NCBI GenBank assembly: GCA_031763025.1
Contig: JASSKH010000016.1
Coordinates: 2,728,001-2,792,000, forward strand
DNA: 64,000 nucleotides
Source of the DNA: Macrocystis pyrifera
Taxonomy: Eukaryota > Sar > Phaeophyceae > Laminariales > Laminariaceae
Direction of reading: 5' to 3'
Part shown: one piece after another, positions 1 to 64,000 of the stretch
Layout of the letters: each line of letters begins with the position of its first letter
Numbering within the stretch: the first letter of the stretch is position 1
Made by a program: the position numbers and the translations under genes
The notes under the pieces: generated by a model
What the model saw: the letters and a program-made list of their open reading frames with translations, nothing else
What the model was told of the DNA's origin: nothing
Databases searched by the model: none

Positions 1-2215
1 ACGAATTTCGCAGTGGATTGGCGTTGGAAAGCATGTCTCACGAGCCTCTCGGATTTCTGAGTGGTTCGTTCACAGGTTCGCAGTTGCGCTGGGCGACTGT
101 CGACAAAGAAGGTTTTGCGATCGTTAATACGTTCCGGAGGCTCGAATACCTGCTTTGGGGTGGTGTTCATATCTTTACTGATCATCGAAACTTGCAGTAC
201 ATTTTCAATCCGGAGAAGTGTGTCACGACGGTCACAAAGACCATGGCACAACGCCTAGAGAATTGGAAGGGTGTTTTAGGACAATACCGCTATGCAATCG
301 AACACATCCCTGGCGATCGAAACTGTTGGGGGGATCTGTTGTCTCGTTGGGTCAAAGTTCCTACGGTGCCTGTTCGTTCGGTTGCCGTGCACAGCCCATG
401 TAATGCTGACGATTCGCTTCCCGCATTGGATGTGATTCGTGCCTCGCAACAAAGGTCTGTCGCTCGTATCGGCGTTGGTGTTCATGAATTTTCGACAACC
501 TTCGGTCAAGCTACCTTGGCCGATGATGGTTTGTTTCGTGTGCGTGTTGGGGTGCGTGACGTCTTGTGGATTCCGCCGGATGATCTTGCTCTTCAAACTC
601 GTTTGATGGTGTGCGCGCACATGCGCTCGGCTGGTCACCGTGGTGTGGCGCCGACTTTGTTTCGCCTGAAGGAATATTGTGTCTGGCCTCACATGGATTC
701 TCAGGTTCGCGAATTCGTTCGCCAGTGTTTGCACTGTGTAGACACGCGTGCAGGTGCACTCATTCCTCGTCCCTACGGAGACACGGTGCATGGTACCGCT
801 CCGGGAGAAGTGGTGCACTTTGATTTTTTGTATGTTGGCCACAGCGGGCCCGAAGGTAGCGATGGCCTGCCTGATGAGGATGGTTTCCGATATGTTTTGG
901 TCATCATGGATGATTTGTCCAACTACGTGGCGTTGGAACCGGCCGAGGCTTGTACAGCCGAGGTCACAGCGAAGCATTTGCTAGCCTGGTGTAAGACTTT
1001 GGGGGTGCCGCGTGTGTGGGTGAGTGATACCGCCACGCATTTCAAGAACAGGGTGCTTGCTTTGTTGAGCGACGCGTTGCACATCGAACATCGTTTTGCT
1101 GTCGCTTACACGCCGTGGTCGAACGGTACGTGTGAACGCATGGTAAAAGAGGTGGTACGTGCTCTGCGTTCCATTCTGTCAGAACAGCGTCGTCAGGTTT
1201 CGGAGTGGGTTGATGTTTTGCCGGCCGCTCAGTGGGCCTTGAACACTTCGTTTCGTGAACGTTACCGAAGCACTCCGTACAGCGTGATGTTTGGGCGTGC
1301 TCCGCGTACCGATTTCTCGGCGCTCGTTTCTGAGTCTGATGGCAGGTGGAATGTTGACGTGATGAATGCTGACTTGTTGCGTGCGAACGTCCGTGAAGTC
1401 GTTGCAGAGCAGGAGAGATTTTGCGCCGATATTCGCGCAGCTGTTGCCGTGTCTCGCGACAACAAACGTAAACAGGCTCAGGGCCAGGTGGTGTTGCCAA
1501 AATTTGCGGTTGGTGATTTCGTGTTGTATGCTCGTGTTCGTCGGCAGGGTGCCACACCGAAATTGTTGTCCACATGGACTGGTCCGTGGCGTGTGGTAGC
1601 AGCTGATCATGATCATGTGTACTCAGTTCAGAACATCGTTTCTGGGAAGGTGCATCAAGCTCACGTGGCTCGTTTACGATTTTATGCGGATGCGACGTTG
1701 AACGTCACCGCTGATCTGAAGGATGTTTTCCAACATTCCTTTGCGCAGGGTGAATGCCGCATGAATGCTTTGGTGCATGTGGCCGAAGATGATGCCAACG
1801 AGGTGATTGTCTTGGTCGATTGGGATGGTTTCGAAGCAGAGGAGCGCACGTGGGAGTCTTTGCGGTCGATTTATTCTGCTGCGCCTGAATTCGTCGTGAA
1901 GGAATTGCGCAAATTACGGATGACCCGTGCGCTCAAGATTAAAATTGCTTCAGAGTTCAGCATTGATTTGTGATTTGCCGCATGCGATTTCGTCTTGGTT
2001 TTTTGGTTTTGTCAAGCTCGTTCGTGTCGAGTGAACTCGCTTTGGGGGTGCTGTAGCCAAAAGATACCAAGCCGTGGAGGTTTCAGTGTAATCGCATGTG
2101 TGAGTGGAGCAGTGGCCGGGGATCCTGTGTGATGTCCCCTAGCCACCTGGCTCGTGGTCCGATGAGGATCACTCCGTGATAATACAAGCTCTAAGAACAA
2201 GACTTACTGAGTGCG
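1..2215 (+). mobile_element. Ty3/gypsy chromovirus-type LTR retroelement, 3' part (fossil copy)
   Basis: The open frame at 18-1973 carries, in order, the end of an RNase H domain (about residues 20-112), an integrase with a His/Cys zinc-binding region (about 195-240) and catalytic core (about 265-420), and a chromodomain-like C-terminus (about 580-640). This order is that of Ty3/gypsy chromoviruses. The purine run near 2041-2047 followed by TG could be the polypurine tract and the start of the 3' LTR, which I place loosely at about 2047-2215. The 5' part and 5' LTR lie before the window, so LTR divergence and target duplication cannot be judged. The visible part looks whole, with no breaks seen, which suggests a fairly recent insertion. 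Family assignment is firm; the LTR limits are a guess. Confidence 0.88.
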
Positions 2216-3237
2216 AGGCCAGCGAGACTGGTGGAGTCCCTCGCTGGAAGCCCTCTTGCTGATATCATCTGGCAGAGGCCATAGTAGCCAGAACGCCGTT
2301 GAGCCACTGGTCCAAAGCTCCACGCAGTCATATCCATCTACCTCTCCCTCTCCTGCTGTAGTCCGCAGAGCTAGTACGATACAAGCTTGCGGTTCAAAAG
2401 CTACGCCACACAGCAACAACAAGTAGCTAGAGTACTTGTACCGCGCGAAGATATTCTTGTCCATACCAATAATAATACATGTCACGGTATCGTGTGTTTT
2501 ATCTACTCCTCTGTGACGGTCCCTTCGACGATGGCGATGACGGCGCTTAGCCCCCCGCTTGCGACGATCGACCGACACAAAAACATCTGGCACGGGGGGG
2601 CACAAGAAACGTGGCGTGGCATCAAAGTTCACCCCTCGGTCCACTTCTTCCTCGGGGGAGAAGCACACACAACGAACAAAACACCATCCGCGTACCATAT
2701 CTAAACTACCGTACCGTAAAGGGCATTAAAAACCGGACAGGGGTGCGATCGTTTTTTTTTTTTCAGCGCTCGAGCTTTTTCAGAACGGGAAGGCTAAGGC
2801 TGTCATCACCGAACATGGCGCTTTAGGAAATATCTGGGCGAGGGAAAGAGCCTTCCGAAAATACCAAAAACGTTGGACCTAAGCACCCATACCGTTGTTG
2901 AGAGAAAACGAGCGCCGGAAAACGATCGCACCTCCGTGCGAACTCGACAATAATAGGTGTTGGTACGTATAATATGCGCCAGATAATACGCAAGGCAACT
3001 CGCGCACTGAACCGCACCACCCGCGAATCCGGCGAAGATTAAGCTGTTTCCCGACAAACAACCAAACGGGCACCAGACTCCACGGAAATGGTGGCGTTGG
3101 CAAATACATTGCATCCCTCGCTTCCGCTAGGCGCAGTGCTCGCCGTGTGTTTGCACTCACTCTCTCCGTTGTCGAGCGAATAAAATTGGTCATTCGTCCG
3201 CGTCCGCGACGAGTGTTCCGTTGTTCTGTTATCCTGG
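2216..3237. other. Unassigned stretch with one foldback repeat
   Basis: No coding sequence is recognised. The only structure seen is the inverted-repeat element at 2738-2936, listed separately. The start of the stretch may still include retroelement LTR sequence. Confidence 0.4.
2738..2936. repeat. Foldback (MITE-like) element with ~25-bp terminal inverted repeats
   Basis: The left end reads GGTGCGATCGTTTT, then a T-run, then CAGCGCTC. The right end reads GAGCGCCGG, then AAAACGATCGCACC, which is the reverse complement with a few mismatches. The length of about 200 bp and the absence of an ORF fit a non-autonomous DNA transposon. No second copy was noticed in the window, so the family is unproven. 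Confidence 0.5.
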
Positions 3238-3346
3238 TATTACGGGGGTCCATAGTTAACGGGACCAAATTTTGATAGTAAAAATAGGTAAATATATAGG
3301 TTTTAATGAATACCATAGGTCCTGTTAACTATGGACCCCCGTAATA
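3238..3346 (+). mobile_element. M1 MITE, full-length 109-bp hairpin copy
   Basis: The copy is bounded by TATTACGGGGGTCCATAG and CTATGGACCCCCGTAATA, so nearly the whole ends pair into a hairpin. The AT-rich core holds AAAATAGGTAAATATATAGG and separates the arms. TA flanks both ends, which fits a TA target duplication (Tc1/mariner or pogo-like, inference). It has no coding capacity. The near-perfect arms suggest a young copy. Confidence 0.85.
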
Positions 3347-5723
3347 GTATGATTACCTTGGTACGTGATGTTACTTGGAAGACCAAGGTACAAAGAAAAC
3401 TGTCGCGGTCTACGAGTGAGTGGGTCTACCAGCCAACCCAAGCGCGGGGCGCTCGGGGCACTGCACGCGTCCTGGTGTCTGCTGTATGGTATGTGATAGG
3501 ACGGTGGGAAATGCTGCTGTAGCAGCTGCATGCAGTATATGTTCTCTGTGACTTACTACGCTACTTCTTCAAAGCTCGCTGTGCTTCCACTACTGCACTA
3601 CAGAAGGCACCCGCTAAAAAATGAAACATCACTCATGGCATCGAGACTCCATTTATGACGGTATGCTGTTGCCACCATTTTGCCGCCACTGAGCACATAC
3701 TACCTCTCCCTGTATAACCTGCGTCGGTTCCATGTACGGCACGTACCGACGACAGGCAGGCCGTTTGTGCTTAGCTGGATGCATAGCCTATACTATGATA
3801 TCTGGTACAGTAGTAGGTGTTTGCAGCCCTATCTATCCACCAGGGTTCTACGGTAATTAGGTGGTGGAACATCGCGCTGGGCCACATATTTGGTCAGAAA
3901 TGCGCGTAGCGCGCCATCCCCCGGAGGCTATGTGCGGCTTGCCGCTCGCCCGTGTTTGCGCTCCGCACTACGAGTAGGCGAAATAATGTGCACGAATTGT
4001 GTCTGATTCACCGCTGGCGAAACACGGGAGTAGGGGTCCTATTCCCCGTTTGAGGCACCAATTCATGCTAAATTCCTTTTTATGGCACAAATTATTATTT
4101 CTGTTTGGGTAGGTTTCAGTTCAAAAGTATGTCCGAAAAGACTCACATTCTCTAACGCGTACACCCAAATTATGGCCTCCGGCGGCCCTCCGTGGGCCTT
4201 CCTCGGGCCCTTCGACTCCCCTGGCAAAGGACCGCACCTTGCCTACCGCTCGTGCTGCTGGGGCTGCACTGCGTACTAGCGCTCGTGGTGCGCACAACGC
4301 TCCGGCTGCCTGGTTATAACCCTGATCCCCACATTCGTGAAGAAAACGCTTGGTTTGCCCCCTCGCTTGGGTCCCCTTTCAACTGACTGCCTTCTCTTAT
4401 CTTTCTGCTTGCTGCCATATTCATATTCGACACCAGGGCGTATCCACTTTACCATACAATCCATATAATAAATAGCACACACGGAAATACATAAATACCT
4501 ATCAGTGTTGGATTTTATGTTATAGCGAAAGGACCGCTTGCGACCCGATGCCTAAAATTAGCGAGGGGTCTTACGGATGGACGTCGACAACAACTCTGCC
4601 GTACATAGCATGTTCAAAATATGCCGTTTGTACTGATTCGGCTGGCGAGGCCCAGGATTCTCCAAGGACCCAAAAACCTTTTTTCACATTGTAGGAACGG
4701 AACGAACGACCACCAGCAGCCTCGTTTCGTCCCGCTCGTCCCCATACTCTTTGGAGAGGGTTAAGTCATACCCTCACAGGCTCGTCCAAGTCGAGGAGAA
4801 CACTTGCGACCCAGGTCTAGAACTAGCCCGGACTTTTGTGCAAAGTTTGTGGCGTATCCCTTCGTACATGCATGCTTGTTCTGATATGTACAATATTTGC
4901 TTTCGGCTCTGTCTTCCACATTATCCCCATGGTAATTCGCCGCAAGTACGGTAGCCATGACGATCATCTGGAGGATGTTTGGCTAAAAAAACAAGGTGTC
5001 GATCAATCGAACCTCGACACAACAGCAGCCGTTATGATGCTTGCATCCGCTCCTTAACACTGTCGTGTCGAGTAAACTCGGGCCAGCACGGACGCTCAAC
5101 TACAGCAGCAATAGCTGCACGTAATTTAGACGAAATACTTCGAAGTACATGATACGCCCGTCCTGGCACCTGGTAGATGAGTTTCAGATATTTTTTGCCT
5201 CAGAGACAGCCATATTGTAACCTACTATTGTTCTGAGCGAAGCGCACGGGCACGCCAAAGGGCAGCGCGCACCACGCTTCTGGACCAACAATTCCACCAC
5301 ACTGCCACGCGCAGAACACCCCGTTTACAGGTTGCGAGAGTCGACGTGTTTAGGGCTTTGCGCAGAGCGGTGGTTCATCGGTTGTACGTAAACGTTTACG
5401 CCTGAGCCTCGAGCTGCTACCCGTATGTATTCGAACAGCAGAGACCTGCTGCTGTGGTCTTCTTCGCAGTGCTGCGAAGGCGATCACCATCTATCTGGAA
5501 CCGTTGCTACGAAGAATAACGGTCCCTTCCCCGCATATCCGGAGAAGTCATCGTCATCTGAACCTGCTGCGCTGCTACGACTCGTATTTCTTCGGGGACC
5601 TGCTGCTCTGTTTTTTTCCAGGATCACCGTACTAAACTACGAGTATACAGCAGCAGTGCGGCAAAAGATCGCAACTGCACCTCAAGAATGAACGATGCTT
5701 CAAAGTTGACCAAGAAAAATAAC
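3347..5723. other. No recognised gene
   Basis: Short open frames occur in all six frames, but none has a recognisable domain, codon bias or homologous copy in the window. I see nothing further I can support. Confidence 0.4.
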
Positions 5724-5831
5724 TATAAAGGGGAGCCATGTAAATAGGACCAAATATTGTTAGCAAAAATGGGTGAATATTTAGGTTTTTGTGAGTACCG
5801 TAGATCCTATTTACTATGGCCCCCCGTAATA
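5724..5831 (+). mobile_element. M1 MITE copy with diverged left end
   Basis: The core and right arm (CTATTTACTATGGCCCCCCG) match M1. The left arm is recognisable but degenerate (AAAGGGGAGCCATGTAAAT). Both arms are of the TAAATAGG variant. This is an older copy than the one at 3238. Confidence 0.75.
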
Positions 5832-8409
5832 CTACCGGGTACCAGGTATCAAAATAATAGCGACAATGTTTCTGCCCACCCTATCCGAAGAATACGTGTA
5901 GCACTGCGATGAGGATAGTTTTGCCAATACCGCGGTACGATCCCAGGAGATGAGCATGTCGTCCTCCTGGCAATCCAGATGATGATGGCGCAGCGACCTC
6001 GAGAACTGTATCTCAGCACCACCAACCGATGATGATGTTCAGCGATCCTTGGAGCAGTGTTCTGGTAATCCTCAACGATAAATGGTGATGGGGAAAATTC
6101 CAGAAGACGTTTTGCGCCGACAATTCGAAACCTTTTGATGCTGTGAACCGATCCCGAAAGACGGTGATCCCATAATGTTCCCGTTGCGGCGACTCCAGAC
6201 GCTGCTGTCCCGCAGCCCCATCGAACCGCTGTACTGTAGCGACTCCGAACGTTGTTTTTTTCGGCAACCGCACGTGCGTATGTTTGCAGAGATCCGGGAA
6301 GCGTCTTCCTCGCGACCCCGTGCTGAGGTGATCCCTGGTGATGATGATACCCCGGGTAGTTCCTGTTGTAGATGATACCAGGTATTTTAGTACTTTGGTC
6401 CGAGACTAGAGGACGTTTCTCCGACGACCCCGCGAAGGTATACGATGACCCGACGACGGCGTTCCGGCAATCCTATGAGCGACCCGGGGGAACATGAACA
6501 TGAGGCGGTCTACGGTAATAGTGACGAAGACGGTGATCTTAGTGACCCCTGTTAAATCGTGCGTGCTACGGGCATCCGCAGCCATGCTTGTTGTCGTTGA
6601 ACTTGGTGACCGGCTTCTCGCCATTTTTTGCGCCGCTTCTTGTTGTTTTTGGCGGGCACGTCGAAGTCGCTCCTGTACGACCTTGTCCTCCCGCATTTAT
6701 CGTATCCTCGATTGGCCCAGACTCGCCTTTCTTACGTAGGGGAAAACCCCGTAATGGCATTAATGACGTTGCTGACGATGTTGGAGTATCTTGTTTGGAG
6801 TATCTTGTCTCGTAGTCCTCGTGCTCGAAACTCGAACGGTGTGTCTGGTGCAGCAGTGCAATCCGTCGATGTAGTGGTAGTGGACGTACACGTTGCCTCT
6901 CTCTGATACAATCCTATCTTCAACCGTTCCTCTGTACCTTTTCGGCAGTAAAATGCCGTGGGCAGTGTTCGGTGCGATGGTCAAGATCGTTGTTCGAGCG
7001 GTCCTTTTGGAAATAAAACCCACGACCAAGAGCGGCGTAGGAGATCAAGCGCACATAGTATTATCGGACCGGGTATGTCTGCCCTGGTATATGCATAGTG
7101 GGACCCGCGCGGGTTCCAAGATGTGTATGTGAGATCTTGCAGTTTGCATGCTCGTCTCTGTTGCAAACCTGTCACAACAGTCTATCCCTTTTCGTTGCCA
7201 GGTTTCGCGCAGTAATGGTTGCGTGAGGCGTAGAAGGGTGGATCACCCGTCGTAAGCGAAACAGGAACGGCTGACGTTGGTATAGTGCGGCAAAAAAGCA
7301 AAGGGTAGTGGATATATAGTTGCGACATAGCAACGGATTCTTGTACAGACAACTAAGGAGCACGAGGTAACAAGTTGGAGTTGTCCAGATAATAACGGTA
7401 TTGAAAGTACGCCATATATGACGTAGTCGGTTGTCGTACACATCAAGCACGAATACATTATTTTAGATCTAATTGATTGAGTAATTACTACAGTTTCGAA
7501 GGCTAACAGTAGTTTTGACTTTGTCACCTCCATCGAGGGGTCGTGTTTATCTAGGTATACACCTACTGCAGCAGTAACCAGCAGCCTACCGAGTCGCCGA
7601 TAGGCAACAATATCGTCCGTTATGGTAAAGGTGGATGAATGAAGCAGCCTACAGCAGTATCCATCTATTCAAACTCACTACTCAGTACTCAGCATCTTCA
7701 AGCGCTACTAAAGTAGGGGTAGATCAAGGCATTAAGGACGTATCAATATACTTCGAAATATAGTAGAATATCATCATCATGCGCCGTAATTAGAAATTTG
7801 CAATTGGAGCTCTTGGCATTTGTTGGTTGGTTGTTGAAGAAAAAAAAACAATTTACTACCCCACATCGCGGGGTGCGTAGCTAGCCAACCTCAACAAGTA
7901 GCCATCAACAAACATTGATGTAGGTCGGTCAGTACAATTAACCTTAGTAGGGTACACCTAGTGCTAGAGCCGAGATGACCAAGCAAGGTCGTTGCGCTCA
8001 CCAAACTCACAACCAAAGTTCTGAAGTCTGTCTCATCTTCTTGTTCGTCTTCTCAATCTTGGCCCAAGAGAGTCATCTTCAGCATCGCCATGTGCTTTTT
8101 CTCTGAGCGAAGATCACCAGCAGGCCCAACAGCGGCTCGCGCCAAGATTCTGGACTACTCTCAGCACGTCCGCCCCACCGTCACACGCAGACACTCCGGT
8201 AACATGTAGCGGGTACCCGACGGGTACTACGACTGCCTGCGGTGAGTTAGCGGGTACCGGAGAAACTGTTTCCGGGTACTCGAAAGAACATCGAGATGAA
8301 CGCACTCCTCTTTTAATGGCACGAACAATGGAAAATGTGTGGACTACGGTTGGAACTCAAAATACCACAGAGCTTGAATTCCAAATATCACAGAGCTCAT
8401 TCCTCTTTA
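5832..8409. other. No recognised gene; GATGATG-rich stretch
   Basis: Sequence at about 5960-6560 is rich in GATGATG and GACGACG words and gives accidental open frames. No domain is recognised on either strand. TACCAGGTA words lie at 5840 and 6376. Confidence 0.35.
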
Positions 8410-8490
8410 CGAAGAAGAATCAGCCCGGACACTGGGCGTGTTGGACGTCGACGGGTAGAACGAACGGTTTTATGTGAAGATACCGCACAC
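8410..8490 (-). repeat. F-family terminal fragment
   Basis: GAAGAATCAGCCCGGACACT..GACGTCGACGGGTAGAACGA..TTTTATGTGAAGA matches the conserved end of the F family found at 10936, 14611, 28080 and 40083. As in other copies, an AC-rich run (CGCACACACC) follows the end. Confidence 0.65.
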
Positions 8491-10689
8491 ACCGTGTTGG
8501 CTGGATACCGTACGATGGTTGCTGCGGAGTTACGGTATTGACCGATCACCGCAGAGTAAGCGCATCCGTTCCCAATCACTGCTGTACCAAACAAGCCCTG
8601 ATGGACAATAGCCGCGAGAGACGAGTAACCGTGCAAAAGCCACCGTTGCTGATTTCTACATACCGAACAAACCGTGTGGGGACCGATTATCGCGAAATCG
8701 CAATCGTACGACTACCAAGCAAGCCTTGGCGGTGGATTAACCCGGAAGCGTAACCATGCAATTACTGCGGTTGCGAGAAAATGTCTGCCGTGATCTACCG
8801 TAGCGCCATAAACCCATGGCGAGTAGAGCCTTGCAAGTTGGTGTATTTCGTCCTCTCTCGGTCGTGATACGAGTGAGTGCGGGTGGGCATTTGACCAGAA
8901 GGCAACCACACACTATCAAAGCATCCTATTTTCCCGAGACTCAACTTCACATTGAATCAGCCCAAACGTTATTGCCTTCGCCCATCACCATCTGGATATC
9001 ATGACGGCTCTTCACGATGTAGCTCCGAACAGCGATGCGGTTCTTACATTCGTCGAATCCTACGGTACGGTATGGTGCCGGGTGGATTCCAGTATGTACT
9101 TCAGAGACATACGGAGCGGTTCGTACTTTGACTTATGATTTTCACATGTTATTCATGTTATGGTGCGGTGCCGTGAGGTTTGAAATCGTGCGGTCAGATT
9201 CGGTTTGGAAAACCGGGCACGGCAAAAACCCAACGCACCTTACCCCCGGGGTAGACCGAAGCCTGATATCAAAGGCTCTATGGCCTTCTCACAGTTTCCA
9301 TTTTTGTGACAGTAGAACGATGCGGATCGGTGCGGATGTGAGCTTGTAGAACCATACGTCGGTGCAGTTCCGTGCGGGTTTGTGAAGAGAAAACGTACCT
9401 GGTACGGGTAGTGTGGTCTGGCAAACCCGCACAGATCTGCATCACACCGCCATAATAAACCGCACTGCGATATCAGAATATACGGAATAAGCGCCCTCTC
9501 TGCCCCCAGGGCGGTAGGTCCACAGTGACAGAAACAGTTCTGAAGCAAATGTAATGAAATGAAGAGGCTTGAGAACCTGTGGAAGGACACATTATTTGGG
9601 GGCAGAGGGGGTCAGGAGTAATTATGGGCGACTAAAAAATATAGCTGGTACATAATACCTGTGACAGAAATCATGCTGGAACAAGCAAAAAAAAAAAAAC
9701 ATTTAGGTCTGAAGGTTAGGGGGTCTCCCCTTCCCCCCTTTGTCCGCGTTTTGATTTGTACAACCAAATCATGCTTCGGTTGCGATAAGAATAACGTGCC
9801 ATGCCGCCCAAGGCCTGGCCGAATGAGATGGCTGTTTATTATAAAGGTTCCAGCTCAAGAGGGAACTACCTGGTCCAACCAGAAGATGACATACTATGTG
9901 ATAGTTGAGCCGAGAAGGCGAACTCTTGTAGTTTTGTTCCACGGCACAACACAGCAGTGGGAAGTACGAGTACGGTCGCCGTACTTGTGTAGGACTTGCT
10001 GTGAATATTCCGTGCTTTTGGTGGCCTGTCTGAATGTTTTTTTTTTTCCATTGTCAACAATCGGATTCGACTGGCCATATTTTTGGCCCTCTCCAGCCTC
10101 CAGAAAACAAGGCTCCAGGTACCATGTATTAATGCTTGTAAGTAATACTAACAACCCAAATACTGCGAGTAGTATATACTACCATACTTGAAGGGTGGGA
10201 ATGAGGAGCGTGACAGATGTCTTGAAGTGGTCAAAGTCATACAAAAACTGCGAGAAGCTACTGCTTGCTACGTTGTTGACAGTTCTTCTTTGGGTGTGTC
10301 GTATGCTGTAAGTATTGAGCTTGAGCAGTTAAGCGCATAAGTCACGCCCCTCGTTCGCAAAGTGCTGGTAGTAACCCCTTTAGAATTGCGCCCATGTTCT
10401 AAAAAGATAATACGTGGAATTCGTGTCGAACAGCAAGGGCACACGTGATTTTCCCGCGCCAATATAGGCCAACAACGACAGTATCGAAAGCCACAGGACA
10501 AACCAGTGGGGAGGGATTTCAGGACGACTTCACGATTTGGGTAAACTAAACTTTATTTGCTTTATATCAGTATACCCCCTCAAGTATACCCCACTGCCAG
10601 GCCTCGAGTAATGACAGCGACGTGTCGGATTAGTTTTACCCGAATTTGATTAAGTGAAAATATATAGTCAACCCTGCTCTGACGGCAAA
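8491..10689. other. No recognised gene; one imperfect inverted repeat
   Basis: At 9310-9480 the words GTGCGGGTTTG (9372) and CAAACCCGCAC (9421) pair, and the flanking GATGCGGATC and GATCTGCATC roughly pair, forming an imperfect hairpin of about 170 bp rich in GTGCGG. This could be a hAT-like MITE, but there is no second copy. Nothing else is supported. Confidence 0.35.
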
Positions 10690-12258
10690 ATTGTCAATAG
10701 CCACGGCATGCCTTCGGGCGAGACCAACGGACTCACTCCGTGTCATACCCCGCAGCAGAGTTCGTGGACATAGGAAAGCGCTTTACGGGGATCGAGGAGC
10801 ATGTGGCAGTGAGGTGCCCCTGCTGCGATGCAGTTGGCGTGGATTCCTACCGCGCACGCATCTGAGCCAGAGCCGGGGCACAGGTACACCAACACCAACC
10901 GCTTGTCCACGCGATGTCCAGTGTGTGTGTGTGTGTTCTTCACATTAAACCGTGCTTCTATTCGTCGACAACCAGCAAGCCCAGTGTCCGTGCTGATTCT
11001 TCACCCTAGAAAGATACGAGCCCTGTGGTCACAGACTACGACACGGAGATAACACACCGTAATACATTAATAGCCTATGCAATACCATGCCTTCGCACTA
11101 GGTGCGGCCGACACAACATACATACGCCAGCAACCAAAATACACCATAAAGAAAGAGAAGCAACGAAGAAACAAAACCGAAAAAGAAAAAGAAAAGGAGA
11201 AGAATCCCAAATAAACAAATAAAATGGGAAGCCAAAGCTCAGACACACACTTACCCCGAGGATGAGCCAAAAGGGACGTGCAAGGGGGAAGAAACGAGAA
11301 GGAAAAAGGGGACTATGCATCCCGGTGAACACTTAACTAAGTAAAAAGAGAAATAATGAGTGGGCCAAAATACGCTAGTCACCCACCCACTATGTAGTAC
11401 TTCTTTCATAAGGATAAGAAGGGAAAAATATAGGAAAAAGTTAAGTCATGGAAAAAAATCAAAGCACCAAGCCAGTACATGCCGAACGGCCGCAGCAGTT
11501 GGCGGTACGAGTAGCAAAGAAAAGTCCAACCTCGTAGTCGGCCTGGTACCTTGCTACCCTATCTGCGGTCTCTCTGCCACTCTCTTCTACCGCGGTTTCC
11601 CTTCTACTCCTCCTGTTCCCCCCCCTGCCCCCATACACTTGTACGGTGTTCCTTCTACCCCTCCTGCTGTACGTTGGAACGGCTAGGAGTCCGACAACAA
11701 GTGCAGAGCGACGAATCGTTCACCGTAGACAGAAATCTGTGGATGAACATCGGAAAGAGAGGAGGTCTCCGAGACGCTCCTATCAGGGAGTATAGGGAGA
11801 AGTCCATCCTGCTGGACGTCACCCATGCTGATCCACCAAAGCAGATACACCTGCGAGGAGGCAGTGCTGATCACGACGGATCAGCTACCTCTACCTCCGA
11901 GGCGCGCAAGCGCCAACACTACGCTCGTCCGGGACATGTGTCTTTTGACGAGCGGAGTCACAAACTTGCCACTTTAGCAGTGGAAAGCTTTGGGCGTCTC
12001 GGGGTAGAGGAAAGTAAGTTCATCGACCAGCTGGCAGCTAGGGTCGTGGGGGGGAGGGATGGTGGGTCGATGGGAAGGAAAGGGGTGGTGAAGGAACGCC
12101 TGCTTCAAATCGTTCCGGTGACTACACATGTCGCCATTTCGAGGAGGATGTCGCGCTTCAAACAACAGCTTAGGGACCGCCAGGAAGCGAGAAGGACCAC
12201 GGGGGGGAAGGATGACAGACCTAGTGGGGATGGAGCTTGGAGGCGGTTTAGGACATAA
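10690..12258 (+). pseudogene. LINE (non-LTR retrotransposon) C-terminal fragment, split by an F element
   Basis: Two blocks in one orientation belong together. Block 1 (about 10690-10920) encodes AAEFVDIGKRFTGIEEHVAV and then CPCCDAVGVDSYRA, a Cys/His knuckle typical of LINE C-termini. Block 2 (about 11665-12258) continues with LERLGVRQQVQSDESFTVD, GGLRDAPIREYREKSILLD, HADPPKQIHLRGGSADHDGS and EARKRQHYARPGHVSFDERS. The R-D..K..ILLDV pattern suggests a restriction-like endonuclease domain (inference). I know this protein type from brown algal predicted proteins. The copy lacks the reverse transcriptase core (5' truncated) and is interrupted at 10921-11664 by an F element. Block 2 itself is open and ends at a TAA. 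Confidence 0.72.
10921..11664 (+). mobile_element. F element, apparently full length (~740 bp), inside a LINE
   Basis: The insertion begins with (GT)n and TTCTTCACATTAAACC and ends near CCCCTCCTGCTG, after which the interrupted LINE frame resumes. The interior is purine-rich on the + strand (A/G runs, 11140-11310 and 11340-11480) with no ORF. The first ~390 bp are repeated in inverse orientation at 27769-28170, and the last ~190 bp resemble 15430-15560 and 15770-15925. It could be a solo LTR, a TRIM or another non-autonomous element; no diagnostic target duplication longer than GT is seen. Confidence 0.65.
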
Positions 12259-14076
12259 GAATATACTGTACAGAACACATCTTGAGACGAAGGAGGGAGC
12301 AAGGAAAACAATGGAATATTGTAGATGAAGCATAGCTAGAAGTAGACATTGAAGGTAGCTAGACCTTGCGCATAGGTTTTGTTATTCCGTGGTGTTCTTC
12401 TCCCAGGAATGTTTTGAGTGATCAACGTTGAAGCTCATGCTGCACATGGTCGGATGGCAAGGCTAACATGTTAGTGTTGGGACATCGCTTTAATGATGAA
12501 ACTCCACGCGTCAGCGAAGAAATTTTTTCACATGGTACCAGATACGCGTATATTATACGAAGTATTTTACCAGGTACGAGAGTTGGACAACGACAACAAG
12601 AACAACGGCAGCACACAGATACCCATCGACACCACCACCACGACCAGCAGCAGCCATCAACACCACTACCACAACTAGCACCACCAGTAGGAAGCTTCTG
12701 CTGCTGATCAGCTTGGTGGTGGTGAGGATGTTGGTTGATCTCTGATACTTGGTACATGGTTGGTTTTATATACGTCGACGCACAAGCACACATCAACCTA
12801 TACAGTAGAGGCCCACCACCAGCACTACCAGACGCGGCAACCATACCCACCACCATCACCACCACCACCACCAGCGACAAGTTTCTGCTGGTGCTCAGCT
12901 AGTGGTGGCGGTGGTTCTTGACTTAAGCATGATTGCCGTGGAAGTCTCCGGTACCTGCTATGTACCTGCTACCCCTGGTAGCTGGTAAGCGGCGGAATAC
13001 CTACAGAAGTATGAATGTTTGCTTTTTCCAGGACAATCCCTGGTACCTGGTAAGTACGCCAATCAAGATGACCTTACTTCGCGAGCTCGGTACGGCTGTG
13101 AACACAAGCTGAGGAGGATGAAGATGCCAGTCAGGGGCACCTTCAGCAACGCCGTCTGTTTCGATATCGACCGTGCTTTCTTTGCGCACGGCGACAGAAA
13201 GCAACGTACGTATCATACATATAACAAGCAGCGGAGTGAGGATGAATGGATACAATCTCAGAAAACGAAAAAGATCGACGTGCCGACGACGACACGAATG
13301 GCGCAAAGTACGAGTTGTACCATGCCAACCTGCGACGTAAAGAGACGGTGCCGGACATGTCGGCGCAGGAGAAAGTGTGTGTTTTGAATGTGTGTCCACC
13401 AGCGGGAGAAAATACTCTTTTTTTTGTTTTTTTTTTTGGATTTGCCTCACTCTAACTAAGTTGTCTTGATGAGGTGGGCCTCCAAATTCACTTGATTAAA
13501 TTATTTTGTTTTTGGGCATCAGACAAACTATTCTGGTATATACCTGGTATATACCTGGTATATAATAGATTCCTGGTGGGCTATAATAATATTCTGACAA
13601 GCTTGTTCGCTATCGGGGAATCGGCGGGTAGTTGCGCGAATCTTGTACGAGGAATCCCGCAGCAGTACAAACCAGAGCTCCTTTAAGGCCGCCGGCGCGT
13701 TGGCCCTCCGGAGGGCCAACATTTGCGATATACTCGGGAGTGTACATGCAAAGACGCCATTCAAAATATGTACCTGGTGCGCATGTCGCCGGACCGTTTG
13801 ACTCATTTCAGAAAGCTAAAACGTATCCCGTACCGGTATGTGAGCAAAATGTTACGCGCTATTCCCAAGTTGTATGCCCCCTCCACCGATACACTTGTTT
13901 TTTCGACAACCCGCCGCCATCGCACAACAGTAAGTTGTGGTCAGGGATCATCGCACAGCACGACAGTTAGCGTAGGAGTAGAACTTGCCACGGCTCAGGG
14001 CACATTGACGAGCAGTACTGCTGTATGGGTCATCTACGCCACAAAGTTGAGATTGGGAACGCTACATGTATAGGTT
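12259..14076. other. No recognised gene; CAC/CAG-rich simple sequence
   Basis: About 12590-12910 is low-complexity (CCACCA, CAACAA and CAGCAG runs). 13000-13560 has open frames without recognisable domains, and TACCTGGTA words at about 12568, 13042, 13541 and 13552. 13682-13720 is a GC-rich palindromic stretch around CCCTCCGGAGGG. Confidence 0.35.
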
Positions 14077-14341
14077 AACCTTTTACCAGTAGCCCAACTG
14101 CCTAAAACCTTATCAAATGGCGTCGACGACTGCAGGACATGAGCCGTTGGTCGTGAGTCCGAATCTCACGTCCACCATGAAAGCGCTCTTCGTGGGTCCC
14201 AGGAAATTGTAAAGAACTGCGGACCGGGCACGTACGGTCCCATACCAAGACCAAGGACCCCGCTGTTCCAAAGGGGGAGAGAGTGTTACAAGGCTTTTAG
14301 ATTGGTTAGGCGATTGGTAAACCTTTTACCAGTAGCCCAAC
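14077..14341. repeat. ~220-bp unit between 22-bp direct repeats, with a tRNA T-arm-like hairpin
   Basis: AACCTTTTACC followed by AGTAGCCCAAC occurs at 14077-14098 and again at 14320-14341. Between them, 14152-14170 forms a 6-bp stem with the 7-nt loop TCCGAAT, as in a tRNA T-arm, followed by CACGTCCACCA. No convincing A box or acceptor stem was found. It may be a SINE with target duplications, or two copies of a short repeat. Confidence 0.35.
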
Positions 14342-14359
14342 GGATTAAGACCTCAACAT

Positions 14360-14610
14360 CATCTAGCAGAATAGTACTTTCGTTTTCTCTTTCTCCATCT
14401 CCTACCATCATTTTTGCTTTTCGCTTTTTCCCTTCGCTTTCTTTTTGTTTGGGTTTGCTTGTTTTTAAGGCGTGCGAAGCTCTTTTCCATTCGGGATTTG
14501 ATCTAACCTCATTTGAGTTTTTTTCATGTGTTTATTTTCACTTTACTTCGTTCCGTTCCATTGTGTTTTCGTATGCAGCCCCAACGGATTAGGTTGCAAC
14601 TCTTGTGTGA
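14360..14610 (-). repeat. Pyrimidine-rich F-like interior
   Basis: TTTTCTC, TTCGCTTT and TTTCATGTG-type runs resemble the reverse complement of the purine-rich F interior at 11140-11480. They lead directly into F ends at 14611. A similar stretch lies at 29220-29520. The assignment rests on composition and context. Confidence 0.35.
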
Positions 14611-14912
14611 CTTCTTCACATTAATTATATCATTCTTTGTACCCATCGAAATCCAGAACGACCAGTCAGTGTCCCTTGCGATTCTCCAATGCCTAGAGAG
14701 ACACAGGCAGTGTGGTCACAAAATTACGACACAGAAATAGTACACTGTCATGCAGTATGCAGAGTAGACAATGCAATGCCATAATATGTCATCGTACTCT
14801 GTGGCGTAGTTTTGTGACCACATAATTTGTATCTCTCTAGGATTGAAGAATCGGCGTTGACACTGGTTGTGCTGGATGTCGACGGGTAGAAATAACGGTT
14901 TACTAATGTTTG
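14611..14912. mobile_element. F-family foldback: two F ends head to head
   Basis: The left arm (14611-14740: TTCTTCACATTAAT..CCTAGAGAGACACAGG..GTGGTCACAAAATTACGACA) and right arm (14800-14912: TGTGGCGTAGTTTTGTGACC..CTCTCTAGGATTGAAGAAT..GGATGTCGACGGGTAGAA) are inverted copies of the F terminal ~110 bp, joined by a ~60-bp loop. An M1 copy follows at 14914. Confidence 0.7.
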
Positions 14913-14913
14913 A

Positions 14914-15022
14914 TATTACGGGGGTCCATAGTTAATAGGACCAAATTTTGTTAGTAAAAATAGGTAAATATATAGGTTTTTATGTACACCATAGGTCCTA
15001 TTAACTATGGACCCCCGTAATA
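14914..15022 (+). mobile_element. M1 MITE, full length
   Basis: 109 bp from TATTACGGGGGTCCATAG to CTATGGACCCCCGTAATA. Both arms are of the TTAATAGG variant, so the hairpin is nearly perfect. It abuts the F foldback at 14611-14912. Confidence 0.85.
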
Positions 15023-15076
15023 GGACACATATCTATCTCACCGTACTGGACACGACAGACACGAGGTAATACATGC

Positions 15077-15185
15077 TATTACGGGGGTCCATAGTTAATA
15101 AGACCTATGGTATACATAAAAACTTATATATTTAACTATTGTTACTAACAATATTTGGTCCTATTTACTATGGTCTTCCGTAATA
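15077..15185 (-). mobile_element. M1 MITE, full length, inverted, mixed arms
   Basis: 109 bp with the core reversed relative to 14914. One arm is GGTCCATAGTTAATA and the other TATTTACTATGGTCTTCC, so the two arm variants are combined and no longer pair at two positions. It lies 54 bp from the previous M1. Confidence 0.8.
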
Positions 15186-15560
15186 TCTGGTAATAAAGAG
15201 AAGCAGAATCGAAGGAAACGAAAAACCAGATCGAAAGGCATACATACTTGAAAGAAAATAAATATTTTAAAGTGTCGTGCCCCCCCCGTACCGTAGTAGA
15301 TATCTGATGTGGCAGACACCACAGAACAAGGAAAAGAAACAGTACCAACACATCTAAACGTAGTAACACCATAAGAACGAAGCGAAATAACGGGCAAATT
15401 GAAGCACAACGAAAATACTGAAAACACCCTCCAGGTAGCCGCAGCAGTTTTGTGGTAGGAGCAGCATTGACAGGTTCTACCTACTACATAGAGTACTCGG
15501 TCTGGTACCTTGATACCCTGTCTGCTGTCTCCTTCCTGCTTTCGTCAACCATGCCCCTCC
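15186..15560 (+). repeat. F-family piece (interior and distal end)
   Basis: Purine-rich sequence to about 15420 is followed by GCCGCAGCAG..TGGTAGGAGCAGC..GTCTGGTACCTTGATACCC, matching the F distal end at 11490-11600. The M1 at 15077 sits at its left border. Confidence 0.5.
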
Positions 15561-15589
15561 ACCGGAGAGGATGCGTCTATCAATAGCAA

Positions 15590-15925
15590 TACAAAGCAAG
15601 CAAAACAGGCTCGTAATCCACCCACGAAGCAACAAACAAACTTTCAAAATAAGATGCGGACAACAAGAAGGGCGAAAGTTAGAAAGAAAAGAAGGAACTC
15701 ACGGAGGATCAAAGCGCGAAAAAGCAAAAAACAAAACAGAGAGGAAGTTCTCGTTCGAACCAGCAAGAGTGTTCTGCAGCAGATGGCGCTACGAGTATCG
15801 TAGACATGTTCCACATATTGGTCGGCCTGGTGCCTTGCTACCCTGTCTGCCGTATTCTTCCTACTTTTGTCCACCACGGTTTCCCTTGTACTCCTTCCGA
15901 CGCCCCCCCTGCCAGGAGTTACTAT
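15590..15925 (+). repeat. F-family piece, second tandem copy
   Basis: A second purine-rich block (15640-15760) and distal end (GGTCGGCCTGGTGCCTTGCT at about 15817, ending near GACGCCCCCCCTGCCAGG) repeat the arrangement at 15186-15560. It has no supported coding content despite accidental Lys/Arg-rich frames. Confidence 0.5.
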
Positions 15926-16175
15926 AACAAATTCACTTGCTCTCTCTATCGCTGTTTATACTCCTGAATTAAACCCGTTTTTGCCTTGAGAATCGACCAA
16001 AAAAGAGGAAATAATAACAGGTACCTGGCAGGACATGGGAGTCCGTGGAAAAGGGAAGACGGCATACCACATCCCCAGAGGCCGGAATGGAAAAAAAAAA
16101 CCCGGTGCAACCGTTGAGTAACGCCATGAAATAAGAAAAAGGTTGATTTTTCCTTTTTTTTCACTTGGTTCCAGC

Positions 16176-16177
<2 letters not shown>

Positions 16178-16214
<37 letters not shown>
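16178..16214 (+). repeat. Poly-C tract (37 C), 5' border of a LINE
   Basis: An uninterrupted C run, immediately followed by the LINE fragment at 16215. A matching 30-C run lies at the LINE's other end. Confidence 0.9.
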
Positions 16215-17080
16215 TATGGTCATACGACTACTGCAATGCACGATAAAAGTACCCCCCCAGACAAATAGAGACATGAGAAAGTTGAACTGGCAATATAAAG
16301 TAAGGAACATGCCAAGAAAGAGGTTGCCGGCCATAGTTGATAGAGCTGTTTGGGAGAAAGTAACAAAAGGGCGAGCTGGAATAAGGTGGGATGACGTAGT
16401 TGATAAAGTATGGAAGGATATAGGGGGAAACCAAGAAGAGATGATATCCGCCGGGAAGTTTGGGAGGTACAAGGCAGAAGTAGAAGAAAGGATAGAAAGA
16501 TGAGACAGGCTAGCGCTAAGAAACAAGGTGGAATCGGAAAAAAAACACTTAGAGATATACGGGGGGTTGAGGGAAGGAATAGGAATGAAAACGTATTTGT
16601 ATGGCCCCATGAACTTCGCGAAAATGCTGAAAGTGCGCTTTCGTGTAGAGGACCTGGACCTGCCAGAAAGAAGAGATACACCAGTAGCCGGGAGGAGGAG
16701 GAAGTAGACGCACACATGTGCCCGTGTGGCAAAACAATAGAGAGTAGAACTCACATAGTAGGAGAATGTGAAATATACAAGGAGGAACGGGATGGGTTAG
16801 AAGAGGAGATGAGGAAAATAGACGAATGTGACATGGAGGAGTTTGATACGATGAATAGCTGCGAGAAAACGATCGCTATCCTAGGAGATAGAAGGTGGCC
16901 AAAGGAGGCCAAACAGGAAGGGGATAAGATTAGCAAAAAGTTTCTATTTTATGTATGTAAACAACGTAATGAGCGCCCAATTGTTGGAGGTGTCTCTCTT
17001 ACGAGTAGGAACGGTGCTCCGTCTCGAAAGGGACGCGTGGTCAATAGTCAAATGACTAAGGCAAGCAACAAATGAGTACG
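16215..17080 (+). pseudogene. LINE C-terminal fragment bounded by poly-C
   Basis: Frame 1 (16273-16503) encodes MRKLNWQYKVRNMPRKRLPA and a region ending EVEERIER. After one change of frame near 16500, a second frame continues to the stop at 17073-17075. That frame holds LPERRD..MCPCGKTIESRTHIVGECE, a C-x-C-x8-H-x4-C knuckle typical of LINE C-termini, then EKTIAILGDRRWPKEAKQEG and RNGAPSRKGRVVNSQMTKAS. It is 5' truncated: no reverse transcriptase motifs remain. Only five bases separate the stop codon from the 3' poly-C, so there is almost no 3' UTR. A second, more decayed copy of the last ~200 bp is at 34554-34763. Confidence 0.75.

Positions 17081-17110
<30 letters not shown>
17081..17110 (+). 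repeat. Poly-C tract (30 C), 3' border of a LINE
   Basis: A pure C run directly after the LINE 3' end. With 16178-16214 it brackets the insertion, as expected if the LINE entered a pre-existing C tract. Confidence 0.9.
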
Positions 17111-17111
<1 letters not shown>

Positions 17112-17339
17112 CGCACACTGTCTAGCGAAAAAAAATATGTGACGGCTCACATTTTCTTTTCCCGGGCGCCCTCGAGGGTAAGACACAAAACAAGACGATA
17201 TGGGGTTTGTCGGACGCATTGGCTATGCAGCCGGCTGGGCACCCAAGTACGTGACCTGCTGGATTGTCGTCCAGACAAGCTCCGCGTTTTCGTCGGAGAC
17301 ATTTCCTGCTTTGCTTGGGCAGGTTCTACACGATTTGAT

Positions 17340-17705
17340 CTTGTCGTGGGCATGCCGTGGCATTGCCATGGTACCGCCCATGGCATACCATGGCATCACC
17401 ACGGCATCCCATGGCGTGGCATAGGATTCCATGGTACGCCGTGGGGGTTGCCATGACATGCCATGGGTAGTACCATGGCAACCCCCGCAGCTCACTCCAC
17501 GGCAACCCCACGGCATGTCATGCCAACCCCCACGGTATCCCAATATCCACGGCACCTAGGTTAGGGTTGGTGTTGGGGTTAGAGTTAGGGTCCCATGGTA
17601 TGCCGTGGAGGTCCGTGGAAGATTCCGTGGTATGTCGTGGAAGATGCCGTGGAAGGTTTTGCCGCAGGTGGTGCCACGGCATGCCGCGGCATGTCGCGAA
17701 AAAAG
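17340..17705. repeat. Cluster of CCATGG / GGCATGCC / CCACGG palindromes
   Basis: Within ~365 bp, CCATGG, CCGTGG, CCACGG, GGCATGCC and CATGGCA recur at irregular short spacing in both orientations. Almost every 10-20 bp contains a 6-8 bp palindrome. A degenerate TTAGGG-like stretch (17560-17590) lies inside. No ORF is credible. A second such cluster is at 47870-48540. Confidence 0.7.
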
Positions 17706-18079
17706 ACAATAATTAATGTACACTGTATCCGGTGTTCCGGTTGTAATTGACCCTCGGGTGTGCGATCGGTGTACTCTGTGTTTTCACACCACTGCTGGTG
17801 CTGCTGTGCTCTGCAAGCGTGCTGCTTGCGCTGCGTTTTTGTACCTGGCACAAGCTTTATGCCGTTGGAGTGCATAGGTATTGCAGGTAAAGTACCTTCT
17901 GCATCAGCACCTACTACAGCAGTAGTAGTACGAAAGTAGATGTTGCTGTTATTGTTCTCACATTAACTCTTGTCCGTAAAATGGAGTCCGTGGTCGCAAG
18001 ACATGCTCCAAAATACTGGATTCCAGGAGCGGATTAATACCTCAGGGTGAAAAATACAGTCGAATCAAATCATGCACAA
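17706..18079. other. No recognised feature
   Basis: A non-coding stretch between the palindrome cluster and the LINE relic. It contains one ACAGCAGT word (17916). Confidence 0.35.
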
Positions 18080-18605
18080 CAGTCAGCTAAACAGCATGGC
18101 CGAAACACACCGTACGCCTCATACAGGAAAAAGTTCAATCCTTGGACGATGACAAAGTCATGTGGCTGCCTTCAAGTAGCAGGCCTCACGGTATCGGACA
18201 AGAAGGCAGAGACAATGCTGCTATGAAAACCGAACCAGACAACCCTCGCCCCACCGCTCGTCATCGAAGCAGGACAGAGGTTTACATGTACAGACGACCC
18301 AGGTCTTATACCTAGGCGGCATTGTCCACGAAAGCGCTGACCTCTCGCTCGAAATCGACCGACGGATCCGTCTCATGTTGGCATGCCTCAGACGGATGGG
18401 CTCGCAGTCGTAGGATAGGACGACCGCTCCGCTTGGCCTGAAAGTCCGCATGCCGGAGGCCGAGGTTATTGAGACTCTGTTGTACGGTGTGTGAAATGGA
18501 ACCTCAAAGCGGAACACTTTGCCAAGCTCCGACCGGATCACCACCAAGTAAGTCCTCTTGCGCGCCAACTGTGTACCGACCATTAAATAGGCCACTCTAG
18601 CCGAG
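18080..18605 (+). pseudogene. Decayed LINE reverse transcriptase fragment
   Basis: Pieces in different + frames read VAGLTVSDKKAETMLL, NQTTLAPPLVIEAGQRF, TQVLYLGGIVHESADLSLEI followed by DRRIRLMLACLRRMGSQS, then APLGLKVRMPEAEVIETLLY and KAEHFAKLRPDHHQV. The order and the YLGG..ADL..EI.RRIR motif are those of the reverse transcriptase C-terminal region of LINEs I associate with brown algae. Several stops and frame changes show an old copy, and neither end is present. Confidence 0.72.
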
Positions 18606-21600
18606 CTCCCTCCCCGAACTCTTGACCGCTTGCCACGAAAGTATCGAGGGATTTTGTCCCCCCCCCCATTTGCTCGTTTTGTTTACCCCGGGCACATCGT
18701 GCGTCGTGAAATGTATATTTGATCTTTGCATTGTCGGCGCATACACACATATATATAAGGGAAAATTGGAAATACCTGGACGTCCAGGAGATTGTGTCTC
18801 GGTGTCGAAAAAAATATCCAACTTGTGTCTGAACTGCTGTACGAACGTGCGACCCAATTAGGAAGACACTTCTGGTCGGAGATGTGGTGTATTGCGATTG
18901 ATTGACGTCGGTCCGATAACGGAAGTGACTCTAAAACCCTGGTATTCAATAAACACTAGACACTGACAAATAGCGGGTGAGTTGCAATTTGTGCTGCGAG
19001 TTTTAGAATTGCAACTTTAATACTGCTGTTGTAGGTTTCGCCCACGGAAATCCTTTGGAATTCTAGTATGGCAGAAACATCGCTTTTTGCACGGTTCGAT
19101 TGTTTTGTATATGATGACGTCATTTGTTTATCGTTAAACCATTTGACGAGGAGGCCCGAAGGGCAAAGGAAAAAAAGAGCCTCGGAAGTGGCAAGGAAAA
19201 CATTCACCTCCACATCCCCACATCAAGATTCAAATATGTACTGTCGAGTGAGCAGTTGTGATTGGCATACCATCTCCTATATTATACATACGTGAGCATG
19301 CACGTAAAGAATCTACGATGACACATATATTATGGGTCTACGAAAGAACACACTAGGCTACCGGGTATTATCCCACCTGGACCACCAGGTAGCGGGCGAG
19401 GACTCAGTCTCATCTCCAAATCGTGCACGCACTGATCTCCTCCGTCGTCATCACTGCATGCACCAGGTGGCACGGCCAAGGGTTCGCCGTTCCACATTGC
19501 ACCCTCTATGTCTCACCTCCTACGTGCGAGAGAAAACGCCTGCTCCACCTAACAACACCAATAATAACACAGCAAGCCAGCAACCAACGACGTCAGTCAT
19601 CATTAACACCCTACCACCACCACCACCACCACCACCACCAACAGAAATACAGACGAACAAGGACAACGGCAGCGAGTGATAGGCAACGACAACGACCACG
19701 AGAACAACATCACACAACACGCGCAACAAGGTGGGAAAACTAGCCAAACGTGAGTTCTGGGGCCCTCCTTTCCCGGTTCGCAGCGAGCATCCTTCTTGAC
19801 TTCTACAATCCCTCTCATTCATGATTTGGCATTGTCATCTCCGTCGCCTGTGTTTCTTACACGCATAGAGGCACGGCGGATTTTTCTTTTCAAAACTACA
19901 CCTCCGCCCCCTGTGCCATCTCGGCAGCCAGAACGATGACCACTCTAAACGTTCGCAGGGGAAACAAACATGTCGTCCGTGCTACTGACTGTATGTACAG
20001 CACCGGCAACACCACGTACCCCTGGCCGTCGTGGGTGTATCCGGGATGCGGCTGAAGTGCAGCGCAAGGAGACGTTTTGGCCGACGTCTAGCGTGACGAT
20101 CCTCGTGTTTTCGTTGAACGCTCTTCCTACAATAATAGTAGGTTAGACTTGCATGCAGTAGAACCGCACTTTTGTATGTAAGACCGCACTTACTTTTATT
20201 AGTAACGACAGCAAATAATATGTACTCGTACTACACAGCAGTAGTAAGTACCAGTATTAGCAGTATACCACCAGTATAGTTACTTTGGTCGCTACGGCTG
20301 GGCCCGAAAACCACCCCCTTTAACATGTTCTCGTTAAGCCTACGACCCCCACAGCTCGGCAAATGGCGTCCCCTTGGGTATCCTTAGTTCTCTCTCAGAC
20401 CCCGACGATGCTTCATGCTGATCCAGCTCCACCCGCCGTGTCTCGCAGACACCACACACGCATACTGCTACTCTGTCCGGAAATGTAAGGACCGCTTGAG
20501 CATCCTATTTATACCCAAACGATAGTCACATCTTCGGGCAGAGTGGTATACACGAGTACCTTCTCTACCCATCAATCCCTTCTCTTACGCTCTTCTCCCC
20601 CGAGTCCTGAGTAGCTGGGCAACAATGCCGGTTGCAACATCAACCGTTTGGTTCGAAGTTGTTCGTGCGTGAGCGAGGCCTTGTGTGTGAGGCAAGCGAC
20701 GAAACGAAGCTCTGTAGGCCCTGCTGGTGTACTATCAATACTGTACATAACACTGGTGAAGGACATGATCCAAAGGAGTAAAAGTCCTACCCTTGCCCTA
20801 TGGACTCGTTCAAATGCAAGGGCCCCACCCACAAGGTGTTCGTGTGGTCGATGCCTGTGGGTTTTCCCTCGTCCAGTCGAAAATAAAATGCAGGACGGGT
20901 ATTCCATACGAGTACGGCAGTACCGAATTTTTGCAGCAATCCAAACTCCCCAACACTATGTGCGTCCCAAATGTCACGTATGTTACTGTCATATTTATGT
21001 TGTCGAACATCGTCCCCTCGATATGAACAACATTTTTGCACGCACACTACATGACACCTTGTATAATATACCCATACCCAGTAACACAGGTAATACTGCC
21101 AGTAATATGCTGAATTTATTTTGCCTTGCTTGGTATCGTTAATATCTATGGTGGGACTCGTACAGCAGCTGCAGTAGTACATGAAATATGAATAGTTCGC
21201 TTTTACATATACATTCTACGAGCTGTTTGTCACCATCGCCATAAATAAGGTTGAAATACTGGGTCAACAATGAATAAGTGTGAAGGTGCAGTGGAATAAA
21301 ATTGATAGTGACCCGCCGACCGACGACAGCCGACGGCTGTTTCCTCCGGGTTTTTACGTACGTGCGACACGACCTGGGACACAGCTGACAACTGCTGTTG
21401 TATTAATAGCCAAAAAGCCGGTATCGTTTCCGCTCTAGTCTACTGCCGCGATGCACCCTCTCTGTCTCGCGCATCCACCGCCGCCGTACTACCGCGCACC
21501 CCGGGCTTTTTCGGTGAGTTTTCAATTCATCCGATTATCCACCACCGTATCGAGAGCGCACACAAATTCGAGCCGGCCGAGACGTCGAAATTTCTTCACG

Positions 21601-21999
21601 CGGATACATATCATACACCGTACGCATATACGTATCTAATACTCCCTGATACCAATTTTTTCGTACCGTTTCCCATGGCATCGATTTCTCTGGTTTCTTT
21701 GTCCGTCACTCGTGACTTCGCCAACGTGTGCGAATATATACTCGTATATATATAAATGTACACTGCTGTCTACCTATACGGGAAAAAATACTCTTAATAT
21801 TTAAATGAAGTTGAAATCGAAATTTCCCAAAATAATCAAAACTCAAATTTGCAAGGTTGGTGCGATACTTCGATCGTCTGTTCTACGGGGTGTGCAGGTT
21901 GTCAGACGGGTCTACAAATTCTTAAGAATTCGCTTCCTCAGTCGTACGTCACTCCAAGAACGTGTGTACCAGGAATACGATATCAACATATATATGCAC
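18606..21999. other. No recognised gene; simple-sequence patches
   Basis: 19600-19640 is a (CCA)n run and 19540-19730 is generally CAA/CCA-rich, which explains Pro- and Val-rich accidental frames. Two ACAGCAGT/ACTGCTGT words at 20235 and 21391 and many AT-rich patches are present. No domain or repeat-family copy was recognised. Confidence 0.35.
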
Positions 22000-22340
22000 T
22001 TTTTTTATTTTTTTTATTTTTTTTTTTAATCATCACTTTTACTTTCCAGCTCACTCGTAGGAGGTTTTACCCTCGACGATCTTCTGGACAAGCCGTGGTC
22101 ACAGGTGTCGTCCCTTCTCCCCCCCGGTACGTGCCTTTAGTTTATTTCGCGCATAGGGTTCAGCATTCCCACTGCTCGTCGATTTTGATCGGATGTACAG
22201 CTAACTCACGCTTTCGCGCTTTCCGCTAATCAATTTTATTCAAGAAAAGTCCCTATGAGCATGCACTCGGTGAGACTCGAACTCACGAAATTGATCTTGA
22301 TAGGCTCGCGGACCACCTACCAAGCCACCGGGGACGCCGG
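22000..22340 (-). mobile_element. SINE-A (tRNA-derived SINE), full length
   Basis: Read on the - strand it starts CCGGCGTCCCCGGTGGCTTG. It has an A-box-like TGGCTTGGTAGGTGG, a B-box-like GTTCGAGTCTC, a ~240-bp tRNA-unrelated body (GATTAGCGGAAAGC..ATCGACGAGCAGTGGGA..GACCACGGCTTGTCCAGAAG) and an A-rich tail (T-run on + at 22000-22027). CACT on both sides could be the target duplication. It has no coding function and Pol III transcription is expected. Confidence 0.88.
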
Positions 22341-22381
22341 CACTACCCGGTACTAAAGCAGTAAGTATAATAATGTGTACC

Positions 22382-22790
22382 AGTTTTTTTTTTCATCACT
22401 TTTACTCTCGTAGGACGTTTCACCCTCGCTCAGCAATCTTCTGAACGAGCCGTGGTCACAGCAGGATCGTTCCTCCCCCCCACAACAGAAACAGTAGTAT
22501 AAATAATAGTAGTACGTGCCTTCATTTTTATCGCGCATAATGTTCAGCATTTATTTCCACGGTTCATCGATTTTCATCGACGATTGTTCCTATCAATAGC
22601 TCACTCACACTCTCGCACTTTCCGCTGATCATTACCTAACAAACCTGGTGTTTATGCACTACTTACTGACTGTAGAAACCCCTTTGAGTATGCACTCGGT
22701 GAGACCCGAACACTCTCTCTCTCGGTGAGACTCAAAACCACGAAATAAATTGATCTTGCTAGTAGGCACGCAGGCCACCTACCAAGGTAT
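22382..22790 (-). mobile_element. SINE-A, old copy with internal insertions
   Basis: The same order of blocks as the copy just upstream (T-run, ATCACTTTTACT, GAGCCGTGGTCACAG, CGCGCATAATGTTCAGCAT, GCACTCGGTGAGACCCGAAC, GGCCACCTACCAAGG), but with many substitutions and several short insertions (for example 22485-22515 and 22640-22670). Two SINE-A copies thus lie in tandem, the second much older. Confidence 0.75.
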
Positions 22791-23099
22791 ATGTATATGT
22801 GGACCTGCATTCTAACCTGTCCACGGAACAACCGTCTTCTTCTGCCTCTACAACGAATGCCACCCCTTCTTTTTGTCTTTTCTAGAACTGCACCCAGGTT
22901 TATACTGCTTGGAATAAGACCGGAACACGTCGAAACAAAACCCTTTCTGTCCTGTCGACGACTCCCGCGATAAACGATGCCGCGACAACCCCCGACGATG
23001 CCGCGGCTTTCCAAGAGCGAGAGTGTGGGTTCTTCGGTGAGCGATCGGCGTCGTCGTTGCTGGCCTGAGAGTGCCACGTGCACTTGTATTAAATCTATT
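22791..23099. other. No recognised feature
   Basis: A short non-coding stretch between SINE-A and SINE-B. No domain was recognised in either strand. Confidence 0.35.
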
Positions 23100-23482
23100 A
23101 ATACATACCTGGTACGTGTTTTTTTTTCGTTTCTTATTTTTTTTGTTTCTTGCACATTTGTTATTTTCGGTTTTCTTTTCTCCCTCCCTCCTGTTTCAGA
23201 CGTAACACAGATCCGCAGTCGCATGGTAGGCTCTGCCTCCCCCCCCCCGCCCCTACCCACTAGGGCCCGTGCCTTCGTGTTGATCGTGAGCAGAATTCAG
23301 CCCTTTCTTCCCTCGTCGACTCGCGTCGAAGTGCGCCTGCCCACGCTATATGTACCCTCTCTCAGCAGTTGATTCACTTTTTTTTTTTTTTAGTAAATAG
23401 CATCTCACCTCGCTCGGTGGGATTTCTCACAGAACCAACTCTCTCGGAGCATTCGAGGGTACCAGTACACACATCGGGGTGA
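23100..23482 (-). mobile_element. SINE-B copy (second tRNA-like SINE family)
   Basis: On the - strand the head has GTACTGGTACCCTCGAATGC and a GGTTCTGTGAG block. The body holds GAGTCGACGAGGGAAGAAAG and a C/G-rich tract, and a T-rich stretch (+ strand 23115-23200) marks the tail side. The same body recurs at 24680-25065, 25205-25543 and 55284-55400. Confidence 0.6.
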
Positions 23483-24679
23483 CCTGGTATGATATATTCT
23501 TGAAGGCATGTATTTTAGATGTGTTGTCGGTGATGCCTTTGACACGAAAGCAGCAGTAGCAACAACATGTCATTTACGCAACTGCACGTTGCGCGGTGCA
23601 GCCACCCTAGCTTCTGATTCTGTCGCCTACGCGGCACATTTTCAACCCCTCACCAGGTACGCTCAGCAATAGTTCATTATCTACCGTTTTTTTCTTTTCG
23701 TTTCTTTTTTCCACCCTATTATATATATATATCATGTACCGTATACCACCGTGCACATCACCTTACACCTTGAATACCACACCCCCGAAGCACACCACTC
23801 GGGCGATAAAGTAACAAAATAATGTAAATCCTAAGACAACCACCCGATTTATCACCGGAGTACGTTGTATACCGCACTCCCCCCTGCCTTGTCATGCCTT
23901 GTATTCAGCATGGCACCCCAAGATATCACACCTGAATGATACCGTGACGAGAGTAAGCACACAGCAGTACCCCCAGGCGTGCGAGTGTGCCACAACATGT
24001 TGCGGAGACCAGCAACATGGAGGTGGAGGAGGCGCCAAGGCTTGCGAACGTGTGGCCCATCGCAGTGGGCAAAAACTCTTCTCGGACGCCAACGACTGCT
24101 GCTACCACCGGTACTCAAGGCCCGATCACGTGTTTTTTCGCGGAAAAGCACACCTGTGCCTCGTGCTTCTGCAAAGGTCCCTACCGCACAACTCTCAAGC
24201 TAGCGCAAGCATCTGCCACCTAGTAGCCCACAGCAGAGCCCTTTTAGACAAGCCTAGCACGGTATCTATCTGCTGCAGAGGACGACCCCCACAGCATAGC
24301 ATAATATTACGTGCAAGCTAGCAGCAAACCGAACGCTCCAACCACTTTCTTCTGCCACACCCAATATTGTTGCTGGAGTGTGACAGCAAAACCTCTAACC
24401 ACTAACTGCTACCACGCCCCTCCTTTTATCACACCCCTACCTGCCCGAGTGTGGCAGCCAAACTCCGTTGCAACTACACTGTACATTGTCATCATATCCA
24501 TTGTATCACACCCCCTAGATCACACCAACCGGCAATACGCTTATTCAAAGCCCAATTAATCACCCACTTTGTCACCGGGGTATGTATGATACTCTGCTGT
24601 GTACCACATCCTCCGAGTGTATCACACCAGGAGATGAAGTTTTAGAGTTCCGAATGTTATCACCAAGGGTGTTGTGCTA
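23483..24679. repeat. Degenerate array with recurring GAGTGT-NN-CAC(A) words
   Basis: GAGTGTGCCACA (23983), GAGTGTGACAGC (24377), GAGTGTGGCAGC (24449) and GAGTGTATCACACC (24617), with several TATCACACC/TTATCACAC words between, suggest an eroded tandem or dispersed repeat. Spacing is irregular and no unit length could be fixed. No gene is supported. Confidence 0.35.
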
Positions 24680-25065
24680 TACACCGTTCTATACGCTACT
24701 TCTCCCGCTCCCCCCCCCCCCGTTGCAACTCCGATCCGGCGTCGTACCCCCCCCCCCCCCTACCATCGGTGTCCGCCTTGAATTTATCTCGCGAAGAATC
24801 CAGCCTTCTCTTCCGTTGTCGACTTGCGTCGAATCGTCGCGCACACGTGGACACACACACTGCTGGGAAGAAGCGCCACCAAGGGTGTCTGCTACTTGTA
24901 ACTTTATTTGAATAATGTTAGTTGTTGCTATATATAAAACATTCCCCGAGGGGTGGCATTCGAGCTCACCACGCAACCGGCTTAATTCTTTACTCCGGCC
25001 GTATTCACGAGGATAAACCACCAAACCACGGATTAATATTCTACCGGCGTCACCGGCAAAACATT
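24680..25065 (-). mobile_element. SINE-B-like copy with tRNA-like head
   Basis: The - strand head (from 25065) carries GGTTTGGTGGTTTATCC (A-box-like) and GTGAGCTCGAATGCCACCCC (B-box-like). The body block CGACGCAAGTCGACAACGGA at 24810-24829 matches the GTCGAC-centred block of the other SINE-B copies, and long C runs lie at 24712 and 24751. The head differs from the neighbours, so it may be a related or chimeric family. Confidence 0.5.
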
Positions 25066-25204
25066 TTGTTAATCATATCCCAACTGCATCCAAGTACGTA
25101 CATGTTAATATTAATAGTATGCGCATGTAGATATCGTGCTTCGTCCAAAAAAATATGTGGGTGCCGCTACACACAGGCACACAGGGTGCGGTTGATATTC
25201 GAGG

Positions 25205-25543
25205 ATATATTGGTACGTACATGTTCTTCTCCTTTCCATGTGTTGTCTTCACCCTTTCTTTCTCTCCCTCGCCCTCGTCGTAACGCATGTGCGGGGTCAC
25301 ATAGCTCTCTCCCCCTCCCTCTGTGCCTCCATGTTGATCGCGAGAATAATTCAACCCCGCCTTCTTTCCTCGTCGACTGGGGTCGAATTTCGCATGCCCA
25401 CGCTTCGCGCTCTCAACAGCATATTCCTGTTTTCATTTTGGAACTTGAACAAATTCTCACGACCAACCGTGGGTTTAGACCTCACGGAATCAACTCTTAG
25501 ATCTAGCAGCATTCGAGAGTACCACTACACCACCGGCGCAACC
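25205..25543 (-). mobile_element. SINE-B copy, best tRNA-like head
   Basis: The - strand starts GGTTGCGCCGGTGGTGTAGT. GGTGTAGTGGTACTC is a good A box and GGTCTAAACCC a weakened B box at tRNA spacing. The body contains CAGTCGACGAGGAAAGAAG and GAATTATTCTCGCGATCAAC, shared with the copy at 23100. This is a non-coding Pol III-type element. Confidence 0.62.
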
Positions 25544-26830
25544 GTCTCTCGATAGTTATATGTACAAGGAATAAGATTTAAATTGTTGAGTGTTGGAACG
25601 GGGTGTTCCAGTACTACTGTAGTACCAATCTGTGTCCGGGTTTATATATATATATATGCCAAGTACCTGTAAGAGTACCTGTTAGACTATACCAATCTGG
25701 ACGGAAATACAAGGAACATATGGGAGAGAATACGAAGACGAAATGCTCCGTCCATTTCCGCCCACGGAGCGGTTCGTTATTATTAGTGTCCGCAACTCGA
25801 GCAGCAAACCGTTGCGCGACACGGACGTAACATGCGCACATCATGACCACAAGCAGCAGAAGTACATACAGCAGTAGTGGTAGATATCCATCATACCACA
25901 CATCTAATATGTATGTATGTGCGCGCCGACGGAAAATATCATTTGCGGGCAATGTGAGCAAGCCTTGAAAACTTGCAGTCTTGTTGTGAGCACCATCCTT
26001 GAACAACCTCAAGTATGGGCTATTACTGTATATGTACTTTAGTGCAGCGCTCGCCGCTGAGACCGTTTTTTTTTGTAATCCAATTTTCGTAGCATGCTCC
26101 ACAATGTGAGCCTTATGTCTATTCTTAGACGCTAGTCGCAAGATTCTATGTGGTGGGCTGTAGTAATAGCACGACGTAAGCTCGAACTGCATGTAGATAA
26201 GTTTGCGCTTCTCATTTGTGTGGTCGTAATGCCCGGGTCTCAAAGGCGAGCCTCCTGGGTCTCACAGGAGACCTCTATCGACTCGATGGGTCCAACTAAC
26301 AGCTGCACAAGCACTCTCTTTAGTCTACAGCTCGAGCTCTACGTACCCCGTACGCCTCTGTCCCAGATAGTGTACACGCAATGTCAGCATCTACTTTTAC
26401 GTTCGTACCACGTGGACATAATTCACGAAAACGATCATACTTCTGTGGCGTCAAGGCCGACTGCTACTATTAATACTACTGCTGTGTAGTAGGCCCCAGA
26501 GCTCTTCAAACAGCATGATGAGAAGATAATAAATAATGTGAACACATCAAACAAACAACTTACACTGCTCTGTGTACTCGTACGAGCGTAGTGTAAGCTA
26601 CAAAACATGCCGATGATCAGTGGGGAAATGTCGAGATATTTCGATGTCAGTACCAAGTGTACTTTTAATATTAATACTTTGTATACGGAAATGCTGTACG
26701 GACAGTACGGGCTAGCCAACTAAAAAGCGCCTACAACTAACTGCAGTAGTACTCTGTGCGTACAGTACCTGGCATGATAATAGGAGCAAGTTTTTTGGTT
26801 AAGAGTATCTTACCGACTGTGACACCATCG
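25544..26830. other. No recognised gene
   Basis: Accidental frames only. Two octamer words (25868, 26478) and a short AT repeat near 25645 are present. Nothing else is supported. Confidence 0.35.
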
Positions 26831-26921
26831 TTAACCCTTTCGAACTGCAACCCCCGTTTTGGGGGACAAAAACGCTTGTTTTTTTGTGGTTTGTCCCTTA
26901 AGCGTGACTGCAGTCTAAAAC
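26831..26921. mobile_element. P-family (piggyBac-like) MITE
   Basis: Left TTAACCCTTTCGAACTGCAA then CCCCCGTTTTGGGGGACAAA; right TTTGTCCC..GACTGCAGTCTAAAAC. TTAA followed by CCCTTT is the signature of piggyBac-type ends (established for that superfamily; membership here is inference). It has no ORF, and the right end is eroded. Confidence 0.55.
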
Positions 26922-27739
26922 ACCTTGAGCATACAACATTGGGCGCCCGGCAACAAGCAACGTCTGTTGCGTGTCCAGTCTCAGTGTCTCATTTTTTCCG
27001 ACTTTGATCTAGCTCTATCGTATGGGATTTGGAATAGATCCCACTGCTGCTGTTGAGATGTGTTTCTTAGCCCAATCTTCTTATTATAGTTCGTTCCAAT
27101 CTAAGCCGATTTTTCTCAACGTGAGGTTTCTTCGCTGCAGGCGCCCACTGCTGTAACGCTTAACTTTCTGTTGGTACACGGGACTATCGCTCGCCGCTGA
27201 GCACGATTTCTCTACCCGACGATGCTACCCAAGAAGTGAACTTTTTGTTTTGTTCGGTTATTTCTCATTCGTGGCACCATACGTACAGCTGCCATATGTT
27301 CGTTGTTTGTTGTGTTCGTATACTACTGCTTTTAGTGTATTTGGTCCAGCATGGCCGGCAATGCTTTCGATACTTATTTATTGCCGGATTTTTTTTCCGG
27401 GTAATGTTCCTGCGGGTTGTGTAGACCAAGAACGGTATAGCCTGGGGTAGAGTTTTAGGTGTGAAATTCTCATGTAGACTAACACGCTTACTGTAGGATC
27501 TAGCGCTAGGGCAGGAGAAAAGTCGCACCCACCCTCCCACCCCCCCCCAACTTCTCGGGATTCGTGCCAAGCGACAAATCCCGCTGCTTTCTTTCATGAT
27601 ACGTCAATCATGAACCTGGTATGTTACTTCATTCGAACGCAAAGTTCTAGCTACTCCGTTGTAAATCACTTCTGTTATGTATTTCAAGAGACCATATTCA
27701 ATGCCACGTAGAGCACACAAAAACCTTCACAACTTTTAC
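26922..27739. other. No recognised gene
   Basis: No domain was recognised. One ACTGCTGT word lies at 27147. Confidence 0.35.
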
Positions 27740-27768
27740 TATTACGGGGCACCATAGTAAATAGGATC
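27740..27768 (+). repeat. M1 MITE, solo left arm
   Basis: TATTACGGGGCACCATAGTA then AATAGGA matches one M1 arm. The rest is missing and an F element starts at once at 27769. Confidence 0.65.
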
Positions 27769-28170
27769 TTCCTTCTCGTATCTTTCCCCTTGCACGTCCC
27801 TTTTGGCTCATGCTCGGGGTAAGTATGTATGTGTCTGAGCTTTGGCTTCCCATTTTATTTATTTATTTTGGATTCTTCTCCTTTTCTTTTTCTTTTTCTT
27901 TTTCTTGTTCATTTTCGGTTTGGTTTCTTCGTTGCTTCTCTTTCTTTATGGTGTATTTTGGTTGCTGGCGTATGTATGTATGTTGTGTGTCGGCCGCACC
28001 TAGTGCGAAGGCATGGTATTGCGTAGGCTATAAATGCATTACGGTGTGTTATCTCTGTGTGGTAGTCTGTGACCACAGAGCTCGTATCTTTCTAGGGTGA
28101 AGAATCAGCACGGACACTGGGCTTGCTGGATGTCGACGAGTAGAAGAACGGTTTAATGTGAAGAACACAC
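27769..28170 (-). mobile_element. F element, ~400-bp copy
   Basis: This is the reverse complement of 10936-11318 at high similarity: GCACGTCCCTTTTGGCTCAT, TTGGCTTCCCATTTTATTTA, GTGCGAAGGCATGGTATTGC, GTCTGTGACCACAGAGCTCG and GGTTTAATGTGAAGA match in order. It ends in (AC)n at 28166-28178, then an M1 copy begins. The distal ~340 bp of the full element is absent. Confidence 0.78.
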
Positions 28171-28178
28171 ACACACAC

Positions 28179-28601
28179 GGTACACAAAAAAACTATACGA
28201 CGTATATTTTGCTATTTTTACCCACAATGTTTTGTCCTATTTACTTTTTTTTTTTTTTTTTTTTTTTAATCATCACTTTTACTTTCCAGCCCACTCGTAG
28301 GGGGTTTTACCCTCGACGATCTTCTGGACAAGCCGTGGTCACAGGTGTCGTCCCTTCTCCCCCCCGGTACGTGCCTTTAGTTTTTCTCGCGCATAGGGTT
28401 CAGCATTCCCACTGCTCGTCGATTTTGATCGAATGTACAGCTAACTCACGCTCTCGCGCTTTTCGCTAATCAATTTTATGCAAGAAAAAGTCCCTATGAG
28501 CATGCACTCGGTGAGACTTGAACTCACGAAATTGATCTTGATAGGCTCGCGGATCACCTACCAAGCCACCGGGGACGCCGACTACATAGCCCCTCGTAAT
28601 A
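28179..28601 (-). mobile_element. M1 MITE interrupted by SINE-A
   Basis: 28179-28245 matches the M1 core and inner arm, up to GTCCTATTTACT. 28581-28601 supplies the remaining arm (ACTACATAGCCCCTCGTAAT). The SINE at 28246-28580 lies between, with ACT on both sides as a possible target duplication. The outer left arm of this M1 is missing. Confidence 0.72.
28246..28580 (-). mobile_element. SINE-A, full length, inside an M1
   Basis: The same structure as 22000-22340, which it resembles closely over the whole length: T-run at 28246-28267, then the SINE body, B-box and A-box, ending GGGGACGCCG. It is younger than the MITE it interrupts. Confidence 0.88.
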
Positions 28602-28646
28602 ACAATATTTCATCCTATTTACTATTAATATGTGGTCTCCTGTAAT
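28602..28646 (-). repeat. M1 half copy
   Basis: AACAATATTTCATCCTATTT then ACTATTAATATGTGGTCTCC matches an M1 inner core and arm. It directly follows the interrupted M1. Confidence 0.5.
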
Positions 28647-30340
28647 ATTAATATTAATAGTGTAAATGTCAGGTATGTATGTACATTTCTCTCGACGTAT
28701 TCCAAACTTCGCAAAAAGGACTGTTGTTGAAAATGGGTGCGTTCTCCACTAACTTCGTCGAGAATTGCCACACCCCACTCCCGGATTTCTCAACGTACTT
28801 CATCTCGGTAAATCTCGGGCCGGATCTTCATGTATTGATTAGTCACTCTGTGCTCGTTTTGATCGTATTACCTGGTACCTGCCTGGGAGTCCTTTACGTA
28901 CACAGACAAATGCCAGAATCGTATACGTAGATAGGTGATGGAGTTGACCTTTCACGAGCGCACTCTGCGTTTTGGGGACCAAACACTTGGAATAAAAACG
29001 GAATCAATTGCAATTTTTAATTGCGGTCGGGATGGGAAGTTTTGTTTATATTGTTTTGGCGTATTTCTCATCGGGGAATAAGTTTCACCGATATTCGCCT
29101 GATACGGCTGTCATCGAGTGGCAGATTTTCAAAATACGATATTTTTTTCTGTGAGTCCCACAACCTCTGAGTGAAAAAGCAATTGGGACACACGCCAAGA
29201 AAAAAAATCACTTCATTTATGTCGTCTCTCCCTCGCTTTGGTCTCTCTCTTTCCTTTTCCCCCCTTCTATATTTTTTTTTTTTCCCTGTTTAGGTACTTC
29301 GCTTCGCTTCATTTCCTTTGCGTTCGTTTGGTTTTTTTGTGCGCGTGCGTCGTATACGTCGTACGTACGTATGTATATAGCTGTGTTCTTTTTGAAATTT
29401 GGTTAGACTTCATTTGCCTTGATTTAATGCGTTTCATTCCGTTTCATCTGACTTTATTTTATTTCGTTTCAGGGTGTTTCTCGTTTCGTTTTGGTTTTCG
29501 TGTGCGGCTAGGCAGTAGGTGGAGTCTTAGCCTTTTTTTCGTGCGTTTTTCAGACTGAAAAACAACTGATTTCTCGATTTTCTCTAACATCTTGAAAGAG
29601 AAAACGGTTTCCTGCTTATTTCGGCTGAAAAGAAGCATAGTCGGCTTGCTACACTAAAAAGGAACAGTGGGCACCAAAAACATTTTTTTTTTATTTCGAC
29701 CTTTTCGGCTCGAATATAAAACAATGGGCCCGAAATCTAGGGAATCGACTCCTTTACACAGAAAAAGGCTTTGTTGTGTTAGAAGCAGCCTCGATCGTCG
29801 TGCATTATCATCAGAGCGCTGCCCACATCGGCCAGCAGGTGTCAGAATTCCGGAGTGCAGCTTCCATTGTTTTTTTTTCAAGATCGCTCTCGTATCGAAT
29901 GAAAAATACTAAGGGTCTTTGCACAGGAGACGGGTGAAAATTGGGAATTTAACCAAATTTGGTTTTCTGCACTAAAAGTCGGCCCTCTCTCCTCAACATG
30001 GGCTCGAGGGAAAAAATCGGGCTATTTTACCGCAAAATCGGCCTTTCCGGTATTCTCGGCAAAATCCGGCGGAGGCTCAACCTACATGCGGCGCCATTCA
30101 CCGAACTATGTATTTTTTTCATGTTAGGTTGTGTCTTATAGGTTGAAAATCGTGCGATAATTTGGCTTTTTCCTGCTTGGGGTGCGCGATGTCTTTCAGC
30201 CGTGATATATATTTTTTAGTCTAATAGCTGTTATTTGTATTATTTGATTCGGCGATTTCTTCTTTATTTTCTTTTCGTCCTTATTTTCTCAGCGTCTTGT
30301 GATGTCTTCTTGTACCCGGTACGTGACGTTGTCATTTCAC
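28647..30340. other. No recognised gene; P fragment and T-rich F-like stretch
   Basis: 28943-28990 (GTTGACCTTTCACGAGCGCA..GTTTTGGGGACCAAACAC) looks like one end of a P-family MITE. 29220-29520 is T-rich and resembles the F interior at 14360-14610. The rest is unassigned. Confidence 0.4.
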
Positions 30341-30440
30341 TATTCACAGTAAATAGGACCTACGGTAAAGACAAAAACCTATATACTTACCTATTTTTAC
30401 CAATAATATTTGGTTCTATTTACCATGGTTCCCCGTAATA
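30341..30440 (-). mobile_element. M1 MITE, near full length
   Basis: The core is reversed (AAAACCTATATACTTACCTA) and the right arm ends TACCATGGTTCCCCGTAATA. The left arm has lost its G-run. Both arms are of the TAAATAGG type. Confidence 0.7.
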
Positions 30441-30586
30441 GCTTTACCCATTCATTATTATTTTTATTCTGTTTTTTCATGTTTCACAGCAGTCAGTCTG
30501 TGTGTCTTCTACATCGAACTTTCCTCCGTTCTACCCAACGAGCCAGTACACCCAGTGTCCGTGAGGATTTCTTAGAAAAATACTAC

Positions 30587-30695
30587 TATTCCGGAGGTCC
30601 ATAGTTAACGGGACCAAATATTGTAAGTAAAAATAGGTAAATATATAGGTTTTTATGTATACCATAGGTCCTATTAACTATGGACCCCCGTAGTA
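30587..30695 (+). mobile_element. M1 MITE, full length
   Basis: 109 bp with TTAACGGGACC/CCTATTAACTATGGACCCCC arms. The left end carries a small change (CCGGAGG). An eroded F-like end (CCAGTGTCCGTGAGGATT) lies just before it at 30490-30585. Confidence 0.82.
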
Positions 30696-33061
30696 ACATG
30701 AATAATTGTGCGCTCACAGAACCTGATGAGACAGAGGAAAGCATAAACAAAAGCAGGGCAAATTAATGGGTAATAAAGCAAGTGAAATGCAATAATTATG
30801 ACATTCAATAGAATACAAGTGACGCAAATACATTATAGGCCCGCCAACAAGAAAGTGTCCAATAAAAACATAAATAATTAATGCTCACTTTTTGGAGGAC
30901 GCTACTCGTAAGAAAATCGAGTTTCAGAAAAGCGGCTCAGTGGTGAACTCTACACTGAATCCCATATATAAAAACAGCCTATGCTGAAGGTTGTTTTAGA
31001 TGGCGACCCAATAAGAATCTCAAGTTTGCCCATGGTAGGTGTTTGTTGCTGGCGGGCCCATACTGTATAAGAAAGACTGCCAGAAGAGAAGCATACATCC
31101 TCAAATAGAACAGATAGCTGCTGCACGCAGGAGGAGTGATACGAAACAAAAAAAGACAGGGGCGAAAAAGACGGGTGGGGGGGGAGGGGGGGTAAAGAAC
31201 ACACAAGTAGAGAAATAATTTAAAGCAGTAAGAAATACGAGACAAGAGAGAAAAAATGTACCGGAGTCATGGCGGCGGTGATGGTAACATGGACTCCCGT
31301 CTCGGCTACAAAAAGCCTTGCCACACCCTCTGCCATCTCCTTCATACTCTTGTCAATGGTGGTGTCCAGTGTCGGTACGTACTACAAATCTCTGTCGCGC
31401 CTCCCCTATTGAACAACTCAAGGAGGAACACTTGAAAAAGCTTCTAGAATTCAATGGCTCGTCTGAGACCACATAACTATTAATAGTATCTCTCCAGCAC
31501 AAGAAATCAGGACGGACGCGGTTGGTGGCGTAGAGAGAACGGCTCAATGAGAGGAGTAAGGACAAGACACATACTACGAACTACCTGGTATATTTTTATT
31601 TTTCCTTGAGGTATTTTCCGCTCCAGTTTTTGGAAGGAGTCCTGAGACCACGAACTCGATATTGTGGACATGGATTGACGCGGGAGCGACACGCAGGATT
31701 CTACATTTTAACCGTAAAAAGATCCTGGTCGTAGCTTCCAGGCCAAGCGCACACCAGAAGCGACGTTTCACATTGTCATTCACACATGCCCGTCGACACA
31801 TGTATCCATGATAATAGTATATGTAATCTCGACAGCGCCAGCAGCTTGTTTCGGTGTGTACGAACGAACGGACCTCCTGATCTGTTGCACCATCACAAAT
31901 GACAACAGCAGTCGGCCAATGCCGGTGCGGACTGAGTCTCCTCTACGAGGTGCAGCCCTCTCGGCCGGCGGTTCGGTATCGCTGCAAATAAATCGTTTGC
32001 TGCTCTATACCTGGTACACCCATGAGATGTACGTACGTACAACAGGTACCAGGTACGTGGCATACAAATATTTGCTTACGTAGAGTATGAGTTCGGCTTT
32101 ATGACACGATCAACTTCCAGGCATCACGCAGGGAAAGATCGATCCGACCGCCCTTGCCTGCAGAAGACGGGCGAGCTCAGCGAAGCATCCCTATCACACA
32201 CCACGTCAAAGGTGGTGTTGGAATTCGCGGCTTTCGCTTTCTGCTGCTGTGGCGTGTCGGCTACGCCGGTGGGCAAGCAACCCGCGACCTCAGGGTCGGT
32301 TTCAAAAGTCCTCTTACTATACGTTTATCCATCCCTCTGCGATTACAGCCGGTACAGGACACAGCAATGAGGAACGGGAAACCTGGTCCCGGCTGGATTT
32401 CTTGTTTGAGAATGGGTGCTTTCCACCCTGACATACAATATGAACGACTCTCGAGTTAGTATTTTTTCTGCAAACCCACGCCTGCATTTCTTGTTTGTTT
32501 TCATATATGGCGCCCTTCACTCTAAACAATATGTACTACAGCAGTTTTCCTTGTGCCAAGCACCGACCTCCGGCCGCACAACTCTCTGTAGCTCACCGTA
32601 GGTGAGATCGCCCTCGCGGCTGGTACTGGATAAGGTGCCATTGTTTTATCTACCGCGTTTGCTCTACTCGGGCGAGTGTCTCGGTACCTCACTCAACCTT
32701 GGGCTTGAAAGACAAAACTATTCAGATAGAGCGCATGGGTACACGAAAAAAAGAGAGAACGGAGCCAACCTCGCCAACGTGTCCGGAATTGAAAGCGATC
32801 TACGAGCTTACATCGTGCGTCGCACTCGCATCTATTAACAGCGCGTAGCGATGTTTTTGTCAGAAATCATGCAAAAACGTGTGTGTGTTTCTTTTTTGCA
32901 GTTTTGTGTTTTACTTTGTTTCAGTAACCCCTCCCACCTGTGTCTGGGACTGTAAATAAAAAGGTGTGGTGTCATTATTTTTTATCGTGTACCCTTGGTT
33001 AGAGCGTAACCGACAATCCCGAGGCAACCAAAAGGTGCCCCGCCTACAGTAAAACCACCCT
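30696..33061. other. No recognised gene
   Basis: Open frames around 31350-31800 and 32100-32460 have no recognisable domain. TACCTGGTA words lie near 31583, 32009 and 32043, and ACAGCAGT at 31915 and 32538. 31150-31195 is G-rich. Confidence 0.35.
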
Positions 33062-33168
33062 CAGCCCTCCTAGCTCTGCAGTCCCGCTATGGGGACAGAC
33101 AGGTCAAAGCCCAGGCAAATTTGCCCCCAAAACGGGACGGCAGGCCTACAGCAGTATGAGGATTAACC
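33062..33168. mobile_element. P-family (piggyBac-like) MITE
   Basis: Left CTCTGCAGTCCCGCTATGGGG; right GCCCCCAAAACGGGACGGCA and, after a 12-bp extra piece with ACAGCAGT, AGGATTAA. The ends match the P consensus (GGACTGCAGTCCC, then GTTTTGGGGAC). Confidence 0.5.
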
Positions 33169-33242
33169 CTCATTTAGTACCACACTGGCGTACGACATGT
33201 ACCCACATTTCGCTCTTATCCCAAGTGTTTCGTCTCCACAAC

Positions 33243-33580
33243 GGCGTCCCCGGTGGCTTGTTAGGTGGTCCGCGTGCCTATCAAGATCAATTTCGTGGGT
33301 TCAAATCTCACCGAGTGCATGCTCGTAGGGACTTTTTCCTGGATAAAAAATTGATAAGCGGAAAGCGCGAGGAGAGCGTGAGTTAGCTACATTCGATGAA
33401 AATCGACGAGCAGTGGGAACGCTGAACCCTATGCGTGACAAAAAAATAAAGGCACGTACCGGGGGGAAGAAGGGACGACACCTGTGACCACGGCTTGTCC
33501 AGAGGATCGTCGAGGGTAAAACCTCCTACGAGTTAGGCTGGGAAGTAAAAGTGATGATGTAAAAAAAATAAAAATAAAAA
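33243..33580 (+). mobile_element. SINE-A, full length
   Basis: Starts CGGCGTCCCCGGTGGCTTGT, with the B box in GGGTTCAAATCTCACCGAGT, the SINE-A body, and a tail AAAAAAAATAAAAATAAAAA at 33561-33580. Confidence 0.87.
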
Positions 33581-33984
33581 ACGGACAAGTGGTTGTAAAC
33601 GGGTTTTAGCCCTGGTGAGGATCGCAGTCCTGTTTGGGGAACAGTACTCCCAATTATAACAGATAAATGGTACGGGAGAACATAGTAAATAGGACCTGCG
33701 GTAAACACGAAAACACAAAATTTGTCAGGACAATGAAAATAATACAGAACGAAAATTCGCAACATACTTGTACAGGTTTTACGTGGCAATACAAGTATTA
33801 TGTCCTACTCGGGGAGACTCTCGGTGTCGTTCTGTATTGCATGTTGTGTGTTTCTTTATACCCAGTACCCAGCAGACCGAGTGCGCAGCAGTGCGAGTTC
33901 TTCGATCTGTCACAGTGGTCTATTCTTACGAGGTGCCGGGTGCCAACTACCAGTACGCTGGCACGACAATACGTTGACTAATCT
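33581..33984. other. Half M1 copy in otherwise unassigned sequence
   Basis: 33668-33720 (GGTACGGGAGAACATAGTAA then ATAGGACC) is one M1 arm with part of the core. The rest shows no gene. Confidence 0.45.
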
Positions 33985-34130
33985 CCACACTGCATTATTG
34001 GCGATGTATTCTCTCTGTCCCGTAGTATGTATCTCTCTATGATGAAGAACCAGCACGAACGCTGGGTGTTCTGGATGCCGACGGGCAACAAAAAGGGTTT
34101 GATGTCAAAACACGCACGCACACACGAGCA
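33985..34130 (-). repeat. F-family terminal fragment
   Basis: GTATCTCTCTATGATGAAGA..GGATGCCGACGGGCAACA..GGGTTTGATGTC matches the F end in inverse orientation and is again followed by a CA-rich run (34110-34125). Confidence 0.55.
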
Positions 34131-34439
34131 AGCAGCGCCAGGGATGTATACGGGTGGCATATGATACAACTATATACCAACATCACGAATGAATCCGGGT
34201 AAGAAAATACCTGGTAACAGATATATATATTCCCGGTGTATACCTGGCGTACATGTACTCACGTGCTTACATCATCTGCACGTACATCAACGTCATATTT
34301 CCAGATGCCAGAAAGATGCTACTCCGTAGTCCAATTTTTACTTGCTCAATCAAGGTGTTATTTACCCTGGGACGGTCGAGGCTTGTAGATTTTTCATCGT
34401 GTATGAGTCCTGCCCACAGTCTTTCCTGGTTTATCATTT

Positions 34440-34860
34440 GTCTTGATTTTTGTCGTCAATTTTATTTTCCAGCTCTCCTCGTGTTTTATAGGTGCGACAT
34501 TTTCCCCTCACCGATCGTCCGGAGAACCGTGGTCAGAAGTGTACCCCCCCCCCGGTTTCCTAGAAGATAGGCGGTGGCCACAAAGGGCGAAACAGGAAAG
34601 AGAGATGACAAGGAAAAGCGTTTCGACGTAAAACATGTGAAAAGAAATCGTGGTGAGCGCCCAAATCTTTGACGTGTCTCTATTTGGAGTAGGGAACGGT
34701 GCCCCGTCTCGAAATGGATGCGTTCTCAATAATAATAGTCGAATATCGAAAGCATGTGACAAAGCCCCTTCCGCCTCCCCCGGTACTTGCCCTGACACTC
34801 ATGGCGCATAGGGTTCGGCATTCATTGCCACTGCTGGTCGATTTTCCTTAATTTTGACGC
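34440..34860 (-). mobile_element. Old SINE-A copy split by a LINE 3' end
   Basis: 34440-34542 (TTTTATTTTCCAGC..GAACCGTGGTCAGAAGTGT) and 34777-34860 (CCGGTACTTGCCC..GGCGCATAGGGTTCGGCATT..CACTGCTGGTCGATTTT) are two parts of one SINE-A, broken exactly at its internal C tract. The tRNA-like head is missing. Confidence 0.65.
34554..34763 (+). pseudogene. LINE 3'-end fragment, same family as 16215-17080
   Basis: TCCTAGAAGATAGGCGGTGG, GAGCGCCCAAATCTTTGACG, AACGGTGCCCCGTCTCGAAA and the closing AGCATGTGACAAAG follow 16880-17072 base for base with scattered changes. It lies between C11 (34543-34553) and a CCCC..CCCCC stretch (34764-34778), inside the C tract of a SINE-A. It is strongly 5' truncated and decayed. 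Confidence 0.7.
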
Positions 34861-37002
34861 CATCGCGTTCGCGAGCTCTTGGCGGAGGAAGAAGACTATT
34901 AAAAATGCCCTTGGCACTGCTATGCTGAACACTACAAAACTAAACCAGCCGAAATACGAATTTCTGCACATTCGACAGCAGGGTGACTAAATAGTCCACA
35001 GCAGTAGTAGTACCGCTAGACGACAGAGTCACCCACTGTTAGCTTCTGCCATATATATACCTGGTATATGGTATGTGTGTTATTTTTATTCGAGCCGTCC
35101 TCCCACTGCTGCTCGGTATTCTCTCCTTGTCGTGTATCTTGCCTATAAGCGCTGGGCGGCGGGTTGCTTTTTGCAATGCCACGCCACCCAGGCGTGTCAA
35201 GGTCAGGGTGCCACCTTCCTGGCCACGTCGGCGGCACCAGCTGGGCACATCACCCCACTCGGCCGGCGATCGAACTGCACGTAAATATTGTACCGGCCGT
35301 CTCACAGAAAAACTCAAATTAGGCTCAGACCGACTTTCTTATTTTGGGCGCGAATATATATCAGACCGACGTTCTTATTTTGGGCGCGCTCGAAAGCACA
35401 CCTTGTGACAGTGCAGTTTTCGTATTCGGGTCCCCGAGAAGACATTTTCTCTAGATGTGCACAGTGGGTGGTGCCTTGGATCCAGGCCAGCCACAAGAAG
35501 GGGTCAACATTCTCTATAAGCTTAGGCACTGACCAGGCTGAGAGCTTTCTCCGTGTTTGCTACTACCATTCAGGCCGACTTTCTTGTGAAAGTCACTTTC
35601 TGTATGAGCGGGCCGGTACTGTTTGTATCGCACGCGGTGGAATATACAGCGAGCGGCACTTGTCCTGTGGACTCCAAAACGTGCATCGCTGCAAGCATTC
35701 CTCCTGACCCTCATGCAACTTAATCGCACGTAAGTGTCCCGCCCGTTCGTTGGTGAAAGCAAGTACAGTATGTACTGGTACATAAGTCTATACCTGGTAT
35801 ATGTGGAGCTGCTCCTACTTGGCCAAACATACCCATGTATTACATCACAATATGTACTTCCACTTAGCCACACCATCTAAATCGTTTTGGAAGGAGCAGG
35901 AGAAACACGGGCGAAGACCCCGGTCACATAGTAGTAGTAGGCTCTTCGCCCGCCCCCCCCCCCCTAACTGCTGCACACGCGCCCTGCATTTCAATCTCGA
36001 AAAGTATCCAACACTTTTTTTCCTTGTCGATTGGCGTCGAAAAGTGTTTTTTTTCACCCATGCGCTATCCCTACGCGCTCTCGGCAGTCGGTTGCTTTTA
36101 AGATATATAAGGTTGATACAGAGAATCTAACCTTCGATGCAAACCTGTCGCGGGGGAGCTGTGGCAATCAGAACCCAAGAGGAACACAAATAAACACACC
36201 TGGTATCTCGCTATGTTTACACACATTATTTCGTTTTGATAATTATGGTCCTCCGTAACAGTAGCATTCGAGGTTAACCGCTGCTACTAGTGATACTACT
36301 ACTGTACACCCACGGGGCTAGGGTGTGGTGGCACCTCTGATGTAGTGCTGGTGAGCAACTATATACGATTATCAGAAATTATTTCATTCTTGAGTGTTTG
36401 GGGGGTCCATTTGCTCGTCCACCATCTTTGTTGTAGTTATATTGTAGTTATTAATATGAATAGTTAGGCGTTCTTATTTGATTGTTTGGATTCTTGTAGT
36501 TTTGTATGTATGGCATGTGTGTGTTGTTCACATGTACCAGTACCAGGTATGCACTTTTCACCGTTCGAAAAGCCACGTATACAGCAGTTGTATGGCATTT
36601 TAGCATCTATGGTGATACCTGGTATATACCTGGTACTTGATTTCGAACTTCGTATGAAGCTTTGTACATTTAAAAAAAGGTAGGTGATGGTGGTACAATT
36701 TGTTTCGTACAGAGTGTTTACGATGGAGACAGTAAAATCCATCTGCCATACCAAGTACCTGCCAGGTATCTGGTGCAATGTATTTGTATGGTGTTTAGTA
36801 CACCATATATATTGCAACTAAAAAAGACAAATTGGCAAGGCCCAGGTGCTTTGGTTGTGCTTACAAAAAACAACTAAAAATAAGCAGCACTAATCATCTG
36901 GCCTAACTTTGTTTGGCTTACCCACAGAGTACCTACGCAACTTCGGTGTAAACTGTGAATATATACTAAATATATACAGCTTGTATGATATGCGTATATA
37001 CC
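34861..37002. other. Unassigned; small duplications and possible SINE-B remnant
   Basis: 35325-35352 and 35361-35388 are near-identical 28-bp repeats (CAGACCGAC-TTCTTATTTTGGG). 35945-36080 has a C run, a GTCGATTGGCGTCGAAA block and other traits of SINE-B. 36238-36258 is an M1 arm end. TACCTGGTA words lie at 35058, 35792, 36536, 36616 and 36627. No gene is recognised. Confidence 0.4.
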
Positions 37003-37337
37003 CGGCGTCCCCGGTGGCTTGGTAGGTGGTCCGCGTGCCTGTCAAGATCAATTTCGTGGGTTCGAGTCTCACCGAGTGCATGCTCGTAGGGGCTGTTTCT
37101 TGCATTAAAGAGATTGATTAGCGGAAAGCGCGAGAGCGTGAGTTAGCTACATTCGATGAAAATCGACGAGCAGTGGGAATGCTGAACCCTATGCGCGATA
37201 AAAAATAAAGGCACGTACCGGGGGGGAGAAGGGAAGACACCTGTGACCACGGCTTGTCCAGAAGGTCGTCGAGGGTAACACCTCGTAAGAATTAGGCTGG
37301 AAAGTGAAAGTGATGAGTAAAAATAAAATAAAATAAT
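37003..37337 (+). mobile_element. SINE-A, full length
   Basis: Begins CCGGCGTCCCCGGTGGCTTG, with A box, B box (GGGTTCGAGTCTCACC), body, and a tail of AAATAAAATAAAATAATATA then (TA)n. Intact structure. Confidence 0.88.
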
Positions 37338-39704
37338 ATATATATATGTATGCACCTGATATGTATGTTCGACGTCACTATTCGATCCATCATGACAACC
37401 GAGATCGGGGCTCAAACGTTCAATTCAAATCCCTTCTGGGAAGCCAACTGCGAAATGCTTCTTTAGAAGCGCTCCGTTTCGCCGTTGCGCCTTGCCCGCA
37501 GTGCTGTTGGTGCGGTCTCGGCGCCGGAGATAACCTTGCCGAGGCAGTCCCCATCCCCTCACTCCCTCACCTCCTGGCTGCTTGTCTTATTTGTACTGGT
37601 ACACGCAATATACGGCACTTGAAACACGGCGAAGTCATCCATCCACCATGCATGATTCATTCTGAGTTGAAGGGTTGGGCTCCATTTGCTACAGCAAGTA
37701 CTCAGAAAGTGGTTGGAGATGGTTGACTCGGAGTTCTGAAATTTCAGAAGGAGACCCGCACTGCAGATTGATTAGTGCCCGCCTCTGTACACAGAAATAA
37801 AAAATGCCTGGGTTGGGGTTATGATCTACCTGGAATTATTTACAAGGCAAGGCAAGGGTGATGATAACGGCTTCAGACAGCACCTAAAGTACTGCTATCA
37901 TAAACATACTACGATTCACATATATTGATACTGAGGAACCGGAAAGCTAACCCAGGTTGGATTTCTATTTTTAGAGAGGGCGACTTCTTCATCAACATCA
38001 AGATAACGACTCTAGAATTTATGATTTTCCACCACTCACTACTACTACTGTGAATCTCAGCACAGATTAGTCTGTTTCTTATTGGGGGTTTCCTGTACTA
38101 CAGAGAGTATATATGATACATAGATAGGTTAGAGTTACGTCACAGGACTACAAGATTATGCATACATTGCACGAAGAGAGATTGGACGTCTCGTGGTTAG
38201 ATAGCTACAGGAGCCCTACTTATCGTTGTCCGCGCCCCCGTTCTGGGTAATTTCTCGCATGCTCGAGGTCGAAGTTGTAGGGCTACTGGTCGAAGAAGCG
38301 AGCAGAATCAAGAGCAACGGGCCGGGATTCAAACCCTCAACCACAAGTTTTACCATAAATCATTTATCCCGCCCCGTCCCGCTACTGCTATGTACTGTCC
38401 CGCCACCCGCCACATCCGGTGACTCTCCAACCAACGACGACGGGTCAATTTTGTCCGACCCTCCCCGCCGCCATATTTGGGTTTGGGGCCTTCGAAGCTC
38501 GCGAGAAATTTCCTTGGACACAATCTCGAGTACCTCTTGTACTTTGTACGCACATAGTATTAATTGTAGATCAGGGCAAGCGTTGCCCTGCTGTTCCCTA
38601 GGTGCTACAATTTAATCCACGGTTGGACGGAGGTATGGAATTTCAGACATTGGACAGGCTTAGAAAAGCGGCCTAAAAGCGGGAACGATACGTTCGCAAA
38701 TACGTCAGTCAGAAACAATAACAACATGCATGTGCATTTGGGCTAGGAGCGAAAAAACGCAGCAGCAGCGATAGGAAAACACCATACTGCAGAGGTCAGG
38801 CGCATTTTGGGTAGGAATGAAAATTTCTCTCGTACTTTGTACGTACAAAATTAATAGGGATGCTTCGTGATCCGAATACGTGGTACCTAGCAGGCCACGA
38901 AACGCGCTGGATTGCTGTGGCGCGTTGGTGTCAAGCATTGACAAGGTTGTTTGGTTTAGGGCTTGCCGATAAACAGTTCAACCAGCACCGCACCCATTTC
39001 TCGGGGACAAGCTGGATCGATGTTATTGCTCACATTTTGCAGTCGGTGGTTAGTGTTGTTCTTTCAAGTTGACTTCTCGTATTTTCGAGCTTTCGTCAAG
39101 GAGCCCTTACTGGTCCATTCCACCCCGACGTTTAGCACAACATGGTTCACAGTTCACAGAGGGACGTCGAGTATTCTGGGGTCCAAAACGCAAAACAAAA
39201 CGGCCGCATCCCAACATCTAAGCCTGAAACTCAGTTGGGACGTCATAGGGAAATCACACCGGGAAACAATGACGATTACGGCATCGGTCCCACGAAGCAG
39301 CCCTAGCAGCTGAGGTAGGGGATGTGTCCGAATTTCACAAGGAGGAGCTGTGCGGCAAACGTGTAGCACGATGGAACTTGTACATATGTATACTTACAGC
39401 AGTATGTATATGATCCATGCAGAAAACAAGTTCCAAAGGGGGTACCCTGTTTTTCTCCGTCATTTTGAGAATTGACACGTGAAACGTGCTCCAGAAGTGC
39501 GCGGCCTAGAGGATTCTGAAACCGGTCTCGAAAAAAAACTCCTTGGACAGCAGTGGCCATTTTGCGAAAAAAAAAAAAAAAATGGGAAATTTTACCGAGA
39601 AGATACCCCGAAAAGTTGAAAGAACAAAGAAAAAATAAAATATATTTTAGAGACGACGCCCAACGCCCAACTGATTTGTCGAGAAGACACATTTATGTAT
39701 ACAA
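37338..39704. other. No recognised gene
   Basis: Open frames at 37346-37726 and 38226-38615 are the longest but show no domain, repeat homology or splice context that I recognise. Octamer words lie at 39396 and 39547. Confidence 0.35.
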
Positions 39705-40043
39705 CCGGCGTCCCCGGTGGCTTGGTAGGTGGTCCGCGAGCCTATCAAGATCAATTTCGTGAGTTCGAGTCTCACCGAGTGCATGCTCGTAGGGACTTTT
39801 TCTTGCATAAAATTGATTAGCGGAAAGCGCGAGAGCGTGAGTTAGCTGTACATTCGATGAAAATCGACGAGCAGTGGGAATGCTGAACCCTATGCGCGCT
39901 AAAAACTAAAAGACACGTACCCGGGGGGAGAAGGGACGACACCTGTGACCACGGCTTGTCCAGAAGATCGTCGAGGGTAGAACCTCCTACGGGTGGGCTG
40001 GAAAGTAAAAGTGATGAAAAAAAAAATAATATTTAAAAAAACA
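39705..40043 (+). mobile_element. SINE-A, full length
   Basis: Begins CCGGCGTCCCCGGTGGCTTG and ends GTGATGAAAAAAAAAATAAT then A-rich. It faces a second SINE-A at 40412 in the opposite orientation. Confidence 0.88.
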
Positions 40044-40079
40044 ATACAGGAGTAGTGGGTGAAATACTGTTGTTTTTGT

Positions 40080-40411
40080 TGTTTTCTTCACATTAAACCG
40101 TTCTTTCTACGCGTCGACATCCAGCACAACCAGTGTCCATGCCGATTCTTCAAACCTAGAGAGATACAAGTTCTGTGGTCACAAAGCTACGCCACAGAGA
40201 TACTACGTTGCCACGTACGTAATGCAATGCCATGTCATCATACTGCGTACGACAGGCACGACATACACATTCCATGACCTAGAGAAACAAAAACGAAACA
40301 AAGAGAAAAAACAAAAACAAAAACAAAGACGATTCGAAAGAGAAAAGAAACAAAAAAAAACTCTGTATCCACAATGATACATCCGTCCATACACGACAAA
40401 TATGCATGTCA
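40080..40411 (+). mobile_element. F element between two inverted SINE-A copies
   Basis: TTCTTCACATTAAACCGTTC, GACATCCAGCACAACCAGTG, CTAGAGAGATACAAGTTCTG and GGTCACAAAGCTACGCCACA match the F end. An A-rich interior (40283-40370) follows. The distal end is not present. Confidence 0.68.
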
Positions 40412-40752
40412 TTTTTTTTTTTTTTTTTTTTTTTTTTTCATCATCACTTTTACTTTCCAGCCCACTCGTAGGAGGTTTTACCCTCGACGATCTTCTGGAC
40501 AAGCCGTGGTCACAGGTGTCGTCCCTTCTCCCCCCCGGTACGTGCCTTTATTTTTTATCGCGCATAGGGTTCAGCATTCCCACTGCTCGTCGATTTTCAT
40601 CGAATGTACAGCTAACTCACGCTCTCGCGCTTTCCGCTAATCAATTTTATGCAAGAAAAAGTCCCTATGAGTATGCACTCGGTGAGACTCGAACTCACGA
40701 AATTGATCTTGATAGGCTCGCGGACCACCTACCAAGCCTCCGAGGACGCCGG
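40412..40752 (-). mobile_element. SINE-A, full length
   Basis: T-run at 40412-40438, SINE body, B box and A box; ends CTCCGAGGACGCCGG. It forms a 340-bp inverted pair with 39705-40043. Confidence 0.88.
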
Positions 40753-41593
40753 CTATACAATATGAAGATTCATGAAAAAGCTTTTCTTGGCCCACCGACT
40801 TTTTTTCCAAGAACCAAAAGATGGTCCTGGGTCCACCAGGTCCAATTCATCCGAAGGTTTTCGACATCTATCGTGCCAGTTTTGCGCTAAACTCTCCACA
40901 ACTGGAGCCGGGAAAAACTGGGCTTTCGCTCTTATCTCTCTCCAAAATGGATAGAAATAAATCTGCATCCACCGGAATTTGCCCTGGACGAGATGCGTTC
41001 GAAATTAGTGTCAAAGAAACAAATGACAACTGTTCGGGCCTCCAAAATCTTGACAAAATTTCGTCGGAAACTCGAACTTCTGCGACGCAATGACGGAAAC
41101 GAAAAGCTGACTCGACGGTTCGATCCGTCTGAAACAGAGCTTTCCGGCAATATATTTTCATGTCTTTTCAAAATAAGTGACCACCGCAAAACAATCCAAT
41201 ATGTGAAAATCGAATTTCTGGATAAATTCTTCTGCCTGGACTATATATATCTGATAGATAAGCACTTCATAGTCGGGCGATAGGTGATACAGCAATACCT
41301 CGCCTTTTAGTTCGCTACACCAGTCTCTCTGCACGAGAACGCGTTATCACGAAACACGTTTTGTGGCCGTGTACCGTACAACAGGTCACACGCAAGATAA
41401 CACCCCCGCGTGGGACGGATTTCTATTGTTAATAATAGTATTATACCAGTAGTATTAATAGCCTGGTTTCCATGTCGGCGGGGAGGTGCAAAAAAAAACG
41501 AGCGATGGGAGATACCTCCTAGAACCGCCCTTTTCGTCGTGCCGTCCCACCAGGGGTCGGTGTTTTCTTAAGTGTTGCACGGTATTCTGTTAC
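40753..41593. other. No recognised gene
   Basis: Open frames on both strands (for example 40993-41283 on + and 40868-41161 on -) have no known domain. Confidence 0.35.
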
Positions 41594-41701
41594 TGTTACG
41601 AGGGACCATAGTAAATGGGACCTACGGTAAACACAAAACCTATATATTTCCCTATTTTTACCAACTATATTTGGTCCTATTTACTATGGTCCCCCGTAAT
41701 A
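41594..41701 (-). mobile_element. M1 MITE, full length
   Basis: GTTACGAGGGACCATAGTAA to TTTACTATGGTCCCCCGTAA then TA. The core is reversed and both arms are of the TAAA variant. Confidence 0.82.
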
Positions 41702-43503
41702 GTATGATGGGTGTGTCGTCGCACACAGCGCGTATTAGAGGTCGGGTACGAGTGGCGGGGGTCGCTTGGCCTCTAGCGAGACCATTTTACGATGGCATCG
41801 AATATAACTGGCTGTCAGTAATGTGGTTACTGGGGCATGATGCGGGTTGTGTGAGTATTTTTTCTGAATATGGAAAGATATGTATATATTTATATGTCTA
41901 TGAACAACTTTTGGACCCACGTACTGATGTGATGACATGGTAAGAAGTGGAGACACGAAAAGGACGATATTGTCAATCTATGTCTCAACCAAGACAAGGA
42001 GGGAGTATCAGCAGCAGCATCAATCACACAATTATCATGTTGCGCACATGTCGTCCAGCTTCTTAGTACACGCACTGGACAACATCTCGCATAGCCCGGC
42101 GGTCCGGGCTTATTCACATCTCGATGCTGCCGCAAATTGTCATTTTATGTTTCACTCTGAAGTCCTAAAGCGTTTTCGTGATGTGGCGGTGTGGGTGCTC
42201 CCAAGACCATGCAGAGGAGGGCGGAACTTCGGCGCAAGCGCCGTTTTTCGGTGGGTTTCGCCGACGACGAGTACTGCTGTGTAGCCGTGGTTCATCGCGT
42301 GCGTACCGAGCGAGCGTTGCAAATTCCTGCGGCCACAGACTACAATGACATCGACGAGAGAGAGAGCTACACTCTCGATTCCAAGGCTTGACATCCCGGA
42401 TGGGGTCTGTCCGAAGAATAGCGCTAGTGTATCGACACGGTGGGAGTCGCTAATATTGGCCTCGGCGTCTAACCAACATCATACACGTGCTGCTTGTCTG
42501 GGACAATTCGCCGCGCACCTCGTGTCAGCAATGGACACAACAACCGCGGTCATGAATGTGCCTCCTGAGAAATGATATTAACGGCAGCAATTTCCATCGT
42601 AACGGCGCTTACGCTTCGTTATCGTGATATCAATGTTATAGTTGTTCGCCCGCAAAACCAAACAAGTGTGACATTTAGTTGAACACTTGAAGCACTTTGT
42701 CGCTAGCTAGTGTGCTATGTAAACAAAAGAAAGCACGACACACATGCAAAACGTGCTTATACGGAGGGAAAGCTTGACTAGACTTGTTCATTGATATAAA
42801 GATATCAGCCCTTCTGTTGATATATATATACAGTTTTTTCAATATTAACTAGACGAGAACTGCTCAACCGCTCTGCTGTCTACTGGTATGGAGGAAATAC
42901 GTATCGAGCTGCCCGTTGAAAAAACATTCACCGAGCATGTACTACGTAGGGGGTATACCTTGCCACAACCCCTTTTGGTACACTAGTCTATTTATGTTTC
43001 CAGTGGCACATTATGCTAGCTAAAGCGTTCCGGTGACGCAGAATACTAACACGCGACGGAGGAAAGATTGATCACCTCCAGTTGAATGCTTGCTTGGTGC
43101 TTTTATAATTGATTCACGCACGACCCATGATGACGCCACGACTATAGCCCTCGACAGATTCGGGCATATTCCACCCCCCCCGCTCCAACAACAAACAGCG
43201 TTCAGAGTGTTGTTCTTGTTGAAACAAATGTTGAGGTCGTGTCTGCTTGTAGTTTTCCTCAGATCGTCAAAACTGATAGTTGTCCCCAGAGCGATGGGTG
43301 CAGTTCTTCGAGGCGAACGTGGAACTACACGTAAGCACCTCGAGCAGCACCGACGATGGCGGTGTTGGAGGAAGTGGTATCGCGTCGCTCTTGGGCCGAT
43401 ACAAGAATCATTGTGTTTATTAACGGTTTATCGCTCGGGTGTGGGGGATGGAACCCGAGCGAGCAGGTGGGGGTCTCGGCAAGAAAACACGCTTTACCCT
43501 CCC
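41702..43503. other. No recognised gene
   Basis: The frame at 42191-42391 (ELRRKRRFSVGFADDEYCC) looks protein-like but matches nothing I know. No splice-linked neighbour is found. Confidence 0.35.
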
Positions 43504-43600
43504 ATAACCCCTTTGAGGCTACACCCCCCTTCAAGGGACAAAGTACTTGGACATAGAACGTTTTTTTTGTATCTGTACAGTCCAGTAGCAAGAGGGTTAA
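43504..43600. mobile_element. P-family (piggyBac-like) MITE
   Basis: Left ATAACCCCTTTGAGGCTACA..AAGGGACAAAGTACTTGGAC; right GTCCAGTAGCAAGAGGGTTAA. The ends are inverted and bounded by TAA/TTAA, as in the P copies elsewhere. Confidence 0.5.
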
Positions 43601-43951
43601 ATCCCCAACGGTCGTCGCGCTTGAACCGACGTTTGCTTCCGTCACGTTGGCACCAATCCAATTTCTTCCATCCCACACATTTCTTTCGTCCCGATTTGGA
43701 ACTTCACGACGTAACTCGCTCGTCAAACCAACACCCCGCACAGAAACATGAGATTTGAACCGGATTTCTGCAGACCGAATGAAACTGCACTCTCCACTCG
43801 GACGTATACGTCACACTTCGAAGAAAGCATGTAGAAGCCTTGGGGTAATTTGAGAGGGATGATACGGTCCAAGTAGTTTACACCTGCGTTCGGAGTGAAC
43901 CCCGAATAGTCGCGAATTTCCCTCATTGCAATGAACTGGAAAGTACTCGCA
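43601..43951. other. No recognised gene
   Basis: The - strand has an open frame (43926-43723) beginning REIRDYSGFTPNAGVNYLDR that looks protein-like but was not recognised. No conclusion is drawn. Confidence 0.25.
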
Positions 43952-44046
43952 TCACCCGGTACAATAGTAATCCGGACCCATCATGCACACGAAAACCTAT
44001 TTATTCTCAACACGTCTAATCCTTACTACTATGTTCCCCCGTAAAT
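43952..44046 (+). repeat. M1 subfamily II copy (eroded)
   Basis: TAATCCGGACCCATCATGCA..AAAACCTATTTATTC..CTTACTACTATGTTCCCCCG matches the outer element at 46614-46831 rather than ordinary M1, which defines a second subfamily. The outer ends are damaged. Confidence 0.55.
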
Positions 44047-44849
44047 ATTAGATACGTTCGTACAACTTTGTTCGGCCGATGTCACTCTTAATCCATCTTG
44101 TTGTTGGTATTGGACCCATCCAGGACAGGATCCGGCCTGTCCAGAGCGAGCGGTAGCTCGGACATGGAAACAATCTTGGAAAAGGGGAGAACGCTCAAAG
44201 ACAGGATTAGTCCAAACTAGGTTAAGAGGGTATCGCTGCAGGAGGATCGCAGGTCGAAGGGGACAACAGCTTGGAAAAACTACCGAGCTGCCCTATTTGT
44301 TCGGACCACTATCCTTAGCTAACGCCCGCCGCTCCGTTGACCTGCGGTCCTCCGTGCACTTCCTCCCCTGGTTTGACCTGCCTGTTTCACCACGTGCGCA
44401 ATATCTCTTCGCACTTGTCTCCCTGTGTGACCTGCTCTCATTTTCCGGCTGCTGTTTGCTGTCCTTCGCTGAGCCCTTCCTCTCTTTCGACCTGCGATCC
44501 TTCTTTCGTCTTGCCCCCTCCCTTGGCATTTTCCTCTTTCCTGTGGTGTTCACTGCTTCCAAGCTGCTATTTTCCTCTGCTCTACTCGTTTCAGTCCACC
44601 TGCCCCCTCTTTTGTATGACCTGCTTTCCGTGTCTTGGCTGAATTCCCCCTATGATCGGCCGTGGCCGCCGCTGATGGGCGATAGGCATTACACATCCGT
44701 GATTCTGTGTTGTGTACGCTACACAATCTTCGGGCCCAGTTGAGGTTCTCTCCCTCAGTCGAGCCCACCAGCACGTCCTACGTCACGATGGTTTCGTACT
44801 CGAAGAGCACCTGTAGATCTTCTAAAATGATATATGAACGCGAGTATTG
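44047..44849. other. Pyrimidine-rich stretch with recurring GACCTGC words
   Basis: 44338-44640 repeats GACCTGC/CGACCTGCG with CTCTTTC-type spacers, perhaps an eroded minisatellite. This explains the 148-codon frame there (Leu/Ser/Phe-rich), which I do not call a gene. Confidence 0.4.
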
Positions 44850-46600
44850 ATGCGCAAACCCCCGACGCCCATGCTTAGATGCAGGCGGTACCGGTGGAAT
44901 GCGGAAAGGGGACGCGTTAGTCTCAGTGATACGACCTCATGTGCTCTTTTCGCCAAAGGCACTGCAACAACGCCCATGCCACTTGAAGTACTGTACATTA
45001 CCTACGTGCCCATGGACTCAGCGTGGAGAGTTAATCCTTGCATAGGTGTGGTACAATCGGTATCCCTAGTCACACTCTTGCAGCCACTTCGTATTTTCCT
45101 GTATGCTCTTTCGTTGCAACACGATGCCCAACTCTATCGAATATCTTCCATGACTCGACACAGTTCCATGAGGAAACCGTATGGCACTGCATCTCCTCAA
45201 CGAGTAGAATATCTCCAGATCAACGTCATCGTACACTCCACATGATTGTTTCGTTCAATGCGCACTTAAAGTCCGGATGATCTCACCTGGCAATGGTGAC
45301 TCTTACATATTCCTGGGCTCGTGTGGCCCTCATCCTCAGCTTCTGCATGGCGTTCGTATGCCCACGTTTGGCCTGTTTCATTCTCGCAGTGTATTCTCGC
45401 ACGCGCAGCCACGTTCTTCAACTAACCCTTTCGTAGATGCGTCTCTTGCGCTCCGCTTCTACTCCTCCTGGGTGTCACCGGCTACCTTGAGTGCGGACGG
45501 ATCCTTGTATGCCGATAGCTTACCCCTACCCGAATGTACGTACAATGCAAGCGCATTCATTGTCAACCCCCTCATGATCGTACGGTATCCGTGGTAGACT
45601 TGCTTAGCTGCAGGTACCCTCTGCTGCCCGGGACACTTGAAGTCGGAATTTTTCTGTCACTGACGCAACCCTGTTTTTTTTCCTCCTCCGTAATTTCTTC
45701 TTGTCTCCTTGCACTCCCCTGTCCTTTCTGTTTTTGCGACGATAGATGACATTGTCTGCGGTCTTTTTCCCTCCTATCTCCTTCCTTTATTGATTTCAGA
45801 CGCGACGGTATCTAGTTCGCGGCATGTTGCTTATGCAGCAGCCACTTCAGCCGTTTCGAAAGGCGCCCTGCCACGGGGCCATCCAGGCTCAAACGAGCGA
45901 GTAAACTCAATGCACGGTACTGGTGCACCTGGGCATTGCGCTGGCTGATGAGCCCTGCTAAAAGCACCTCAAACGCAGTCTGAAGCATACACACATTCCT
46001 TGCCCATTTTAAATGCTACACGTAATTTCCCCATATGCCCATTTCCCCACCAGTCGGCTTGCAGAACAGCTCTTCTCGACACCTGCTATAGCGTTCACAT
46101 ACGTCAATGCGACCTGCCGCCGATAAAACGGCGTCTTGAGAATGATTCAATCGAAACGATGAACCGTTGATGACACCTCTCCGAAGGAACTCTTGTCACG
46201 TTCGTCGAACAAAACGGATGTTGCGATGCCGGCTCCGAACCCAGAGGTCGTACAACCTAAAACGTACCTCGAGCCTCGCGAATGTTAGTTCACCTGCCAC
46301 GAAAATATGTTCCCGTGCTAAGGCGTTCAATGTCCACTTCTCGCAGTTTCAGGATGAACGCTTGCCACGATATAAGGGGTGGCACCCACACTGCATCTCT
46401 AGAATGTTTCTGCGTCTCATCACGCGCGAATCTGTATAGTTCACCCTAAACCACGAAGAGGCATGATGAAACGTTGAGCCCAACAAACGATTCCGCTGCC
46501 TGGCTAAAGAAGAATGCGACTGCAGGGCGGCACTCGTACTTTTTCTGAGACTCTTCCGTCACGTGGAGGAGCTTAATAACCGCAGGAACCCAAGAGCCGA
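44850..46600 (+). pseudogene. Possible decayed LINE with RNase H remnant
   Basis: 45470-45600 reads LSADGSLYADS..ECTYNASAFIV, like the first motif of LINE RNase H domains (xxDGS..gAG). 45910-45960, in another frame, reads VLVHLGIALADE, like the HxGIxxNExAD motif that closes the domain. The spacing (about 140 codons) and the shared strand fit. Many stops and frame changes lie between, so this is an old relic at best. No reverse transcriptase core was seen upstream. Confidence 0.35.
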
Positions 46601-46613
46601 TTATCAGAAAAAC

Positions 46614-46831
46614 TATTACGGGGGACCATAATAATCAGGATCCATCATGAACACAACCACCTATATATTCGAGTAATTTTTACTATTACGGGGGACCATA
46701 GTAAATAGGACCAAATATTGTTAGTAAAAATAGGTGAATATAAAAGTTTTTATGTATACCATAGGTCCCATCAACTATGGACCCCCGTAATAGGCGTTGT
46801 GGGTCCTGATTACTATGTTCTCCCGAGTAAA
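46614..46831 (+). mobile_element. M1 subfamily II element carrying a nested M1
   Basis: The outer element is TATTACGGGGGACCATAATA..CAGGATCCATCATGAACACA..ATATATTCGAGTAA (46614-46683), interrupted, then GGGTCCTGATTACTATGTTC and TCCCGAGTAA (to about 46831). Without the insert it is about 109 bp, the family length. The inner copy starts at a TA. Confidence 0.82.
46684..46792 (+). mobile_element. M1 MITE, full length, nested, mixed arms
   Basis: Exactly 109 bp. The left arm is ACCATAGTAAATAGG and the right arm CATCAACTATGGACCCCC, so the arms derive from the two variants. It is inserted at TA in the core of the outer element. Confidence 0.87.
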
Positions 46832-47869
46832 AGTGCAGACACGTGCTACGACAGAGTTGGCAATTTTTTGCCACAACATTTGTGCTGTACGACGGGGGCC
46901 TCACACTCACTAGTAGACAGCGATAGGGGAGACAGGGCCTCCAAAGTAAACCCAAGAAGGGAAGCTTTTGAGCTAAATTTTACTCATGTCGTTATCCACT
47001 TCAGGGTTGACTTCGATCTACTTGAACCGCTGTGCAATACCAGGCAATTAACTGAAAAATGATTATTGGTGGTCGTCGATAATGGTGTTGTCGTTGTCGA
47101 AGTTGGGACGATATTTTTGAGGGTGAAGAACCAACACCGTGGTCAGCACATTTCACGTTCACCTGGTAAAGGTTTGGCTGAGGCCCGCCGTGGATGGGAT
47201 GACTCTGCTCCGAGGCGAGGGTCTTCACGTTGTCAACCCTCTCAACTATCAAATGTATTGCTGCCCATGGGTGCTTCAAGGATGAACCTGAGCATATTTC
47301 CATTACGCACGGTTGGTACTCAGCTTTTGCCGTATTGTTTGTGCTTGGTGAGGTGGTCGAGGGGGTTTTGAGTTGTGCGGAGCGTCGGGCTCGCAGGTGT
47401 CCTGGACGATGTTTAGCAGTGCTCTTTAATGCTGTGTAGAGTCTGAACTCTCCGCCTTCTGCTGCTGTGTTCGGGTTTCCACAAGGTTTAGTAGGATTTA
47501 TACCAAGGGAGTACCAACGTTTCGAAATCTGCCCACGGGTATTGAAGCCATGAATCCCCTACAGGCCACGCAGAGTCCTATATGCGAACGGCGTGGGCGG
47601 TAGGTTGAGCTGCTCGTGTTGGCGAGGCGGTCTCGTACACTGTTTCTGCGGCGGTGCTGCAGAAACGATCCCCCACTGCTGTAATTCCAAGTACATCGGT
47701 GCTGCAGAAACGACCCCCCACTGCTGTAGTTCCAAGTACAGCAGTTCGTCCCCCAAAAGTACCGGGGACGAGTACGTACATAGTACGCGTGCTCCACTGT
47801 TTTGTAGGTACGTTTGTGGTATCCTGCCATCCACGATGCTCCAGTGGGAACGATTTGCACAATCATCTT
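46832..47869. other. No recognised gene; small ACTGCTGT-containing duplication
   Basis: 47655-47682 and 47700-47727 repeat GTGCTGCAGAAACGA-CCCC-ACTGCTGTA with a 45-bp period. Frames elsewhere are not recognised. Confidence 0.4.
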
Positions 47870-48403
47870 GTTGTCCACTGATATGCCACCGGACGCCGTG
47901 GTCCTCCCGTACCAACGTACCAATCCAAGTCCCACGGTATCCCGCAGGATCTCATGAGATAGCACGGCCCGTCGTAGGGCATACATGAAACCCCACGAAA
48001 TCCCATGGGATGCCATTTCTCCCATAATGGGACGGACGGTTGGATAAGGTACAACGGTGTGGAATAATGCACCGGACTCGCCATCTACTCATATCTTAAA
48101 GAGAACTGCTGTATACCCGGCTTCCATGAAGAAGGTCCGCAAGCAGATCACCGTATCCAAAGAGGCGTATTTCCAAGACATCCGGGCGGATTCTCTAGGA
48201 TTCCCGAGGAAGTCTCGGGGGTTTTCGTGGGTCACCACGGACTTCCATGATTACCCATGGGTCTCCATGACAAACACAAGGGGACCGCATTTACCCCGGA
48301 TTGCCTTGAGACACCACGGCGATGGCAACGACTACCGCGAGAGCCCATCGGGAAACCGCGGGCACCCGTGGATACCCGTGGCAATGACCACCGAAAACCA
48401 CTA
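47870..48403. repeat. Second cluster of CCATGG / CCACGG / CCCGTGG palindromes
   Basis: CCCATGGG, CCACGG, CCGTGG, CCCATGG and CATGGGATGCCAT words recur through the stretch, much as at 17340-17705. No gene is supported. Confidence 0.6.
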
Positions 48404-48533
48404 TTTTCTTATCAGCTGCGATGGAATCCCACGTATTTCCCGTGAGAGCCCATGGTAGACAGAACCACGATTTTCTTATCAGCTGCGATGGAATCCCACG
48501 TATTTCCCGTGAGAGCCCATGGTAGACAGAACG
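48404..48533 (+). repeat. Tandem duplication, 67-bp unit, two copies
   Basis: TTTTCTTATCAGCTGCGATG..TTTCCCGTGAGAGCCCATGG..TAGACAGAAC at 48404 is repeated without change from 48471 to 48533. Identity implies a very recent event. Confidence 0.9.
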
Positions 48534-48617
48534 GGATCTCGCAGGTACGTCGGATGCGACGGTATTTCAGTCGGCGTGATAAGGGGTCTCAAGGGGGCTT
48601 TCGCCTTGCCGCCGACA

Positions 48618-48938
48618 GATCGAGATCTTCACGCGGGACTCCATTGGGCCCCGTTGAAACCGATGGGGCGACCCGTGAAGACTTCGTTTTCAATTGCTTA
48701 CAATATTTATCGTTGACCTTTCGCGTTCAAACCATTCGTTGTCGGGCTTTCTTCGAACGGCAACTTGCAAATGACAAGGCGAAAGATCGGGATCTTCACG
48801 CGGGACTCCATTGGGCCCCGTTGAAACCGATGGGGCGACCCGTGAAGACTTCGTTTGCAATTGTTTACAATATTTCTCGTGGACCTTTCGCGTTCAAACC
48901 ATTCGTTGTCGAGCTTTCTTCGAACGGTAACTTGCAAA
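48618..48938 (+). repeat. Tandem duplication, 167-bp unit, two copies
   Basis: GATCGAGATCTTCACGCGGG..CGAACGGCAACTTGCAAATG (48618-48784) recurs at 48785-48938 with about a dozen differences. The unit contains GGGCCCCGTTGAAACCGATG. An open frame runs through both copies, but no protein family is recognised. Confidence 0.88.
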
Positions 48939-49969
48939 TGTATCGTTCAAGTTTAAAACGACAACTATACGCTGCTGTATCATGTGCGCCATTGTGCATC
49001 AACAAAGAATACTGTTGCTCGTTGATGCTTTGGATTTACCTTTTACTGTACGTTATATGTATATGTGTCCGCCGGTATTGCTCGGCGTACGGAGTACGAA
49101 TATAATGCCAGTGTCACACAGCAGTGGTCTTGTCGTACACACGTATAGTAACCGCAAGATGCTAGCACGTGCAGCGTTGGTGCTTCTGTTGACGCCACAA
49201 GACAACATGCACATGTCTTGGCAGGTACGGTCAAGTGATACGTGACTTCCGCTTGCACATGTTGTTCTCTCGGCTACTGGCGGCTGGCATCAACCATTCG
49301 TGGCGAAGCCCCTTGGACTTACTGTTGTAAAATAGAACGTGTCAAGTACTTCTCGTAAAGGAAATCAATAGTATACCACCTTTCATGAAAGCATGGTGTA
49401 CCTCAATACTCTCCCGAAGTCTCCTAACGAAGTAAAGTGTTGTGTCTGCCGATAGCGACTTACTCTTCTTAACATGAACCAACGCCTTCGACGTTTACGT
49501 CGCACTCATACGCTTGCGAAATGTTGTCTCCTCTTGGCAGGAGAGGGTCCTCTGGGCAGGAGAGGGCCGCACCTGGTCACTTCTATAGCATTTGTTCGTA
49601 CAGTAGTACCAGTTCCGTGACCGCTGCTGTTGATTGTGCACCTTTGTAGAAATCCGGCATCTGCGAGCGCCACAAAGAACGAAACACATCCGACCCCGAG
49701 CTAGTACCAACGTCAGGCGTAGGAGAACCCTCATGGTCACTCCATTCAGCATGAACATCGCCATACTTTCCGGACGCCGTTTGCACTGGAACAGGGAACG
49801 GTAAGATCGAGATTGAGCGATGTCGAATCAGGCAGCACTTCGAGCCTGGAAACTGGCCGCGAGGAGAGGGCCATGCGAAAGGCACGGGACAAACAGGTGA
49901 AGCCAGCCCGTAGTTTTATCGTGGGAGCGACGAAATTAGCTACGTTTGAAACAGGCCGGAAATCGTGCG
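48939..49969. other. No recognised gene
   Basis: - strand frames at 49583-49885 and 49746-50123 are not recognised. This is the most likely place, together with 50.3-50.98 kb, for an unfound 5' exon of the ABCG gene. Confidence 0.35.
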
Positions 49970-50310
49970 CAGGGCAGAATAACAGTGGATGAATGACCGG
50001 TTCCTCACAACAACGACATGTTTGATATCGCGGTCGGGTTGTTCGTGAAGCCATGGACGATCGATGTTGTACGACATTGATACGCATTTCTTCGTCTTCT
50101 AGTATGGGCGCAAGGCGCTGCAATAGTGTGTGCTCGCAAGCAAGTGCTTACTTACAGTAGACTGTCCGTGTATCACAACGAAGACAACGGTTCATGACGG
50201 TCTGGCGGTTCATGTAAGACATGGATGGTCGATAGAAGCGGTTTGATATGCAATTGTTCGTCGTTTAGGATGGCTGGAGAGGGCTGTAAGAATATGTGCT
50301 CTTCAGATCG
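49970..50310. repeat. Diverged tandem pair, ~165-170 bp unit
   Basis: ATGGACGATCGATGTT..ATTTCTTCGTCTTCTAGTAT..TAGTGTGTGCTC (about 50052-50135) and ATGGATGGTCGATAGA..AATTGTTCGTCGTTTAGGAT..GAATATGTGCTC (about 50220-50302) are aligned copies, each preceded by a CGGTC-GG-GTTC.TG block. Both are well diverged. Confidence 0.5.
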
Positions 50311-50983
50311 CCTGGAATTGAGCATTGCGTGAGCCGAATGCGTTTTCGTCCTGCTATTCAAAGCATGGGATATTGTATACGTTACGAATTGTGTCGAACA
50401 CCAAGGAGACGTCTAGACCCTGCGAATGTGAAGTTCCGTACGGCTTGTTCCGGAAACGGCTTCTTCGTGCCCTGCAGCGATAGGCGCATCCCCACTCGCA
50501 ACATCAGTTTGTTGTGCTGACCATAGACCCCTGTATCCCTCCAATGCTCAGGCGAGACACGTCGCGTGCTCACCGACCAGGCAGGCATTACCTGCGCCGA
50601 GCATAAAGCACAGTCCGATGTTAGGCGAGTTGCACGAGGAGTGAGCTGCATCCTACCAAGTACCGCTTGTGAGGCGGGCATTTTACATACGGATGACAGC
50701 GCCGAATGAATTGCTGCGTGTTCTTGTGTGGACACTCCCAGAGACAGCGGTTGGGTGGGTACTTTGACGGCGCCGCTAACTTCAGTAGCCGAGGCGCACT
50801 CGCGCGAGGGGCTGCCCTGTTTTGTTGCAAGTCTTCCTATTTCGTGCCTTTCGATTTTGCGATATGCATCGTCATCGATATGCTACCAAAATACTGACCT
50901 TCACCCGGTAGTAAGCAGTGGCCCTCAACAGTGCCGCGTGTCTTATTGTTTCTCGTGAAATACTGCCCGGAACTGACCACCAG

Positions 50984-51178
50984 GTACATTTGAGGTTTCG
51001 TGATATCCACTTCAGCGTGGATCTCTCGAAGGCCAAAGCCGCAATAATGGGTGGAAAACCTGGGGTTAAACGCATCCTCAAGGGAGTAAGCGGCGCCGTG
51101 GAATCCGGGCAGATCTTGGCAATTATCGGTTCGTCGGGAGCGGGGAAAACCTCCTTGCTCGATGTCCTGGTGGGAAAG
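50984..51178 (+). CDS. ABCG exon A: NBD start and Walker A
   Basis: Acceptor CCACCAG/GTACATT, donor GGAAAG/GTACAG, phase 0-0, 65 codons. It encodes VHLRFRDIHFSVDLSKAKA, GVKRILKGVSGAVESGQILA and IIGSSGAGKTSLLDVLVGK. Walker A (GSSGAGKT) is at 51128-51151. The frame is open upstream without an ATG, so a preceding exon is expected. Confidence 0.92.
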
Positions 51179-54100
51179 GTACAGTATATTCAAGGGAATG
51201 TGTTGTTTTAGACGCGTGCATTGGTAGCCGTGTTGCACATGTGAGCGCAAACAATTATGTCTGACGGAGCTACTCCCATGAGGTATCGGAGTTGCCCATA
51301 CACGTTTTCGTCCGATGTACTTTGTATCATTGTTCAACAAATCGAGGCGTATTATTATAGGGGTTGCAGTTAGGGCTGGCACGTTTTGGCCCATTTTTCA
51401 GACTGGCCGGGCTCCTCAACTCAACCAATACCGTTGGTGTTGCACAATATGTTAGCGTATGGACGTTGAGATCCATACGTATCTATTGTCATGTGCAGTC
51501 AATTCGCACTGAAAAGAGTGTACGAGTATCTTAGGTTGGATATTAAGATAAATGCAATATGCGGATAAATTACGAGTCTGTCTTACTCGTAGTACCGTAT
51601 ATTGTATGTTCAAGTAACCTCTGTCGAGACGTTGACCATACGTATAGCAGACAGCTATCTTACTACTACAGGACACTCACCGTTAGGAATGTTGCTGTAA
51701 GACAGCCTTGCTTACCGTTAGGAATGTTGCTATTGGACAGACTGTCAGCTAGTCAGTACAATAGCCATACATTTTCTTACCACCAGAAGTATCAAGGAAT
51801 GTTTCTATAGGACGGGCTGTCAGCCGGTGCAATACTCTTCATAGGCCTATCTTCCCGTAGCATGGGCATTATATGATGATCAGGCAAAGGTCAACCCTAC
51901 CTCGATACTGTCTGGGATACAACTACCCTGATAGGCGTTCGGATAGGTCGTCGGGTTGCGCTATCAGCTATTCTCGAATTCAGTCTGCGGGCGACTTACT
52001 CATTAAGAGCAAGAGCTCCTCACGCGAGCAACCTCAGAAAAATACACGGTCTACTCCTATCCTATCACGAGTCTTTCGTAAAGCATGTTAGTTCTTCTAG
52101 CGGGAGGAGGCTTTGATCTAGCCAAAAGGAGGAGGCGTTTTATCTGTATAACACTGGGACTGGGAAAGATCGACTGGCCGGGCTATTTCTGCTACGCTTG
52201 TGATCCGACGGGTAGGGGTGAATCGTGGTGTGCTGGGTGATATGGGTGTGCTTTGTAGTGTGTCGCTGAACGAGGCCCATACGTGTGAATGAGGCATAAT
52301 TGTTTGTTGGAACTCACATATATATATGTCTTGGGGACATCCTGTTCTACAACGTACCCGGTTGGCAGTGGGTACACTTAGTGCTTTGAACTACAATAGA
52401 GATGCATATGGGGTGCGCAAGTACTACTCCTAAGCTGCCCAGTTAAGGAGACCTCTGTGCAACTCCCGAAAACGGAGTAGGATGAAAAAACGTTCCAGCA
52501 ATATAAGGGCATGCCTTGTTGGGTGCACGGTAGTCTTCGAACCAAGGAGCCCGTCAGTAGTCTTCGAACCAAGGAGCCCGTCAGTCAAAAAGCTTCTTGT
52601 ATTAAAATGCTACGGTAAACCTATCGTAGGCAGCACGCGTTCCTCTCTCACTCTCAAGAGGTTTGACTTCATCGATTGACGTCATCGATCTATGTTGGTG
52701 ACTCCCGTTGAAATGTTGAAATGTTGCTTGCCCCGGGACCGACCGAAAAGCTGAATACTTCGACGGTGCTGGTTGCGTTATATTTTACGCAGACCGCCGC
52801 CGGTGCTAAAGATCTCGAAATCACTGGCGACATCACGGTGAACGGGCAATCAATGTCCCGGTCTTTCTTTCTGGAGAATGCCGCGTACGTGCCGCAAGAG
52901 GATCGCTTGTGGAGCGCGCTGACAGGTGAACACCCTGATCCATTGCTGGTCTACTGCAGTGCTGTACGTTTGCACCGGGCGCCTTGGCGGAGAATACATA
53001 CCGCTCTGGGTGGTAATAGGTGTAACGACCAGGGGCCGTGTTTTGCACTAAGATTTGAAGACCGACCGGCCCTTACGCTCCCGCTCAGGATGGTGCATGC
53101 CTGCGGCATTCACAACGCAGTGTCGGTGAAGAAATACCTTTGAGTCCGCAGCGTGCGATTGCTGGTGTAAAGGCTTGAGGCTGCTTGGCGCAAATGGCGG
53201 CGGAAATCCATCGACTTATTTGAGGGGCGCAGCAAGCGGCAGTGTGCAACACAGAGTGCTACTGTATAGCAATCTAAATGTGCCGTCGCCCCCAGTCAAC
53301 ATACATGTAACAGGGTGCACCGGCGGAAGGAGTGGAAAGATGGGGGCGGAGGGGTGGTCTGTCGGTTGCTCTGCCTATAGAACATACGGCATCTACCACC
53401 GTAGCAGTAGTTCGTTATGGGCATTGACAACACAATCACGACCAATTTGTGCATGAGGTTTCTCACTCGAAAAGATGTACGTTATTACACCACTAGTAAC
53501 TCATCCAAGCTGACTAAAAATACTATTACGGGGGACCATAGTAAATATAACCAAATATTGATAGTAAAAATAGGCAAATACCAGATATATAGTTTTTTGT
53601 GTGTACCGTAGGTCCTATTTACTATGGCCCCCCGTACTATCGAGATGAGACCAATCCCATAGCCTACTGTAGGTGTATAGCGAAAAACATACCAAAGCCC
53701 GAGTCGCATATCATTGCCCCCCAAGGGACCCAGCCGTTCAGAAACATTTCAGCCAAAAAGGTGATATTCCTCTGCCGCAGCTCGAGTCAAACGATCGATT
53801 ACATTGTCGCGAAGGTAACCTTATCAGCTTGCTGCGCCCACACTGCTTCGTTGCGCCATGATTTTGGTCTCCCCAGTTCGGGAGAATCTGATGTCCGCGT
53901 GCAAGATGTACGGGCCCACCTTGAGCCAAAACCAGTGCGACCGGCGAGTGGACAAAGTGTTGGCGAATCTGGGCCTGGAGGCCTGCCAGCACACTAAGGT
54001 TAGACATCGACCCATTTTGTGTACAGTGGAGTTTCGAAGGCCCCTCACCTGAGGAGCTCTATAGGTCCTCCTAAGAAAGCGTTCTAAGGTAGGGGTTGTA

Positions 54101-54711
54101 GTTTTGACCACAGGCAGGTCTCACTGACGGGCCTCCGAAACGTTGGAGCTCCAGCGGTGCATCGATTTACTATTGTCCGGCAAGGCCGTAGTATAGATAC
54201 AGCCAAGTTAATCTACTGGTCGCGACTAGAATAAAAATTTACTTAAAATGGTACGGGACCACGTTTTCTATAGTCGGAGACAAGACCCTATCTGAAGTAC
54301 AGTAGTACCACCTTTGTTCGGGGCTTTATGACCGGGTGGTCTTGAAATTGGACAGGCACTTCTGCAACCCGATAGCCTCTGTTCAACACCATGTGTACTT
54401 TGGGATATATTTTTATTTCGATTCATCTCTACCCGACTCATCCCACGGTATGCAGAGTTGCCGCTTGTTTCGTCTGGATGTTTGATGACTTGTTAAGCTC
54501 TCCTCGAGTGGACAACTACCAGTTTTAAAGGATATGTGTACTGCGCTATTGTAGCGGTGATGCCTTTGTTTTAGGGTTAGCGCATAGAAATCTTGACGCC
54601 GGTGGTAGCGTGAACATGCTTCTTGATTGCCGTGTTTCGATTGGTGGGATATTGAGCTCTTCATGCGAGGAGCTCAGAATTCAAGCCGGCACACCTATAC
54701 GGCATTGGTCC

Positions 54712-54743
<32 letters not shown>

Positions 54744-57700
54744 GTTCTCCGCGAACATAGGTCGGCAATGTCTTCTTGAAGGGCATCTCTGGGGGTCAGA
54801 AGCGGCGAACATCGATCGGTGTGGAGCTCGTAGTGCGGCGAAAAGTCCTCTTCCTCGGTACGTGCACTCCTGAAAAGGGGTGAGGGCATCTATTCATACG
54901 GCTGGGGCAGTCGCCTCGTCATTAAACGAGGCGTGAGTCTCTGGTGATGGGTGCCTCAATGATAGTCAGAATGTTGTACAGCAGGGTAGGCCGATCGTAG
55001 CGTGTTGACCCGTTAGTCCCCGTTTTGGGGACCAGACCACTCTATTTTCAAGTAGTTTCTCCCGAAACAGGAACTGCAGTCGTTAATAGGGTTACCCCTT
55101 CTCGAAGAGCAATTAAATTCGTCTTTTTTTATCATCCCATATATTATATGCGCCCTTCGTTTATCTCTCCCTCCTAATACGAGGGATCATAGTAAATAGG
55201 ACCAACTATTGCTAGTAAAAATAGGGAAATATAGAGGTTTTTGTGTTTACCGTAGGTCCTATTTACTATGGTCCCCCGTAATGGTCGTAACTCAGATCCG
55301 GCGTCGCACAGCCGGCCCTCCTCCCCCCTCCTCATTCTGGTACGCTCCTTCGTTTTTATCGCGGGAGGGTTCAGCGCCTTCTTCCCGCGTGGACTCTCGT
55401 CAATTTGTTTCGGATAAAAACCATTCGGTTTTAGTGTGGCCTCATTGTTGCAGGAGAAAAAGGTCTTGTAAACCCTCGATTTACCGTGCAACTTGCTTTA
55501 GCCGCGAAACCCCGGCGCGTGTCCGGTATGATGTGTCTGGTTTCGTCCATGTACAAAAGCGCGTGCGTTCATTCAACCGCGCGTGCATTCGTTCATCGTG
55601 CAAGGGGCATAAAAGGTGTGGGTGCTCTGTGTGCCCCTCTTTGAAGCAGGGGTTCCGTGCGCCCGCCACGCACGTGTCATGACGTGGCTGAGTTGTTTGG
55701 CAAGTGCGCAAACACCGCTCAAACCGTGTCAGTATTCTACACGGCTAACGCTGGTGTCTCTCGTCTAGAGGGCTTAATGCATCACAGCTCCGTTCTGGTG
55801 ACCGCCGACAATCGATTGGTTTTGTGCTAAACGCCGAACACCAAATGGCGCATGGTTGCGATACAACCGTAACGCAGGTTAGCTAATGTACGCGACCTCA
55901 GCCAATGCATGCCACGGTACAAAGGCGCCCCAACATTCCATGAGATTCTTCAGTTAAGGACCTCCATCATCCCTCGCCCCAAACCTCTTATTTTGTTTGA
56001 TACGATAAAAATGAAAACCCAACGAAAAATCCCAAGCATGCCCCAGGTGTACAACGAGTACTATTGCAACACCACACATCTGGTATTCCGACGATAAGGC
56101 ACGCATCCTTATTAGGGAGATCCCCAGATGAGGACCTCGTTAGTCCCAGTGACAGTTTGGCCAGAAAGTGCCATTACTGTATATACCTCTATCGTGCACG
56201 TGGCCGCCAAATATATACAGGGTGCATGCCTCAATGTTTTGCTGCGTTAAGATAGAGATTCTGCTAGAACCTCTCAAGCCGGAGATGCGTGCCATACTAC
56301 CGAAAAACCTGGTAGTTTGTTGTTTGCACGTCTCCTCCCTGCTCCACTCTACCTCACTGCAGTAGACCCACCACTCTCCGGCCCCGACTGTGCAACCATA
56401 TATTAAAAATACCTCCTCCCCCCCCCCCCCCCCCTGCTCATTGTAGAGATGCGAGGGACTAAGGTGATACGACTACAGTCGTGCATGACATTTTGAGTAC
56501 ACCTCCTTACCCCCCCCCTGCGCATCCCCGCGTCCGATGTACCCTACTTTGGTGGTCTTCAAGACGAGCCAACGTCCGGACTTGATGCGGCTTCCGCGTC
56601 CGAGATCATGGCGCTCTTACGACGCCTTGCTTCGGAGTCCGGCATGATCATCGTCACATCGCTGCACCAGCCGTCCAGCCGGGTGTTCAACAGCTTCGAC
56701 CAGGTTTGCGTTTTCTATTGTTGAAAGAATGGCTATTAATAGGGTGGCATGTACCTGGTATGTGCATGTTGATGGTTGCAAGTTTTTTTCTGCGTTGGGT
56801 TGGTTGCGAACTTCCCACTGCGATGCGTGCTATTACGGGGGTCCATAGTTAATAGGACCTATGGTGTACATAAAAACCTATATATTTAACTTTTTTTACT
56901 AACAATATTTGGTCCTGTTTACTCCCGTCGTAGTATATATCTGCTGCTGTGATGGTCGCGAGTGCTGTTCTAATGCGATATCTACAAACCTTCTCCTGCA
57001 GCGATTGTTGCATTTTATTTTCTGCCGCAATGACTGCAAGTATTTTCCTGCTATTAATAGTAGTGGTTGCAGGTGTTTTCCCACTGGGATGGTCGCAAAC
57101 CTTTTCCTGCTGCTATGATTGCAGGCCGTTTCCTGCTGTGATGGTTTTCAAGCGTTTTCCTCGTGCGATAGTTGCAAGCCCCTCTCTACCGCAATGGTTT
57201 CAAGTAATTTCCTGCTGTCATGGGTCGCAAGCCGTTAACTACTGCGATGGGTGCAAGCATTTTGCTGCTATGATGGTTGCAAGCCTTTTTCTGCTGCGAT
57301 GGTTGCAAGCCTTTTTCTGGTGCGATGGTTGCAAGCCTTTTGCTGCTATGATGGTTGCAAGCCCTTTTCTGCTGCGATTGTTGCAAGCGTTTTTCCTACT
57401 GCGATGGTGGCAAGTACTGCTTATCTAACTGCGGTGGTTGCAAGCCTTTTTCCTACCGCGACAGTTGGAGGCGTTTCCCTGCTGCGCGGGTTGCAAGCAT
57501 TGTTCCTACTGCGATGGTAGCGAGACCTTTTCCTGCTGCGATGATTGCAAGCGTGCAATACCTTGCTCCCGAAACCTAGGGTGCAATCCTGGAGAGGTCA
57601 GATATGTGAATTTACCAACCACCTGTTCACGACTGAGACGCACACTCGTTCCACGAAAGGAACAAGAAGATTCTCGAAGCCACCCTCTCTCAGCCAGCCA

Positions 57701-60700
57701 TATAGGGCACCTTTCGCGCACAGCTGCAACAAGCCGGTATATCTTATGACCTGGGCTATTTTCGGAAAAATAGGTTGGAAGGTACTGCAGCGCTTCAGAA
57801 TGAAATACCCCAACCCCCTCCGGGTGTATGTTCATACGACTACGGTCCTACATGCCATGAATACATCCCTCTCTTCTCGCCGAACGCTGCCCGAATTCGC
57901 CCGATCTTGCAACTGCATGCTGACGAATGTGTTGTGTCTCCCGCTTATCGTGCAAGCTAGGTGATCCTCTTGACGATGGGGCAGACGGCTTACTTCGGCC
58001 CGGCAGTCGACAGCCTCGCCCATTTCGCGGGCTTGGGTCACGAGCCCAAGGGCATGGTAAACCCTGCCGACTACCTCCTCGAGGTGCGTGTGTGTGCTTG
58101 CCTTTTGGTTTTTGCTGTAGAGCGTAGAGCCACGATGACGTATGTGATACGAGTACGCCAGTAAGGGCGGGTGGGCCAGTCGTTTCTCATGCTGTGCCCA
58201 CCGGTTTCAGACGAAAACCACAACTTCGCACAAGGTCGCGTGCTGTTTATTCGGCATGCATACAGAGGTACTATTACGGGGGGCTATAGTAAATAGGACC
58301 TTACGGTACTAACAAAACCTATGTATTTACCTAATTTCACTAACAATATTTGGTTCTATTTACTACGGCCCCCCGTAACAAGTTAGGTACTATGCGGCTC
58401 CTACTCGTACGGTTCAGGAGCCCCACTAGTTATACCTTCGTACTACCGACGTTGAGAGAAAGTTGTCTGTGTTGAACCCTCAGGACTACAGTCCAATGTT
58501 GAGGACAAACAACTCAAATTCGAAGTAGTTTGTGGTCCCCAAAACGGGACTGCTTTCCAAAACGGGCGAAGCAAGATGCACAATCCCATGGGCTATAGGG
58601 ATGTAATTAACGTCTGTGCATTGGTGAAGTAATACGTATTTGGCCCCGAACATGAAACCCTGCTACCTGCCGAGGCACGGACTCCGACACCTGCCGTGGG
58701 GCTGCTCGTAGACCAAAAGGGGAACCTGGCAGGCCGTCTGCCACGTTGTGCCCAGCGTCAAGCGACAAGCACCATTTCACACAAATGGTGTTCCATGTCG
58801 GTTCCAGCGTCAAGCCACGGACATCATTTCGCAACAGAAAAGTGCGCGTTTGGCTTGTTATGTGGGGTCTGGCAGGCTGGTTCACAGTTCGTCTCGGATG
58901 TAGACGGTATGCAACGGGCACGTGCGCTATTTCTACGTAGGTCGTTCTACTTTTGGTGGGAGTCATAGTGACTTACGGAAGCTCTCGATAATCAGCAAAT
59001 ATAAGACAGACACCGCGACTACCCCTCGCCCCCCTGTCTGTAACACCAACGTTCCTAACTGCGAAGCACGGACACCAGCCCCAAGCACCGAGTTTTGAGG
59101 GAGGGGGGGGGGTCATCCGTAGACGTGGCTCACTGTAGCTGTCGACAATCAGCGTTCAGACCGACAGTGCGACCACGCACCTCCCAGACTCCCTACCCCC
59201 ATCCAACCCCCACCCACACCCTACCCCGAACACCCCCCCCCCCCCCACCAGCATCTCTACCCACACTCTCACCCCCTAACTCAGAGCAGGTGAGCGCACT
59301 AAGGATGTGAGCCCCACAAGCTGACTCTCCCAATTCTCCACCACCATCGCTCTCTAGAGCAAGGCCACACAAGCGTCAATTTTTCAAGCATGTATATCGT
59401 TCTGCTATCGCGAACAACGCAAGTGAACCTCAAGGTCTCAAGGTGCCATCAGCTACCTACACGTCTCCAATGAGACATCTGTACACATAATTGCTATCAA
59501 CCCACCGACACCCCCACCGACAAATCCGATCACCATCGTCAGCCCTACCCCCGTCACCCCCATCCCCTGCACCCCCTACCACCGTTGCGGCAGATCACGA
59601 ACTCAGACTTTAGTGACTGTCAGGTCGTCCAGAGGCTGGCCGACGCGTGGCACAACACGGCGGCGTGCAAGACTCTGAACGACCGGCTCGACATGACGCC
59701 CCCGGCGCCTCTAGTGTCGCGCCCCAAGCCGGGGTGCCTGTCCAATCTTTGGCAGCTCCGTGCGCTGGTTGCTAGGTCTCTGATGAGCAACAGCAGGGAC
59801 CCGGCCGCGTACGCCTTCAGGTGTGGGGGTAGGGAAGACACACGAAGCAAATGCTCTTGTAGGGGTGGTGGCTTATTTGCTGAGCTCTTCATACACATGA
59901 GTCAACATCTTACCTGAAACACGACGTCGAACTCGTTTTTATTCGCGCGAAACCGGACCTACATTTATACGCTCCAGTCATATAGCAAGCAACGTTGTAT
60001 TCGCTGCAAAAGCATATATTTGAACCAGAAAGTTCCACTTGTCCGGGCCGAGTGGCTACTACTCACGGACGTTCTTTATGACCCCCTTCCTGCCCGTTCC
60101 TCTCGTCGAAACGTGTGCATGTCTTGCCCCGTACTGCTTTTATTCCTGACCACGACAAGACTGGTGCTGTACATGCTGATGAGCCTCTTCTTGGGCAGCG
60201 TGTAAGTCGCACCACCACCTATGTGTATGTCCACGGGCTGTATGTGGATGATCACAGCCGTATGTGTGTGATCATAGTTGTACGCGTTTGGTCACGGTTG
60301 TGTACTTGTCACAGGGCGAATGAGTTCGACCGCAGCGAGCGATAGGTGTAGGGGTACCCGCACCGTTCGGTGTTTTTTGTATCGGCAGGGCCTGGGTTGC
60401 GTTCAGGGGTATGTGGTCTATCTATCCCCAGCCGCTGGGCGTTTGACGCCTTTCCCATCTCATGCCCTGGCCGTAGCACAAGCACTCCAGTAGGGCAGCA
60501 CTACGCTCCTCCTCGTAGGTAAGAAATGTGCTCTAGTCCAGCTCATCAGCCTGCCTTTGGCTTTGGTTGGTGGCACAGTCAGCCGCGACGCAAGTAACAC
60601 AAACTTATACACGGCATGCTTTCGTTTGTGGCACAGTCAGCCTCGACGCAAGTAAAACAAACGTATACACGGCATGCTCCCACTAAATCCACGCCGTAGA

Positions 60701-63179
60701 TGCTTCGTTGCGGGCAAGGGGCGCTTTGAGTTGCCTTTTGGCGATTCATCCTTTCTCAACGTTTCTGATAAAAACGTTTTGATTTCCTTCACCCGTTTGC
60801 CGCCATCAGGCAGGCAGCATTTGTTGGCCACAAAGCATTCACGAACTGACGTTGGTTCCTTAACTGAGGAAGAACTGTCCACCATCGTCGGGATACCACT
60901 ATCGTTTTACATGCTATTCGTTGTGTATGCATTACCTAGGGAGACCTTAAGTTGCACGTTTACGTTTGCTCAAAGTTCGCTTTGACCTTAAGTTGCGAGT
61001 TTGACGCATGCTACGGTCGGGGTCAGCTGTTCTTGTTTCTGAGGCTCCTCGACTGTAGAGCTCCATTCCTCACCGAAAGCTTGTTTTTAGGGGGAGGAAA
61101 CCTATAGAGCCACCTGATGAACCAACAATCCTATAGCCCGCGAACGCAACGAAAATATTGTCAAGCAAGATAAAACGAGTTCGACTATTTTGGGCTAAGG
61201 ATTTCCGTCGTCACTGGCGCTACAGCAGGAGAGTCACGTTTACGACCGAAGTTTCAGCCGGTGAGAGGCACTCGGTCGAGTGATCTCCTGGATGCTTGGC
61301 AGTCTCAAGTACTTGCCAAGCTTAATGTTTTTCGTGATGTGCAACGCCGTGGGGTTCTTTGCTGCTCTGCGAAGAGAAAAAAAAAATGTTTTTGTCTTTT
61401 TTTGAGCGAGGTGTAGAGCCACTCGTCCGAGTGGCGTTAACGCGGTAGTGAAAATGATGGCACCATACCCCTCCTTGCCGCAGCACCAGTCTCATTCAGA
61501 AAAGGTTTCGGAAAAAACATGCTACCGCTGTCGCACCACGCGTCTCTTACGTTTTCTCGAAGTAGGTTTTTGGGTAAAGCATAGGTCTCCTTAAGTCAGA
61601 AACCCCAGAAATGAAAAATGCAGGTGCTCCTCCCTTCGTAGCACATGCCTTAAGGCGCTCGGCATTTGTGTTAACCATCCCAAAATCCGCATACATGGTG
61701 CAATGCCGAGCAGATACTACAAAGTGGAAAACAGCCAGTCCGACGTCCTCGATCGGGTCTTCCTCATCCTCTGGATTAACGCCTTCAATTCATGTGAGTT
61801 GGGAAACGTTTTTGTTTGTTGGACACCTGTTGGGGGGTGGCTCGAGTTTTGTTCGATTTTGATAACCCCGTGGCTGAAATACAAGCAAATGCGTGAAACC
61901 ACCCTCGTTCCCCCGCAGGCGACACCCAACACCCTCGCCGGTCTCACGTACCGACTCGCCACGCGGTAGGGGGTACCGCCTTTAGGCTCAAAATTGTCTG
62001 ACCGGTTCAGCTTCTCAAGTGAGCAACCGTTAGTTTACCGGATAGAATCATACTTTTAGCAGCATGCCTGGTATTAGATTTTGGGGCTATATGGCGCGAA
62101 GCGATGTCGGTCGGGTCAAGCGAACAAGCTTCTCCGAAGTCATGTTTCGGGTGATGTGTTGAGCTTCGCATTCACGCGAGGAGTTCCGAGCATATTGCGC
62201 CACCCCACGACGCATTGCTCTACCACGGGGTAAACATAGACTGTGAGCTCTGTGGTTTGACTGATGCGTCGTCCTGTGCCGGGAACCTCTTCCAACTGTG
62301 CTTGGTGAGCGTACGAATGCTGACCGGTAGGTTACTCTCGTAGACTGGACACCCCGAATGACTGACCTCCCGGTACGTACGAGTTGCACGGTGTGGTTCA
62401 GGACTTATCGGTTCGTTTACGTCCTCAAGCGCGCAACTATTGCCAATAGTATCTCGGCTATTATTGTACCTTTAGAAAAAAAGCAACGTTTTCCAGATAC
62501 AATTAAACCTTAGCCCGACGCACAAGCCCGTACCTCACGCTGAGCATATTTCTAACAACATTGCACGTTCCCCGTCTGCTTCATAGTATCGAGTGCATGT
62601 CTTCCTCCCCGAGTACGAAGAGTAGTACGGTACTGGTGGCCTAAACACTGCGAGTACTGGGAGTACGAGCAGCAGGTGAAGGCCCCGCAACACCGAGAGT
62701 CCTGGAAGCATCTGTGCAGCGTTGTAATACACTAACGATAGTGTAACGATATGGCATGACCTTTTCGGTACCACTCTGGGTATCGATGTAAGGACCGCTT
62801 AGTCTTCGTGATAGTCGCCCAGTGACCTTAAGGAACCCCATCGGTCAGGAATATTTGGGCCGAAATGTGCTACCACAATCGTATCATGTGTCGACGCCAA
62901 TCGCAGGGGTTGGAAGCCCCCGCCACTCCCGTCTCCTCCTAGGTCTATTTCCCGGCGTAGAAACCTATCGCTTTTCTTTGGCAGATATATAAATACGGCT
63001 GGAGTTCCGGTGTTCTCGCTCGTCAAGAAGAGAGAATTGGCCAAAGAAAGTTCGATCAAGTTTCAGGTGCTCTCAACCGATCCCCCTCCCCCCCCCCCGC
63101 GCCTCGTGTTTTGGCGGCAGATATGAATATGGCTGCCATTCCGGTGTTCTCGCTTGAGAAGGAGGCTGTAGTCAAAGAA
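50984..63179 (+). CDS. ABCG-type ABC half-transporter gene, partial (10 exons in window)
   Basis: Ten exons, listed below, join with consistent phases across nine GT-AG introns into 406 codons. They cover the whole nucleotide-binding domain and the first two membrane helices. The order NBD then TMD (reverse topology) and the motifs GSSGAGKT (Walker A), YVPQED (Q loop), ISGGQKRR (signature), VLFLDEPTSGLD (Walker B and D loop, split over a junction) and TSLHQPSS (H loop) are those of the ABCG/White family. These are membrane pumps for lipids, sterols or xenobiotics that work as dimers; the substrate here is unknown. The N-terminal exon(s) and the rest of the TMD (about 200 residues) are not in view. 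Introns are 339-1706 nt and carry M1, P, SINE-B and minisatellite sequence. All catalytic residues are intact, so the gene looks functional. Confidence 0.92.
51678..51828 (+). repeat. Intronic degenerate repeat, TTAGGAATGTTGCT unit
   Basis: CCGTTAGGAATGTTGCTGTA, CCGTTAGGAATGTTGCTATT and a third, changed unit (AAGGAATGTTTCTATAGGAC) recur, two of them followed by CTGTCAGC. The repeat lies in the ABCG intron 51179-52792. Confidence 0.65.
52531..52584 (+). repeat. 27-bp perfect tandem duplication in ABCG intron
   Basis: TAGTCTTCGAACCAAGGAGC followed by CCGTCAG is present twice without change at 52531 and 52558. It is a recent duplication. Confidence 0.9.
52793..52925 (+). CDS. ABCG exon B: Q-loop
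   Basis: Acceptor TTTTACGCAG/ACCGCC, donor CTGACAG/GTGAAC, phase 0 to 1. It encodes AKDLEITGDITVNGQSMSRS and FFLENAAYVPQEDRLWSALT. The Q-loop glutamine is at 52895-52897. The preceding 1614-nt intron holds a tandem 27-bp duplication and TTAGGAATGTTGCT repeats. Confidence 0.92.
53524..53639 (+). mobile_element. M1 MITE in ABCG intron
   Basis: TATTACGGGGGACCATAGTA to TTACTATGGCCCCCCGTACT, with the core expanded by about 7 bp. Both arms are of the TAAA variant. It lies in the intron 52926-53876. Confidence 0.82.
53877..53998 (+). CDS. ABCG exon C
   Basis: Acceptor TCTCCCCAG/TTCGG, donor ACTAAG/GTTAGA, phase 1 to 0. With the carried base it reads VRENLMSACKMYGPTLSQNQ then CDRRVDKVLANLGLEACQHT, the helical subdomain of the NBD. 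Confidence 0.92.
54761..54857 (+). CDS. ABCG exon D: ABC signature
   Basis: Acceptor GCGAACATAG/GTCGG, donor TTCCTCG/GTACGT, phase 0 to 1. It encodes VGNVFLKGISGGQKRRTSIG and VELVVRRKVLFL. The signature ISGGQ is at 54785-54799. A ~28-C run ends only 18 nt before the acceptor and stands where a polypyrimidine tract is expected. Confidence 0.93.
55003..55094. mobile_element. P-family MITE in ABCG intron
   Basis: Left GTTGACCCGTTAGTCCCCG with GTTTTGGGGACC; right GGAACTGCAGTCGTTAATAG then GGTTA. Inverted ends match P. Confidence 0.55.
55175..55282 (+). mobile_element. M1 MITE in ABCG intron
   Basis: TAATACGAGGGATCATAGTA to TATTTACTATGGTCCCCCGT, full length, both arms of the TAAA variant. Confidence 0.82.
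55284..55400 (-). repeat. SINE-B body fragment in ABCG intron
   Basis: CTCAGATCCGGCGTCGCACA..CCTTCTTCCCGCGTGGACTC aligns with 23205-23320 and 24730-24835. The tRNA-like head is absent. Confidence 0.5.
56564..56703 (+). CDS. ABCG exon E: Walker B, D-loop, H-loop
   Basis: Acceptor GTCTTCAAG/ACGAG, donor GACCAG/GTTTGC, phase 1 to 0. It encodes (D)EPTSGLDAASASEIMALLR, then RLASESGMIIVTSLHQPSSR and VFNSFDQ. The H-loop histidine is at 56665-56667. The catalytic Asp of Walker B is split by the intron. Confidence 0.93.
56831..56934 (-). mobile_element. M1 MITE in ABCG intron, one arm damaged
   Basis: The left arm TATTACGGGGGTCCATAGTT is complete. The right arm has lost several bases (GGTCCTGTTTACTCCCGTCG). 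Confidence 0.75.
56935..57555 (+). repeat. Intronic minisatellite, ~26-30-bp unit
   Basis: Units like TGCTGCGATGGTTGCAAGCC with TTTTTC recur about twenty times with length and base variation, best preserved at 57260-57400. It fills half of the intron 56704-57960 and creates a repetitive accidental frame that should not be called a protein. Confidence 0.85.
57961..58083 (+). CDS. ABCG exon F: end of NBD
   Basis: Acceptor TGCAAGCTAG/GTGATC, donor CTCGAG/GTGCGT, phase 0-0, 41 codons: VILLTMGQTAYFGPAVDSLA, HFAGLGHEPKGMVNPADYLL, E. The G.TaYFGP and NPADyLL motifs are conserved in ABCG proteins. Confidence 0.92.
58272..58379 (-). mobile_element. M1 MITE in ABCG intron
   Basis: TATTACGGGGGGCTATAGTA to TTTACTACGGCCCCCCGTAA. 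The core is reversed and both arms are of the TAAA variant. It lies in the intron 58084-59593. Confidence 0.8.
58472..58556. mobile_element. P-family MITE in ABCG intron
   Basis: TTGAACCCTCAGGACTACAG..GAGGACAAACAACTCAAATT..GTTTGTGGTCCCCAAAACGG then GACTG. It is about 85 bp with the whole length nearly palindromic. Confidence 0.6.
59594..59820 (+). CDS. ABCG exon G: linker and start of membrane domain
   Basis: Acceptor TTGCGGCAG/ATCACG, donor GCCTTCAG/GTGTGG, phase 0 to 2. It encodes ITNSDFSDCQVVQRLADAWH, a linker, then LWQLRALVARSLMSNSRDPA just before the first membrane helix. Confidence 0.88.
60160..60201 (+). CDS. ABCG exon H: membrane helix 1 (42-nt exon)
   Basis: Acceptor CACGACAAG/ACTGG, donor GCAGCGT/GTAAGT, phase 2 to 2. 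With the carried bases it reads RLVLYMLMSLFLGSV, a hydrophobic helix. This is the smallest exon; support comes from phase agreement on both sides. Confidence 0.82.
60571..60679 (+). repeat. 58-bp tandem duplication in ABCG intron
   Basis: TGGCACAGTCAGCCGCGACG..ATACACGGCATGCT at 60571 recurs at 60629 with three changes. It lies in the intron 60202-61713. Confidence 0.85.
61714..61793 (+). CDS. ABCG exon I: membrane helix 2
   Basis: Acceptor CCGAGCAG/ATACTAC, donor AATTCAT/GTGAGT, phase 2 to 1. It encodes (V)YYKVENSQSDVLDRVFLIL then WINAFNS. The pattern of a D-Q/S-x-x-D-R turn followed by a helix is typical for ABCG. Confidence 0.85.
62985..63066 (+). pseudogene. Duplicate of ABCG exon J (decayed or poison exon)
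   Basis: Acceptor TTTCTTTGGCAG/ATATAT, donor TTTCAG/GTGCTC. It aligns with the exon at 63121 (GGCTG, CCGGTGTTCTCGCT, CAAAGAA shared), but its start is 2 nt longer, in an AT run. If spliced to exon I it reads Tyr-Ile-stop (TAA at 62990-62992). In another phase it would read YINTAGVPVFSLVKKRELAK. Both splice sites look good, so use as a poison exon cannot be excluded. Confidence 0.6.
63121..63179 (+). CDS. ABCG exon J
   Basis: Acceptor TTTTGGCGGCAG/ATATG, phase 1. With the carried base it encodes YMNMAAIPVFSLEKEAVVKE, the region that in ABCG proteins carries the E-R/K-x-V-x-x-R/K-E motif after helix 2. The donor is either GAA/GTTCAG (63180) or the GC-type TTCAG/GCAAGC (63186); both keep phase 0. 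Further exons are not found before the window end. Confidence 0.72.
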
Positions 63180-63271
63180 GTTCAGGCAAGCCTCCGTAGA
63201 AAAACCACGAATATAGATTGTTCGCCATGTACGACGCACGATACATGGCAGGGGTTCTCTCAATGTTTATA

Positions 63272-63353
63272 ATACTCCTTTAGGACTGCGGTCCCGCTTC
63301 GGGGACAATATATTTTGAATTCGACTGGTTTGTCCCCAAACCGGGACTGCCAT
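63272..63353. mobile_element. P-family MITE downstream of exon J
   Basis: TACTCCTTTAGGACTGCGGT..CCCGCTTCGGGGAC..GTTTGTCCCCAAACCGGGAC then TGCCATCCC. The ends are inverted. It probably lies in the next ABCG intron. Confidence 0.6.
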
Positions 63354-63890
63354 CCCACGACGGTTTTAGGAGCTCCACAGTTTACGCCCCGCCCACCCGA
63401 AGACCTGTCGTTTGCGGAATATCGAGAGAGCTACGACCGGGGGAAACTTCCATGGACTATTCAGGGGTAGGGGGTGCATAGTATTTGAAACTCACGATGT
63501 ACCTCGAAACCGTACATTTCTTCGGATCTACCCCCCTGTGTTCACCAACCATATGTTCTCCTCGTAGTAAGAACGCAACGAGTATCAGGGTACCGCTGCT
63601 GTTTTGTAGAATGCAACCGGTATCTAACGACATTAAATGGGTCCTTTTTGCGGAGCCTGTCAGTCAGATTGTTCTTGATTCAACGAAGTCCTGACTATAT
63701 CGTAACACACGTTAACTCTAGCTTAACATACGTTCTGTGCCGTGGGTAGTGGTGTGTCCACCTTATAACGCGATTATTGTAGTGGGTAATCGGTTCCGTG
63801 ACGGCACCTAATTTCTCGGGAGTAGGCCCTCCTTCATACAATACGTGGGCCATTGATGGGGGGATCTAAAATATCCTCCGTGTCCCTGGA
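63354..63890. other. No recognised feature
   Basis: Probably intronic, if the ABCG gene continues past the window. No convincing next exon (expected: further hydrophobic helices in phase 0) was found. Confidence 0.35.
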
Positions 63891-64000
63891 TTGCCTCGCG
63901 TTGGCCTGCCTCGCCTTGACTTGCCTCGCCTTGCCTCGCCTTGCCTTGCCTTGCCTTGCCTTGCCTTGCCTTGCCTTGCCTTGCCTTGCCTTGCCTTGCC
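63891..64000 (+). repeat. (CTTGC)n microsatellite running off the window
   Basis: Imperfect TTGCC/TCGCC units from 63891 become pure CTTGC repeats by about 63940 and reach the last base. The gradient from impure to pure suggests growth toward the right. Confidence 0.95.

Follow-up and report, generated by a model that had tools for sequence, protein, structure and literature searches.

Few LINEs are known to target simple repeats, and classically the tail of an element pairs with its primer as A with T. Families of the R1 clade and the SART/TRAS elements are specific for microsatellites and telomere repeats, mammalian L1 undergoes TPRT at T-rich sites, and a very short 3' UTR is a trait of RTE elements.

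The accessible part of PMC4640811 counts HERO families among the microsatellite-specific LINEs, and the LINE 3' ends named as known in the accessible part of PMC3747384 are poly-A and repeats of TAA, TGTAA or TTG. The latter source also presents SINEX-3_CR and L1-1_CR of Chlamydomonas as a stringent-type pair with a shared 3' stem-loop. RTE and RTE-X LINEs, together with their non-autonomous partners, are abundant in Ectocarpus according to the accessible part of PMC12477816, in the main text of which the whole word "poly" is absent. Poly-C was not found as a LINE tail or target among the titles, abstract openings and passages searched, which included the accessible parts of PMC4640811 and PMC3747384 and lay outside most subscription journals and Kojima and Fujiwara 2004; a literature search on the "poly C tail" of LINEs or retrotransposons matched no paper.

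Here we describe a LINE of the giant kelp Macrocystis pyrifera and consider it highly probable that it is an APE-type element for which poly-C is both the 3' tail and the preferred target, its RNA, tailed with poly-C, being primed on G tracts. Most truncated copies have C flanks on both sides, in a strand-specific manner, and they come with target-site duplications, one empty site and a 3' end shared with a SINE. The window is the whole stretch of 64,000 nucleotides that was analysed, and the genome searched was the 537-Mb, 223-contig assembly of M. pyrifera; the 537-Mb giant kelp assembly consists of 35 scaffolds and 188 contigs (PMC10498591, accessible part). The locus at 16178 to 17110 of the window contains the following features.

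16178..16214, + strand: C37 tract on the 5' side of the nested insertions
16215..16251, + strand: 3' fragment of the partner SINE, 37 bp, 85% match to the SINE, ending in AGTA ahead of a C run
16252..16258, + strand: C7, the tail of the SINE fragment and the apparent target tract of the LINE copy
16259..17080, + strand: LINE copy, 5'-truncated, 822 bp, frameshifted, carrying the C-terminal part of the RT protein
17014..17079, + strand: LINE 3' end, 66 nt, with a predicted three-way-junction fold, common to the partner SINE
17073..17075, + strand: TGA stop codon, followed by GTACG as the entire 3' UTR
17081..17110, + strand: C30 tract on the 3' side

The preliminary description had placed a LINE fragment between C37 and C30, with five bases from its stop codon to the 3' C run. 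Both tracts are present as described (16178-16214 and 17081-17110), and exactly five bases (GTACG) separate the TGA at 17073-17075 from the 3' C run. C30 does adjoin the 3' end of the LINE, but C37 is separated from it by the SINE fragment and C7, the LINE beginning at 16259 and not at 16215; since a SINE 3' fragment with its own C7 lies between C37 and the LINE, the locus is nested. A C-x-C-x8-H-x4-C motif can be read in the C-terminal part of the RT protein of this copy, protein comparison gives a two-frame match at 79% and 88% identity, and a sequence search finds at least 39 further genomic places for 16259..17080 at 90-95% identity. At the window edge (63891-64000) lies a TTGCC-type 5-bp repeat in 22 copies.

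The element itself is about 4.33 kb long, as judged from two long copies (L045 and L047) with a common 5' end. A frame of L047 contains an apurinic-like endonuclease domain (PF03372, E=3.6e-11), a reverse transcriptase domain is also found (PF00078, E=2.9e-12), and FADD, a form of the [FY]xDD motif, is read in a frame of L045. The RT protein matched ten RT chains, R2 and LINE-1 proteins among them, in a sequence search against PDB; the EN protein had no match in PDB at E 0.01, the RT protein had none in IMG/VR, and an Rfam search of two loci gave no match. Among ten long copies with frames examined, the longest open frame over 200 aa has 687 aa, so none of the ten is intact. The features of an APE-type LINE are all present, namely an APE-like endonuclease, an RT with the [FY]xDD motif, and 5' truncation with target-site duplications. 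The poly-A tail characteristic of the L1 clade is replaced by C runs (82 of 84 three-prime flanks have C≥4 within 30 bp), and the 3' UTR, at 5 bp, is as short as in RTE and RTE-X elements.

Like the microsatellite and telomere-repeat LINEs, the kelp LINE has its copies in one kind of simple repeat; unlike for them, that repeat is poly-C, which is not named as a target in the accessible part of PMC4640811, and the comparison is by target and not by clade. With mammalian L1 it shares an APE endonuclease, 5' truncation and a proposed annealing between a homopolymer tail and a primer complementary to it (PMC3747384, accessible part, for the role of poly-A), and it differs from L1 in using C/G rather than A/T, in having no poly-A and in having a 3' end sequence common to a SINE. 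Its likeness to RTE and RTE-X elements, by features rather than by RT phylogeny, lies in the very short 3' UTR and in non-autonomous elements sharing the 3' end.

Two sets of copies were compiled. Set 1 consists of the 40 genomic places that score best against the window copy, which is one of them, and set 2 of the first 40 of 3607 exact places of the 18-mer at the LINE 3' end, ordered by contig and not by score. Counting only the strand on which the main copy lies, and no secondary copies of the opposite orientation, the two sets have 92 records that extend to the last bases of the LINE. Dropping eight of them left 84 events: one was a SINE cross-hit, six were presumed duplicates of one event (five recognised by script, L055 by hand), and one was the second L038 tail, which our rule joined to the first and which may be a separate event. 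L029, among the 40 best matches, is without the last ~26 bp of the LINE and has no C run after it; it stands outside the 3' count. Homopolymer lengths are uncertain in this PacBio assembly. L072 and L086, considered as insertions adjoining another repeat, are really LINE copies split by that repeat and were taken out of the 5' tally; L015 is likewise split by a repeat, yet was counted as open. A short repeat ending in CCCCCGTAA(T) is inserted within L015 and L072. One LINE insertion with its surroundings occurs on five small contigs (L053, L058, L059, L065 and L066) in a satellite-like manner.

On the 3' side, CCCC follows immediately in 2845 (79%) of the 3607 exact genomic occurrences of the last 18 bases of the LINE. 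C≥5 lies within 30 bp of the 3' end in 45/46 copies of set 1 and 33/38 of set 2, and C≥8 in 44/46 and 26/38, respectively, long pure C runs being less general than C≥5 on this side. G runs of 4 or more number zero in both the 3' and the 5' flanks. At random window positions C≥5 occurs within 30 bp in 553 of 20,000 cases, and at positions in the loci away from the LINE in 1288 of 22,644, so that the two random sets give 3-6%.

The control LINE, which has a 1248-aa open frame with EN and RT, ends in (CA)n and is 22% identical to the poly-C LINE in its RT, has 3377 exact 3' ends genome-wide, against 3607. CCCC lies within 20 nt, a window wider than that for the poly-C LINE, at 87 of 1705 of its forward-strand ends, and C≥4 within 45 nt at 2 of 19 readable 3' ends in a sample of 20 near-consecutive listed entries. 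On its 5' side, seen in two copies, the 30 bp next to the junction contain no C4. Two of its copies (L091 and L092) are 99.6% identical, and this LINE looks recently active.

The C runs could in principle be artefacts of assembly or sequencing at element ends, given that homopolymer lengths are unreliable in a long-read assembly. They occur on the C side only, however, without G runs, the control LINE in the same assembly is without them at its 3' end, and the duplications and the empty site described below use the same tracts; we regard an artefact as extremely improbable.

Truncated copies have C≥5 within 30 bp of the 5' junction in 50 of 59 cases (31/35 in set 1, 19/24 in set 2), compared with 3-6% of random positions. 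Only 5' ends inside the extracted sequence were counted, and 19/24 is 20/26 minus the two repeat-split copies. Nine of the 59 junctions have no C5 within 30 bp, and L012 and L030 (set 1) and L062, L084, L085 and L087 (set 2) are without even C≥4. Extending the distance to 40 bp finds a C tract at 55/59, the junction lying a median of 4 bp past the tract (range 0-31). The proposal that target choice rather than chance accounts for the C runs is thus supported. The preliminary description had suggested scoring the flanks of further copies and comparing another LINE: the majority of the copies examined are flanked by C runs at both ends, and such runs are rare at the 3' side of the control LINE, the 5' side of which was seen in two copies. 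Neither of the outcomes it had named as adverse, a majority of flanks without C or C runs equally common at random positions, occurred.

The same data bear on three other readings. Poly-C might be the 3' tail of the LINE and nothing more, with insertion sites otherwise random. In agreement with this, 26 of 35 set-1 copies have a longer C run on the 3' than on the 5' side (equal 40-bp windows), although in set 2 (n=24, same windows) the 3' run is longer in 12, shorter in 11 and equal in one. Long C runs were also gained by L028 and L020 at sites with only C5, and neither presumed full-length copy has a 5' C run. What makes this reading improbable is that C≥5 stands at 50/59 truncated-copy 5' junctions in a strand-specific manner, that several copies have a C tract ahead of the duplicated bases, and that the empty site carries C6-C11 in 12/12 cases. 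Tail growth is not general, since set 2 shows no 3' excess. It does occur: the longest C run of L028 is 5 on the target side and 21 after the LINE. Its target has only CCCCCTCC ahead of GCCGACTG, with C21 on the 3' side, so this insertion added a C tail as well.

Alternatively, the 5' C runs could stem from template jumping, or from the C tails of older copies into which later ones are nested, and not from target choice. L006 does have the order LINE-C-tail-C-tail-C and in L062 one tail is joined directly to another, and an AGTAC-like end precedes 16 of 54 tracts by a script rule, or about 20 by eye. The rule finds no LINE- or SINE-like AGTAC end ahead of the other 38; four of these are degenerate or undetermined by eye (L006:2434, L035:1422, L071:186, L084:706), leaving 34. 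With 34-38 of 54 tracts thus free of such an end, and with insertion into an older C tail being insertion into a C tract anyway, we hold this explanation to be very unlikely. The tandem LINE tails of L006 (2323-2523), which are separated by C runs, and the directly joined tails of L062 (54-174, minus strand) suggest template jumping or repeated nesting in these copies.

A retention bias, under which the LINE would insert widely and mainly the copies in C tracts survived, would be compatible with fixed copies alone. The clustering of junctions at a median of 4 bp past the tract speaks against it, as does the control LINE, the exact 3' ends of which are comparably numerous (3377 versus 3607) and rarely carry C runs; there is little chance that this bias is the explanation.

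Both presumed full-length copies (L045 and L047) have no C4 in the 30 bp ahead of the 5' end. The site of L047 is merely pyrimidine-rich (CTTCCCTCACGACAA), with the duplication CACGACAA and C8 on the 3' side. Either full-length insertions use looser sites or a sample of two misleads, and because both copies are without C4 we grade the poly-C specificity as strong and not strict.

Target-site duplications, scored by matching the last bases of the 5' flank to the 3' flank, with re-pairing of flanks as the null, tie the C tracts to the target. Duplications of at least 6 bp are found at 11 of 61 junctions (mean 1.9, maximum 7 in 1000 re-pairings) and of at least 8 bp at 6 of 61 (mean 0.4, maximum 4 in 1000 re-pairings); a remainder test gave 8/31 against a mean of 1.7 and a maximum of 5 of 2000. 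At the other 50/61 junctions no duplication reaches 6 bp, and many would be pure C and not scorable. The duplications begin inside the C tract and extend a few bases beyond it: L027 has C16-ATAC before the LINE and C19-ATAC after, L024 has C13-TGGTC before and C8-TGGTC after, and L057 has C16-GTCTTTCCT before, with GTCTTTCCT past the C block after. Because the C tract lies ahead of duplicated non-C bases (L003, L024, L027, L031, L057 and L089), it belonged to the target.

Further evidence comes from a second LINE copy in the window.

34544..34553, + strand: C10 tract flanking the second copy at its 5' side
34549..34556, + strand: target-site duplication CCCCCGGT, left copy
34557..34764, + strand: second copy of the LINE 3' end, older and diverged, inside a ~340-bp host repeat
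34777..34784, + strand: target-site duplication CCCCCGGT, right copy

This copy has 40.6% protein identity to the LINE over 34557-34763 (E=0.001). It had been described as lying between C runs, which is true of the C10 at its 5' side; its 3' tract is broken (CCCC TTCCGCCT CCCCC) and weaker than claimed. It does sit, as proposed, within the natural C tract of the ~340-bp repeat, which we take to be the SINE-A of the preliminary description. In an empty-site search, the two flanks of the copy were joined and compared with the sequence examined, and they match the ~340-bp repeat across the junction at 61-68% identity. All 12 LINE-free copies of the host repeat in that sequence carry C6-C11 at the insertion point (nine have C7, two C6 and one C11), a thirteenth record, L004, being left out because it lies inside L041. 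In 11 of the 12 the C tract is followed by GGTACGTG or a close variant, the LINE-bearing copy having the duplication CCCCCGGT; the latter's own 5' flank (GTGTA-C10) is unlike that of the other host-repeat copies. At this one empty site, that of the second copy, the C tract predated the LINE insertion. When the flanks of 57 copies were joined and scanned in search of other empty sites, nested tails or C runs matching one another were the only hits. One empty site with an earlier C tract supports poly-C target choice, with the reservations that the preference is strong and not absolute and that the 3' run is also a tail added on insertion. The host repeat itself has C/G≥5 in 1 of 24 flanks (12 copies, one only 66% identical). 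Copies with an internal C6-C11 tract also lie at 22004-22186, 28247-28466, 33398-33582, 37127-37338, 39826-40023 and 40418-40631 of the window, and a copy of the ~340-bp repeat also splits a LINE (L086).

Taken by its target, the kelp LINE belongs with the simple-repeat-targeting LINEs: most truncated copies share one target, which at the one empty site was present before insertion, and the rule is not absolute (0/2 presumed full-length copies).

The partner SINE matches the LINE end over its last ~80 bp, at about 74-79% over 66-86 columns, and such homology between the two 3' ends is a feature of stringent-type LINE/SINE pairs. C≥5 comes after the SINE end in 54 of 59 copies, and in 46 of 51 once array duplicates are discounted; the tally leaves out 10 BLAST rows not reaching the SINE end and 11 redundant loci. 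The window has a further example.

56418..56434, + strand: C17 tract directly 5' of a truncated partner-SINE fragment (about 56436-56498; weak match, E=0.038)

The LINE and SINE tails are predicted to fold alike, with a closing stem GUGCUC/GAGUAC and two hairpin arms (z -2.41 and -0.75). In the 3'-end alignment 93.5% of cells are paired, and four pairs have double changes, a number equalled by 30 of 500 shuffles, so covariation is weak; a search of 273 kb of sequence with the 3'-end model gave 105 matches at E values of up to 0.1. The predicted fold is suggestive of an RNA structure that may act as a recognition signal. Like described stringent-type pairs, the kelp pair has a shared 3' end of about 66-80 nt with a similar predicted fold; it is unlike them in ending in poly-C and in its weak covariation. 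The partner SINE probably uses the LINE machinery, and LINE and SINE are found nested in one another's C tracts. In 17 of 61 copies (L001-L040, L051-L090) the 5' end lies 61-67 nt from the LINE 3' end, where homology to the partner SINE begins, and genome-wide there are 438 minus-strand places with C5 within 8 nt upstream of that start. The reverse transcriptase may stop at the base of the folded 3' end, or the cluster may represent a minimal mobile unit.

In the mechanism that we propose, the endonuclease would nick the G strand inside a C/G tract, and the 3'-OH, ending in G, would anneal to the poly-C end of the LINE RNA and so prime reverse transcription. The cut in the second strand would fall a few bases past the 3' end of the tract, and the outcome would be a 5'-truncated copy with a C run at its new 3' end and a duplication that starts inside the C tract, the C tail being presumably copied from the source locus or produced by slippage. 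The data agree with such a form of target-primed reverse transcription, which would be the C/G equivalent of the T-rich primer and poly-A tail of L1.

The genome contains 93,041 runs of at least 14 Cs, against about 3 expected from independent bases, and 12,297 (13%) of them start directly after an AGTAC-type element end (AGTACV), the mirrored pattern numbering 131. Poly-C tracts are thus both used and produced by LINE/SINE insertion. The chances seem about even that LINE and SINE form a system in which one homopolymer serves as tail and as target, so that every insertion creates a new place to land, and which may have built much of the unusual poly-C landscape of this genome.

If true, a C/G version of tail-target complementarity in brown algae would mean that this complementarity can switch to another base, and it would offer a natural setting in which to ask if the target is set by the endonuclease or by the pairing of primer and tail. 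It would also help to explain the origin of many kelp poly-C tracts, which matters for assembly and marker design; a LINE family of thousands of copies may help to build its own landing sites.
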